Shown piece by piece: positions 1 to 64,000 of a stretch of 64,000 nucleotides of DNA. The stretch's first letter is position 1, and each line of letters opens with the position of its first letter. This stretch comes from Crambe crambe (Eukaryota > Porifera > Demospongiae > Poecilosclerida > Crambeidae). Below the pieces are notes generated by a model. That model ran no database searches, was not told where the DNA came from, and was given only the letters and a program-made list of their open reading frames with translations. Made by a program: the position numbers and the translations under genes. The DNA is taken from contig OZ004591.1 of assembly GCA_963924555.1 (NCBI GenBank), forward strand, positions 2,666,001 to 2,730,000, written 5' to 3'.

Positions 1-641
1 TAAAGGATTGGATTCTTTTCCAATACTCCATCAATGAACTAAAGGATCAGGTTAAAATCATTTATATTATTATTATTATTATACCTCACGAGTTCCTCCA
101 TTGTGGCAAAAGGTACAATAGGATTGAGTCAAATAAGATGTAGTAAACAGTCTGTCACACTTGTATTCCTGTCATCATCATGTGTAAAAGAATTGCATTT
201 ATAGCTACATATTAGCTATGTATAAGTGAGTGAATTCCTATACAATAACTTACATCAATGCTCTCAACCAAATGGCCTGTTAATGATTGCAAACCCTCTG
301 CAGCATCCTGATGATGACAATTAGCAAGACTTGGCTTGAGCATGGACTATAAATGATTATACCTAAGATCATTACATACATCAATATGGCCTTCCACACC
401 TTCAAAAGTAGAATATTGACAGACTGATGACACTTCAATGCTTTGAAAATTCTGCAATACTCAGCCTGAACTTGATTCATATTTTTCATTCCTTAATTAA
501 TAACATCACACTATTATCACAAATGGCTCATCGACAAATACACTTACCATAAAGGAATTGATATAAACTTGTTGTATTCAGCAGTTGAACAACTGATATC
601 AACCAGCAGCTGTTCTCTTTATTGGGAATTCCACAAAACTT
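1..641 (-). CDS. ubiquitin-specific protease (C19)-like catalytic domain, N-terminal half, 5 exons, runs off window
   Basis: Five minus-strand exons: 641-548, 491-400, 307-254, 168-85 and 38-1 (continuing past the left edge). Phases join without a break (0 in, 1/2, 0, 0, 0). The first encodes a Cys box, CGIPNKENSCWLISVVQLL, which follows the USP pattern G-x-x-N-x-x-N-(T/S)-C-(Y/W)-x-x-S-x-x-Q with the candidate nucleophile Cys. The third begins DAAEGLQSL, like the USP Q-D-A-x-E-F-L element. The fourth holds YCTFCHNGGTRE, like the C-x-x-C zinc finger strand and following E of USPs. The His box would lie outside the window. Known role of the family: removal of ubiquitin or ubiquitin-like tags. 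Departures: the Asn/Gly of GNTC is KENSC, and E-F is E-G, so activity is uncertain. It sits directly after the mini-exon array and in phase with it, so it is probably the C-terminal part of the integrase gene at 1676-3417. Confidence 0.68.
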
Positions 642-697
642 CTGAAGTATTAGCTATACACTATAAAGTCTAGACTGGCTGAGATATAACTATGGAC

Positions 698-1585
698 CTT
701 GTAATGGGGCTGCTTGTCAGATGGTTGAAGTGGTTGCTGATAGGGTGATAGAGAAGGCTGCATATTCAAAACAGAACTAAATTGGAAATACATGTTTACC
801 TTGGAATGGGGGTGCTTGTCAGGTGGTTGAAGTGGTTGCTGATAGGGTGGTGGGGGATCCAGAGGCTGCATGTTCAAAGTGAAGGCAGAACTAGCAAAAT
901 TAGAAGTCATAGGAGGTGGAAGGTGGGGGCTGGAGGGGCTAAAGCCCCCCCCCCCCCAATGTTCAGAAGGTGGGGGCTGAGCCCCCTCAATATTTGAGAC
1001 ATCACCCTAGAACCTCAGAGAATGCGAGGCTTAAAATCCAAAATACCCCCAGACCCCCTTAGATGGCACGCTTTGCGTGCTAGTATGGTCACACTTTTTT
1101 ACACTCAGCCCACCCAAAATAGATGACCTTCCTCCCCCTATGGAAGTGCATGTTTTGACCTTGGAATGGGGCACCTTGTCAGATGGTTGAGGAGGTTGCT
1201 GATAAGATGATGGAGGAGGCTGCATGCATGTTCAAAGGTATGAAGGCAGAACTAGCAAAATTAGAAGTGCATGTTTTCACCTTGGAATGGGGCACCTTGT
1301 CAGATGGTTGAGGAGGTTGCTGATAAGATGATGGAGGAGGCTGCATGCATGTTCAAAGGTATGAAGGCAGAACTAGCAACATTAGAAGTGCATGTTTTCA
1401 CCTTGGAATGGGGCACCTTGTCAGATGGTTGAGGAGGTTGCTGGTAGGATAATGGAGGAGGCTGCAAGCATGTTCAAATGTATGAAGGTAGAACTAGCAA
1501 AATTGGAAGTGCAAGTGCATGTTTTCACCTTGGAATGGGACACCTTGTCAGATGGAGGAAGTTGCTGATAGGGTGATGGAGGAGG
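698..1585 (-). repeat. array of six tandemly duplicated Pro/Gln-rich mini-exons
   Basis: Six exons in minus-strand order: 1585-1529, 1461-1402, 1340-1281, 1219-1160, 865-800 and 757-698. Lengths are 57, 60, 60, 60, 66 and 60 bp. Each is flanked by an AG acceptor (TGCAG) and a GT donor (AAG/GT) and is phase 0 at both ends, so any subset can be spliced in without a frame change. Each encodes a unit of the type PPPSSYQQPPQPSDKVPHSK. The duplicated unit is exon plus intron, about 121 bp. The intron between 865 and 1160 is longer (294 bp) and holds a G/C-rich insertion near 920-1130. The peptide is a flexible linker between the integrase and the protease-like domain. Confidence 0.75.
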
Positions 1586-1675
1586 CTGCATTGGTGCAAT
1601 TAAGAATTTGCTAAAGTCTTTTACTTTGGAAAGGTAGCTAGCTAACTAGCTATAATGGATAATGGGGTGCATTAC

Positions 1676-3417
1676 CATGGATTCATCTCTCTTCTTGTAC
1701 ATTTTTATCCTGCTGATATTCACTTTCTTCTTAAGAATCACACCTTTCTGGTTCATAACCTTGTATATACCTTTCCCTAAACTTTTATGAATTGTATATG
1801 GTCCTAGAAATGCATCATCCAACTTTCCTCCCTTTCTTTCTTTTTGAGCAGTATTTTCAATCAGGATTTCGGTTCCAGGAGCCAATTCCTTGGGGAGATG
1901 CTTTCTGTCATAGGTCTCCTTTTGCTTTTGTTGGGATGTTTTTATATTGCTCTCAACTTTTTGAAATAATTCTTTCTTTTTCTGTAATAAAATCTCCATT
2001 GTCTTGTCCAAATCTCCTTCTTCAATAATATTTCCTATAGGAATTATTTCGTTATCAATTGGAAGACGCATCTCTTTTTGAAATAACATGAAGTAAGGGG
2101 AGTATTTGGTCGAGGCTTGACTTGATGCCCGATATCCCATTAAAATGGTATCAATCTTCTCATCCCAGTCATTATGATCTTGGTTGCACATTTTAGCCAG
2201 GCATCTGGTAAGAGTCTGATTGAAACGCTCTGTGAGCCCATTGGTCTATAAACAATATAACTATAGGTAAGATAGCGAACTTGGATAATATGTACATGTA
2301 TATAAAACACCTGTGGATGGTAGGCAGTGGTGATTCTATGCTCAGTATTTATCATAGAGTAGAGCTGTGCTGAGAGATCATTCACGAATTCCTTTCCTTG
2401 GTCAGTGTTTAAGACTTCTGGGCAACCATATCGACACATCACCTGTTCACATTAAACACAGTAATACACATCAGAGGCACATTCACTATTCAAGTTCAAG
2501 TCTGCAGCATGAAAAATAATGCTTTAGCTAAGCATGTTCAAGCCTGCACCAAAAATAGCTTTATCAGTGCATAAGCATGTTCAAGCCTGCACCAAAAATA
2601 GCTTTGTCAGTGCATAAGCATGCATGCACGTTCAAGCCTGCACCAAAAAATAGCTTTGTCAGTGCATAAGCATGTTCAAGCCTGCACCAAAAATAGCTTT
2701 GTCAGTGCATAAGCATTACAAATTAATTAGTGTAAATATTTATATTTTAAGTTTATGGTGAAAAACTCACACTGTACACAAATTTAGCAACATTTCCAGC
2801 AGTTTTATCTGTAAGAGGGGCAGCTTCAGCCCACTTGGAAAAGTAATCAGTAATTCTAATAATATATTTGTAGCCACGAGGAGTCTGAGGTAGTAGTCCT
2901 ATGAGGTCCATTCCTATTTGGCTCCATAATTGAGATGTGACAGGAATAGGATGAAGTGTACCACTTTCTTTCCTTAATTTTTTATTACTTCTTTGGCACT
3001 GATTGCATGTCTGAACCTATATGAATGTGACAGTGGTAAAATATTCTAACACTTTAGTGCTAACACTTACATATGCTGAAACTTCTTTGTGCATCAAAGG
3101 CCACTAATATTTTTTAGAAATGAGATCATAAGTCCTATTTAATCCCAGATGGTTGGCATCATGAATTGCTGATATGATTCTCTTTTGTTGATCAACATTT
3201 TCAATCACCAGCCTTGGTGGAACTGTTCTCTTTCCTATAAATGAAACTAGCTACTGATTTAGACTATTTTAATAGTAATAGTTTTACCCCCAACATAGTA
3301 GAGCTGAGCTTCCTCTATGATAAAGTATTTCGCTCTTTTCCGTAAAGAGAGTTTATCTTGTTTTTCCAAACCCTCTGGATAGAATCCAGAGTTGATGTAG
3401 TCAAAGACTAAATTTTC
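1676..3417 (-). CDS. Gypsy-like integrase (GIN1/KRBA2-like), 5 coding exons; 5' half of an apparent chimeric gene
   Basis: Exons, in minus-strand order: about 3417-3288, 3234-3071, 3016-2771, 2442-2311 and 2245-1676. All junctions are GT-AG and phases join (1/2, then 0). The product has an N-terminal integrase leader, a zinc-binding HHCC module (IHDANH then TCNQC), a catalytic core with D in GMDLIGLL and D in TDQGKEF, and the last acidic residue in HPQ/TNGLTERFNQ exactly 35 residues later, so DD35E is intact. A basic C-terminal region follows (residues near FLGPYTI). Integrases of this kind insert LTR-element cDNA; intron-bearing relatives (GIN1, KRBA2) are domesticated host genes. One in-frame TAG at 3104-3106 falls where family members have KYYWP. 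The last exon ends at a phase-0 donor (ATG/GTAATG, 1674-1676) that joins in frame to the Pro-rich exons downstream. If that donor is not used, a stop follows at about 1646. The first exon is uncertain: an in-frame TGA lies just upstream and no in-frame ATG was seen. Confidence 0.82.
2520..2715. repeat. four tandem copies of a 40-50 bp unit in an integrase intron
   Basis: The phrase ttcaagcctgcaccaaaa recurs at about 2536, 2580, 2631 and 2672, each followed by tagctttrtcagtgcataag. It lies wholly in the intron between exons 3016-2771 and 2442-2311. Confidence 0.85.
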
Positions 3418-3870
3418 CTTCCATCACGACGTACGAGTTGACATGCATATGCGCAATCTTAAGTTGACGTACGTACGTACGTAAGCTTACGTAGCAGTTT
3501 AAAGATCGCTCTTATGATGACATGCAAATGTTGCTGTTGGGTATATTGATATCAGTCTGACTCAACTCCTTTGTATAAATGCTATTAAAATTGCCACCAC
3601 TGAATGCCCCAGTGATGCCCGTGAGAGCAAAGAGTCGGGACAGAGAGAAATCAGACATTGAGGGTGAGTTCAAACTCTCATCTGATCTCCTTCTGCTACC
3701 CATAAAATGTGATGTTGGCTCGTTGGAGGAGAGGAGAACTTTCACACACATGTACATAGCTACTAATACCAAGAATAGCTACTCAACTTTTGACATAGCT
3801 AGGGATGAGATATCAAAATTAGCGGATGGTGTCCCCTATCTACTAGATAGCTTCCTGGGATAGGGTAAAA
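3418..3870. other. unassigned stretch upstream of the integrase gene
   Basis: Holds a run of CGTACGTACG at about 3470-3482 and two overlapping open frames on opposite strands (3579-3863 plus; 3772-3512 minus, Ser/Arg-rich). Neither has recognisable motifs or convincing splice sites. It could include the promoter and first exon of the minus-strand integrase gene, but I cannot show it. Confidence 0.3.
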
Positions 3871-3874
3871 AAAA

Positions 3875-6125
3875 AGATATAAGATATAGGTACCATTCTG
3901 CATCTGTAGATATGGAGACCGTCTCCATATCTACAGATGGAGATGGTACCTATATCTACATGTATGTAAATTTATATCTTTATCAACTGGGATATGGAGA
4001 ATGGTACCTATATCTACAATGGAGAATGATACCTATACTTAATGTAGATTCGTGGATGAGATATTCTTTGATCAACATACAATCCAAGACTCGTCGATAA
4101 AATATCTTTAGATCAACATGATGAGGTCCCCATATCTACAGATAGAGAATGGTACCTATATCTATGTGGATGAGATGAGGTCCCCATATCTACAGATTAA
4201 GGATTCCATGATAAATAGAATGGTGTAGATTTGTGGATGAGATATGTTGATCAACATAAATTAGGGGGTGTGGTCCCCATATCTAGGAATATTATGATGA
4301 GGTATCAACGTACATTTAGGGATGGGATCCCCATATCTATGGTTGGTTCCAATAATAATAATGAAGATTCATGGCCATATCTACAGGTGGAGAATGGTGT
4401 AGATTCATGGATGAGATATTAATGGGGTCCCAGAGAGTGGTATCCTTTGATCAGTATACATTTGGGGGTACCTAGCTATATCTATGAAGATTCGTGGATG
4501 AGATATCCCATTCTCCATTGTAGATGTATGGGGACCCCATCCCAAAATTTGTTGATCAAAATATCTCATTCACAAATCTACACCATTCTCCATCTGTAGA
4601 TATGGGGACCCCATCCCCAAATGTACTTTGATCAAAGGATATCTCATCCACGAATCTTCAACTAGGTGCGTACCATACTCCATTGTAGATATGGGGACTG
4701 TGTTGATCAAAGGATATCTCATCCACGAATCTACATTGATATTAGCTAGGTATGCACCATAGCTACTCCATTGTAGATATGGGGACCCCATCCCCAAAAT
4801 CAATGTATATTGATCAAACAAGATACCTCATCTAGATATAGCTAGGTACCATTCTCCATCTGTAGATATGGGGATCCCATCCCTGAATGTACTTTGATCA
4901 AAGTATGAGATATCCTTTGATCAACATAGTACGATGGGCCGGGGTCCCCATAACTACAGATAGAGAATAGTACCTCTATCTATGTATCTACAATGGAGAA
5001 TGGTATGTATGAGATATCCTTTGACCAATATACATTTGGGGGATCCCCATATCTACAATGGAGAATGTTACCTATATCTGTGTATATAATATCCTTTGAT
5101 CAATATACATTAATTTTGGGGACGGGATCTACAATGGAGAATGGTAACTATACATCTAGCTATGTATAGCTATGAGATATCCTTTGATCAACATACATAC
5201 GATGGGGTCCCCATATCTACGATGAGTAGATTTGTGAATGAGATATCCTTTGATCAACACATGATGGAGTCCCCATATCTACGATGGAGTATATGGTACC
5301 TGGATGAGATATCCTTTGATCAAAGTACATTTGGGGATGGGGTCCCCATATCTACAGATGGAGAATCGTGTAGATTCATGAATGAGATAATTGTTTTGAT
5401 TGGGATGGGGTCCCCATACATTTACAATGGAGAATGGTACCTATGTCTATGTATGAGATATCCTTTGATCAACATAGTACGATGGGGTCCAATGGAGAAT
5501 GAGATATCCTTTGATCAATATACATTTAGGGATCCCCATATCTACAATATATATCTGTGTATGTAATATCCTTTGATCAGTATACATTAATTAATTTTGG
5601 GGACGGGGTCCCCATATCTACAATGGAGAATGGTAATATATACGTATCTAGCTATGTAGCTATGAGATATCCTTTGATCAACATACATACAATGGGGTCC
5701 CCATATCTACAGATGGAGAATGGTGAAGATATTTTGATCAACAAATTTTGGGGGATACATCTACAATGGAGAATGGAGATATCCTTTGATCAACATAGTA
5801 CGATGGGGTCCCCATATCTACAGATGGAGAATAGAGAATGGTACCCATATCTATGTATGAGATATCCTTTGATCCCTACAATGGAGAATGGTACCTATAT
5901 CTGTGTATGTAATATCCTTTGATCCATATACATTAATTTTGGGGACGGGGTCCCCATATCTACAATGGAGAATAGTAACTATACATCTAACTACGTATAG
6001 CTATGAGATATCCTTTGATCAACATACATACGATGATAAGATATTCAGCAACCGCTTTCTTGGCTATATATACAGCTACATGAGACTATCCGCATAGAGA
6101 GCTACAATCTGCATCAGGATGGGAT
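3875..6125. repeat. degenerate satellite array with an internal orientation switch
   Basis: Dozens of imperfect copies of a unit of about 70-90 bp built from three phrases: gagatatcctttgatcaaca, ggggtccccatatctaca and gatggagaatggtacctata. Copies read forward from 3900 to about 4500, inverted from about 4500 to 4920, and forward again to 6060. Within the last part a longer block (from ttaattttgggga to gagatatcctttgatcaacatac) recurs near 5092, 5567 and 5912, a higher-order repeat. Open frames here are by-products of the repeat. Confidence 0.9.
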
Positions 6126-6342
6126 CCCATCCCAAATCTATGATATGTATCTCATCCAAAATTTAGGCCCTTTTGTAAATATGGGGACCCACTCCATTAT
6201 TGAATGTACAATAATAACCCTTTTGTGCTGTTATAGGTGTCAAATTTCTAGTACAGCATCGTTGAATCTACAGATATTATTGGAGGTTGTTGCTTTTCAT
6301 TTTGGATTTTTGCTGAAAGTATGGTATACAGAGGAATCTGAC

Positions 6343-6343
6343 C

Positions 6344-6396
<53 letters not shown>

Positions 6397-6460
6397 TATT
6401 GTTATTATTATCATTATTATCATTATTACCTATTATTAGTAGTAGTAGTAGTATTATAAT
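6343..6460. repeat. (TTA)n microsatellite
   Basis: Nearly pure ATT/TTA triplets followed by TCATTA and AGT triplet variants. Confidence 0.95.
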
Positions 6461-7778
6461 TTTATTACTACTATATTATTATAAAATAAAATAATTATAA
6501 TTATGAAAAAATAGTAGTTGTTGTAGTAATGATTAAAATATGAATAAGAATTAATGCAAGCTAGGATAATGTATATATTTGTATTGTATCAAACTTGGCT
6601 ATGATCGAAACTGTGGTCCATATGACAGCCTCAAACTCTGTATTATTCAACCTTAAAACAGTTTACATGATGTATTAGCTATAGCTAGGCTAACTTACCC
6701 AGCTTGAACTGCAATATTTTGCTCTCCCTCACTTTTGTCCAATGCTGTATAAAGCGCGCGAGGATTGGGGGTGGGGGGTCCCAATATCTATGGTAGTTTT
6801 AGGGATGGGGGGTCCCTAGAACTACGGGGTCCCCAAAACTTTATGACACCGGTATCACTATCTATACGGTAAAAAGATGGTCAAACTTTAGTATCCATAG
6901 GTAACTTACTAATGCCATAAATTCAGTAGAGCAAAAGCAGTTTGGAAGAGAGATATTCTCACTTCAAGAAATAAGTATTCAATAGAATTAGGATGTAGGT
7001 CTAGAACTTCAAGGTTGCTGGGTTTCTACGCTTAAAGCCTTAGGGAAATAGTGTTTACGACTTCAGGTATTGGCATGCTATAATATAATATCCATAGGCG
7101 TATGCATGTGCGTTGTCTAGATAACGAGCGTAGCTATATAAGGACGTTTCTGTGTGCATTTTTTGTATCACCCTGATGAAGGCTAGAGTATTCTGGTCGA
7201 AACGTTGGTGGTTTGTTTCATAAGCTAATTTTATGAGAACTAATTCTATTGAATTTTTATCATGTTAGCTGAGAATAAGCAGAGTAAGAAATAAGTATAT
7301 GTACAAAACTTGTTGGGGTGAAAATGTCCATAAAAAGAGCAGTTGAGCATTATTTTTTTATGAATCAGCTGCAACTAGGATTGGGATATCGCTTTAGCTT
7401 GTTTATAACAAGTGTGCTACAATGATAATCTAATTTTGCTCAGTTAGAGGTATGATAGGGTCTTAACTGGTCAGGGGAAGAACATCAGTACTATGATATT
7501 AAATGAAAAGCTCCATCATGCAAATACTAAAGCTAGGACTAGATTATCGCTTGAGCGATGTAAGATTTGGTGTACTCTTGTAATGATGCACTTTTGCTAA
7601 GATCTATAATTATTATTATAATAGCTGATGTATACTGACATTGGATGCATATTATGATCAGCTATGGTGAAACCGCTTAGCCAATCGAATAACATGACAT
7701 ATATCTAACTGAAACCATAGATATAGCTAGCTGTGCATTGTGCATGTAGCTACATAAACTATATAGCTAGGCTATCAT
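6461..7778. other. no gene recognised
   Basis: AT-rich sequence without a coding exon I can support. It contains a short G-rich patch (6765-6835) that resembles the ggggtcccc phrase of the satellite to its left, and the possible ribozyme motif at 7144-7206. Confidence 0.4.
7144..7206 (+). ncRNA. possible hammerhead-like ribozyme core
   Basis: CTGATGA at 7173-7179 is followed by GGCTAGA (7181-7187), a GTAT loop, TCTGGTC (7192-7198) and GAAAC (7199-7203). The two 7-mers pair with G-U wobbles, as stem II would. ACGT at 7144-7147 followed by T could pair with ACGT at 7202-7205 as stem III with a NUH cleavage site. Against it: an extra A lies between CTGATGA and stem II, and stem I pairs poorly. 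Hammerheads are common in metazoan retroelements. Confidence 0.25.
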
Positions 7779-9148
7779 ATGTATTTATTTATATTAGCCA
7801 TGGGTGGAAGTAAATTTCACTTGAGTGCTCAAAAATCTTGCAGCAGCAGAGAGCGATCAATGGGCTTATATCACCACCAAAAAAGCACTTACCACCTCTC
7901 CTTATCTCATTTTCCATTACATCATACCTTGGAAGAGAAGTTAATGCCCAGCACTGCTCTACATGCAAGACTGTATACTCAACGTGGATCATTCTCAATG
8001 CACCTCAAAATATATAGCTATAGACCTGTTGATCGAGTACCTCAATCAAAGAATCCTCATCAAGAACATTATCTATCTGAGGATTTGAAATGGAGCATAC
8101 ATCATTTCCCAACTACAAGCCTATGAATTGTGAATTACTGTGGGATTTAGTATAGCTATCAAGTATTCCAGTTCATTACAAATCATTTAATTTCATCATT
8201 CAACCATTTCATCATTATTTTTATGGCCATGTTTGCTCTCCGTTTTTGTTCTCCTCCATTTGATGCAGCTACCTATAGCACCAGTGCTATAGTCTATTGA
8301 AGTGACGGTTTCATTCTTGATGATAAAGTGAGATAGTTTTTTATTAACTTTTTGTAGCTTCAGTATCTAATAGAAAGAATCATCTGCTAGTAAAGCATTG
8401 ACAGCCTTCAGCAACAGACCTGTGATAATTTATTAGTAAATTTATTGTCTTGCTAATGATGACTGTTATTTATAGCTACTTGTAAGTACTGTAGCTTACC
8501 TTTCAGCTCATCTATAGTATGCTTGCTAAGCCATTCTAAAGCAAGAGCTAGCTTATTGTACATGTCCTACTCTGCTGCTTAGCAGTGTGTACAGGCATCA
8601 GCTTTAGGCCTACTATCGTACTACTGTCTCCATGTTGACGATTTTTACCATGCAATCTAAGAACACATGCAGGCAGAGTTCTTTAGCTTTCTCCTGTAGC
8701 GGCAAGCCTTGATTGCAGACAGGCATTATGTGGTTCAGGTGAGTATCTAACTATTATCAGCTGACAAGGTCATAATCAACTGCTTGTACTATGGAAATGT
8801 TTCCTATCTTTTATCAGGTTATGGCCTTCTAACTTCAATAATCTGTGACTTGGGACACTAGTGAGAGAGAGTGGAGTTGTGCTTCCTAACCTTTCACTTG
8901 TTAACTTGCTAGCAAAATAATGATCAAAATAATTATTGCCTTGACAGCTTCTCTCAGTGACACATCTGCAAATGTAAAAAAACAAAAACAAACAATAACA
9001 ACATATGTAAATATGAATAAGGCTTATTGCCTGTTTTTTTTTCTACTTGGTATGTGGTCGACTCTTGAAAAAAAAAACATGTACGTACGTACGTACGTGT
9101 GCACATGCATACATTTTTTTACAATAATAATAACAGCTCTGTGTGATA
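7779..9148. other. no gene supported
   Basis: A 115-residue plus-strand frame (7779-8126) and a 69-residue minus-strand frame (7998-7789) overlap. Neither has motifs or flanking splice sites I trust. An (ACGT)n run lies at 9081-9099. Confidence 0.4.
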
Positions 9149-9414
9149 CTGCGGTTTCATGGAATCTTGCAAATGCTGAGTGTGCATTCTCGTGCATGCT
9201 CAACTTTGAGCCTCGAAAATCTCACCGGAGAAGGTGAATGGCATACTAATAGGTTAGAACTATACTAGAACAGTCACTAGCTAGTTCTTCAAAGCTTACT
9301 TCTCTAAAGTTCTTTCCAAATTTGAGTGCAACTTTTAAGTTGTGCGCATGCGTAGTAGTTGGTTTACGGATGACGCTTGACGATTAATTTTTGCAAGATT
9401 CCATAAAACCGCAG
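9149..9414. mobile_element. TA-flanked MITE, family M1 (complete copy)
   Basis: Terminal inverted repeats of about 25 bp (CTGCGGTTTYATGGAATCTT inward), flanked on both sides by TA (9147-9148 and 9415-9416), so a Tc1/mariner-type duplication. 266 bp, no coding capacity. A second copy of the same family is split between 45194-45288 and 49312-49428. Confidence 0.85.
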
Positions 9415-9483
9415 TAAAAAATACAATAAAGAAGGTTTCTTAAGGCCCTGAGGCCCTTATAATGAGTGCAGAATTAGGATTGT

Positions 9484-12290
9484 TCAAGCCTGCTCGGCTA
9501 TGGCAAGGTCAATGGCAGCATCGCTGATTTTTTGGAGTACTGGATGGCCAGGTGTGGAGCAGGATCCCCGGAGGCACATAATGGCAGAGCGTAATAGGGA
9601 GAAGCTGATGCTGCATCTGAGCCAATCCATGGTTTGGCTGTAGGACTTGTTGTTCTTGGAGGCAATCAAAGAAGCTAATCTTTTAAACATGACTGTAGTT
9701 GAAGGTCCCATACCGCCAGAGGACGTGAACACTAGGGAAGTGAAGCAACCAAGTTCTATTTCTCTCACTCTTTGGTCATAGGCTCTTCTTTTTTCTTGTT
9801 TATTCCTCCTATATCCAGTAGTCAAGGGGACGTTTCGATAGGAGTGTGCGAAGGGATTGAACACCCTGACATCAAAAAATGCACACTCTCTATCATCGCC
9901 CCAGAAACCTTGAGCTTTGATGTCTAGTCGAGCTCCGTCCTCTCTATTGGCTGTCCTGAGGTCTAGAATTTCACCGCTGAGGGGTTGAAGATGTGGTTCA
10001 ATACCTACGTTATGGCAGACTTCACTGAGTAAATGAGCGGTAATGTCTCTGACTTCGTTGTGTCTAATTGAAGGGAAACCTCCAAAAGGACAGCTCAGGG
10101 CATGATTTATGGTGAATTCTTTGTTGTAAATACAATTTGCTGGGAGCATGGAGGGGATCCACCCGTGTCGTAAACAGAGGGTGTCCTTGAAAGCACCTTT
10201 ATGTAGAGCAAAGCCATGTTCTGAAATTGGCAAGGTGGTAAGCCAGCTGGAGGCTCCCTTTTCCTTTGAGACCTCAACAGCACATTTAAGTGAGGTTGGG
10301 AGTTGAGTGAGAAGATCATCCACTTTGATTCCCTCCTGGTCTTACATACTGATTTTTTTTGATTCTGTAGTTCACAAATAACTTCAAAATTGAGTTCGTT
10401 TGCTTGTTCTTTTAGGAGGTTGACAATGGGTGTGGTGACTCTGCGGGAGAAGGTGTATTGGCTGGATGATTCTGTTACTGGGTTCAAGATAGCGAGACCC
10501 CCAAGACGAGATGGTAAGGTCATAAGGATTGATTGAAGCTACCTTGCCCAGATATCGTTGGTAGAAAGACTTGATGTATTTTTGCCTCAAGGGGTGCGAG
10601 CAATTTTTGAATACCCTCATTTGTGCGACAAAGGTATGTCCACTTGCTTTGGAAACCATGGACATAGGCAGAGTAGGCAGCATGGGGTTGGCTGGTGGCA
10701 ATCTTTGATAAAGTTTCGAGTTCCTCGGTCAGGGATGTTAGGACGAATTTCTCCTTGAATGCTTTAGTGCCAAGTGCAGCTCCCAGCTGTGTTATCTTAC
10801 GCCACCAGTTTTGTGTGTCTTGGATTCTGCCACCGGCAGCACATACCAGGTTTGGGTGCTTTTGAGGCGCTGTATTAGCGGGACAGTGGCAATGGCATAC
10901 ATAGCCATTCCCAAAGGGTCACCTTGGGTGGTCCCTTCACGAGAGTGAATTGTTTCACCATCTACAAAAAGATCAATACTGGATCGGTGTGTGTTGATTA
11001 AAATTCTTGCTAGTGAAGGGCAGTAATGCTGGACATTTCTTAATGCAACTTGGTGGTTGAGGGAGTTGAAGGCATTCGAGGCGTCAACCAGGAGTATACC
11101 CTCAGTGTCGGATGAGTTGTAGAGATCATTCATGACATGAATAGCTGCTTCGCAGCCACTCTCATGGCCGGCTGACAGCTGTGATACTCCTGAGGCTTCC
11201 AAGATATCATGCTTTAATACTCTGGCAATGGTTTTACCGATAATTCTCCTTACTGTTTTACCGATGCCTATAGGTCTGACTCCAGTTCTTATCCAAAGCG
11301 ATCAAATTCTGTGCAAAGTCTTCTGGCTACTGACGCGATGGCCTGACAGAGATCAGTCGAATGGGCTCCAAATTATACACATAAGCGCTTCCAGCATGAG
11401 GCATCAAGTCCTGATGGTCCGGCAGCACCATTCATCCCGAGAGCTATACTTCTTATCAGTTGGCCATCCAAACAGTCAAAAATGATGGAGTGTGTATCAG
11501 CAGGATAAGTTTCGGCTGACTGGAGTGTAGAAGGACTAGCTGTATTCAGTGGCGGATATTTTGATAATAGCAGCTCTCTTACTGTTTGCTTGCATCACCA
11601 AGATGAATGGATTTCTCCAGAGGAAGGACTTCACCTCTCCTCTCACTGGATAGAAGTTTTAGGGCAGCTTTTACTTGACCCTCTCCCATCAGTTGGTTGA
11701 ACAAACGGGCTGGATTGTCTTGCTCTGATTTTCGTTGGCATTTCGTCGGATGCGCCTCTGAATTGCCTCTCCTTTTATGACAAGTTCTTCTATCTGGCCC
11801 TGTTTCCATAGTAAGAGTCGACGGGCCAGATGGGTGGCATTTTCCTTTGACTTCGAGTTTTTATTGGATTTTTGGAGTAGCTAGAAGGGCTGGCATTGTT
11901 AACACAGCCTTCAGAGCGATACCCTCTAAAGAGCTATGTATGATCTCCATATTCCTTGAAGAGTCTGGCCATCTCGCTAACAAACTGATTTCCTGCTTTT
12001 CCTGAAGGTACACTGAATAAGTTCATTTTCCAGTGGACTATTTGGCATAATGGATTTTGAGAAGGAGTCTCCATCCACAGCTCCCCACATAAAGGAGGGT
12101 GGATGGGCATTTTGGAAGGGGGTGAATTGATGAACTGTTCAGGGCAGGGTGTGGTGGATGATGAGATAGAGATTGAATGGTTGTGAAAGACTTGGGGGAA
12201 CTTGCATACATGGCTTGTCACGAAATATTTGATCCGGGGAAATATTTTGTCCAGGGCGGACGAAAAATTTGCAATTTTTTGTCCGGCACT
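9484..12290 (-). pseudogene. RLE-type non-LTR retrotransposon (RT plus restriction-like endonuclease), frameshifted
   Basis: Minus-strand fragments in order: 12290-11934 (RT N-terminal region, NLFSVPSGKAGNQFVSEMAR), 11809-11579 (LFNQLMGEGQVKAALKLLS), 11202-10792 (RT palm: DASNAFNSLNH and GTTQGDPLGMAMYA), 10701-10384 and 10523-10330 (thumb), then 10323-9484. The last piece has a zinc-knuckle-like C...H-x3-C (NHALSCPFGGF), the R2-like RHNEVRD...EP element and an R-x-D...FFDVRV nuclease core. In R2/CRE/NeSL-like elements the RT and this nuclease carry out target-primed reverse transcription. Several frameshifts and a gap between 11202 and 11579 show it is dead. Two shorter copies of the same family lie at 42975-43415 and 43717-44450. 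Confidence 0.85.
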
Positions 12291-12559
12291 GCCATAAATT
12301 GTCCTCTTCTTTTTATCGGTGAAGGAAGGTCGGCAACGCCAGACTAGTATTTCCGGTGTCACGGTGATTAGTACCCCAGGGTTCACGGTGATTTACGCAT
12401 TATGGTCTCATAACTGTCAGCTCAGATAGGAGTCTAATGCTATAATGTAGCTACAGGTACCGTCGTAATGTCCTCAGATGCCTTGTTTTTATGTTGTAAC
12501 ACTGTTATATTCAAGCCAAAATTATCAATAATGTAGCTATAAAGTCAGCTTAAAAGTCA

Positions 12560-12722
12560 TGCAGTTTATATTGCTCTGCTTCCTTTAACACAATGTGTGG
12601 TGGCATGTTTGCCTTGCATCCAACAAGGTGCTGGCGCATTTTTGCATGATCAAAGTCTAGATTTGATGGTTTATATTGCTCTGCTTCCTTTAACACAATG
12701 TGTGGTGGTATATTTGCCTTGT
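12560..12722. repeat. direct repeat of a ~55 bp unit, two copies
   Basis: The block tatattgctctgcttccttt with following aacacaatgtgtggtgg occurs at about 12568 and 12671, separated by some 50 bp. No coding frame across it. Confidence 0.85.
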
Positions 12723-12956
12723 ATAGCTAAGTGAAAAAGGTGACAACTCTTGCTCGCTCGCTATCAAAATTAATGTTGCACATTGCCCTAGTTTAGATCC
12801 ACTGCGCATGCGCGTAGCAGGAAGCGCATTAGACTGTGTGGTGCTATTGATGAGAGGAAGCGCATCAAAAATAGAGAGTCTCTCTTAAGAGGAAGGATGC
12901 CAGACGGTTCAGACCACCCCACAAGAAGAAGTCGAGATGCTCAAAATTGTGTGTGA

Positions 12957-14950
12957 ATGGCAGTCATCTCAGCCAAAAATGATCTGCTCAATGTATGGGC
13001 TGACCATTTCTCCACCCTGTCCAAAACCCATCTTCAGGTGGAAGAAGGCCTTCAGAACCTAGATGAGAAGATGAACGACCTCGCTAGTGCATCTCTATCA
13101 AATGAAGAGTACGTCCTTGACGTGCCTTTCACACTGGATGAGGTCATCATTGCAGTGATGAAGCTGAAGCTGGGGAAGTCTGGGGGCCCTGATGGAATCG
13201 TTGCCAAGCACCTCAGGTGGGGTGGAGAGATACTCCACCTGTGGCTTCAGAGGGTGCTTAATTCCATCATTAAGATGGAAGTGATACCCCCCATGTTTAA
13301 GGCAGGGCTCCTTTGCCCAGTCTACAAGGGAGGAGGAAAAGATCCCTTTATTACTAACAACTACCGTGGCATCACTATGAACTCAGTGCTATCGAAGGTC
13401 CTCGAGATTCTGGTCCTGTCAAGAATGGAGGGGTGTCTTGCTGAAGCTGGTTAACCACACCTCAGCCAATCTACCTTTCGCAGGCATGTTGGATGTGCTG
13501 ATGCATCCCAAGAAATGATAGCAAGGTACATGAAGGGAGGTTCCACTGTGCACATGTGCCTCCTGGACCTCCAAGAGGCTTGCGATAGCGTGGAGTTCCC
13601 GGTGCTTCTAGACCGTCTATTTTCCATTGGCATCAATGGCAAGACCTGGAGACTCATCAGGAACTGGTATGAAGGAGGAACGTGCAGTGTCCAAGTCGAT
13701 GGTGCAGTTTCAAAACCATTCTCCATTGAGAGAGGTATCTGCCAAGGGTCAGTACTGTCCCCAACCCTCTTCAACATCATCATGGACCCCCTTCTGAAGT
13801 CGCTGGAGTCCTCAGTCTTGGGGCTGTGTGTGAATGGCTTATACGGCGGTGTCTATACCTTCACGCAGATGATGTTAGAACCCTGTCTGCCTCAGTGTCC
13901 TCTCTCCAGGCCCAGATCAATCTTGTACTCAGCTTTGCCAGGGAGAACTTTCTGCAGCTCAATCCGAGCAAATGCGAGATTGTATCTTTCAGTCAGAACA
14001 ACAACATCCAACACCCTGCTTGCAAAATTGAGGGGGAAGTCCTCCAGGCAAGTGGAATCGCCAAGTGCCTTGGCTACCAATGGAACCATGACCTCTCTGC
14101 TAAGCCATCAGTGGAATATAATGTCTCAAAGGCAAGGAAGTCCTTCTTTGCATATGGCAGTGTGAGCCTCTTCCAGGGAGACCTGTCACCTTTATCTGGA
14201 AGGTCAATGGTGGACACATGCATCCTACCCATCCTAAATTGGTGCCTATCACAGAACTCTATACAAGCACTAGACTTCTTCCTCGGAGAACTCAGCAAGA
14301 GACTCCTGAAGCTCCCACAATGGTATTCAAACACCCCAGCGTGCATAGCAGCTGGACAGAGATCTACCAGAGCACTGTGCCTCACAAGGAAATTGAACTT
14401 CTTCAGAAAATCTCGGCAAAAGACACCAATGAGGTTGTGAGTGCCCAGACTTTAGCATCACTCTCAGACGACATCAACTCTACCTGCCTAGTTCGGGAAT
14501 GTAGGGACCTGGAGCACTACTTTGGAACAGATTTCATATCAGCTATCCTTCAAGAAGGAACTGATTCCTGTCCCCACCCACACGAAATTAAGGAGGACAT
14601 AAGCTCAAAGGATCATGATCTGCTGTTAGCCAAGCATGAAGGAAGGGCTGACATGTCCATTGTGGTGGAGGTGGAGAGTGAAATTGGATGGCCACGATTA
14701 TAGGACCTCGCGCTAGACAATGGTGCCAGGTGCATTGAAGGGCTGAGGAATCTCTTACAGGTGATTACATTCCCACCCCATGCCATGCATGCTTGCCCCC
14801 TATGTGAGAGAGAAGACATGCATCTGCAGAGACTCCCTGCTCAGCCACGTCCTCAACACTCACACCAACTGACACCTCAGCAGCAAAGAACTCCTCCGAG
14901 AGCTTTCATCTGTCACAGATGCTGACTCAGTCTTCTTCAACTAATTATGT
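12957..14950 (+). pseudogene. APE-type non-LTR retrotransposon, reverse transcriptase portion, 5'-truncated and broken
   Basis: The RT begins with the fingers region (LKLGKSGGPDGI, NNYRGITMNSVLSK) at 12957-13451, then an in-frame TAA at 13452-13454. It continues in the same frame with LDLQEACDSVEFPVL and GICQGSVLSPTLF (13455-13856). A one-base insertion near 13857 shifts the frame; the catalytic HADD box then reads in the next frame (13860-14385). A second shift near 14390 leads to the C-terminal part (to 14703, stop) and a zinc-finger-like tail (CPLCE, about 14793). No endonuclease domain lies upstream. The A-F-D of the family is A-C-D here. The 3' UTR probably reaches about 15050. Confidence 0.85.
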
Positions 14951-15059
14951 CATTTCACTAAACTGTTTCAAACTTGAACCCTGTATTTTTCTTATTTTGT
15001 TATGCCCACTTGGGTCTTTGCAATGAATTTTGACTTTGTAGTCCATATTACAAACATCA

Positions 15060-15400
15060 GTACATCAGCTAGATTGTTTTCTACAGCCTTTTGTCAGCCT
15101 TATCAAAGTGAATTGTAGGCACTCGCTCATCTTCACTTTTATACACGACTGTCTCTGACAGCAATATCAAGCACTGGAGCCTATCAGCTACTTTACAATG
15201 CTCATTTGCTCACTGTCAAATGCTGCATATTGCTATAGTAGTAGTTGTAGAGGCTCTCCGACACCCGCATGAGACAAGTGCTTTGTTACATATAAACTCA
15301 ACAGCAAGATCTTCTAAAGAGTTGTAGCACTAAAGAATGCCTTCTTGCTCGCTGTCAGAACAGTACAACTAGCAGTCACCTTGTACATCACTCATAATTA
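15060..15400. repeat. fragment of dispersed repeat family R1
   Basis: Shares long stretches (ctacagccttttgtca, ggagcctatcagctactt, acatataaactcaacagcaa, aaagagttgtagcactaa) with 48820-49311, 54960-55300 and 55560-55910. Non-coding. Confidence 0.8.
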
Positions 15401-15540
15401 ATATAGATTCAGAAGATAGCCTGGGGATGATAGTGTGCACACTTGGAGCAAAAATTAGTGCACTCCTACAGAATTAGTGCACACTTGCTGATTTAATGCA
15501 CATAGCAACCATTATATAGCTGATAACCTACACAGCAAAA

Positions 15541-15780
15541 AATCTACAACTTGTAACAGGTCTGGACTGCCCCACATACCAGTTATGACCTGTGTAATTG
15601 GTCAGTAAAATCTACAAGTCTGTAACAGGTCCGTATTTTTGGACTGTATCAGACCTGCTGCCCCACCAACTGCCTACAGATCAAAAATTAGTACTTCCGG
15701 TGCCTAGGGTTTACGGATTTTTGTTCTGTTTAATACATACCTGTTACAGAATGCTTACAAGTTGTAGATTTTTCGCTGTG
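15541..15780. mobile_element. TA-flanked MITE with CACAGC ends
   Basis: Inverted ends CACAGCAAAAAATCTACAAC (left) and its near complement ending TTTTTCGCTGTG (right). TA at 15539-15540 and 15781-15782. 240 bp. It landed exactly at the left end of the next element. Confidence 0.85.
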
Positions 15781-15982
15781 TAGTCTCGCGGGCCCGACCC
15801 TTTACCAACCGCGAGGGAAGGATCAGGAGTCGACATGAACTTGCCAAAGATTTGGTGGCGGGCATGCGCAAAACGTCACTATATGTCCACCTATACGTCA
15901 CGTCACGGCATAGATAGTATAGACTACGTAACCGGGATTGGAAACGTCCCATAGCAACAATACGACCTGCGTGGTACAATCT

Positions 15983-16728
15983 TAGCCTCGTACCCAGGCG
16001 CCTTATTAAATTTAAAATAAGGGCCTGATATCTACTGTTTGCGCATGTGCTGGTTTTTCACGGTTTTCCGTGAATTTGTGCACTTTTGGAAATTTTAGGA
16101 TACGTAACACGTCACAATATATTGGGCGGGGCCTTGTTTCTATGACGGCTAGTTACAACAGGGTGCTTCTCCAGTTTCAGCTACGCCACCAATGTGGCTA
16201 CCAGCGGCAATGATATTTGTTTCTCTGACGCCGTCGCTTTCCAAGGCTTGGAGACGTTGGGCTTGCCTTATGTGGAGGAACAGAGCTTGGCCCATCAGGT
16301 CTGTCTACGAAGTATTTTTATGTCTACCGACTGGTTTTGGGAAGAGCTAAGTTCTGCCGTTTGTAGTGGACCACCAGAACTTCCATTTGTCTCGGAAAGG
16401 TCTGGCCGCGCGAGATTCTTTAACAAGAAAAAGAGGTGGTAGCTAGCTGGGAAGAGAAGCGCAGTTCTTGCTCCAGATGGAGGATCAGGTCAGAGGATTG
16501 AGAAAGAAGTATGTGAAGGCCTCCATAATCACCTCTTTAAAGTCTGCTTCCAAGGAGAACTTGGCTACTGAGTCTTATTCCTGCGGCAAAGATCGAGTCA
16601 TCAAATTAGCACCTCCCACTCTACGGCGTCATCCGCACACTATAATGATATTCATAGATGCTGGGATCATGCACGCACAAACAGTGGATACCAGGCCCTT
16701 ATTTTAATAAGGCCTGGGGACGAGGCTA
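15983..16728. mobile_element. MULE-like element, short copy, 10-bp target duplication, carrying conserved open frames
   Basis: Ends TAGCCTCGTACCCAGGCGCC and ...GGCCTGGGGACGAGGCTA; flanked by a perfect 10-bp duplication GGTACAATCT (15973-15982, 16729-16738), typical of Mutator-like elements (8-11 bp). Inside, 16194-16442 encodes 82 residues beginning MATSGNDICFSD and 16468-16707 encodes 79 residues beginning MLQMEDQVRGLRKKY. Both frames are kept, with few changes, in the inverted copy at 47294-48753. I do not recognise the proteins; they are not a visible transposase and could be captured host exons, as in Pack-MULEs. Confidence 0.85.
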
Positions 16729-16738
16729 GGTACAATCT

Positions 16739-17202
16739 GTATTGCGGTGCGTGGTAGAGCTGAAAAGCTTAACGTGGAGGAATCGACCTCTCGAAGTTCA
16801 GAAGTAAGTCCATAGCATATAGCTAGTAACTTCACCACCTTTCTCGTGCAAAAAGCAAATTTTTTGCTGCTAGGACACCCATACCTTTTTAGCCTGTTTT
16901 GGCTTTGTGTACCTGTATCCTCTTAAATATTCAACTTACAGTTTCAGAGTTTAGTGTACACTCTACTTCATGCCCTCATACCTAAAATGTAGTGAACTTT
17001 GCATGTATTCAAGAGTTTCAGCCAATAGTTCACATTTGCTTTGCGTACCTTTTTTGAAAAAAGTGAAGTTGTTTCTAGCGACCCCAATTTATATTCATAA
17101 TAAGTAGTTATTCCTTCATGCCCTCCACCTATGCTTTCCAAATGTATGCATTCCCTTGCCAATGATTAGAGTATATTAATTTTTAATATTATATTCCTCA
17201 GG
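16739..17202. other. remaining interior of the CATAGAT copy 1 element
   Basis: No conserved frame or motif seen between the MULE-like and minisatellite-armed insertions. Confidence 0.4.
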
Positions 17203-17219
17203 CCGGTGTCATAGTCAGC

Positions 17220-18240
17220 GGTGACTCCCCTCGGCGATGACTCCCCGGTCACTCCTGACTAGGCGTGGATGACTCCCGGTCACTCATGCCTAGGCATGGA
17301 TGACTCCCGGTCACTCACGCCTAGGTCTGAGTGACTCCCCGGTCATTTCTGACTAGTCTATAATGACTCCCCCCTGGAAAAAATGACTCCCCAGTTCCGA
17401 GCACTCTTGACTAGGCGTGGATGACTCCCGGTCACTCACGCCTAGGTCTGAGTGACTCCCCAGTCATTTCTGACTTGTCTGCCCCTGAAAAAAGACTCAC
17501 CAGTCCCAATTCATTGCATTGCTGCATGCAAAATCATAATAAGTCAAGGATTTATACCATAGTTGCTTATGAAATTGAGTGAATGGAATCTTTTGTGCCT
17601 AGGAAGAAATTACTCCCTGAATCAAGATAGATGGACTCCCCCCATGCATGCATAGTTGGAGTCATGACAGCCATGGAAGGGGAGTCATTTCATCCTATAG
17701 CCAGGCATTAGGCAAGATTTTCAGGGAGTTATCGGATAGGGAGTCATTCATGCCTGTAGAATGTGTCGACTCCCCTTCCATGGCTATCATGACTGTCCAG
17801 TCATCTTAATTCATGGAGTCATTGGTGTCTAGGATGAAATGACTCCCCTTCCATGGCTGCACCATTCTGAATGGAAGGGGAGTCATTTCATCCTAGGAAC
17901 TAATGACTCCTGAAGTCATTGGTGCCTCTAGGATGAAATGACTCCCCTTCCATGGCTATTATGACTCCAATCATGTAGTCCAACTATCTCAATTCAGGGA
18001 GTCATTGGTGCCTAGGATGAAATAATTCCCTTTCCATGGCTATGACTCCGGTGTAGCTGTAGCTATAATTCGTGCCACTCCATGTACAAGTTCACTTCAT
18101 TGTGAGTCATTTGTGCCTAGGATGACTCTCCTATAGCTAGTTTGGCATGTATGTGGAGTCCATTTATCTCAGTTCAGGGAGTCATTTGTACCTAGGATGT
18201 ATTCCATGGATATAAATTTTTCAGGGAGTCATTCATGAAA
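17220..18240. repeat. minisatellite, left arm
   Basis: Units of about 35-60 bp: ggtcactcacgcctagg with gatgactccc toward the outside, then catggctatgactcc with gagtcattggtgcctaggat toward the inside. Copy sequence drifts gradually from one type to the other. Confidence 0.88.
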
Positions 18241-18394
18241 TAGCTCCCATTCCATCCATGCATAGATTGGGGGACGAAATGATGTTTGCTTATAAAGGGG
18301 CAAATAACTCCCTGTGAATGCATTAACGTTCATTCTCACACAGCTGATACAATAACAATAATAACGATAAGAAGATAAGCTAGCTATGATTGCA

Positions 18395-19045
18395 TGAACG
18401 GCACAAAATTTTTTCACTATAATTATATTGTCATAATCTACACAGTCTTGGTGAAACCAATTAAAACAATGTTCACATTCAACCATGTTGCCATATGTCT
18501 CTGGCATAAGGCAGTCACAGTATAACTCCAGAATCCGACAGGGGAAGTAATTATCCCTATGCCCCCTTTTCCCCAACTTTGGAAAAGGAGAAAAAAATTT
18601 TTTTCCATAAACATTTAGAAAGATGGCTCCTCATTTCTTCCTGCTGGAATTCAATCTCTCCCACATTTTCTCCTAGTGCTGCATGGACAGCAAAAGCTAT
18701 CGCAAATACTCCACAATCCACGATACCACTTTGTTGCTGCACAGGAGGAACATGTAGCTATGTATAGCATATTCCTGTATTCCATTGTTTCATCATTTTC
18801 AGCATCCACTTCTTCCTGAGAAAAACAAATTATAGCTATAATAGCTACCTATGCATGTATGTACCTACGTATACATATTGTTTCACCATTCTGAACTGGA
18901 ATCAAGGCATCGTTTTGACAGAGCAATGGTGACTGAAATCCACCAATATTCGGAAATTGCATCTTCAAGATATGCTGAGCAAGGATGATATGTTCATCAC
19001 AGATCCATTTCCCACCCAGCACTATATTTTTCATCTTCTTTGGAT
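18395..19045 (-). pseudogene. Ulp1-like C48 cysteine peptidase followed by a PHD-like zinc finger
   Basis: Minus-strand pieces in order: about 19045-18870 encodes GGKWICDEHIILAQHILK...QFPNIGG, the region before the catalytic His in transposon-borne C48 peptidases. 18750-18580 encodes VQQQSGIVDCGVFAIAFA, with the conserved Q and catalytic Cys (DCG), then EEMRSHLSKCLW. After a one-base shift in a G run near 18565, 18560-18395 encodes CDCLMPETYGNMVECEHC then FNWFHQDCV, a C4HC-type PHD pattern. C48 enzymes cleave SUMO-like proteins. The exons are separated by short introns and the frame is broken, so this copy is dead. Confidence 0.75.
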
Positions 19046-19284
19046 CTTTCTCTACAATAATATATTATGGATTGGTAGCTATTATAGTTGACTATTGATT
19101 TTGAAGCAAACTGTAGCAGATAATCTGTTTTGAGGGGAAGTTGACGAGGATAATTACTAGGTACCTCCTTATTCTGCACAATCTTAGTATGTAGCACAAT
19201 GGTCCATTACAATATCCTGACCTTTTGGGAACCAGTTTTGAGGGGAGATTGACGAGGCGAATTGCCAGGCATGAATTATCAATA

Positions 19285-20205
19285 GACATGGAAGAGAATC
19301 ATTTCATCCTCAGCATGAATGACTCCCTAAATGGAAGGGGAGTCATTTCATCCTAGGCATGAATGGCTGCCTGAAAAAAACTATAGCCATGGAAGGAAGT
19401 CATTTCATCCTAGGCATATATGACTCCCTGAAAAATCTATAGCCATGGAAGAGAATCATTTCATCCTAGGCATGAATGACACCCTGAAAAATCTATAGCC
19501 ATGGAAGGGAATCATTTCATCCTCGGCATGAATGACTCCAGGGGAGTCATTTCATCCTAGGCATGAATGACTCCCTGAAAAATCTATAGCCATGGAAGAG
19601 AATTATTTCATCCTAGGCATGAATGACTACCTGAAAAATTAATAGCCATGGAAGGGAATCATTTCATCCTCGGCATGATTGAAGGGGAGTCATTTCATCC
19701 TAGGCATGAATGACTCCCTGAAAATCTATAGCCATGGAAGAGAATCATTCCATCCTAGGCATGAATGACTACCAGAATATGCATGCATTAAAGTTCAAAG
19801 GAAGATGCATCATATATAGTGCTTACACAAAGGACAGTTATAATAAAATATGCACAGTTTTGGTGAAACCAGTTCAAGCAATCTTCACATTCCACCATAT
19901 CTCTGGCATCATGCAGGCAGTCACAATATGCAGAATCTGACAGGAGCAGTAAATCCATGACACCATTTTTGTTGCTAGCCAGCTATATAGCTATACATAA
20001 AAATTGTCCCACAGGTTCATCATCATCTTCAGCATCAACTTCTTCCTGAGATAAATTAGCTAGCTACATGATTTATTGTGATCAGGCGCCAAGGCAGGAA
20101 TGACCGTGTGGGGAGTCATTTTCACCAGGGGGGAGTCATTTATGCCTTAGGCAGGAATGACTGGGGGAGTCATTTTCCGGGGGGAGTCATCCGTGACTTT
20201 GACAC
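19285..20205. repeat. minisatellite, right arm
   Basis: Dense array of a roughly 57-bp unit (ctatagccatggaaggg, tcatttcatcctaggcatga, atgactccctgaaaaa) from 19285 to 19790, then a non-repeat spacer, then short gggggagtcat units at 20110-20200 that match the outer left arm in inverse. Confidence 0.88.
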
Positions 20206-20208
20206 CGG

Positions 20209-20446
20209 GATGATCGACTGAGAGGGAGGCTTCAATATCTTCACTCATAGTTCGAGCAGAGAACAAGAAGTGAAGAAGAACCTGAAATAAATCACCAGGA
20301 TTAATGGCTCCACACTTAATACCCAAATTTGATAATTATTGTCTTTTTTCTTATTGTATCAATTAATGCAGGCATGCGCAATAAGGAGTGGCCGGGCAGT
20401 TTATATTGTGTTTCCAATCCCGGTTACGTAGTCTATACAATCTATG
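20209..20446 (-). other. end of CATAGAT copy 1 with a possible coding remnant
   Basis: Minus strand from about 20285 down to 20209 reads after an AG acceptor as VLLHFLFSARTMSEDIEASL without stops. It may be a leftover exon but has no recognised motif. Confidence 0.2.
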
Positions 20447-21003
20447 GTCACGGCTCTCAAACGGATTTTTTCGCACGTGCACTTACAGAGTAGTCCTAGA
20501 GTTTAGTAAGTCATGTTAATGAGCTACTGTGTGCAGAGATCTCGTTGATGATCATAGGAAAAAGAAAAGGCTGCATGGTCCAGGGCTGGCGACGCCAGAC
20601 TAGGTGTGCATCAGCCAAAGAACTGCTCCAGGTACTTGCAGGAGTTGCACTTTCTGACCAGAAAGCTGTTTCCAAGCCTCCTCCCACTCTCTTGAATAGC
20701 CGCCTCCAGTCTGTAATCATGGTGTGGCGCTAAGAAATCCGGAGCGCAGATTTTTCCTAAATTCGTGATGTATAATAACGTTATAGTCGCGCCCCTCCTT
20801 CCGAAGATTGCTGACTGTGCACAATAAGATCGTGTATTGGAGACTCGACTCTTTCCTTCCCTCGCTGTTGGTAAAGGGTCGGGCCCGCGAGACTAGGGCA
20901 TGCGCGCGACGTCTAAGAAGGGCGGCGCGGCGTTAATTCATCGGCGAGTCGATGTATCCATGGCGACATCGTTGGCATGCAGGAGATTAATAGCTAGGCA
21001 AGA

Positions 21004-24000
21004 ATGAAGTTAGCTATTGGAGCGTGTATTTTATTGGTTGCACTCTTGGTGAAAAGTAAGTTTGTAGGTAGCCATCATTGTGTTAGAATTGTGGGTGTAG
21101 CTACAGCTCCCTTGCTTTACATTGAGGGGTCCTGGACATAGTTGCCGATTTGGCCGGGACATACCTCTTGTCCCGGTCCCGCCCGACATAGTGCTTTACA
21201 ATGACTTGTCCCGACAGATAGAGCTAGCTACAAGGTAGTCTCGCGGGCGAAGGAAAGAATCGAGTCTGCCCCGCAAGACTAGTCTGGCGTAGCCAGCCCC
21301 AGGCACTTCCGGACTCCAGCGCAAGGGTCTGGTAACACACAATACTTCGACTTGTTCCCGTTTAGCAGAAATCCTGCTAAAACGATGAATATCATTAACT
21401 GACGCATTATAACGTTTAATGACGTGAGGTAGCTATAACAACCATAATTATTACGGGATCGGGAGGCCATTTTTTTCTTCGCGCAAGGTGTTGCTATGAC
21501 AATTAAACAAGACAACGTCATTTTACGACACTAAAACATCATATTATGTAAATAAAAAATTTAGGCCGGGAACAAGTCGAAGTATTGTGTGTTACCAGAC
21601 CCTTACGCTGGAGTTCCGGAAGTGCTTGGGGCTGGCTGCACCAGACTACCGCAAGACTACTTCAGTTGTAGCATTATTATGCATGCTCAGCACACATCAT
21701 GTGATCTGAAGTTATAAACAAATGACATCATGAAATCCAGCATGGCTTATTTTTCAGTGTGAAAAAATTTTGATCTCTCGGTTTTTTGCTCGGTTTTTCT
21801 ATTGGTTTTGCTAGTTAATAATACCTAACTTAGATCTACTTACTTACTTAGTTTAATAGTTAATTACCTGGTTCTTACAACCTGCATCTTTTACTTACTA
21901 CTACATCTTAGTAGTATATTACTTAGTTTAATACATGCACGACAAGTCGAAATGGGCGTGGTCTAGAAATATTCGCGCGCGCCATAGACGCGCATAGACT
22001 GTAGCTAGCTGTCCCTATATTATTCTATTTGCAACTACCGTATAGCCGGAAATGTTGACGAAGATTTTAATTTGACGTTTTGGCGGTTTAAGCATCAAAT
22101 AGCCAAAAATAAAACCGTCAAAAAGTCGCGCGGTTTAATTAAGTTTGCGATACATTGCGTTCCATTTATTGCACACCACTGCTGGAGAGTCAAAGAAAAT
22201 ATGGGCTCTGGAGGAGTAGAGCCTTGAACCTGTGATAGCACAACGAATTGATGAGCCATCCATCACTATAAAGAAAGAGAGAACAAGCGGCTGAAATTCT
22301 TCGAGGGATGTGTCCAACGATTGTAGCATAAGGATCGCTATCAGTGTTAGTTTCTCCCAAGAATTGAAGTCCATACACTTTCGTCAACTGGAGAACTCGT
22401 ACTAAACTGATAATAGCTATATGGCTAACTAGCTGTACACAGCTCGCATGCACGATGCACGCGCATTATTTATTTTGCGCGATTTCAGATTCCGTCAAAT
22501 TAAATACTGTCAATGGTATTTTTATGAGGTAATCGTATAATATAATTCCCGTCAATATTACTGGCTATACGGTATGAGGGGAGTATTTCTGAAGTGGTGA
22601 ATAGCATGAGAAACTAGTGCTGATAGTTTTTATCATTGCTGTGGGCATAATTTGTAAGGTTTATCTGTGTCCTCAAAAGCTTGTATCAAAATACAGTGGA
22701 ACTACTCTGGAGTTTTGTTAATAGTACACATGGATGTAGCTATATAGGCTATAGGTCTGTACTTGTGCTGTTTAAACCTCTGCTTTTCATGCAATGGTTG
22801 GGAACCTGATTAACTACTCTTGTCAATTTTGCAATAATAATTATGTGGTTGGTTTCGAAAGCTGTCGCTGTTTTTGGCAGAAGAAGGGCCAGAAATGGTG
22901 TCGATAATATGATAAGTAAGAAAAGTGTATCTCGCAAATGCCCTTTCAATACAAGTGCAGGCCATTCTGTGGTCTGTTATGCGTGGCATCAAAACTCCTC
23001 TTCCTTGAAACAGTAACTGCTACCCATTGATCTTTGGAACTTCTTCCAGATCCTTTCTTAAGTTTGTGAGTGTGAGCAAAGGCAGCTGCAAATCATGTGA
23101 ATATGCATGTACACATGCATAATTGCACAAGACCCAACAGATGCATGAGAGCAGTTATACTATTGCCCCAGAATATTGTAGCATGAGGCTACTACTTGAT
23201 ACCAATAACTATTAGAGTGGGTGTCTGATCTAGCAAAGATTAATATGGAGATTATTTTTACTGCACATAGATTAAGATATAAAATACCGTATACGAGTTA
23301 ATTTTGGCGGGAGTTTTATTTGGCGTTTGTACCGTGGAAGGCTTTAGTGGACATTATTATTGGCGGCGGCGTGTTGTCGTGCACTCTCGCGCGCATTGCA
23401 TTCCACAAAGCCAGGATCGAGCTAGCAAGCCAGGAGCAAGCCATGGAGTTTCACTTGACTCAAGGCTATTACGTATACAAAACTATCTGAAATCCAAACG
23501 TGGGGAAGTTATTCAGCTGATCCATGGTCTGAGGGAAGAAGGAAACTCAGGGACCCAACTTGTGATATGAATTCTGTGCATTCAAAACAGTTGGATTAAG
23601 GAATACTAGCTTGACTCATTGTATGCTTACCGTATACAAGTTAAATTTGGCGGTGTATTAAATTTGACGGTTTGGCAGTCCGTCTTGGAACTGCCAATAA
23701 TAATGACCGCCAATATCTATAGCTAGGTGCCAGGCTCTAGGGGCTGGGGGTGGGGCTTAAGTGTATATTGTGGAACAGCGCAAGACTACATAATAGCTAG
23801 CTAGCTCCGTTTCCAGGTATTTTGCAATCGTGATGTCTCTTTGAAAGTTCTTGAAGAAGGAGGAAGTGAGCAGGCAGCTGACAGTCACATCAATCTCGGA
23901 ATGTTGCCAACGTTGCCATCTGATATTACTGCAACAGCGTATACTGTAGCTCCTCATGCTAGCTACTATAAATCATAATATCATGTGGAATAGCATTGCA

Positions 24001-27000
24001 AAGTTGGCTATGTTCATTATTGTCTATAGCTATAGTCCCTGATATATCAATTGATCATCATGGTATAATGCATGTCGGTGAAACATGGCATTCAATTTTG
24101 CACCAATGTAAACTACTCTTCAGCCTTTATTGATAGTGATCCCTTCATTTTTCATATCACTTCAATAACACATGCACCCAGCTGCACCACTTTCTTTTAT
24201 CCATTAGGTACTTTTTGCAGACACTCACCCATCGACATCATGATTAAAACTTAGCCCAATACTTAAGTACACACACATGATCAATCGTGCTAGCTTGCAC
24301 ACATCTATAATCACACACTAAAAGCCTTTAATGTGAATGGATATTTTTCTTTGTGCACTGTGGATCCGGGCGTTTGATGTTTGTATGCATGTGCAGGGTT
24401 CATCTATAGGGGGGGGGCACAGGAGAAGCTCCCCCTTAAGTTGCCCAACGTTTCCCCCAAAAGTCCTCCCCCCCCAAGGATATTAAAATATAATTAGCTA
24501 GCTATTGTCCTGGTCTCTGCATGCAGTGGCTTCTAGATGTTCAGGTCTCTGCATGCAATAGTTAACAGTTAACATTCAGCCCCCCCCTCCCCACCAATTG
24601 ATGCCCCAAGGATGAAACCTGATGTTTTTTAATCTGTACAGGGAAAATTACAGCCCAAAGTGCATTTCAGTTAAATATTCTCTATTAGGTGCTGCTCAGA
24701 TGTGCAATGAATTGAAGACTATTACCAGGACTAGACACTCTTTAATTGTGAACACCAGACAATCGCGACTGTGCATTCAGTGTTTGAATAATGGTGTTCC
24801 CTTAGCTGGAGTAGTCGTTTGGACGGGACAAGGAGGACCTCAGAATAACTTCCAAGTATCGGATGGTCTAACTCGAGCTGGATTGGAATATGTGAATGGT
24901 ATTCTAGTGTTTGTGCAGCCCATGATGTTCATTCAGGATGGGATTGAAGATGCACTGATGGTGACATGTGCGGATGGGACCATACGATATGACGACTCCG
25001 AAATTATTTCTGATAGTAAGACATGCATGTTTGATCATTAAACTGATGTGATTGTCATGCATAATATTATCCTTCATAGTTTTCCTCCCAGGACAAATAT
25101 TGCAATCATCACCACTGATAGTGAATGAGAGTGATTCAGTTTTATTAGAGTGCATAGAATTTAACGCAGGAGCCCTTGAATCTAATCCTGAGCCGCCACA
25201 GGGATGGTTTGATATAAATGGAAATTGGTTCGGAAATACTGTGCGTCGTAATCTTCGACTACCAAATATCAGCAGAAATCAAGCAGGGAATTACACCTGT
25301 TTTACCAGGGACAGGAGCAGAACATTTTTAAATACCTCCATTGAAGTCATAGTCCAGTGTGAGTCAACTAAGCATATTACATCATCATTCATTCTGTCAT
25401 TTAACAGTGGGTTGTTGTTGTTGTTGTTGTTGTTATTATTCTCGTTATTGTTCTTGTTGTTCTCGTTATTGTTATTGCTGTTGATTTTTAAAAAAACTTT
25501 GCTATTCAGATGCACCTGAAGTTAATTCTTCAACCATGGCCAACGATAATGTATTTCTTGGTGACACTCTGACCTTGTCATGTGTCTTTGTTGGGGTCCC
25601 TACTCCCATGGTAACATGGATACACAATGACTTGGTTCTCAGTGCCAGTGATCCTGAGGTATCAATCACGACCACTGACACTACTTCACAGTTAGTGAGG
25701 ACTAACATTGAGAGAAATGGATGGGGCATATATAGATGTATCACTACAAATCTGCTTGGTTCTGCAACAGCTATCGTGTGTAAGTTGTAGCACTAACAGT
25801 ACTATTTTCTTTCCATGAAATAATTGCGAGCAATATGAGCCTCTAGTGCTATATTATTTATACGCTCTTCCAGTTTCATCCTTTGCAATATGCAGCTAAA
25901 GCTTCACTCGCCACAATGCTTTGCATTTCCCTAGTACATAGTTGAGGGTTGGTGTATGTCCATCACAGTTAGATGTTCTAACATCTGAAGCATTAATTGC
26001 TGGTTCTATGTTGAACCACTTTTCTGTCCCAAAAGCCAATGATGAATTGATGTCACCCAGTCATACCACATGCACATATTGCCTATCCTTTATTCTCTTG
26101 AAAGGGAACATAAATTAAGTAAAGGGTTTCCCCTGATTTTAGAGAGAAGGCCTAGAAACAAGCAGCTACATTCCTACTACAGTACAGTTGTGATATGAAA
26201 TTTTGGGGGGAATAGTATACGATAGAACACAGAAAGTGTCCTTATAATAGACTGTACTAGCAAAACAATGTGACTATGAGCCTCATGCACCCCTAGTTCT
26301 ACTGCCTTGATAAGGGCTGAGGGGTGAGCCTTGATAGTAACCTGTAAATCTAATTTCCTAAATGTAATGCAGCCCTGCCTACACTGACTGTACATGATTT
26401 GAGTTCAGTTTCCTGTCAGTCTCCAAATCACAACCTATAGCTAGCTACAATACAAGTGTGGTCAGCGATCAACATTCTAGTGCCAAACTATGGCAAACAT
26501 TGACTACAGTAAAGCAGAACCACCTTTGGGTATGAACAACATACTCAAAGGTGGTTCTGCTTTACTATTATGTATGTTGCTGTTATTCAAGCTACATTGA
26601 TTGAGTCATGTATATAATTGCAGCAGGAAATCTGTGAATGGAAAGGGGACCACTTCCACAAAATGTTAGAGTCTAACATTTATAAAGTAACCACCAAACT
26701 ATTGAGATATGTATGACTTTAGCATTCCAGAAAAGAGGATTATACACTTTAATAATCAATTTCAACTTTCTGCTCAAGTGGTTCCCAAGAGCTTCAGCCA
26801 TTTTGGTGATGATTTTAGCCCTTTTCCCTAGATCCTATCACATTCAAGTTCATTGTCACAGAGCCGCCGGAAACAATTTTGAGGTGGTCAAGCTGTATAT
26901 GTACATGCAAGTGCACAGGAAAATTTTTTACTGACCATGCCCACTTTATAACCACACCCACCTATATTAATGGTTGAACACGTGGGCGATTTTTAATGTT

Positions 27001-29083
27001 GATAACCATTACCAATGTTGTTTGATCAATGAGTGGTCCGGTTTTTGCCGGACCAGCCAGAGGGGTTCTGGCGGCTCTGTGTCATCAACACCACATAACT
27101 AAGATTATCCAGTTGCATGAAGTTCCATTGTCATTAACAGTGAAGACTTCCACCACATAACTGGTGGCGGGTCTAAGATTGTCCAGTCGCACCATCTGCC
27201 TGCTGTGATCCATTGACAGTCCTGTTGAAGACATTTACCACTGTGGACCCATCACTCCTTAGCATTCGTACTGATGGTGAGTGAACCTGCAGGCAGAGCT
27301 GCAGGAATAAACTATAGCACAGGCCACTAACCACCATGTGATAGGATCTAGGGAAAAGGACTCAAGCAGAAAATTGAAATTGGCCTCATTTTCTGGAATG
27401 CTAAAGTCATACCATATCTCAATATTTTGGTGGAATGTTAGTGGTCCCTTTTCCATTCACATCATTTCCTGCTGTAATTTACATACGTGAAACAATCAAA
27501 TGTAGCTAGTCTATCAGTGTATATGCATATATATTTTGTCAATGAACATCACAATATTAATTCGGATGAGTAACTTTCATGATCCTTTGAAAAATCCTCA
27601 TTCTGAAATTTTCAATCAAGCCACAATAATTATTCCAAGGGGCTGGGAAAATTGCTCTGTGTGGTGATCAACCACCATGCATTGTCTGACTCTATTGATT
27701 AGCTTTGGGGAGCCTTCACTTGGCTACAGCCAATAGCTACACAAATTGTGCTAATTTTGCAGCATTTGTGATAAGTGCTTATCAATCAAAGGCAATCTGC
27801 GAATTTTCTAACCACAATGGTAATCATATTTCTAAGCACATGCAATTAGTGGGATATTCACTTCCTCTCTTCTCCAGACCCCCCTGATCCTGTGATCAAA
27901 GGTCCTCCTCGTGTTACAGAGGGTGAGGAAGCTGTTCTAACATGCTTCTCCTCCCTCATAGCCCTTGGTAGTGATATCACTTGGTCTTTCAACCGTACCA
28001 GCAATCTTCCACCATCCTTTAAGTTAAGCAGGAATAACTTGATTATCAGTAATGTGAGGTTAGAGCATGAAGGGTCCTACTCCTGCACTATTGAAGGGAC
28101 TACAGGCAACTTCACTTTGGATGTGCAACCTCGTATCCCACCAGGTAACTATAACTAGCTACAGCAACCACAGAAGGGAAGAAAGATGCATGGGTATATC
28201 TCAAGGTCCATCTCACATATCAATGGTGTTTGGCCTAGTTTCCTAACATTCACAGCTAGTATATATTTGTAGAATTTACTGAATAATTATGTCACCGGAG
28301 AATTATTTCTCTTTAACCCCGCACATGGTCAGTATCATTGGCCATGAAGTTATGTCAATTATTAGGCATAATAATTATGATTATTATGGTGATCATGTGA
28401 ATACACATGCTCTGTAGCTGCAGGATTAAGTCCGAGAAAAGTATTATGACTCGCATAGGTGCTAACTTTTTGAAATTAGTTTTGGGGATGTGCAGTCCAT
28501 ACCCCAACCACACCCACCATTATTAATATGGCATCAATAATATCAACAAAAAATAGTATAATAGCTAGGGTTTTACAGCTTTGTGAGAATTCCTCAGTAA
28601 AGGTTGATTTATAGAACCAAATTACACTGTCATCAAAGCCTCAGCCACATCGAAATCTCAAGCATAATTATAATAGTGCTACAATAATAAGTTTATTGCC
28701 ATCGGAGTGTAACACAGCTAATATTTCAGCCTGTAAATCATGAAATAATGTACAATGTGACCAGTCAAGAGCATTGGGGACACACTTTGGGGACCTGGGG
28801 ACAGAGCTGCAATTTGGGGACCATCCCCCATTTTGAGGACAGTTGGAATTGCATTATGAGAAGGCATTATGAAATTGTAACAACATGCCTATTGCATATG
28901 CATGCATGCATCGTATCATTTTTTATCTGTTTATTAGGAGATTCTCTACCCATCAGTGCAACTATAGGGATTGTATTGGCTCTACTAGTTGTCATGCTGA
29001 TACTAGTCACTGTTACTATCGTCCTAATACTACACTGTAGAGTAATCCAAAAATGTGGATCAAAACTACTACAACTCAGATAA
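21004..29083 (+). CDS. single-pass membrane protein with four Ig-like domains (Ig gene 1), 6 exons, 442 residues
   Basis: Exons: 21004-21055, 24689-25015, 25092-25358, 25510-25779, 27878-28144 and 28938-29083 (TAA). Every intron is phase 1, GT-AG, and the sum is a clean 443 codons. Residues 1-17 (MKLAIGACILLVALLVK) are a signal peptide. Domain 1 (about 18-126) has C...W...C (IQC, VVW, MVTC). Domains 2-4 (about 127-215, 216-305, 306-394) each have C, W and the Y-x-C signature (GNYTC, GIYRC, GSYSC). Potential N-glycosylation sites include NYT, NTS, NRT and NFT. Residues about 400-426 form one membrane segment, then a short basic tail of some 15 residues without signalling motifs. One domain per phase-1 exon suits exon shuffling. 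Likely a cell-surface adhesion or recognition protein; ligand unknown. A paralogue starts at 52215. Confidence 0.88.
21280..21648. mobile_element. MULE-like MITE with ~84-bp TIRs and 9-bp target duplication
   Basis: TAGTCTGGCGTAGCCAGCCC at the left is matched by the complement of the right end over about 84 bp. The perfect 9-bp CCGCAAGAC lies at 21271-21279 and 21649-21657. No coding. It sits in intron 1 of the first Ig gene, inside an older short palindrome (TAGTCTCGCGGG at 21237, CCGCAAGACTA). Confidence 0.88.
22038..22572. mobile_element. TA-flanked TIR element with CCGTATAGCC ends, copy 1
   Basis: Ends CCGTATAGCCGGAAATGTTG and ...CAATATTACTGGCTATACGG, TA on both sides (22036-22037, 22573-22574). 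On its minus strand it carries the same short gene fragment as copy 2 at 44655-45191: GLQFLGETNTDSDPYATIV, then VGHIPRRISAACSLFL across frames. That looks like a HIRAN-like piece (inference). It lies in intron 1 of Ig gene 1, inverse to copy 2. Confidence 0.82.
23286..23740. other. repeat-like stretch in intron 1 of Ig gene 1
   Basis: The phrase taccgtatacragttaa, followed by tttggcgg, occurs at 23286 and 23631 in the same orientation, with gaccgccaata closing at 23734. It resembles the ends of the CCGTATAGCC family, but no clear inverted pair or duplication is visible. An 88-residue frame between them has no known motif. Confidence 0.35.
25410..25484. repeat. (GTT)n microsatellite, intron 3 of Ig gene 1
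   Basis: TTG/GTT triplets with TTA and CTC variants. The same intron of the paralogue has a pure GTT run at 63275-63301. Confidence 0.95.
26508..26566. repeat. near-perfect hairpin
   Basis: AGTAAAGCAGAACCACCTTT and its exact complement AAAGGTGGTTCTGCTTTACT are separated by about 19 bp that also pair in part (GTATG / CATAC). Confidence 0.9.
26615..27480. mobile_element. inverted-repeat element in intron 4
   Basis: Left arm from about 26618 (GCAGCAGGAAATCTGTGAAT) to 26845 pairs with right arm 27335-27478 (ATTCACATCATTTCCTGCTG). Within the arms the phrases gactttagcattccaga and ttcaactttctgctcaag have inverse partners near 27370-27410. No transposase or target duplication identified. Confidence 0.65.
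28145..28937 (+). other. intron 5 of Ig gene 1
   Basis: No exon or repeat recognised apart from a G-rich ggggacacactttggggacc stretch near 28777-28825. Confidence 0.5.
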
Positions 29084-29743
29084 ATATTAATTTTTGTGGT
29101 AATAATAATAAAATTTGGTCATTTTGACGATTGTAGAAAATGGTTAAAGTTATAATTGTAATAGCAATTATGTTGATGACATTGTTATACTTACTAGAGG
29201 ATATAACCATATAGACTACGTGCACAGGATTGGAAACAGCCCATAATAACAATATAAACAATCCGTGTAGGTAGCTGTTCATGACAAACAAACAAGGGAG
29301 GAGAAGTAGTGTGCCAAATATCTGCTAAACTTTAGCCAATTGGTAAGTTTAAAGAATGCAAAGAGTGAGGTAGTATACAGCTAGTTTCTCAAGTATAATT
29401 GCGAGTAACAATGGTAGTTCAACTTTGTGGACCTCTGGAGCTTGGATGTTAAAAGTATAGTCTCTCTTTTTCCACTAATTTGTTAGGTAGTGATCATTCA
29501 TACGTACATATGTACTGAGTGCCGAGGCACAGTGCTGAAGGCGACTATGGTGGTACATTATTAGTAGCATACACAAATAGTTATACGCATGCGCATGACC
29601 TTGACCTTACAAGCCACATTGTATGTATAAAACCAGCAGGCTCTGCAAGTTAACGACTGTCTGATATACCTAATCAATGGTAACCAAATGATAATAAGTT
29701 TACTGTTTACTATGTGCCGAGGCATCCAGTCTTTTAACTTGTT
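29084..29743. other. 3' flank of Ig gene 1
   Basis: AATAAT/AATAAA-rich directly after the stop (aataataataaaa at 29101), a plausible polyadenylation region. At 29205-29255 the phrases atagactacg and ggattggaaac resemble one end of the CATAGAT family, too degraded to call. Confidence 0.4.
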
Positions 29744-29971
29744 AACATGCTCAGAAAACATTGCATCATATCATATCATTGTCATTGCACATGCTCATGC
29801 ACATGCCCAGTAGAGTAGTATCTTAGTTACATTATTGTCAGAGTTTCAGTGTTTGGAAAAAGGTGATTCTCGATCAAAATAGCTCTCTAACTTTGGCCTA
29901 GTAACTCTAAAAGGTGTGCTTGATAGTAGCCAGACCTGAACAAGGCAATAAGACAGCCTCGCTGCTTTTCA

Positions 29972-29990
29972 TGGTGCCGAAACCCGGGAG
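29972..29990 (+). other. primer binding site
   Basis: TGGTGCCGAAACCCGGGA lies directly after the LTR end (ttttca), complementary to a tRNA 3' end with CCA. I do not assign the tRNA species. Confidence 0.8.
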
Positions 29991-30079
29991 CTGAAGGACT
30001 TTTAGATTAAACAGTGTTTATTGTCTTGTATTTTTCGTTTTTCTGGTGAAGAAACTTGTTCTTTTATTGAAGTACACCT

Positions 30080-31489
30080 ATGGCTGAGCTCTCTCACAGG
30101 AAGAATGTGCGTGGGGGGCACAGGGCATCTGCAACCAAAATGGTGAAGAAGGCTGAAGAGTTAACGTTGTTGGCCCAAGAAGACCCAAACAAGTCACAGA
30201 TGACCAGTTTACAGGAGAAGATGAGCATCCTCAAAGGGCTTGACTCTGAAGTAGTGGACTTGGTGAAGGAAGAAGAAGTTGCTAGTGATATAGAGCAAGC
30301 CGATGCCTACATGGAAGACATCTACGACACTATAACCAAGCTGGAGCAGCTATCTCTGAAGACTTCCACCACTGCTGCTTCCACCTCTGGACCTTTGCCC
30401 ACCAGAAACCCCACCAGTGAGTCCAAAGTAAAGCTTCCTAAGCTTACGATACAACCATTCAGGGGAGAATTGACCACCTGGATGACATTTTGGGATTCGT
30501 TCGAAGTTGCTATCCACAGCAATCGATCACTCTCCAATGTCTAGAAGTTTTAACTACCTCCGTTCTCTGCTGCAAGGACCTGCCCTTGATGCCATTGCTG
30601 GGCTCACTCTCACAGATGCCAACTATGATGAAGCTGTCCAAGTGTTGACCAGTCGATTTGGAAACAAGCAGCTCATCATTGACCGATACATGGAAGTACT
30701 ACTGAGCTCTGAAGCTGTTGTTTATGACTCGAACCTGAAAGCATTGAGACATCTGTATGACACTGTTGAGGCCCAAATCCGTGGACTGAATTCGATGGGG
30801 GTCAAGCCAGAGACGTATGGAGCGTTGCTGTCGTCGGTCGTGCTGGGGAAGCTTCCGCAGGAGATTCGACTTTTACTGAGTCGTGGGATGGGAGATGGTG
30901 ACAGAAAGCTTACTGACCTGATGAAGCTCTTGCTCAGTGAGTTGCAAGCACGAGAGAGAGCGGCAGCTAGTAATTTAGCATCGGGCAAGGGGCGGGGAAA
31001 GGTTATAGCAAACCCTACTGCTGCAGCCTTGCTTGCTGGAGGCTAGAGAGCCACACCCATTTGCTATTACTGTCAACAGTCCCATTTGTCACTTAGGTTG
31101 TGTCCATTGATGAGAGGAAGCGCATTCTCAGAAGCGCTGGCCGATGTTTCTTGTGCCTGCGTAGGGACCACATCCTTCGTCAGTGCAACTCCAAGAGCAA
31201 GTGCCCAAGTTGCAGTGGTCGCCATCATGGAAGCATCTGTGGTGGACAGCAGTCAACATCGAATGAGCCGAAGCTGAAGCCCAACCAGGAATCTGGACAA
31301 CCTTTGAAGACCTCAACCAACGTATCCACAGGTATGAACCCAGATGCAGTTCCCTTCCACCCATCCGTATCAACTGCATCCAAGTCGTCTACATCCACGT
31401 CTACATCCACGTCTACATCCACGTCACTTGGACTAGTGGCAACCAAGCCATCCTACTACAGACAGCCAGAGCCAATGTCTACAACCTGA
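30080..31489 (+). pseudogene. BEL/Pao gag with nucleocapsid zinc knuckles, frameshifted
   Basis: Starts MAELSHRKNVRGGHRAS; the coiled N-terminal part is followed by LTTWMTFWDSFEVAIH, the usual retroelement gag core. The frame is lost near 30538 and resumes (FNYLRSLLQGPALDAIAGL) to a stop at 31046. After another shift the nucleocapsid appears at 31100-31350 with CFLCLRRDHILRQC and CPSCSGRHHGSIC knuckles, then a Thr/Ser-rich repeat from a (GTCTACATCCAC)n stretch. Confidence 0.85.
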
Positions 31490-31504
31490 CTGCCTCAGAG
31501 AAAT

Positions 31505-31990
31505 CTCGATGAGTACGAATGATTTCGACTCTGGGAGCCCAATGTGAGGGAGCAGGTAGCCAAGGGCCTTTCACTGACCTTAGAAGATGAAAAATCACTG
31601 ACGATCATGACCTTTGGATCGAAAAGAGAGCAGACCCGTGTCTGCAACCTAGTGAGACTAGGACTGACCATGAAAGATGGAACCTCGAAGCAACTGAAGC
31701 TATTCACGGTTCCCATGATTTGCGAGCCAATTATCAGCCAGCCTATTTCGATTTGCTGCAACAACTTTGATCACTTAGCTGGGATGGACCTCGCAGACTA
31801 CTCGAATGGTAATGAAAGTCTAGAAGTCGACATTCTGATTGGATCTGACCTGTACTGGGAGCTGGTAACTGGGGAGATGCAACGTGGGAACTCTGGACCC
31901 GTGGCCATTTGCACGAAGTTAGGGTGGGTTTTGTCAGGGCCCACTGCCGGATCCGGATGATCCTGACTCCTATTTGATAACCCACTCTTT
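31505..31990 (+). pseudogene. BEL/Pao aspartic protease region (A17/DUF1758-like)
   Basis: Contains VDILIGSDLYWELVTGE and VAICTKLGWVLSGP, the typical end of the Pao protease region. The catalytic D-T/S-G region further upstream is not clear and the region is bounded by stops. Confidence 0.8.
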
Positions 31991-32765
31991 ATGTGTCGAC
32001 GGTCTTTCAAGTAAGTTGCAGCAATTAGACAACAGAATCAAGTCGTTCTGGGAGCTAGAGTTGTTTGGCATTTCAGCTTCAGAGCGCTCCGTCTACGATG
32101 ATTTTGGAAGCTCGATACAACTAGTAGATGGGAGGTATGAAGTTCAACTCCCATGGAAGGAAGGTCATCCAGCGTTAGCAGACAACTACCAACTTTGTCT
32201 GAGACGTCTACATGGGCTAACGAAGCGATTAAAGCAGGAACCTGCTATTTTTCAGGAGTACGACACAACAATTCAGAATCAGATCCAGCAAGGAATCGTG
32301 GAGAGAGTTAAGCCATCAGAGGAAGACCCAAAGTGTGTCCACTATCTACCACACCATGCCGTGGTGAGACAGGACAAGCAAACCACCAAGGTTTGTGTAG
32401 TCTATGATGCTTCTGCCAAGTCTGCTGGCCCTTCCCTCAATGAGTGCCTGCATGTTGGACCCAAGTTGAACACAAAAATCTTTGATATCCTGCTGAGATT
32501 CAGGGTCCACCGCATTGCCATCATAGCAGATATAGAGAAGGCCTTTCTTATGATTTTGGTAGCCACCTAGAAAAGTCGAAGCTACTCGACCTGACCTCAT
32601 CAAGAAGTTGCTGAGATCATTGTACGTCGATGATTTGGCCTCGGGAGCTGAAGACGAGGAGCAAGTTTTCCAGATGTTCACATTGTCCAAGGAGATTTTG
32701 AACTTCAACCTTAGAAAGTTTTACTCCAACTCTGAACCATTAATCCTGATGAAACCCTTCTGAGC
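31974..32765 (+). pseudogene. BEL/Pao reverse transcriptase, internal deletion
   Basis: 31974-32570 includes the linker FWELELFGI and the RT start (KVCVVYDASAKS, NECLHVGP, ADIEKAFLMI). The stretch that should follow is missing: the frame breaks at 32570 and the catalytic YVDDLASGA box appears only about 20 codons later (32618-32645), so roughly 50 or more residues are deleted. Confidence 0.85.
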
Positions 32766-32830
32766 ACAAAGCCTGAGTCAGCAGCTATTGAAGAGCTTAT
32801 GAGACCTACTCTAATTCTACTCTTGGTGGA

Positions 32831-34205
32831 ATGCAGAAGCTGCGTCGTGGTGAACAGAAGGTGCTTGGCATCAGATGGGATCTGTCTATGGATCAGCTCG
32901 TGATCAACCTTGATGACATTACCTCAGCGGTAATGTCACTCTCTGCAACGAAAAGGAACATTGTAAGCCTGGTCGGTAGGTTTTACGATCCCCTTGGATA
33001 CCTGGCCCCTGTTGTTGTCCAGTTCAAGCTCTTTCTACGAGACCTTTGTGAACCAAAGATCGATTGGGACCAACTTCTCCCTGGTGAGCTGATGGACTCG
33101 TGGAAAAGTCTGAAGTTGAGTTTGCAGGAGTCCCAATTCCTCGGTGCTACTTTGAAGGCATCTCATCAGCAGTACATTGTGTGGGTTTTGCGATGCTTCC
33201 ACCAAGGCCTATGCCAGTGGCGTATCTAGAATTTGAGCTAGGAGGGTGCTAGATAGAGAATGCGCGCATAAGCGCGCGCGAAATTTTTGCGAACCACGCC
33301 CACTTTTGATTAACCACATCCTCTTTATTATACCCAGATGATGGCCTAAGTATTAGCTACCCTACTTTACCAGCGTACAGGATCAGAAGTGAGGTGCAGG
33401 CTGAATAAAGAAGCACAGAAATTTTAGATCGAGATGTGCATTATTTAGGGTAAAAACGTGCCGGGCGCATGCGCCTCACCGATGTGATTATTGAACTCTG
33501 ACCCAATGCTGCTCTTTCTGTGAGTGTAATATTAAACTGCTTGCTAGATGATCAGCTTTAGGATAGATAACTATAGAAGCGAGCCTACTGAAAAAGCTAG
33601 CTAGCAGCTGAGGGGGGTGCTCGAGCACCCTGAGCACCTCGCTAGATACGCCACTGTATGCGGGTGTTGTGTATCTATTACTAGAAACAAGTTCAGGCTA
33701 CTCAGTGAGATTTGTTACAGCAAAGACCCATGTTGCACCACTTCAACAGCAGATGATACCCCGTCTTGAATTGCTCTCGGCACTTCTTCTCGCTCGTCTT
33801 TCGTCCACTATTACCAAAAGCCTTGGATATGAGTTTACACTGTCACCCCCCTACTGTTTTACTGATTCAATGATTTGGATCAAGGGGAGTCACAAGACAT
33901 GGAAGACCTTCGTGCAGAATCGAGTGGCTGAGATTAGAAGTTTGGTATCGCCTGATTGTTGGAGACATTGCCCAGGTACAGAAAATCCTGCAGATGTTCC
34001 CTCAAGGGGAACCACACCACTGGAGCTTTCTACCAAAGTGTTGTGGCACACAGGACCTCCTTGGCTTGGTCAGGGTGAGCTCAGTAGAGGTGCGGCTGAT
34101 GAAGAATTGCTACCCCCAGAAGGGTGTTTGTCAGAGCTCAAGAAGAATCAGTCTCTAATCCATGGACTGCTAACTGCTGGGACTGAAACTGAGCTAGATA
34201 ATTGA
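32831..34205 (+). pseudogene. BEL/Pao RT thumb and RNase H region, split by a MITE
   Basis: 32831-33214 encodes LGIRWD and FYDPLGYLAPVVVQFKLFLRDL, hallmarks of Pao pol, and ends within the RNase H start. The 442-bp insertion at 33215-33656 interrupts it. 33657-34205 resumes with KTHVAPLQQQMIPRLELL and the CPGTENPADVPSRG tail. Confidence 0.88.
33215..33656. mobile_element. MITE with CAGTGGCGTATCTAG ends, 5-bp duplication
   Basis: CAGTGGCGTATCTAG at the left and CTAGATACGCCACTG at the right; TATGC repeated at 33210-33214 and 33657-33661. Ends are hAT-like. No coding. Confidence 0.88.
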
Positions 34206-34239
34206 TTGCAAGAGATTTGGATCTTTTGAACGTCTGATC

Positions 34240-35500
34240 TTGACCACATCGCTGGTGCTGAAGTTTTGCAGAATCCTCCTCAACAAGGTTCGTACTAGCA
34301 ACTCAGAAGATTCCTATGACCCAAGAGCTGAAGCAGAACACCGATGGATTTTGGAATGTCAAGAAATGGTCACATCTGACAAGAAGTTTGAGCAGTGGAG
34401 GAGACAGCTAAATTTGTTTCAGGATGAGAAAGGAGTTTGGAGATGTCGAGGAAGGATCCAGAATGCGGCAGTTTCTTACGCAACCAAATATCCCGTACTA
34501 CTTCACAAGGATCACCGCTTCACCTTTCTGGTGACACAGAAGGCACTTGAGCAAGTTCTTCACAATGGAGTGAAGGAAACACTGACAGAGATTTGAGGAA
34601 GATTCTGGATTGTCAGGGGAAGAAGCCTGGTCAAGAAGATTGTCTAACAATGCCATGTATGCAGGAGACACGAGGGGAAACCTTACAATGCACTACAACC
34701 ACCACCCCTCCCTGTTTTCCGAGTAGAAGAGGCATCACCATTTACCTTTACCGGATGTGACTTTGCTGGGCCCCTCTACATTAAGAGTGAAAGTGGCCAG
34801 AAGAAAGTCTGGATTTATCTTTTTACATGTTGTGTGACGAGAGCAGTGCACTTGGAGGTGGTGATGGACATGACTACCCCAACCTTTCTAACGTTGCTTC
34901 AGGCATTTTGTTGGCAGGAGAGGACTTCCATGTCTGATGATCAGTGACAATGGCAAAACCTTCAAGGCTGCTGCTAAGAAGATCAGGTGGACCTTTAATG
35001 TCCCCATGGTGGGGAGGAGTGTTCGAGAGATTGGTGAGAAGTGTGAAACGATGCTTGAAGAAGATGCTTGGTCTAGCCCATCTATCTTATGATGAACTCA
35101 TCACTGCACTGGTAGAAGTGGAAATGGTCTTGAATTCTCGACCCCTCACTGTTGTCTCAGCCGATGACTTGGAAGACCCACTGACCCCTTTTCACTTGAT
35201 TGTTGGTCACCGACTGAGGGATGCTCCAGATTCACAATGTACGGAACCAGAAGAATTCGAACTACAATCTGATGTTGCTACGAAACGAGCGAAGTATCTC
35301 AATCAGCCAATTCTGGCAGAGGTGGAGGAAAGAATACCTGGTAGGCCTCAGAGAAATGCACTTTCAGCTCAAGAGGAAGTCACATGCTCCCAGAATCACT
35401 GTAGGTGATGTGGTCATCCCACACTGCCAGAGCAATGTGGAAACTGGGCCTCGTGGAGCAATTGTTGACTGGTGCAGATGGTGAGACCAGAGCTGCTGTA
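34240..35500 (+). pseudogene. BEL/Pao integrase, several frameshifts
   Basis: 34240-34596 holds the zinc-binding lead-in (AEHRWILECQEMV, KYPVLLHKDH). The core follows in broken frames (TGCDFAGPLY near 34750; AVHLEVV near 34848). 34944-35408 has WWGGVFERLVRSVKRCLKK and EMVLNSRPLT, and 35270-35480 has FWQRWRKEYLVGLRE and GDVV, the C-terminal region. Confidence 0.88.
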
Positions 35501-35886
35501 CTACGAGTATCAGGCCAAGGAAGATCTTCTAAGCACCTCTGATGTCCTGTACAGAGATTGTACTCCATTGAGATGGCAGTGATAAATACACAGCAACATC
35601 ACAGAAGCCCTGAACCGGAACTGGAAGATAACCTCGACACAACCTCAACTCTGCAGCACAAAACCCTGTTCGACGACAGCCTAGGCGAGCCACAGCACAG
35701 AATGCTAGAGACAGAATTGTGGCACAGGCCCTGGACTCAGATGATGATGACATTTAGTTGGCCATTGTAATGGTCAACGGGGGAGTGTGAGATACTTGAA
35801 CTTGGAACTATAAGGACATAATCTCAACCCTGAACTTAAGAACTATCCTATTCTGCACATGCTCAGAAAACATTGCATCATATCAT

Positions 35887-36039
35887 ACAGTGTTTTGCAG
35901 GTTGCTTGACACTAGTATGTCAGCCACCAGGTCACATGGACCAATCAGATTTGCAGGCAATGATGTCAGCATGAATCTGATTGGTCCATGTGACCTTGCT
36001 GGCTGAAGTACTAGTGTCAAGCAACCTGCAATCCACTGT
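35887..36039. mobile_element. palindromic MITE in the 3' LTR
   Basis: Inverted halves ACAGTGTTTTGCAGGTTGCT... and ...AGCAACCTGCAATCCACTGT match over about 65 bp. The uninterrupted 5' LTR shows the empty site (catatcatatcattg). The duplication is about 5 bp (ATCAT), ambiguous because the site is itself repetitive. Confidence 0.85.
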
Positions 36040-36093
36040 ATCATTGTCATTGCACATGCTCATGCACATGCCCAGTAGAGTGGCATCTTAGTT

Positions 36094-37799
36094 CATAGAT
36101 ACATATAGCCTTACGGGGACTGGAAACTCCGTACTTTAGAAATGACAACATCCGCGTTGTCACTGCGGTGGGCTATGGTGCGTGCACATCTACAATTATA
36201 GACACTATAAGCAAGGCAAGTTATACCTAGCTACTTCATGCAGGTATCAACCAATTGATGCAGGCAACATCACATAAAGAACAATTTCAAGAAGTGTTAT
36301 TGTGAAGGAGTGGCAGGAGGGAAAAGGTTTTGAGAAAATATCATAGTTTAAGATCCTCTGAATATCAGAAGACCTTTTTAAGTTTAGCAGGCTGTGGGAC
36401 TCCCAACACATTTTCAACCAATGTTCGACAGAGGACTTCCTGCTTGGCCTGATAGGTACTGATTCAGTCTATCTCATGAAGAATGTAATGCCTTTAGATA
36501 ATTATGTTGCAGGCATTAAAATGATCAGTAATAGCTATACCTAATACAATCTTTCATTTCCAGCTTGTTTGCATTGAGCTTGTCAAGTAAATATACATAT
36601 ACCAGGAGTGAATGAATCTCTCAGGACTCCTTGGAGAAATTTTTCAGATGTCATCGCCACTTGCCAGAGGGGTTATAGCTACCCATGAGAACCCTAATGT
36701 TTGAGACACTATAAAAATACTCAGGCATTGAGAGTTATAAACACTGTGAGTTGAAATATTTCAAAAAAGAAATAGCTACACGAGGGCTCTAATGATGAAG
36801 AAAATATCAATGAGTCCTTGAAAATGAGGAGAAGAAGGATAGCTAGCTATGCTATTATTAAACTTATAATTATAATCATTCAAGAAATTTGTGGATACAT
36901 AATGTGTGCAGTAAAAGACTGCCTAGCTTGCATCATCTAACTCTACATAAATTGCTGACCATTGTAAATTTACATCCTCTAGGATTCCATAACAATCTTC
37001 ATCTATAATGATCGTCATTTTCTTGTAAAGTTTCGAGCAAATGTATAGCCCAAAAGAGTTTCTTGACTCACTTGCATTTTTAGACTTGGCTGCATTAGAG
37101 CATTAGTACTTGATTATGGGTGAGGTATTTTCCAATACTAGGCTCTCCTTGAAAGAAGGAGCTTTCATGGCATTCTATCATTGCAGTTATGATTACGTAT
37201 TACATTATTGTATTATGATATCCATGCAGTGTCTATTTCACAACTCAAGTTTCCTTATTATACTTGCAGTAAATGCAAGAAGTTCTAAACATTAGCACAC
37301 TACAGCCTATGATGTAGTTGTTAGCATGGAAGAAGACTGCAACACTCAAAGTGGTAAGTCAGGAAAGGGGCCCAACGAATGCACCTTGAAGACCACTATT
37401 TCAGTGATTGTATCTCTTATAAGCAAACAGGCAGGTAATTTTGCACTTTATAGCACACTATAACTTATTGGTGATATTTTGGTGTATCTTATCAGGTTTT
37501 TAATATATCCAGTGAACCAAAAAAGGGGCCCAAGAGTAAAAAATACGGTATAATTGCCATTATCTGGCTTTTTACTATAATTGTAGCTAGTTTCTTATTC
37601 ACCACAAAATTAAAACATCCCTTAGGTAACAGCTTATTTGCCTCACTAAAATTGTCGCTCTTCCATTTTGACACTACATGAATTTTCCTTAGCAACCACC
37701 CAATGGTGGAAACCCGCTCCTTCGACAACACGGATGTGGTCAAAAATTGGCGCGCGCTAGTATTGAGCTTCCAATCCCCGTAAGGCTAATGTATCTATG
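36094..37799. mobile_element. CATAGAT-family TIR element, copy 2, 7-bp target duplication
   Basis: Ends CATAGATACATATAGCCTTA and ...TAAGGCTAATGTATCTATG with ggggaytggaa just inside. CTTAGTT is repeated at 36087-36093 and 37800-37806, and the 5' LTR supplies the empty site (tatcttagttaca). 1706 bp, no recognisable frame, so non-autonomous. Confidence 0.9.
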
Positions 37800-37959
37800 C
37801 TTAGTTACACTATTGTCAGAGTTTCAGAGTTTGGAAAAAGGTGTTTTTCTCTATTCTCGATCCTAACTTTGGCCTAGTAGCTAACTCTAAAAGGTGTGCT
37901 TGATAGTAGCCAGACCTGAACAAGGCAATAAGACAGCCTCGCTGCTTTTCATTGCCCAT

Positions 37960-38594
37960 TCTATTATAAATATAAGGGAAAAAGCATTTCATGAAATAAA
38001 AAAAGATGTAGGGATGACCACTGCTCAAAAAAGTAAAGAAACAAGAAGGATGGAAATGGGATCAATCTTTGTTCTGTATATCCAGCCAACAATCCCTACA
38101 TATACGTACATTACTACACTATAATTTGAATCTACCTGATGTATAGCTGGATATACAGAACAAAGATTAATCCCATTTCCATCCTTCTTGTTTCCTTACT
38201 TTTTTGAGCAGTGGTCATCCCTACATCTTTTTCATTTCATGGAATGCTTTTTCCCTTACTTATTCCTGGTCTTTTTTTCTCTCTTTTATGGTTTTAGCTA
38301 TGTATAGAATTCATTCTTCTATATGTATGCAAGGACAGATGAAAGAAGAATAGTTCTCCAATAGCATACCAGCCCAATCATTATCAACGAGTCAAGGTGT
38401 TGTGCCATTGTTGAGCTATATTTGGAGGTCGAAGATGCTGAAATAGAGTCTACCGGTAGATGGATTGGTAAATCTAAATCCCCAAGTTGATACAGTAGTC
38501 TATCATCATTATCTAGAGCTAGCTAGCTAGCTAGCTAGCCAGAGACAGCTGAGTAATATACTAATATTATAATTTCGAATGATAGGATATCAAA
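37960..38594. mobile_element. foldback family R3, partial palindrome
   Basis: 37970-38130 and 38140-38270 are inverted copies (gcatttcatgaaat, gatgtagggatgaccactgc, atggaaatgggatcaatctt). The sequence continues to 38594 with the arm interior also seen at 57470-57790 (gtctatcatca, agctagctagc run). Confidence 0.8.
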
Positions 38595-38596
38595 TA

Positions 38597-39141
38597 AGGT
38601 AGGCAGGGGTAACTCCAGACAAACTTTCAATTGGGAAGGATAACTTTGGAATGGAAGCAGCTATGATCGAGCAGCAAAGTTCAAAAAGAAGCTGAACTCT
38701 CCATCGATATCAAGGCCCCAAAAAGTTATTATTTTAGCACTTACTCTTGTGAAGTTATCGGGCAAAATTCATAGCTAGTATAAAATCGCAGTTTGGGGTA
38801 ACTTCGGACACTAGTAGAAATCTCTGATAGCAACCCAACATGAAAATTTTAAAGAAAGGTGACCTTGGTTCACTTTTTTCCTGCGCTCTCTTGATGTTCA
38901 ATCAGGCCTGCTTGAAATGCATGAGATTGTGACGTAAAGTTTCAGTTAGACGATCATAGATTTCAGGGCACGATGCAGTCCAGAACGGTGGAAGAAGAGT
39001 TTAGCTGACCATGCATTTAAACAAGTAGCAGTTATAGTTACTGCATGTATAAAGACTGCCTCTCAGTCTTTGTAGTTTCTGAAAAAAAGTCGAAAGTCCG
39101 AAGTTACCCTATGCCATGTCCGGAGATGCCCCCGCCTACCT
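38597..39141. mobile_element. TA-flanked TIR element with AGGTAGGC ends
   Basis: AGGTAGGCAGGGGTAACTCC at the left; right end is the complement with a few changes (ggagatgcccccgcctacct). TA at 38595-38596 and 39142-39143. 545 bp, no coding. It interrupts the R3 copy. Confidence 0.75.
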
Positions 39142-39143
39142 TA

Positions 39144-40295
39144 CATGCACAGTAGCTTTTGTTAGGTCTAAGTGGGGGAACTAAAATTTCACTTTTGTAT
39201 TAGTCTACAGGCAGCGCGCGCGGCCGTCCGAGTCATCCCTACATAGAGAGTGCTACCGCACTCTCTGATATCCAGCCACATGTACGTACATAATTATATG
39301 CACTATTATTTGAAGCTACCTGAGGGATTGTTGGCTGGATATACAGAACAAAGATTGATCCCATTTTCATCCTTCCATCCTTCATACCTATACCCTTGTT
39401 TCCTTACTTTTTTGAGCAATGGTCATCCCTACACTTCTTTCATTTCACAGAAATGTTTTTTTCCCTTACTTGTTCCTGGTCTTTTTTCCTGGTTTTATGT
39501 ATTTTTCTATGTGTATGCAGGGATAGATGAGAGAAGAATAGTTCTCCAATAGCAGAATATTTATCAGCGAGTCAACACTTGAAGTGTTGAACTATATACT
39601 TGGATGTCCAGGATGCAGATGAATCTAAAATAGAGTGTACGGATTCCAATAATTATTAAGTTAGTCCAGTACTGTGCTCCGTAATGTCTCCTTTTCTATC
39701 GACTCTTTCGAGGATTGACGAGTGCAAAAGATCAGAATTTGGAGTGGCAGAAATCATAGCTGTAGCTTGAGTGGTTCGAGAGATATGGTTGTCTAAGAAG
39801 AATAATAATAAGAAGAATAACAACTATAGAGAAGAAGAAGAATCCAGCGATTTACCTGCTTGCCGTATTTCTGAAACGATAAGCTCCTTGGTCCTGAAAC
39901 TTGGTCTGCACTTTGTAGTAGGCTATAGTAGGCTGGATAATCATTCACAGTAGCTTTAGTTAAGTTTAAGTGGGGGGAACTAGAACTTCACTTTTGTATT
40001 AGTCTATAGGCGGCACACGCTGCCGTCCGCGTCATCCCTACATAGAGAGAGCTACCGCTCTCTGATAGAGAAGAACAGCGATTTACCTGCTTGCCGTATT
40101 TCTGAAACGGTAAGCTCCCTGGTCCTGAAACTTGGTCTGCACATTGTAGTAGGCTCTAGTAGGCCGGATAATCATTCACAGTAGCTTTTGTTAGGTCTAA
40201 GTGGGAGAACTAGAATTTCACTTTTGTATTAGTCTATAGGCGGCGCACGCGGCCGTCCGAGTCATCCCTACATAGAGAGTGCTACCGCACTCTCT
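39144..40295. mobile_element. three partial R3 copies ending in the AGAGAGTGC hairpin
   Basis: Hairpin ends at 39245-39266, 40044-40063 and 40274-40295, each preceded by ccgtccgmgtcatccctacat. Shared interior: tttacctgcttgccgtattt, ctgaaacttggtctgcac, tcacttttgtattagtctat. A 60-residue frame (39771-39953) recurs wherever this arm recurs and is a by-product. Confidence 0.8.
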
Positions 40296-40299
40296 GATT

Positions 40300-40679
40300 A
40301 TGATGCAGCACTTGTTGAGTATGGATGGAAAGGGAAAAATGGAGAACTTGATGTGGTGTGGGACACCGATGGCAACATTGCCAAGGCCAATAGAAGACTT
40401 GAGTATGTCTTGGAAAGCTGCAAGTGCAGAACAGGTTGCACAACACTGAGATGCAAATGCAAAAAAAACCATAGCAGATGTGGCCCTGGTTGCCAATGCA
40501 CTGGGTGTGCCAACACATATCACCAGGAACAGAAAGATAAAGATCTTCATCACATGGAACTGGAAGGAATGACGACAAAAAGGAAATGGTTGAAACAAGT
40601 GACGAAGAAGACATTGAAGATGATGAAGTCAATGAAATTCTAAGCCATGTTTATTGTGACTCAGAGCAAGAAAGTGACT
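40300..40679 (+). pseudogene. fragment with a CXC (tesmin/TSO1-like) cysteine-rich domain
   Basis: Begins directly after the R3 hairpin. It encodes YDAALVEYGWKGKNGELDVV, then LESCKCRTGCTTLRCKCKK and RCGPGCQCTGCAN, a dense C-x-C arrangement as in CXC DNA-binding or transposon-borne zinc modules. After a frame change near 40550 an acidic tail follows (VETSDEEDIEDDEVNE) to TAA at about 40678. No start or upstream domain, so it looks like the C-terminal end of a transposon protein carried into a repeat-rich site. Confidence 0.55.
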
Positions 40680-40757
40680 AATAATAGCCTTCTATACACT
40701 GATATTGATGTTATTTCATAAGTTAGCTATATTGGAGGGTGGGCCATTTGTTGAATA

Positions 40758-42595
40758 GAGCATGCTAGAGTAAGTGATCAAAGATCGGACACCATGTATT
40801 ATTGATACACTATATCTCAGGAATGATAGTACGTAGAACCATGTTTAAACTACCAAAATGGAGTGCAAACCTTCCTTGTTCTGTCACTAAAAAATTGTTT
40901 TAGTACCTATTGTTATTTCAAAGCAATAGCTAGAAATGTAACTTCACTTAAACCTGTCTATATCTGGACGAAAAGTTCTATTTATGGACACCCACAATAA
41001 AGACTTCTGAAATCAAAGCAGTAAGTTACGTATTAAGCAATTTTCCCGAAATGGTACACTGCTCTGGAACATACTTGAAGATATAACAGTGTAAATCTTC
41101 CAACAATGACCTGGGTGTGGCTGATTCAGAGGTCGATTTTTAATGCATCCGGGTGCGCACATGCGTAATGATGTCAGCGGGGGAAAGTGAGTTTGTAGCA
41201 CATTTGGTTAGGTCATGGGTGCTCATTTAGACTACCCAGTTCCAAGTCTATCAGTAGCACTTACTGAACTCACTAAGTAGCTAAAATATTTGATCTAGCT
41301 ATCTCTGTCTTTTATATTAATCATAGACCATTCGGAACAGTAATAATCATGATCAGGATAAAAAATTAATTTTAAAAGTCTTTGTCAATGATAAGAAATA
41401 AATCTTTCCCTTAAGCCATTCAGAAACTCCTGTATCATCAGTTTCAAATTTCACTTCTCTACTGCTTTTCTGGGTAGAACTTTGGACAGTGTGTGAACCC
41501 AGTGGCTTCTGAATCCTTGTGGACTGCACTTGAGACTGATCTCTTCTTGGCCGGCCAGGTCCTTGATAATGGAGCACTTATACAAAGAGAAATTGTGGGA
41601 CGTCACTTGTGGAAGGATTCCCACCAATCTGAGGATATTGTCTTATTTCCTCAGACTAAGGCCATTATACTTCCATGCAAGATCTAGGATATCCAATTGG
41701 GGGCTGAGCTCAGTCACACAAAGTGGATTTATACTCCTCAGCTGCCTTGCACACGTTCATACCTCTGGCTACTGCTTCAAGAGTACTGCTCATTCTTTCC
41801 TTTGGCCAGCTATGAATATGCTGAATGTTCTGAAGAAGCAGTGTACATAAACATGGAAGATGAGAATACCTTCAAAATCCTCTCTCTTAAAGGACAGTAT
41901 GGCAGCATTATTGAACTTGCTGGAGACAACCTTGACCTATTAAATTATTCTACTTGAGATCAGTTTAACTGCAGTGGCAATAGTCTACATAGCTAGCTAG
42001 AAGGCTAGTCAAGTAACTGTTCTATGTACAGATGTCTTCAAGTAGAGATATAGACTCCACCTTGCTAGAATTAGTCCTATAAAGCTATACCTATATCCAA
42101 AATTGAAACTTACACTTAGATCCCCACTTATTTCGATACAAAGTTCAATGGTTTTGACACAAAGCTTGTCAACTGGCTCCTGTCATAATTACGCATGTGC
42201 GTACCCGGACACATTAAATATCGACCTCTGAATCAGCCATACCCAGGTCACTGTTGGAAGATTCACACTGTTATATCTTCAAGGGTATTCCAGAGCAGTG
42301 TACCATTTTGGGAAAATTGCTTAGTAACTTACTGCTTTGATTTCAGAAGTCTTTATTGTGGGTGTCCATAAATAGAACTTTTCGTCCAGATATAGATGGG
42401 TTTAAGTGAAGCTACATTTCTAGCTATTGCTTTGAAATAACAACAGGTACTAAAGCAATTTTTTGGTGACAGAACAAGGAAGGTTTGCACTCCATTTTGG
42501 TAGTTTAAACTTGGTTCTATGTACTGTCGTTCCTGAGATATAGTGTATTGATAATACATGCATGGTGTCCGATCTTTGATCATTTACTCTACATG
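40758..42595. mobile_element. element with ~430-bp inverted repeats enclosing a coding-like fragment
   Basis: 40758-41185 and 42172-42595 are inverted copies at high similarity (gatcggacaccatg, gaggtcgatwttt, gcaaaccttccttgttctgt). The 980-bp interior has overlapping plus-strand frames (41493-41687, 41697-41957). The second reads MGAELSHTKWIYTPQLPCT... to DNLDLLNYST and stop, with an even composition, and may be a true exon. Not recognised. Confidence 0.75.
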
Positions 42596-42974
42596 CTGCA
42601 ATATAACTTCTACATGCAATAGGGTGTGAAATGACATTAAGACCTTCTGTGTCCAAGCTTCTTTCTTGAAAAAAAGATAGTCCTTATTATAAACATGAAC
42701 ATAATGGTTAAGCTACACTATGTACTTCAAGGCATAATATTTTACTGAGGAATTATGTAGGCAGTACAAACACAATGGTAACTTACTTCCCTACCTTTTG
42801 ACTGAAGGTTGAAGTAGTTTTCTCTTTCTTCAAATACAGAAAAACAAGAATGGCACAGAAGAAAGACGATGAATCAGTGATACTTCCGGAATCGATATTT
42901 TAACTTTCGGTATGACGTCATCGCGTAATTAATTTTCCTGTGGCGCGGCGGCCAGTGGTCTATGGGGCCGGGGA

Positions 42975-43415
42975 GGCAGGCGCGAGAGGTCAATGGTGGA
43001 TGTCAGGGTTTTCAACCCCTTCGCTCCTTCAAACAGCAGCTCCACCCTTGATAACTGCTACACCAAACATGAGCGTGAGAAAATACGTGCTTATGGACGT
43101 CGGGTAAGAGAAGTTGAACATGCTACTTTCATCCCTCTAGTGATGTCTGCCACTGGTGGTCTCGCCAAACAAGCGACCAATTTCTACAAGCGACTGGCAT
43201 CCCTCCTCGCAGACAAGTGGATGCAACCCTACAGCACCACTTTGTACTGGCTGCGCTGTTCACTATCCTTTAGCCTACTCCGTTCAGCCATCCAGTGCAT
43301 ACGAGGTGCACGATCTTCAATAGGTCATGCTGTGAAACTTTCACCAGTTGATCTGGTGACCGCAGAGACCCTTCGACCCCGATCTATTCCATCATCCAGT
43401 GCATGCACGCAGTGA
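42975..43415 (+). pseudogene. RLE-type non-LTR fragment: C-terminal nuclease region, copy 2
   Basis: An open stretch beginning VDVRVFNPFAPSNSS and continuing AYGRRVREVEHATFIPLV, LRCSLSFSLLRSAIQCIRG to a stop, clearly related to 9484-9880. Preceded by a junction in unrelated sequence, so 5'-truncated within the nuclease domain. Confidence 0.85.
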
Positions 43416-43544
43416 GGACTGAACTTTTCTGTTTTTTGCTTTTTTCTCGTGCTTTAATAATCAATATTTTTCTTCTCTTCTTTCCTCTTTCTCTCCCTCA
43501 TTTCAAAATTAAAATTACGGTTCGATCGGAAAAAAAAAATTAAT

Positions 43545-43715
43545 TATAGACTGTGCCATCAACAGGCAAGTGATCTGGACTATCTGCCATTCAACAGGCA
43601 AGTGATCTTGACGAGGCAAGATCACTTGCATTCGAGGCATTAATTATAGACTGTGCCATCAACAGGCAAGTGATCTTGACTATCTGCCATTGAACAGGCA
43701 AGTGATCTTGACGAG
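43545..43715. repeat. tandem repeat between two RLE fragments
   Basis: Two copies of taattatagactgtgccatc plus aacaggcaagtgatct units, with an embedded hairpin gcaagtgatcttgacgaggc / aagatcacttgc. About 95-bp unit. Confidence 0.85.
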
Positions 43716-43716
43716 G

Positions 43717-44525
43717 TTTTGGATCAGCACCAAAAAAGACTCCTGACCTCGTGCAGGGATAAAGGGTCGTCCATCTGGCTCACCTCCTTACCCATTGAGG
43801 AACATGGTTTCCACCTACTTAGGGATGCACTTTGTTTGCGATATGGATGGACTATCCCCAACACTCCTCAATTCTGTATCTGCAGAAACAAATTTGAAAT
43901 TGACCATGCTCTAAGCTGCAAAAGAGGTGGCTTCAAGATCCAGAGGCACAATGAACTTCGTGACTTTACAGCTACCCTCCTAACTGAAGTGTGTCATAAT
44001 GTATCCACAGAACCCCCACTCCAACCATTACAAGGAGAAATTTTCAATTATCGAACTGCTAACACTGACTCTGAAGTGAGGCTTGATATTAAAGCTAGAG
44101 GATTCTGGAACCGAGGCCAGGATGCATACTTTGATGTTAGGGTTTTCAACCCAAATGCTCCCAGTTATCACTCCCAGGATCTGACACATTTATATCGAAG
44201 GAATGAACAAGAAAAGAAGAGAGAGTACAACCAGAGAGTCCAGAAAGTAGAGGCCGGTGTGTTCACCCCCTCGTTTTCTCCACTTCAGGCGGCATGGGGA
44301 AAGAGAGCAGTGTGTTCTACAAGGGACTAGCTGATTTTTTATCCACGAAAAGAGACATGCCATACTCAAGGACAATGGGATGGCTTCGATGCCGCCTCAA
44401 TTTTGCCCTACTACACTCTGCTATTTTATGCATAAGGGGTTCTAGATAAACAAGAAAAAATCCACTTCTCGAAACTGACATTAATCTTGCCTCAGCAGAG
44501 AGCAGACTGTCATCAGACCCTGATT
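43717..44525 (+). pseudogene. RLE-type non-LTR fragment: zinc knuckle and nuclease, copy 3
   Basis: 43719-44330 encodes LTSLPIEEHGFHLLRDALCL, CRNKFEIDHALSCKRGGF, RHNELRDFTATLLTEVCHN and VRLDIKARGFW...YFDVRVFNPNAPSY, the same domain order as 10323-9484. A shift near 44290 then gives FYKGLADFLSTKRDMPYS and LRCRLNFALLHSAIL to a stop near 44450. It diverges enough from copies 1 and 2 to be an independent insertion. Confidence 0.85.
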
Positions 44526-44654
44526 GACTATTGTGTTTTGTTTTTATAACCTTACATTCTCATTATCCTTATATTCCCTTTGCCATCAAATTTTATCTCA
44601 TCATGGTTTGACCATTGTTGCTAATTATAGACTGTGCCGTGTTCTAACTACATA

Positions 44655-45191
44655 CCGTATAGCCGGTAATATTGACGAGAATTATATACGATTACATCAT
44701 AAAAATACCATTGACGGTATTTAATTTGACGGAATCTGAAATCGCGCAAAATAAATAATGCGCGTGCATCGTGCATGCGAGCTGTGTACAGCTAGTTAGC
44801 CATATAGCTATTATCAGTTTAGTACGAGTTCTCCAGTTGTGTTAGTCTACGAAAGTGTATGGACTTCAATTCTTGGGAGAAACTAACACTGATAGCGATC
44901 CTTATGCTACAATCGTTGGACACATCCCTCGAAGAATTTCAGCCGCTTGTTCTCTCTTTCTTTATAGTGATGGATGGCTCATCAATTCGTTGCGCTATCA
45001 CAGGTTGCGCTACTCCTCCAGAGCCTATATTTTCTTTGACTCTCCAGCAGTGGTGTGCAATAAATGGAACGCAATGTATCGCAAACTTAATTAAACCGCA
45101 CGACTTTTTGACGGTTTTATTTTTGGCGATTTGATGCTTAAACCGCCAAAGCGTCAAATTAAAATCTTCGTCAATATTTCCGGCTATACGG
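44655..45191. mobile_element. CCGTATAGCC TIR element, copy 2, carrying a HIRAN-like fragment
   Basis: Ends CCGTATAGCCGGTAATATTG and ...TCAATATTTCCGGCTATACGG with TA on both sides; the right-hand TA (45192-45193) is also the left TA of the next MITE. 44855-45094 (plus) encodes GLQFLGETNTDSDPYATIVG, then HIPRRISAACSLFLYSDGW and a tail. The order G-x-x-P-R-x-I-S-x-x-C resembles HIRAN domains (inference). Copy 1 keeps this fragment, with about 10 bp extra near ggttcaaggctc. Confidence 0.85.
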
Positions 45192-45193
45192 TA

Positions 45194-45288
45194 CAGCGGT
45201 TTTATGGAATCTTGCAAAATGCTGAGTGTGCATGCTCAACTTTGAGCCTCGAAAATCTCACCGGAGAAGGTGAATGGCACGCTAATTG
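45194..45288. mobile_element. M1 MITE, left half of split copy
   Basis: Matches 9149-9252 (cagcggttttatggaatctt, ctcaactttgagcctcg, ggagaaggtgaatggca) and stops at ctaat. Confidence 0.85.
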
Positions 45289-45322
45289 CAGCGAGCGAGC
45301 GCAGCGAGCGAGCGCAGCGAGC

Positions 45323-47187
45323 GTATGGCAAGCCATCAGTATAAAAAATAAATTCAGATGTACTTCCCACACCTACGTCTTAAACATACGTCCGAAATAA
45401 ACACGTACGTCCGAATTGGAAAATACGCATGCGCAGTTAACGACATTCCAGCTAGCAGCTGCATGCTTGCGGCAATCACTCTATAGTGCCTACAATAATG
45501 GAGAAGAGAGAAAGAAGTGATTGAACAGAAGGAATTAGAAGCGTACATCAAGAGCAAACTTCCTTGTTCGAGTTCCAACTCCCCACTCTTGCTACCATAT
45601 GACGATGGTTGTCCTCAGGTGCGGGGTAATTATATATTATCAGGGCTTGGCCGACGTCCTATAGCACATACTTGTGATTGTACTCTTGAACTCCCCACAA
45701 CATAATATATGAACTATGATCCAATCGATTCTTAGCAAAGTTAATAAAGAGTTTTCTTTTTGAATGGATGCACTGTGACTGAACTGCTAACATAGGCTGG
45801 TCATCTAGCTAGCTTATCATGTATCTGAATTTTATAATAATAATAATAAACCAAAAAATTACACTTGGGTTAATGTAGAGCGATATGTATTGTAATGTTT
45901 CTTCATAAAATGTCTACACCATGGTTATCTGATGAACCAAGTGGATTGATGGCCAGTTTTAGGGCTCTGATATCTTGATCAGAAAATTTAATTCTGTTTT
46001 CAGGAACCACCACTCCATCCTGATCATCAGTCTCAAGAGTTCCATCCAGATCTACACCATAGTTAGTATCAACAGAATCATCAAAGTCAAGGGCATCAAT
46101 ATTGGAATTCTGTAGTATCAAACAACCAGCAGTGCATGTATAATTGTTGAGGGGTTTTATGGTTGGCAGTTCTTATGGAATGATTGTTCCAACCTTGAGA
46201 AAACTTAATCAAACTTCTGTTAATTCTTGGGATGTATACATAATGCAGAGCCCACAAAATCTAGTAACTCTTGCTCCTCCATTAAGAAAATCTTGTACAC
46301 ACTAGAAGCACGATTGTTGGAAGTGCATCTTAAATAGATTATTAGCCGACTATAACCATCGATGGCACCATTCTCCATCTAATCAGTTTATGGTGAGAGT
46401 CTGATAAATGATAAACACAGCACAAAGAAAGGCTTTTAATAAATTAATGGTATAGCTATAATGAGTTAGGTCCAGGTACTGAATAAGGTTGCCATCTAAT
46501 AGAGCCTGGTAAGCATCACAACACAATGGATTTCAGTACATTTCGTACTCTTTCTCTGGATGATATTACCTAGCCACTTGATATACATACGTACCTGTAG
46601 AGAGTCATTCTACTGATACCAATAATTATTGCTGCAATTTCTGTCCATTAATAAAGGAAAGAGATGACAAGTATTTGGAAACATCAAAAGAGGGTCTTCC
46701 TCGACCAGTCGACAACATCATAATTATGTGGACGTGGTGAATATTGGTGATGATCACCTTCCAGCAGCATTGTTATATACTCCTCCCACTTTTTTTGCAT
46801 AGTATGCAAACGTTTCAAAAGCTGAGATAAAGAAGCTATACATTCTTGCAGCTCTGATTGTTCCGAACTTCTACTAGTGCTATCAAGCAAGCAAACTGGA
46901 ACAAGTAGAAATGCACAGCTCAAGTCTCTCAATAACATATTCAGAGTGGCTATGCCAAACTGCCGCTCGGCTCCTTCGCGCGAATTCGGTGAATTGAACT
47001 TGTATACTGCTCATGTGATAATCATGTGATAAAAAAAAGGGGGGAAATGTGCTCAAGAGGTATGCGCGCGTGCGCAGAATGAAATTAGACGTACGTGTTT
47101 ATTTCGGACGTACGTTTTAACGGTGTTTCGAAGGTACCTTTCGGACGTACATCTGAATATAATTTTGATACTGATGGCTTGCCATAC
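45323..47187. mobile_element. TIR element, 4-bp duplication, deletion derivative of an integrase-type transposon
   Basis: Ends GTATGGCAAGCCATCAGTAT both ways; GAGC at 45319-45322 and 47188-47191, and an R1 copy at 54805 shows the empty site. Minus-strand remnants: 46938-46700 encodes LSQLLKRLHTMQKKWEEYI (helical lead), 46708-46625 reads GRGRPSFDVSKYLSSLSFIN, and 46630-46595 reads AAIIIGISRMTLYR before a GTACG donor, an HTH typical of integrase-type transposases. 46121-45903 encodes INPLGSSDNHGVDIL at its end, a likely C-terminal piece. The catalytic core is missing, so it is non-autonomous. Confidence 0.7.
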
Positions 47188-47225
47188 GAGCGAGCTGACT
47201 CTCAGGTCATGACTCATTGAAATTT

Positions 47226-47256
<31 letters not shown>

Positions 47257-47293
47257 CTAGGTCTACACTCGAAAATACCTTAGGCGTACGTAC

Positions 47294-48753
47294 TAGCCTC
47301 GTACCCAGGCCTTATTAAAATAAGGGCCTGGTATCCACTGTTTGCGCGTGCGTGACCCCAGCATCTATGAATATCATTATAGTGTGCGGATGACGCCGTA
47401 GAGTGGGAGGTGCTAATTTGATGACTCGATCTTTGCCGCAGGAACAAGACTCAGTAGCCAAGTTCTCCTTGGAAGCAGACTTTAAAGAGGTGATTATGGA
47501 GGCCTTCACATACTTCTTTCTCAATCCTCTGACCTGATCCTCCATCTGGAGCAAGAACTGCGCTTCTCTTCCCAGCTAGCTACCACCTCTTTTTCTTATT
47601 AAGAATCTCGCGTGGCCAGACCTTTCCGAGACAAATGGAAGTTCTGGTGGTCCACTACAAACGGCAGAACTTAGCTCTTCCCAAAACCAGTCGGCAGACA
47701 TAAAAATACTTCGTAGACAGACCTGATGGGCCAAGCTCTGTTCCTCCACATAAGGCAAGCCCAACGTCTCCAAGCCTTGGAAAGCGACGGCGGCGTCAGA
47801 GAAACAAGTATTATTGCCGCTGGTAGCCACATTGGTGGCGTAGCTGAAGCTGGAGAAGCACCCTGGCCCTGTCGTAACTAGCCGTCATAGAAACAAGGCC
47901 CCGCCCAATATATTGTGACGTGTTACGTATCCTAAAATTTCCAAAAGTGTACAAATTCACGGAAAACCGTGAAAAACCAGTACATGCGCAAACAGTAGAT
48001 ACCAGGCCCTTATTGGCGAGCGAGCGAGGCGAGCGAAGCCCCACACTAATTGGTCAAAATGGAAATTCGCGATATTTATATGTAACGTACGTCGCTCAAA
48101 ATGCGCATGCGCTTACGCATGCGCATGAAATAGCTACTAAGCAACGTCATAACAAGCAATCATTTTCGTTAAGCTTGAAGTTGAAACACTATTGTAGCGA
48201 GTATTATGGAACCCAGAGAACCAGAAAACAAGCGAAGGAGGGCCCCAGAACACCCTCTAGAAACTGACCAGCAAAGAAGAGCGAGACCTCATGAAAGAAA
48301 TGAAAGAGACAGAGCTAGAAGGAGAACAGAGTCAAAGGAACAGAGAAAAACAAGACTAGCAAAGAAATGCGACAGATAGAGCCAGGAGGAGGGAATGTAC
48401 AGAGTCAGCAGAAGACAATGCTGCAAGAGCAGAGCAAATGAGAGCCAGAAGGAGAGCAGAGTCAGCAGAACACAGAGCTGCCAGATTAGAGCATATGAGG
48501 GCTCATTATTTCAGAGACTAGCTACTGAGTCTGAACAGGAGTGGTAGCCTGGGTTCAGAGAAGACACTCTAATGCTAACTGGGAATGCACCAAGTCAGTT
48601 AACAATCTGAATAGCTAGATATCGAAAGTCACTGTTGGGGCTATATAATCATAAGGAGCACATTGAAATGACCACTGGCTGCTTGCTCGCCCAACTAATG
48701 CTATACGAGCATCTCTAGTTTTAAATTTAATAAGGCGCCTGGGTACGAGGCTA
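47294..48753. mobile_element. MULE-like element, long copy, 10-bp target duplication
   Basis: Ends TAGCCTCGTACCCAGGC and ...GCGCCTGGGTACGAGGCTA; GCGTACGTAC repeated at 47284-47293 and 48754-48763. The minus strand carries both open frames of the short copy (47830-47576 and 47554-47315). An extra 700 bp (about 48008-48740) includes a plus-strand Arg/Glu-rich frame from ATG 48206 (MEPREPENKRRRAPEH). After a stop at 48378 and a shift it continues as RRRAESAEHRAARLEHMRA. This repeated basic motif resembles the N-terminal part of Helitron/PIF1 ORFs (inference), a second captured segment. Confidence 0.85.
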
Positions 48754-49311
48754 GCGTACGTACGTACGTACGTGTCCCGAAATAGTAGCGCTGTGCGCGT
48801 GCATAATGCGCATGCTCCAATTGTAATCAAGCTAGATTGTTTTCTACAGCCTTTTGTCATAGAGGCGCTAGGCTTATCTAAGTGGCAATATTAAGCTTGC
48901 AAGTACTGGAGCCTATCAGCTGCAGTACTTTGTTACATATAAACTCAACAGCAAATCTTCTAAAACAGTTGTAGCACTAACTTGCTTGCTCATTGTCAAA
49001 ATTAGCTAATGTATCAAAGTGAATTGTAGGTGCTTGGCTTATAGCTATAAGTGCTTGTGGTAAGTAGCTATTTACAGCTTTTGATGTGTGGAGTTTTCTG
49101 GCTGGAACCACCACTTATATGAATCTTGTCTCTGACACAATATAAAACACTGGAGCCTATCAAGCTCACTTGCTCACTGTCTAAAGCTAAAGTAGTAGTT
49201 GCATGTACATATCCAATACATATGAACTAAACAGCAAAATCTTCTAAAGAGTTGTATCACTAAAGAATGCTTGCTCGCTCGCTGTCAGCCGAATGTTGAA
49301 CATTGCCCTAG

Positions 49312-49428
49312 TAGGTTAGAACTATACTCGAACAGTCACTAGCTAGCTCTTCAAAGCTTACTTAAGTTCTGCGCATGCGTAGTAGTCGGTTTACGGATGA
49401 CGCGACGCCTGACGATTAATTTTTGCCG
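49312..49428. mobile_element. M1 MITE, right half of split copy
   Basis: Continues 9253-9414 (aggttagaactatact, gaacagtcactagctag, cggtttacggatgacgc) to ttgccgcag/TA. Confidence 0.8.
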
Positions 49429-49429
49429 C

Positions 49430-50280
49430 AGTAGACGTAGACAGTTTAACCCTTTACCTTCAGTAGTGCCGTCTTCTTCTCTCAAGCACGGATCGACACA
49501 CCAGTGGCAAATTGGACGGCCAATCCTACGTCATCAATGCTCTCCATGGCAACCTGACTTGCAGCTCGAGCTGCACAAGCCACTCGTTTCCACCGCTTCT
49601 TCTCCTGCTAAGACCTCCAAACAACTATAGGCTACGTAGGCAAGTAGAGGCATGCATGTCTAGTCATTCCTTTGAAAAAAAAAAAAAAAAAAAAAAAAGA
49701 GTGATGAAAGCAAACATCAAAGCTTCTTCAAAGCAAAAGCACTTGAATCAAAGCGCTTATCGATCTTTCTATTGTTCACTGAGATCTCTATTTACTGATA
49801 GTGCCGACATGCCGACAATGAATATTCATCAGCAGGATATTTCCCGTTTTTCACCCGGATAACTGGATGTGCAAAAATGCACGGTTTTGGAAGCCAAAGG
49901 GCTAATCATAGATAGTGCACGTAATTAATTACCACGTAGTAGCGATGACGTCATAAATTGTAGTCGAAAAACAGAAACTGTGCGGGTGTTTTGTATGGAC
50001 TGTAACTGCCTCTTAGAAGCCGAAGAAGCAATATAGAGAGCACTTTCGGCTAAAGATGAAACCTAGGTAAGTATTACTACACAGTAAACATTGTTGCAAG
50101 CTATAAACAGGCAGAAGATTCAGCTATATGTTGCCTCTGTTGCTTGACTAGTTTCATCACGTCATAGTGTTTCTTGCTAGAATTTTCGTTCCTAGCAGTG
50201 GACACTTCAGATTCTAGCTGGATCCTGTGCTGTAATGCTTGTATAATTTTGTGGATGTAAGTATTGTAAAATGCAAATGT
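49430..50280. other. no gene supported; poly(A) tract at 49675-49698
   Basis: An A(24) tract at 49675-49698 may mark an old retroposed 3' end; sequence before it (49440-49625) has open plus-strand frames without motifs. GATGAAACCTAG/GTAAGT near 50060 looks like a splice donor, but I cannot build a gene from it. Confidence 0.35.
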
Positions 50281-50286
50281 CACACC

Positions 50287-50795
50287 CATTCATCCTGTCT
50301 TTCATTTAGTTCATGTTCTTCATCACTCTCTATATTATCTCCTATCAATTCTTCATTCTGTTTCTGAAGTCCATCAATGTTTACAGCTCCATCACTGCTT
50401 CAGGATGATTGAGACTGTTGTCATGGTAGCTATTTAAATAGTTGACACACTTGCATCCTGGTCCACATTTGTATGGTTGTCAATTTTTAGCCACACCCAT
50501 TGAAAACAAAATCCAACCTCTCCTGAACTCTTGCCATGTTTTCAGGAACGTCTAAGACACTTTGGACTTTTCCATCCAACCATTTCCAGCTATATAGGTA
50601 AATGTATGCGTGTCAGTGAGCTAGAAATCGAATCTTAATTACATTTCTCAAACAGCTAACTTACCTGGAAGATCAATGTCGTTGGAAGTTGCATGATGCC
50701 ACATCTCTAATACCACAGGGAGCGATTCCAGTGGAGCTTTAGAGCTTTGGTAGAGGGCATGGTCATGTCTGCTCGCTCCCACACTAGCTGTTCTC
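50287..50795 (-). pseudogene. 3' end of a broken spliced gene with acidic C-terminus
   Basis: Three exon-like segments on the minus strand: about 50795-50667 (EQLVWERADMTMPSTKALKL then, after an in-frame stop/shift, MWHHATSNDIDLPG and a GTAAGT donor), 50594-50520 (WKWLDGKVQSVLDVPENMAR) and 50398-50287 (GLQKQNEELIGDNIESDEE, ending RQDEWV and TGA). Short introns with AG acceptors separate them. I do not recognise the family. A 74-residue frame at 51095-50871 (FELYHRRATTTLYVCTPFSW) may be an earlier exon. Confidence 0.45.
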
Positions 50796-50799
50796 CTGA

Positions 50800-52214
50800 T
50801 GATAGTACAAGTCATGGAGAGACTCTGATTTCATTGAATAAAAGAGGGTGACTGGTGAAGATTGCTGAAATCATGATGAATGTACTCTAAAATAGCCAAC
50901 AAGTTGGAGGAAAGGGGAGGCAGGATCTGCTGTCACTTGTCCTAGTGAACCACACAGTGTTTCATTATTGATGAAGGAGAAAAATGATAGAATGTAGAGA
51001 GAAAACTGGTATTCCCGATCCCATGAAAAAGGAGTACAGACATAAAGTGTGGTAGTAGCTCTTCTGTGATAGAGTTCAAAGAGAGATAAGGGCATTCTGA
51101 TTCAGGAACCTATAGCATCTTTAGTATAACTCTTGCTCAATTGGATGAAAATCTTACTCCCAGGAAGCATAATAGTATCAAACGTATGTGATACACATCT
51201 GTACCTATCAAGAGAGAATATCAACTTTATCTGGGGTTGGCCTGGGGTATTAAAAGATTGGTGGTGCTGTATGTCAGTTTTTTACAGTTCTGAATACAAC
51301 AAATTGTTTCTGTTCATAGCTACCTGCTTGGTTGGGCAGCCATCAAGGATGGAAATTTTTAATGTTAGCTAAGGGTTTTCCTTTTGATTTGCTTCATGGA
51401 AGCCTGGCAGAGGTATCCGTGTCTGAAAGTATCCCATGATGATTCAATATTTTTAAGTGTGTATCTGAATGATCACTGCTTACAGAGTGACATGGTCCAT
51501 GGCAAGGGTTGTCATTGTTATAGTGTGTGTATAGCTATAGTAAAAGATTTGGATGGACTACTGCTAGCTAATAGCTAATACCAACACACCATTCTTATTC
51601 AGTAGGCCATTACTAATTGTTGTATATTCAATGAACAGTATAGCTTCAAGCTATGAGTAGCATTCAAAGGCTCTATAAAGCAAAGGCTGTATTACTGACA
51701 TGCACTAATGGACGGTTAATTTTATTACGCATAACATGCCACTTATAATAGGAGGAGCTCTACATACCTTCGAAGTAGTGGCAGGAAGTGTGAAATACAA
51801 ATGTCACAGCCCACAACACGATTGATTATCACAACATCAAAGACCACAAAAATATAGCAGCTGCTTCGCGCGTGCAGCTGCATAAGCTATTAAAATTATA
51901 GTGGAGTTAGTACCGTGCAAGGTGCAGCTACAGGCAGCTTTATGCCTTCTGTAAAGGGAAAATCTCGGCACTACAACTAAAGGAAGTGAATTTGACCACA
52001 AACACTCTCTCCGGATACTTCCGTAAACTGGTGAGTGATAAAAGTGCGTGTCTGTGCAATTATTAGCCCTATGGGCGCGCCGGCCTCGCCAACGCTGGCG
52101 ATTAGACTGTAGAGTGGTTACCGTATCAATTGCCATTTGAGCCCCAGGCCAGGGTATGCGCGATACCGTGGATATTATATCCATGGCGACATCCTGGCAT
52201 GCAGAGCTATGCAA
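50800..52214. other. unassigned, includes 5' flank of Ig gene 2
   Basis: No motif-bearing exon seen apart from the possible one at 51095-50871. The final 60 bp (tatccatggcgacatc, ggcatgca) match the sequence just before exon 1 of Ig gene 1 (20958-20983), probably promoter/5' UTR. Confidence 0.4.
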
Positions 52215-55200
52215 ATGAAGTTAGCTACTGGAGCGTGTATTTTATTGATTGCACTTTTGGTAAAAAGTAAGTTTGTAGATAGCCACCATTGTGTTAGAGT
52301 CGTGGGTGTACAGCTCTTTGCGTTGAGGGGGGTCTTTCTGAGGTGGTGAATAGCATGAGAAACTAGTGATGATAGTTTTTATCATTGCTGTGGCATAAGT
52401 AAGGTTTATCTGTGTCCTCAAAAGCTTGTCTGTGGATATGTCAAAAACACACAGTAAGCTAACTATGTGAGTATGTAGATGCCCATACCTGGTACAAAGA
52501 TCAAATTGATGTGGCAGGGACTATAGCTAGCTAGCTATAGACTATAATGAACATAGCTATAAATTGTTTTCCAACTTTATAATATTATTTCACATGACAT
52601 TGTGATTTATAGTAGCTAACATGAGGAGCTACAGTAACTTGTATGAATTCTGTGCCCTATTCAAAACAGTTGGATTTAGCGGCAGAATGGAATACTTTTT
52701 TATAGGGCCAATTCTATAGATACTTAAGCACTTGAGCACTCAAGCTTGACTCGTATACTTATTTTACAACTTAATCTGTGTGCAGTAAAAATAATCTCCA
52801 TATTTGCTAGATCTGATGCCTGCTCTAAGTTAGCTACCGTACTGGTCTCAAGTAGTAGCCTCATGCTACAATAATTATTCTGAGGCAATAGTATAACTGC
52901 TCTCATGTGCATCTGTGGGATCTTGTGCAATTTTGCATACGTATGTACATGCATGCATCAGAGAGTGCAGTAGCACTCTCTATAGGGTTAGTACGGAATG
53001 GGCGTGGCTTCTCTCATTAGAACAATACAAACTAGACTCTCTGTATCTCTTCTATTCTTGCTTCAGGCTCAACTAAACTTCTTATATCTGAAAAAAAATG
53101 CAGAAGATGATGATATGACCGCTCAAACTCCTCCAGAACAGCGTCAACAATCGGCACCAGCCGCCGCCTAGATCTAAAATTTTTATGATTCATCAGATTC
53201 ATCTTCTTGCCAGGCTGTAACTCCATGATCCTTTCACATACGACAATGAAATTCATATCAACTTGTGTAGTTATAACCACACAATGTGCTTTTACCATCG
53301 TTATATCCACAGTTTCCCTTCAAAATAATCACTCATATCGAACGACTTTTCATTATGTCAGCCATTTTTAAATGACATCATTTGTCATGCACGTGCGTCT
53401 GTGCACGTATGCGCGTGCCAACCAGCTATTTTTACTTGAAAACAATATTCAACCTTTAGATTGTACAAAAAAGTAAACAAATAAGTGAAAGGAAAAAAAA
53501 ATTATGCTAAATAAAAAGGCCATGTAGGGTTAGTCTGTACTTTAACAGTTTCTGTCAACAAAAATCAAAATTATGCTGCCTTCAATAATAATCCCTACAT
53601 CACTGCCTAAACCAAGCAGAACACTTTTATACTGACATGAACAATTAAAGCAGCTGGGTGGGAGGCAGTGATGTAGGGATTATTATTGAAGGCAGCATAA
53701 TTTTGATTTTTGTTGACAGAAACTGTTAAAGTATAGCTACAGACTAACCCTACATGGCCTTTTTATTTAGCAAAAATTTTTTTCCTTTCATAATTGATAC
53801 AAATGCATAGTTTGCAGCTGCCTTTGCTCATACTCATAAACTTAGATTGAAGGGAAGCTTCAAAGATCAATGGGCAGCAGTTACTGTTTCAAGGAAGAGG
53901 AGTTTTGATGCAGCCGTGTAACAGACCACGCACTTTGTATTGAAGGGCATAGCTATGATACACTTTTCTTACTTATCCTTCTTCTGCCAGAAACAGCAAC
54001 AGCTTTCGAAAACCAACCATGTAGAAATACCTGTATTCAACTTATGATATTATTTATTGAAAATTGACAAGAGATAGTGTAGCTATATAGCACTGTTTAT
54101 TGCTATACTAATATGTACGCTATTAGCTATAGTTAATCAGGTCCCCAACCATTGCATGAAAAACCGAGATGGTCCATGCTTAAACCTCTAACTCTCTCAT
54201 AGTACTACATACAAACCAGTCTCTTCAGCCTTTTCTGATAGTGATCTCTTGCCTTACCTACTATCTAGCTACATCATTCACTTAGCTTATTCACACAAGC
54301 CTATAGGCTTGATGTATTGGTTGTGCACTGTGGATCTGGGAATTTGATGTTTGTATGCATGTGCCATGTAAGGGGGGGCACAGGGGGAGCTCCCCCTTAA
54401 GATCCTCAACTTTTTCCCCAAAAGTTCCAACTCCACCCACCCCAAGGATATTAATTCAGCAAGTGAGCTCTCTCAAGTCATGACTCATTGAAATTGTTGG
54501 TGAGTGAAGCAAGCTTACCCCATACATACGTCACATTTAATATGCATGCGCATACGTTCGTGTGACCTTTGATCCTGCAAATAAAACATGTCTAGCTACA
54601 ACACTTAGCTAGCAACAAACAGCTAGCATTTTATCATAGAGGTGCTAGGTAGATTGTAGGCTCTTGGCTTTCTAAGTGCTTGTGATAAGCATTATACAGC
54701 CTCCAGTGTATCCAGCTAGCTATATCTTAGCCTAAGAAGTTAATTTAAGTACAAATAACTTGCTTCGCTCACCAATTGAATATGTTACACAAGCATACCC
54801 TAGTTCAGCGAGCAAGCTGACTCTCAGGTCATGACTAATTGAAATTGTATATCTAGGTCTACACTCCAAGATGCCCCAGGCATATGTACCATAGTGCATA
54901 ATTATGTGTCCCGAATTAGTAGCACTGCACATGCATAATGTGCATGCTCCAATTGTAATGAGCTCTACAGCCTTTTATCATAGAGGCGCTATATAGGCTT
55001 ATCTAAGTGGATTGTAGGGGCACTTGGATTATCTAAGTGCTTGTGGTAAGCATTTACAGCTTTCTATGTATGGAGCTTCCTGGTTGGAACCACTGCTTAC
55101 ATAATTACATGACTTCAAGCACTGGAGCCTATATCAGCTACTTTATTTGCTCACTTGCTTTGAAAACTCCAAAATATCCCAGGCATATGGTATGTGTAGG

Positions 55201-57998
55201 TGTCCCGAATTAGTAGCGCTGTGCGCATATACATAATGCGCATGCTCCAATTGTAATTGAGCTAGTAAGATTGTTTTCTACAGCCTTTCGTCATAGAGGC
55301 GCTAGGCTTATCAGAGAGTGCAGTAGCACTCTCTATGTAGGGTTAGTCTGGAATGGGCATGGCTTCTCTCATTAGAACAATACAAACTAGACTCTCTGTA
55401 TCTCTTCTATTCTTGCTAGACACTGACATGAATTAAAAGCAGCTTGGTGGGAGGGGATTATTATAGAAGGCAGCATAGTTTTGATATTAATTTTGCTCAC
55501 AAAAAATGCTACAGATAAAAGTACAGACTAACCCTACATGGCCTTTTTATTTAGCATAAGTGGATTGTAGGTGCTTGGCTTATCTAAGTGGATTGTAGGC
55601 GCTTGGCTTATCTAAGCACTTGTGGTAAGCATGGAACTTCCTGGTTGGAACCACTACTTACATGACTCTTGTGTCTGATGGCAATATCAAGCACTGAAGC
55701 CTATCAGCTACTTTAATTGCTCACTTGCTCATTATCAAATGATGCACATTGCTATAGTAGTGGTTTTAGAGGCTCTAGGTTTATGTATCAAGTACTTTGT
55801 TACATATAAACTCATCAGCAAAATCTTCTAAAGAGTTGAAGCATTAAGAATGCTTGCTCGCTTGCTGAATGTTGCACATTGCCCTAGTTGCAGCGAGCTA
55901 GCTAGCCTCTCTAAATAAAAAATGAGGTCATATAAAAAGTAAACAAATAAGTGAAAGGAAAAAAAAAATTATGCTAAATAATAAAAGGCCAGTCTGTACT
56001 TATCAGAGAGTGCGGTAGCACTCTCTATATATATGTAGGGATGACTCGGACGGCTGTGTGCGCCGCCTATAGACTAATACAAAAGTGAAATTCTATTTCC
56101 CCCACTTAGACCTAACAAAAGCTACTGTGAATGATTATCCAGCCTACTAGAGCCTACTACAATGTGCAGACCAAGTTTCAGGACCAGGGAGCTTACCGTT
56201 TCAGAAATACGGCAAGCAGGTAAATCGCTGGATTCTTCTTCTTCTCTATTATTATCAGAGAGAGTGTGCGGTAGCACTCTCTATGTAGGGATGACTCGGA
56301 CGGCCGCGCACGCCGCCTATAGACTAATACTAAAGTGAAATTCTAGTTCCCCACTTAGACCTAACAAAAGCTACTGTGAATGATTATCCAGCCTACTAGA
56401 GCCTACTACAATGTGCAGACCAAGTTTCAGGACCAGGGAGCTTACCGTTTCAGAAATACGGCAAGCAGGTAAATCGCTATATTCTTCTTCTTCTCTATCA
56501 TTATTCTTCTTCTTAGACAACCATATCTCTCGAACTACTCAAGCTACAGCCATAATTTCTGGACAAATCCACTCCAAATTCTACGAACTACAATCTTTTC
56601 TACTCGTTGATCCTCGAAAGAGTCGATGAAAAAGGAGACACTACGGAGCACAGCACTCGACTAATTCAATTAGGAAGCCATCTTTTCTATAATACGCATG
56701 CACATGTATTTGAATATCCAATTATTCGAAATCATAATTATTACTCAGCTGTCTCTAGCTAGCTAGCTAGCTAGCTCTAGTTCTGGATAATGATGATAGA
56801 CTACTGTATCGATTCGGGGATTTAGATTCACCACGGTAGATTCTATTTCAGCATCTTCGACCTCCAAGTATGGCTCAATAAAACACAACACCTTGACTCG
56901 ATAATGATTGGGCTGGTATGCTATTGGAGAACTATTGGAGAACTTCTTTCATCTGTCCCTGCATACACATAGAAGAATGAACTCTATACATAGCTAAAAC
57001 CATAAAAGAGAGGAAAAAAGACCAGGAACAAGTAAGGGAAAAAGCATTTCGTGAAATGAAAAAAGATGTAGGGATGACCACTGCTCAGGATCAATCTTTG
57101 TTCTGTACATCCAGCCAACATTCCCTACATATACGTCGGGTAGCTTCAGATTATAATGTAACAAGTAAGGGAAAAAGCATTTCGTGAAATGAAAAAAAGA
57201 TGTAGGGATGACCACTGCTCAAAAAAGTAAGGAAACAAGGATGGAAATGGGATCAATCTTTGTTCTGTATATCCAGCCAACAATCCCTACATATACACAC
57301 ATTACTACACTATAATCTGAAGTTACCTGACGTATATGTAGGGATTGTTGGCTGGATATACAGAACAAAGATTGATCCCATTTCCATCCTTCTTGTTTCC
57401 TTACTTTTTTGAGCAGTGGTCATCCCTACATCTTTTTTTCATTTCACGAAATGCTTTTTCCCTTACTTGTTCCTGGTCTTTTTTCCTCTCTTTTATGGTT
57501 TTAGCTATGATTAGAGTTCATTCTTCTATGTGTATGCAGGGACAGATGAAAGAAGTTCTCCAATAGCATACCAGCCCAATCATTTATCGAGTCAAGGTGT
57601 TGTGTTGTTGAGCCATACTTGGAGGTCGAAGATGCTGAAATAGAGTCTACCGTGGTGAATCTAAATCCCCGAATCGATACAGTAGTCTATCATCAGCTAG
57701 AGCTAGCTAGCTAGCTAGAGCTAGCTAGCTAGCTAGAGACAGCTGAGTAATATTATGATTTCGAATAATTGGATATTCAAATACATGCGCATGCGTATTA
57801 TAGAAAAAAAAGAAAAAATTATAGAAAAGATGGCTTCCTAATTGAATTAGTCGAGTGCTGTGCTCCATAGTGTCTCCTTTTTCATCGACTCTTTCGAGGA
57901 TCAACGAGTAGAAAAGATCGTAGTTGGTAGAATTTGGAGTGGATTTGTCCAGAAATCATGGCTGTAGCTTGAGTGGTTCGAGAGATATGGTTGTCTAA

Positions 57999-58036
<38 letters not shown>

Positions 58037-61000
58037 GAGAAGAAGAAGAATATAGCGATTTACCTGCTTGCCGTATTTCTGAAACGGTAAGCTCCCTGGT
58101 CCTGAAACTTGGTCTGCACATTGTAGTAGGCTCTAGTAGGCTGGATAATCATTTACAGTAGCTTTTGTTAGGTCTAAGTGGGAGAACTAGAATTTCACTT
58201 TAGTATTAGTCTATAGGCGGCGCGCGCGGCCGTCCGAGTCATCCCTACATAGAGAGTGCTACCGCACTCTCTGATAATGTATGTATATGTGGGGATTGTT
58301 GGCTGGATGTACAGAACAAAGATTGATCCCATTTCATCCTTCTTGCACTCTCTGATAATGTATGTATATGTGGGGATTGTTGGCTGGATGTACAGAACAA
58401 AGATTGATCCCATTTCATCCTTCTTGTTTCCTTACTTTTTTGAGCAGTGGTCATCCCTACATCTTTTTTCATTTCAAAAAATGCTTTTTCCCTTATTATC
58501 AGAGAGCGCAGTAGCGCTCTCTATGTAGGGATGACCTATGACCCTCCATAGGACCAATACAAAATGAAGTTGGATTTTCTCAGAAAACAGTAAGTTTTAG
58601 CTAGCTACTATTATTCTTCTTCTTCTTATTATTCTTCTTAGACAACCATATTTCTCGAACCACTCAAGCTACAGCTATGGTTTCTGGATAAATCCACACT
58701 AAATTCTACGAACTACGATCTTTTCTACTCGTTGATCCTCGAAAGAGTCGATGACTAAGGAGACACCGCGGAGCACAGCACTGGACTAATTCAATTATTG
58801 GAAGCCATCTTTTCTTCTATAATACGCATGCGCATGTATTTTGATATCCAATTATTCGAAATTATAATATTGCCATCATCATGTGCGTCCAAGACTTTAG
58901 CTACTAAGTTCTTCTTACAACCAGCTATCTATTTGGCTACATTGAGTTTCAACCAGCTGTCGATTTGGCTACATTCAGTTTTACTCAGTTCCTTTTCAGA
59001 ACTATTAATTTGGCTACAGCTACATTGACAGTTCGGGGATCGGGGATAGATTCACTGATCCATCTACTGATTCTTCTGCACCCTCGACTTGGCTACATTC
59101 ATCTAATTCGGGGAATACAGATTCTTCATCCTCGACCTCCTGACGTACCTACCCTTTACCATATTATAAAGACCAAGATAATCACTTGATCACGTTATCT
59201 CACAATGATGCTTCAATGTGCTACAATTTGATCTACCATCAGGGGAGAAACTTCCAGTACTGAACAGCTCTTGGAAGCGTCAAGTCGTGTTCCATCATAA
59301 AAGGGAGGATTTCATAACATAGGCTCTTCCCTGTCCCAAAGCACACTGCTTCCTTCGTAAACGGCTCTGATCAACAGATACTGCTCATCCTTCAAGGAGA
59401 GATCACTAAAGCACTAGGAACACTACTCCATTGTTGACATTATGAATAGCTAAATGACATCAATTTTGTATTATGCATTGTACATTCATAGAATGAACCA
59501 AAGAATTACAAATTCACAGATTTCTGTGAAAAACCTGAGCATGCGCAGTCAGTGTGTACCAGGCTCGCTTTCCCCCTTCCCTGGGGACGAAGCTAGTAGT
59601 AGTCCAGTCAAGTGAATTCAGACATCTTGTATAAGGAGCCTTCATTATGAATCTGATAATTGTGAGCAAGGAGGTGGGTGTGCACATAGCACAAAGGAAA
59701 AAAAATAGGACCTGGTATCCTGCCAACCCATGGAAGTAAAAATCCACCTTCCCTTTATTTTAGCTATTATAAAAGGAAAAAAAATTATGCTGAGTAAAAA
59801 GGCCATGTAGGGTTAGTCTGTACTTTAACAGTTTCTGTCAACAAAAATCAAAATTATGCTGCCTTCAATAATAATCCCTACATCACTGCCTCCCACCAAG
59901 CTGCTTTAATTGTTCATGTCAGTATAAAAGTGTTCGGCTTGGTTTAGGCAGTGATGTAGGGATTATTATTGAAGGCAGCATAATTTTGATTTTTGTTGAC
60001 AGAAACTGTTAAAGTACAGACTAACCCTACATGGCCTTTTTTTTAGCATAAATTTTTTTCCTTTCACTTGTTTATTTACTGTTTATACGACCTAAAGGTT
60101 GTTTTCAAGTAAAAATAGCTGGTTGGCACCATAGATATAAGAGGTTTTACGGGATTGGAAACGCCCAATGAACTGCACAACTGTGGCGCGTTGACAGATG
60201 CGCACGCGCATGCAGCATTAATTATATTAATCGTTGTGAAAAGAGATCAATATTCACTCCTTTCAAGGCAGTTAAAGTGATATTCTGCCCCTACAGCTCA
60301 CAGAATAGTACAAGTAAGCTAAGGGGAAGGTATTGAAGAAGTGAAGAGTCAGAGAGTTGAAGTTGGAGAGTCTGAGGAAGGAAGTTATTAATTATTCATA
60401 ACTTTTTTCCTTGTAATTATAACTATGAGTACCTATCATTGCTCATTATACATTAATTTTATGTGATTGATTTGAAAGAAAGGCCAGAATGACTTTTGGT
60501 ATTAAAATTAGACATAAATTCATTATTATTATAGCTAGATAATTTTGCCCCAAAGTTATCCGCCAGTTTCTGCTCAGTTCTCCCTCATCAACATTATTGC
60601 AATACTTCCAGCTTTTGGCTGTTGGGTTTTGACACCATCCACCTCAAGAATTCGGCTCAGTCAGCTGTCCTGTGGACCCTATGGATATTAGGGGGGAAAT
60701 ATAGTAAGCTTGCCATCTCCATAGGATGACTATTGTATAGAAAACGAATGCACCAATTCCATTTACTGTTCTATCCTTTCCCTGAAATAACTAATACAGT
60801 TTCAATATTGTTAATCTATTTCTTGGGAGAGGGATTACAGTTTTAACACCACTTGCAAATGCTAGAGACAATATATGTCAGCTAATACAAAAACCAACAT
60901 TACTATTCCATGTAGCTAAAGTTTACATGCCTTTTGATCAGAAAATGGGCAACAGCAATTGATTCCATCAAGCGTGAGAGGGATTACAGTCCCATTAACC

Positions 61001-63594
61001 ACTACAGTAGTATTTGTAGGAATAAACTTGAAAATCTGAGCTGAAATTTATTTCATACAGTAAATCTATGCCCTAGTGTATTATAGTATCATTGGCATAA
61101 GTCTTACCTAACGGATCTTGTCAGAACAGCAACTTTGACAAAAGTGCTATGTCATTCAGCTGTCAACGCGCCTCGATTGTTAGTTGCTAACGAGAGCACG
61201 TGATCCGTTTCCAATCCCGTAAACATCTTATATCTATGTTGGCACGCGCATACGTGCACATGATAGTGACAGATGCGCGCGCATGACAAAATTAATGATG
61301 TCATTTTTAAATGGCAGACATCGCTTATAATGAAAAGTCGTTCGATATTAGTGATTATTTTGAAGGGGAACTGTGTGAATAACGATGGTAAAAGCACATT
61401 GTGTGGTTATAACTGCACAAGTTGATATAAATTTCATAGTCGTGTGTGAAAGGATCATGGAGTTACACTGATGATGAACGAATCATAAAAATTTTGGATT
61501 TAGGCGACGGCTGGTGCCAATCGTTGACGCTATTCTGGAGGAGTTTGAGAGGGTCATATCATCTTCTTCTGCATTGTTTTCCAGATGTAAGAAGTTTAGT
61601 TGAGCCTGTAGCAAGAATAGAAGAGATACAGAGAGTCTAGTTTGTATTGTTCTAATGAGAGAAGCCACACCCATTCCATACTAACCCTAAATAGTGAGTG
61701 CTACCGCACTCTCTGATAAAAAAATTGCATGATCTATGGATAGTATGGCCATGCTGTACTATCTTTCAAGTGGTTTATTTTTTGTTTTTGTTGCTGTTTT
61801 TATTGTTGTGTGTGTGTACAATTTGAATAATAATAGCTAATATGACAAAAATTAGTGCATGACACTGCCTATATTGAATTTAATTCCCAAGATCCCCCCT
61901 ATAGATGATAGCTATGGCTGTACTACTATAAATGAACTGGCTCTGGCTCTGTAACTGTGCATTCTCTGAGTAGTGTAGTAAGGGAAAAAGGGGTCACTCC
62001 CTCATTTGAAGTCACCTAGATCAGCCCCTGCTAACAAGCCAGCTCTTTTCTTCTTTTTTCTTTCTTTGTGTTCCATAGAATAATACCAGACACACCCAAA
62101 CATGAATCAAAAGTTCGTTGCACTCCTAAAGCAGTCATTTTTATAGAGCAGTTGTATGGGTGTGGTTTTAAGGGCCCAGATTATTTAACTGAATTGCACT
62201 TTGGGCTTTTTTTTTTCTTTCTGTTTAGTCTTGCATGTGATGGCACCTAAGCTTGTAGCCTGTGCCCAATACTTGATACCCACTTCTTATAATATTATGC
62301 TCTCAACTTCTATGGTAAAGTTCAACTCTGTGTATGTAGAAGTGCAGATTACCTAGCAGAACTCAAGCAGAATGTCAGTGTCTTTTGGCTTATATTAGGT
62401 GACGCTCAGATGTGCAATGAATTGAAGAATATTACCAGGACTAGACACTCTTTAATTGTGAACACCAGACAGTCGCGACTGTGCATTCAGTGTTTGAATA
62501 ATGGTGTTCCCTTAGCAGGAGTAGTCGTTTGGACGGGACAAGGAGGACCTCAGAATAACTTCCAAGTATCGGATGGTCTAACTCGAGCTGGATTGGAATA
62601 TGTGAATGGTATTCTAGTGTTTGTGCAGCCCATGATGTTCATTCAGGATGGGATTGAAGATGCACTGATGGTGACATGTGCGGATGGGACCATACGATAT
62701 GACGACTCCGAAATTATTTCTGATAGTAAGACATGCATGTTTGATCATTAAACTGATGTGATTGTCATGCATAATATTATCCTTCATAGTTTTCCTCCCA
62801 GGACAAATATTGCAATCATCACCACTGATAGTGAATGAGAGTGATTCAGTTTTATTAGAGTGCATAGAATTTAATGCAGGAGCCCTTGAATCTAATCCTG
62901 AGCCGCCACAGGGATGGTTTGATATAAATGGAAATTGGTTCGGAAATACTGTGCGTCGTAATCTTCGACTACCAAATATCAGCAGAAATCAAGCAGGGAA
63001 TTACACCTGTTTTACCAGGGACAGGAGCAGAACATTTTTAAATACCTCCATTGAAGTCATAGTCCAGTGTAAGTCAACTAAGAAGGGGAGTAGCTAGTAT
63101 TTATGATTTGGTGGGGCAAATGACCTACCATACACTTATTGCTAACCACACCCATTTTCAGTCATACTAAACAGCATTGTTTCCATGAAATTTTACTGGG
63201 GCAAGTGCCCCAGTTGCCCTACTCCTCTGCTAAGCATTTTATTGCAGCAGTTATTTTTATCAACATAACATTTATTGTTGTTGTTGTTGTTGTTGTTGTT
63301 TGTAACTTTGCTATTCAGATGCACCTGAAGTTAATTCTTCAAGCATGGCCAACAATAATGTATTTCTTGGTGGCACTCTTACTTTGTCATGCGTCTTTGT
63401 TGGGGTCCCTACTCCCATGGTAACATGGATGCACAATGACTTGGTTCTCGGTGCCAGTGATCCCGAGATATCAATCACTACCAATGATAATACTTCACAG
63501 TTAATGAGGACTAACATTGAGAGAAATGGAGGTGGAGGGGGCATATATAGATGTATCACTACAAATCTGCTTGGTTCTGCAACAGCTATTGTGT
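52215..63594 (+). CDS. Ig gene 2, paralogue of Ig gene 1; first four exons, continues past window
   Basis: Exons 52215-52266, 62399-62725, 62802-63068 and 63319-63594, all with phase-1 introns identical in position to Ig gene 1. The signal peptide reads MKLATGACILLIALLVK; an in-frame ATG two codons upstream (MQMKL) is an alternative start. Domain 1 and domain 2 are almost identical to gene 1. Domain 3 has more changes and two extra Gly codons before IYRC (RNGGGGGIYRC). Exons for domain 4 and the membrane segment lie beyond the edge. Intron 1 is about 10.1 kb against 3.6 kb in gene 1, filled by repeats. Expected role as gene 1: a surface adhesion or recognition molecule. Confidence 0.85.
52520..54480. 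repeat. scrambled copy of the Ig gene 1 intron 1
   Basis: Blocks match 22575-24490 of gene 1 in mixed order and orientation: 52335-52430 direct to 22580-22690; 52525-52640 inverse to 23938-24045; 52645-52760 direct to 23565-23630; 52790-52950 and 53800-54170 inverse to 22780-23270; 54180-54450 direct to 24110-24480. The R4 element (52960-53771) sits inside the inverted block. Confidence 0.7.
52960..53771. mobile_element. repeat family R4, left copy (hairpin end plus internal palindrome)
   Basis: Starts with the AGAGAGTGCAGTAGCACTCTCT hairpin and TAGGGTTAGT; ends at a 250-bp palindrome (53511-53771) whose outer phrase is actaaccctacatggcc. The interval 53310-53032 (minus) has a 92-residue frame (RLVPIVDAVLEEFERSYHHL) that is also kept in the right copy at 61446-61640. 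Confidence 0.8.
54780..55975. repeat. R1 family copies, one interrupted by a hairpin-ended element
   Basis: 54795-54970 gives the R1 start (cagcgagcaagctgactctc). 55150-55312 and 55564-55910 give the remainder, ending gcttgctcgcttgctgaatg and gccctagt. A 250-bp R4-type element (55313-55563) lies between ggcttatc and taagtgg. Non-coding. Confidence 0.8.
56005..56254. mobile_element. R3 partial copy, inverted
   Basis: Starts with the hairpin (56005-56026) and runs through atgactcggacggc, gtgcagaccaagtttcagga to gattcttcttcttctc. Confidence 0.8.
56255..58262. mobile_element. R3 full-length palindrome with ~950-bp arms
   Basis: The left arm (56255-57140) and right arm (57310-58262) are inverted copies from hairpin to hairpin, with a duplicated 150-bp centre (57140-57310). 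Matching landmarks: ggaccagggagcttaccg / cggtaagctccctggtcc, and gatcctcgaaagagtcgatg / catcgactctttcgaggatc. A (TTC)n/(AAT)n microsatellite sits at the same place in both arms. No coding capacity beyond short by-products. Confidence 0.85.
58263..58870. mobile_element. further R3 pieces
   Basis: A 75-bp unit (gtatatgtggggattgttgg, acagaacaaagattgatccc) is tandemly doubled at 58280-58425. A hairpin variant follows at 58501-58522, then left-arm interior (acaaccatatttctcgaac to attattcgaaattataat) at 58630-58870. Confidence 0.8.
58871..59220. repeat. short degenerate tandem repeat
   Basis: atttggctacattsagttt recurs three to four times at 58930-59025. Nothing coding recognised. Confidence 0.6.
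59221..59420 (-). pseudogene. RecQ-like helicase fragment with Walker A
   Basis: Minus strand reads SLKDEQYLLIRAVYEG, then, one frame over, CFGTGKSLCYEILPFMM (G-x-G-K-S Walker A motif), then in the first frame again SKSCSVLEVSPLMVDQI, the motif Ia region. The order and spacing fit the start of a RecQ-like DExH helicase, with two frameshifts. Such fragments are common in invertebrate transposons. No further helicase motifs seen. Confidence 0.6.
59505..59600. mobile_element. terminal fragment of the MULE-like TAGCCTCG family
   Basis: tttctgtgaaaaacc, gcatgcgcagtcagtgtgta, ccaggc and ctggggacgaagctag match one end of the elements at 15983 and 47294. Confidence 0.5.
59785..61715. mobile_element. 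repeat family R4, right copy, inverted to 52960-53771
   Basis: Palindrome at 59785-60056, then coding-like part, ending in the hairpin agtgagtgctaccgcactct at 61693-61714. Apart from the insertion at 60130-61238 and its target duplication, its length (about 815 bp) equals the left copy (812 bp). Confidence 0.82.
60130..61238. mobile_element. CATAGAT-family TIR element, copy 3, 7-bp target duplication
   Basis: Ends CATAGATATAAGAGGTTTTA and ...AACATCTTATATCTATG with cgggattggaaacg just inside. TTGGCAC is repeated at 60123-60129 and 61239-61245; the left R4 copy (near 53417) gives the empty site. 1109 bp without a recognisable frame. Confidence 0.9.
61716..62398 (+). other. 3' part of intron 1 of Ig gene 2
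   Basis: No exon or repeat recognised; ends with the acceptor ttatattag before exon 2. Confidence 0.5.
63275..63301. repeat. (GTT)n microsatellite, intron 3 of Ig gene 2
   Basis: Nine uninterrupted GTT triplets, at the same place as the longer, interrupted tract of gene 1. Confidence 0.95.
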
Positions 63595-64000
63595 GTAAGT
63601 TGTAGCACTAACAGCTATTTTCTTTCCATGAAATAATTGCGAACAAAGCAAAAGGCCCTCTAGGGAGTCGAATGACTATATTTATATGATTATATATTCT
63701 TCCAGTTCCATCCTTTGCAATATGGTGATATCATCAGCTAAAGCTTCACTCGCCACATTGCTTTACATTTCCCTAGTACATAGTTGAGGGTTTAGAATAA
63801 TGCTCAGGTGTATGTTAGCTAGATGCTCTAATGTCTGAAACATTGCTGTTTGTTCTATGTTGAGCCACTTTTTTGTCCCAAAAGCCAATGATCACCTGAT
63901 CATACCACATCACGGACGTTTACCGGCGGCATTACACTAAATTAGATACGTGTAAATAATTACGGTATTGCTCAATCTGCACATAGCACCGGTTAAGAAC
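63595..64000 (+). other. start of intron 4 of Ig gene 2
   Basis: Matches 25780-26060 of gene 1 with indels (attttctttccatgaaataa, gctaaagcttcactcgccac), then diverges near 63900. No exon. Confidence 0.6.

Follow-up and report, generated by a model that had tools for sequence, protein, structure and literature searches.

The window, by which we mean the whole stretch of 64,000 nucleotides of Crambe crambe DNA that was analysed, opens within a copy of a multicopy Ginger1-type DNA transposon that has imperfect terminal inverted repeats (TIRs) and CCGG target-site duplications. The complete element is 12,241 bp long (C14:2660608-2672848) and runs from window position 6848 leftwards beyond position 1, where its gene extends 2.8 kb further and the element itself 5.4 kb further; the initial annotation had placed the start of the feature at 3417. 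The element ends of the window copy read TGTCATAA..., and CCGG flanks are present on either side of it and also on either side of the C1 copy. The inverted similarity of the window copy covers ~86 bases and is imperfect, with the first 8 bases exact and 29 of the first 40 matching. The end sequence is common to the C1 and C6 copies, is found in inverted place in C3 and has diverged in C8. A genome-wide search with the family 1 end pattern, in which up to 3 mismatches were allowed (<=3), returned 119 matches, compared to 0 for the reversed control. The ends of family 1 (TGTCA) and of a diverged second family (TGTTG) both fit TGTNR.

Table. Features of the transposon copy within the window (positions are those of the window).
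Feature	Position	Strand	Remarks
Ginger1-type transposon, in-window portion	1..6848	-	Starts TGTCATAAAGTTTTGGGGACCCC at 6848, runs left to C14:2660608
CCGG target-site duplication, element 5' end	6849..6852	.	Partner CCGG outside window, adjoins C14:2660608
Satellite-like internal repeats, GGGGACCCC / ATCAAAGGATAT units	3900..6000	.	Between TIR and gene; borders approximate
Exon A, integrase N-terminal part, YPYY-like segment	3288..3407	-	5' border unsafe
Exon B, H2C2 zinc-finger part	3071..3234	-	In-frame TAG at 3106-3104, window copy
Exon C, integrase core, first catalytic Asp (GMDLIG)	2771..3016	-	
Exon D, integrase core, second catalytic Asp (TDQGKEF)	2311..2442	-	
Exon E, catalytic Glu (GLTERF) and GPY segment (FLGPYTIHK)	1676..2245	-	
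Six Pro/Gln mini-exons (PPPSPYQQ..DK type)	698..1585	-	Some within 121-bp tandem array
USP exon G, Cys box NKENSCW	548..641	-	
USP exon H	400..491	-	
USP exon I, QDAAEG box	254..346	-	
USP exon J, first CxxC	85..168	-	
USP exon K, in-window portion	1..38	-	

The whole gene, including the part that lies outside the window, was modelled on the minus strand as 32 exons and 31 introns, with GT-AG borders throughout. A chain of exons from an integrase through Pro/Gln mini-exons to a USP Cys box had been proposed in the initial annotation, and this chain was recovered with GT-AG borders and phase kept, including the joins 1676/1585 and 698/641, although the model places 11 introns between exon A and the exon that holds the Cys box, and not the 16 exon junctions that had been counted. 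The catalytic signatures claimed for it are also present, the integrase having a spacing of D-58-D-35-E in the C1 copy and KENSCW being located in USP exon G. In Pfam searches the integrase of the C1 copy matched Integrase_H2C2 (PF17921, 3.1e-19; PF09337, 1.4e-8) and rve (PF00665, 2.7e-10). Segments resembling YPYY and GPY were picked out by eye (GFYPEG...KYF...LYYVG and FLGPYTIHK). The 5' border of exon A (3407) is unsafe because the exon is 11 bases shorter there than in four related copies. Exon E has copies that are 94-99% identical on C1, C6 and C8. The fusion of integrase, linker and USP holds as a gene model that is predicted from splice rules.

Beyond the window edge, as far as C14:2663168 (window -2832), lie the remainder of the USP, with its His box (GHY) and the Asp in HIND, a SENP-like Ulp1 domain and the stop codon; a single protease had been described initially, as the Ulp1/SENP domain that follows the USP was outside the stretch in view. 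With its exons joined, the USP of the C1 copy matched UCH (PF00443) with an E-value of 3.8e-21 over profile positions 1-254 of 254. Searches against solved structures with a three-family profile matched USP14, USP12 and USP5, and those with a single sequence were weak (best 3.9e-4). Residues C12, H249 and D267, which we take to be catalytic in view of the alignment to USP14, are invariant across three families, as are the CxxC pairs C111/C114 and C168/C171. With Cys, His and Asp boxes and both CxxC pairs present, the USP is a full catalytic domain for which ubiquitin cleavage is predicted. The Ulp1 part of the C1 copy matched Peptidase_C48 (PF02902, E 3.8e-21) and, among solved structures, SENP1 and SENP5. 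Its H115, D132 and C175, presumably the Ulp1/SENP catalytic triad, are invariant across three families and align with SENP1, and the domain is classed as SENP-like C48 with predicted SUMO cleavage. An earlier Ulp1 model that placed exon W in a different frame was dropped; four relatives show an extra exon (VVKPQEKLIIFMDSS...) that is absent from the window copy, and its addition raised the C48 score of the C1 copy from 54.7 to 76.3 bits. The likeness to SENP1/SENP5 and USP14-type enzymes comprises sequence matches over the catalytic domains and aligned catalytic residues; to our knowledge those are host enzymes that are not fused to an integrase.

An integrase before and an Ulp1 domain after the USP, all on one strand, were found at 21 of the 28 USP loci in the genome, and the domain order is therefore beyond chance. 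An assembly chimera was also ruled out, since the order recurs at these loci on many contigs. Family 1 comprises five loci, none of which is clean throughout. The window copy is broken: it carries the TAG in the zinc-finger exon, which had been overlooked, and it lacks the Ulp1 exon that is present in four relatives and lesioned in two of those. All exons of the C1 copy are free of stops, and one of its Ulp1 exons has no AG acceptor in the gene model. For the estimates of dN/dS, exons that were unequal in length or missing in one copy were excluded. Within family 1, omega was 0.16-0.62 across nine comparisons with C8, values that are underlain by few changes; for the USP, two pairs gave ~1.1 on a single synonymous change, and in one pair there was no such change. 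Identity between C1 and C8 showed little contrast between exons (0.960-0.980) and introns (0.944-0.972), the introns being more gapped.

The diverged second family is represented by 11 end-bounded elements of 11.0-14.5 kb. Its end pattern had 48 genome matches, compared to 0 for the control, and 11 opposed end pairs enclose integrase, USP and Ulp1 loci. The 4-bp flanks were identical in eight of these pairs (CCGC and ACGG twice each; CCGT, GCGG, CCGG and CCCC once each) and mismatched at one base in the other three. One of the six integrase exons of a second-family copy rests on a 23-base gap, which probably reflects either damage to that copy or an aligner artefact.

Canonical Ginger1 relatives reside in the same genome (C1:5343k and C5:3067k; C9:2643k and C14:1723k), with 60-69% integrase identity and with CCGG or CCGC flanks on either side. 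Their tail, however, consists of a divergent Ulp1-like domain and a PHD finger, as determined by Pfam for C1:5343k and by eye for C9:2643k, and tblastn identified no USP-Ulp1 tail of the new type in the 20 kb around each of the four. In a tree of seven integrases, family 1 and the canonical elements grouped together and family 2 stood apart from them (100/100), without a settled branching order among the two canonical groups and family 1; in a tree of eight that included family 5, the branch of the latter was too long to place. The difference in integrase identity (69% versus 40%) suggests that the tail may have been swapped into family 1.

Published Ginger1 elements, as described in PMC2836005, share with the window element an integrase with H2C2 and DDE, a 4-bp target duplication (CCGG or CCGT in those, CCGG here), a protease domain behind the integrase and introns in the gene. 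Their GPY motif, TGTNR ends and TIRs (about 40-270 bp in the published elements) have likely counterparts here in the GPY-like segment, the TGTCA ends and the imperfect inverted similarity. The initial annotation had named Ginger, although only as a carrier of other proteases, and it is the element itself that is of Ginger1 type. According to that account a transposase has either an OTU domain or an Ulp1 domain, ‘but not both’ (Bao, Kapitonov, Jurka 2010, PMC2836005), so that published members have one protease, about 2.6-7 kb and 0-4 introns, whereas the elements described here have USP and Ulp1 in tandem, ~30 introns and lengths of 11-14.5 kb. The C-terminal Ulp1 (PF02902) is shared with Ginger1, and the additional UCH ahead of it is unlike the published members that the account covers. 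The same paper lists a Trichomonas protein (XP_001314237) that joins a C19 peptidase to a transposase, as here, but the transposase belongs to the transposase_11 family and the passage on it mentions no second protease. Helitrons and Helentrons resemble the element in bearing one or two deubiquitinase domains in a transposon protein, which their authors suggest protect transposition proteins from the proteasome (PMC9741609); they differ in being rolling-circle elements whose domains have VTD and OTU folds and not that of a USP, and no SUMO protease is named in the portion of that article concerned with them. A C19 deubiquitinase joined to an integrase had been noted from the outset as an unfamiliar arrangement; the joining is supported as a prediction, the unfamiliarity was correctly judged, and in the literature other than Repbase Reports we found no earlier description of an integrase combined with USP and Ulp1. 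Protein searches with residues 500-1096 of the C1 product (5599 candidates, 0 at E 0.001) and with the three-family USP alignment (3802 candidates) gave no match, and two short peptide patterns had no relative among viral contigs (122 stretches) or prokaryote genome contigs (150 stretches).

We consider it likely that the window holds the left part of a Ginger1-type transposon copy whose gene specifies an integrase-linker-USP-Ulp1 transposase with tethered proteases that counter ubiquitin and SUMO. The spliced gene would yield a single transposase in which a flexible Pro/Gln linker connects a Gypsy-like integrase to a C19 (USP) domain and, behind that, a SENP-like C48 (Ulp1) domain. Its integrase would cut and insert the element at CCGN-type sites, while the tethered proteases may remove ubiquitin and SUMO, either within the transposition complex or on silencing or repair factors close to it, so that the complex would be less subject to degradation or silencing. 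The initial annotation had suggested that the USP protects the integrase, and this may be so. The broken window copy would depend on protein from another copy.

A different organization, which we regard as rather unlikely, is that the transposon contains two genes, an integrase and a USP-Ulp1 that is separately transcribed and travels with it. The fusion was predicted from splice rules and not from reads, and an in-frame ATG (MQP...) immediately upstream of the acceptor in five of the six window-copy mini-exons could serve as an internal start for USP-Ulp1 as a product of its own. Against this, exon E, the last integrase exon, has kept its phase-0 GT donor in the window, C1, C6 and C8 copies, the six mini-exons are all multiples of 3 in length and in phase, and the stretch between integrase and USP is also Pro-rich and open in the one second-family copy that was examined. 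Furthermore, the protease of published Ginger1 is, in the portion of PMC2836005 on its structure, fused to the integrase within one transposase. The interpretation offered initially, capture of a Gypsy integrase as a host gene and its fusion to a host deubiquitinase, agrees with the open, intron-rich chain of integrase and USP, as in GIN1-type host genes, but is very hard to reconcile with five family loci, a second family of end-bounded elements, TIRs, CCGG duplications and copies that bear stops and deletions. A domesticated GIN1-like gene at a single-copy locus without ends was ruled out on the same grounds of copy number, ends and target duplications.

For the proteases themselves, one could envisage that they process the transposase as a polyprotein and do not remove host ubiquitin or SUMO, since two cysteine proteases behind a flexible linker resemble a polyprotein layout. 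This seems improbable as a full USP and a SENP-like C48 domain belong to families that cleave after ubiquitin or SUMO tails, and Pfam, run on the product outside the linker (integrase, USP and Ulp1), listed no ubiquitin-like domain with an E-value of 1 or below. It is a little less probable again that the tail is by now a functionless passenger in decay. Lesions in the tails of several copies, that of the window among them, would fit such decay, but both proteases have kept their catalytic Cys, His and Asp in families in which they are 46-61% identical to family 1, compared to the less conserved integrase at 27-40%, and the 10-exon structure of the USP is retained in three families.

Returning to a transposase with tethered proteases, its double tail of deubiquitinase and SUMO protease probably protects transposition against control by ubiquitin and SUMO of the host. 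The tail is partnered with a five-exon Ginger1-type integrase and with a one-exon type (27% identical) in which Pfam identified no H2C2, and across these differing integrases its USP exon structure and catalytic residues are kept. It is conceivable, although we advance this tentatively and with more doubt than confidence, that the USP-SENP cassette serves Ginger-type transposons as a mobile module of counter-defence, one that removes ubiquitin and SUMO at the target. If true, this module would make for the first transposase known to us that acts on both tag systems. The association of OTU, Ulp1 and C19 proteases with transposases has been taken to imply a role for the ubiquitin pathway in transposition (Bao et al. 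2010, PMC2836005, in the part that concerns these proteases). A predicted protein that combines an integrase with both a deubiquitinase and a SUMO protease, and that is kept in several families of one genome, would make such a role testable.

Examination of the window (C14:2666001-2730000) and the neighbouring 10 kb beyond its left edge yielded a minus-strand model of 32 joinable exons, in which all 31 introns are GT-AG. Its putative start is a YPYY-like integrase segment, and its stop codon lies 2.8 kb beyond the window. Both joins that the initial annotation had considered critical to an integrase-deubiquitinase chimera, 1676/1585 and 698/641, are among these introns. The motifs of the deubiquitinase (USP, peptidase C19) follow the order Cys box NKENSCW, QDAAEG, two CxxC pairs, His box GHY and the Asp in HIND, and 3' of the USP lies an Ulp1-type domain (peptidase C48) with SHW and SDCG motifs, joined by MDS in relatives. 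Pfam scores were taken on the related copy on contig C1, whose exons are all stop-free, giving Integrase_H2C2 (E 3.1e-19), rve (2.7e-10), UCH (3.8e-21, whole profile covered) and Peptidase_C48 (3.8e-21); the integrase catalytic D-to-E spacing is 35. An internal ATG precedes most of the Pro/Gln mini-exons linking integrase and USP, and could give rise to a USP-Ulp1 product distinct from the single fusion described by the joinable exons. These mini-exons vary in number and sequence among copies, and linker length therefore seems to evolve through gain and loss of ~121-bp units.

The window copy is broken, having an in-frame TAG and lacking both 11 bases at the start of its first integrase exon and one Ulp1 exon that are present in four relatives. 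Among those relatives, which with it form family 1, the C6 and C8 copies have their own stops or frame changes, the C3 copy is partially deleted and rearranged, and one Ulp1 exon of the C1 copy has no AG acceptor in the model used.

By its sequence, the integrase-USP-Ulp1 element is a transposon. The 5' end of the window copy is common to the C1 and C6 copies, is inverted at the other side of the copy on C3, and is more diverged on C8. The end TGTCATAAAGTTTTGGGGACCCC and its inverted partner enclose 12,241 bp in the window copy and 12,422 bp on C1, each copy being flanked on both sides by CCGG. With up to three mismatches this end pattern had 119 matches in the 143-Mb assembly and the control had none. 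The 100 matches listed include several opposed pairs separated by only 1–2 kb, as would be expected of short non-autonomous relatives. The ends, CCGG flanks, H2C2, DDE and YPYY-/GPY-like segments appear to fit Ginger1, as that group is defined by Bao, Kapitonov and Jurka 2010 (PMC2836005).

Features of the window and of related loci (contig:position)
Feature	Location	Observation
Pro/Gln tandem array	window 1143-1591	~121-bp units, each one mini-exon plus part of intron
In-frame TAG	window 3106-3104	
Satellite-like stretch within transposon	window 3900-6000	GGGGACCCC and ATCAAAGGATAT units; shared, rearranged, by C1, C3, C6, C8 copies
Two related open frames	window 9484-10341, 43680-44330	HNE(V/L)RD(I/F)TA..LL(S/T)EVCHNV; probably parts of one repeat family
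Overlapping broken open frames	window 13455-14703	by eye like non-LTR-type reverse transcriptase
Open frames	window 30486-34205	by eye like BEL/Pao-type retrotransposon
Canonical Ginger1 copies	C1:5343k-5346k, C1:5356k-5358k, C5:3067k	near-identical; the two on C1 ~11 kb apart, opposite orientation
Family-2 copy	C10:3997402-4008486	CCCC both sides, unlike usual CCGG/CCGT target set
Family-4 locus	C6:4574k	degraded
Family-5 integrase	C13:2256k (stretch L042, 2068-4635)	855-residue frame, one exon
Further loci of this integrase type	C5:7077k, C18:3947k, C18:3928k	
USP loci without one or both partners	C10:3108k, C18:3929k, C19:2702k, C3:2522k, C3:3019k, C9:4369k, C9:5390k	

Exon-level searches (E <=0.01) gave 122 genome matches for the USP part and 102 for the Ulp1 part, of which 118 and 101 were used for locus grouping. 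The USP matches fall into 28 loci; at 21 of these an integrase precedes the USP and Ulp1 follows it, all three on one strand. The other seven lack one or both partners in the lists used, and where the integrase is the missing partner its absence is not firm because only the best 150 integrase candidates were scored. By position and identity the full-order loci comprise five of family 1, 12 of family 2, one of family 4 and three of family 5.

Spliced alignment, written for this analysis and applied to the family-2 copy on C9 and the family-5 copy at C13:2254k, recovered 10 USP exons in each, matching family 1. Aligned identity to family 1 is 61% (family 2) and 46% (family 5) for both the USP and the Ulp1 domain, whereas the integrase reaches 40% and 27%, and the catalytic residues are invariant across the three families. 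The C9 copy also has a Pro-rich open stretch between integrase and USP. The family-2 end pattern TGTTGCAGTGATTTCTGTTTCC (<=3 mismatches) had 48 matches versus none in the control, and 11 opposed pairs spanning 11.0–14.5 kb surround family-2 loci, with 4-bp flanks identical in eight and differing by one base in three. At the family-4 locus the integrase is partial and the USP showed no Cys box, but the C-terminal half of the USP and the Ulp1 part are recognizable. Upstream of it there is a CCGG-TGTTATAGTG end similar to the family-2 end. In the family-5 integrase frame rve was the sole Pfam detection, H2C2 not being found. Of the four places with this integrase type, three have the USP-Ulp1 cassette behind it; the fourth, C18:3928k, showed a USP and no Ulp1. 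A pattern search of 9 kb detected no Ginger-type ends for family 5, which is thus at most a possible mobile element.

Among the best 150 candidates, the integrases closest to family 1 (68–69% identical) belong to the elements at C1:5343k and C5:3067k, which have CCGG ends. In the C1:5343k tail the integrase is followed by a C48 domain, divergent in sequence (9e-5), and by a PHD finger (1.5e-7), and tblastn found no USP there. PMC2836005 lists Hydra Ginger1-9 with Ulp1 and PHD; a C9 relative with a 61% identical integrase has a tail alike by eye. USP-SENP and Ulp1-PHD tails therefore coexist on related integrases. A tail swap onto the family-1 integrase would be a natural reading, but a seven-row integrase tree did not fix the branching order of family 1 and the two canonical groups.

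In the available text of Bao et al. (PMC2836005), the Ginger1 transposase has OTU or Ulp1, ‘but not both’, and the sole C19 domain mentioned is one in Trichomonas that accompanies another kind of transposase, whereas the Crambe crambe element combines USP and Ulp1. Since, moreover, searches of the open literature showed neither a USP-bearing Ginger nor one carrying two proteases (Repbase Reports and subscription papers being outside the search), the Ginger1-type element with a USP-Ulp1 tail is rated, as far as that literature goes, a previously undescribed variant. Given what is known of Ginger1 and the observed flanks, the integrase domain would be expected to carry out both cutting and insertion of the element, at CCGN-type sites. 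The likeliest role of the USP and SENP-like domains, by analogy with earlier proposals, would be to clear ubiquitin and SUMO off the transposase complex or off host factors close by: Bao et al. suggest that domains of this kind work on the ubiquitin and SUMO pathways while elements transpose (PMC2836005), and a Helitron VTD study suggests that proteins needed for transposition are shielded from the proteasome (PMC9741609).
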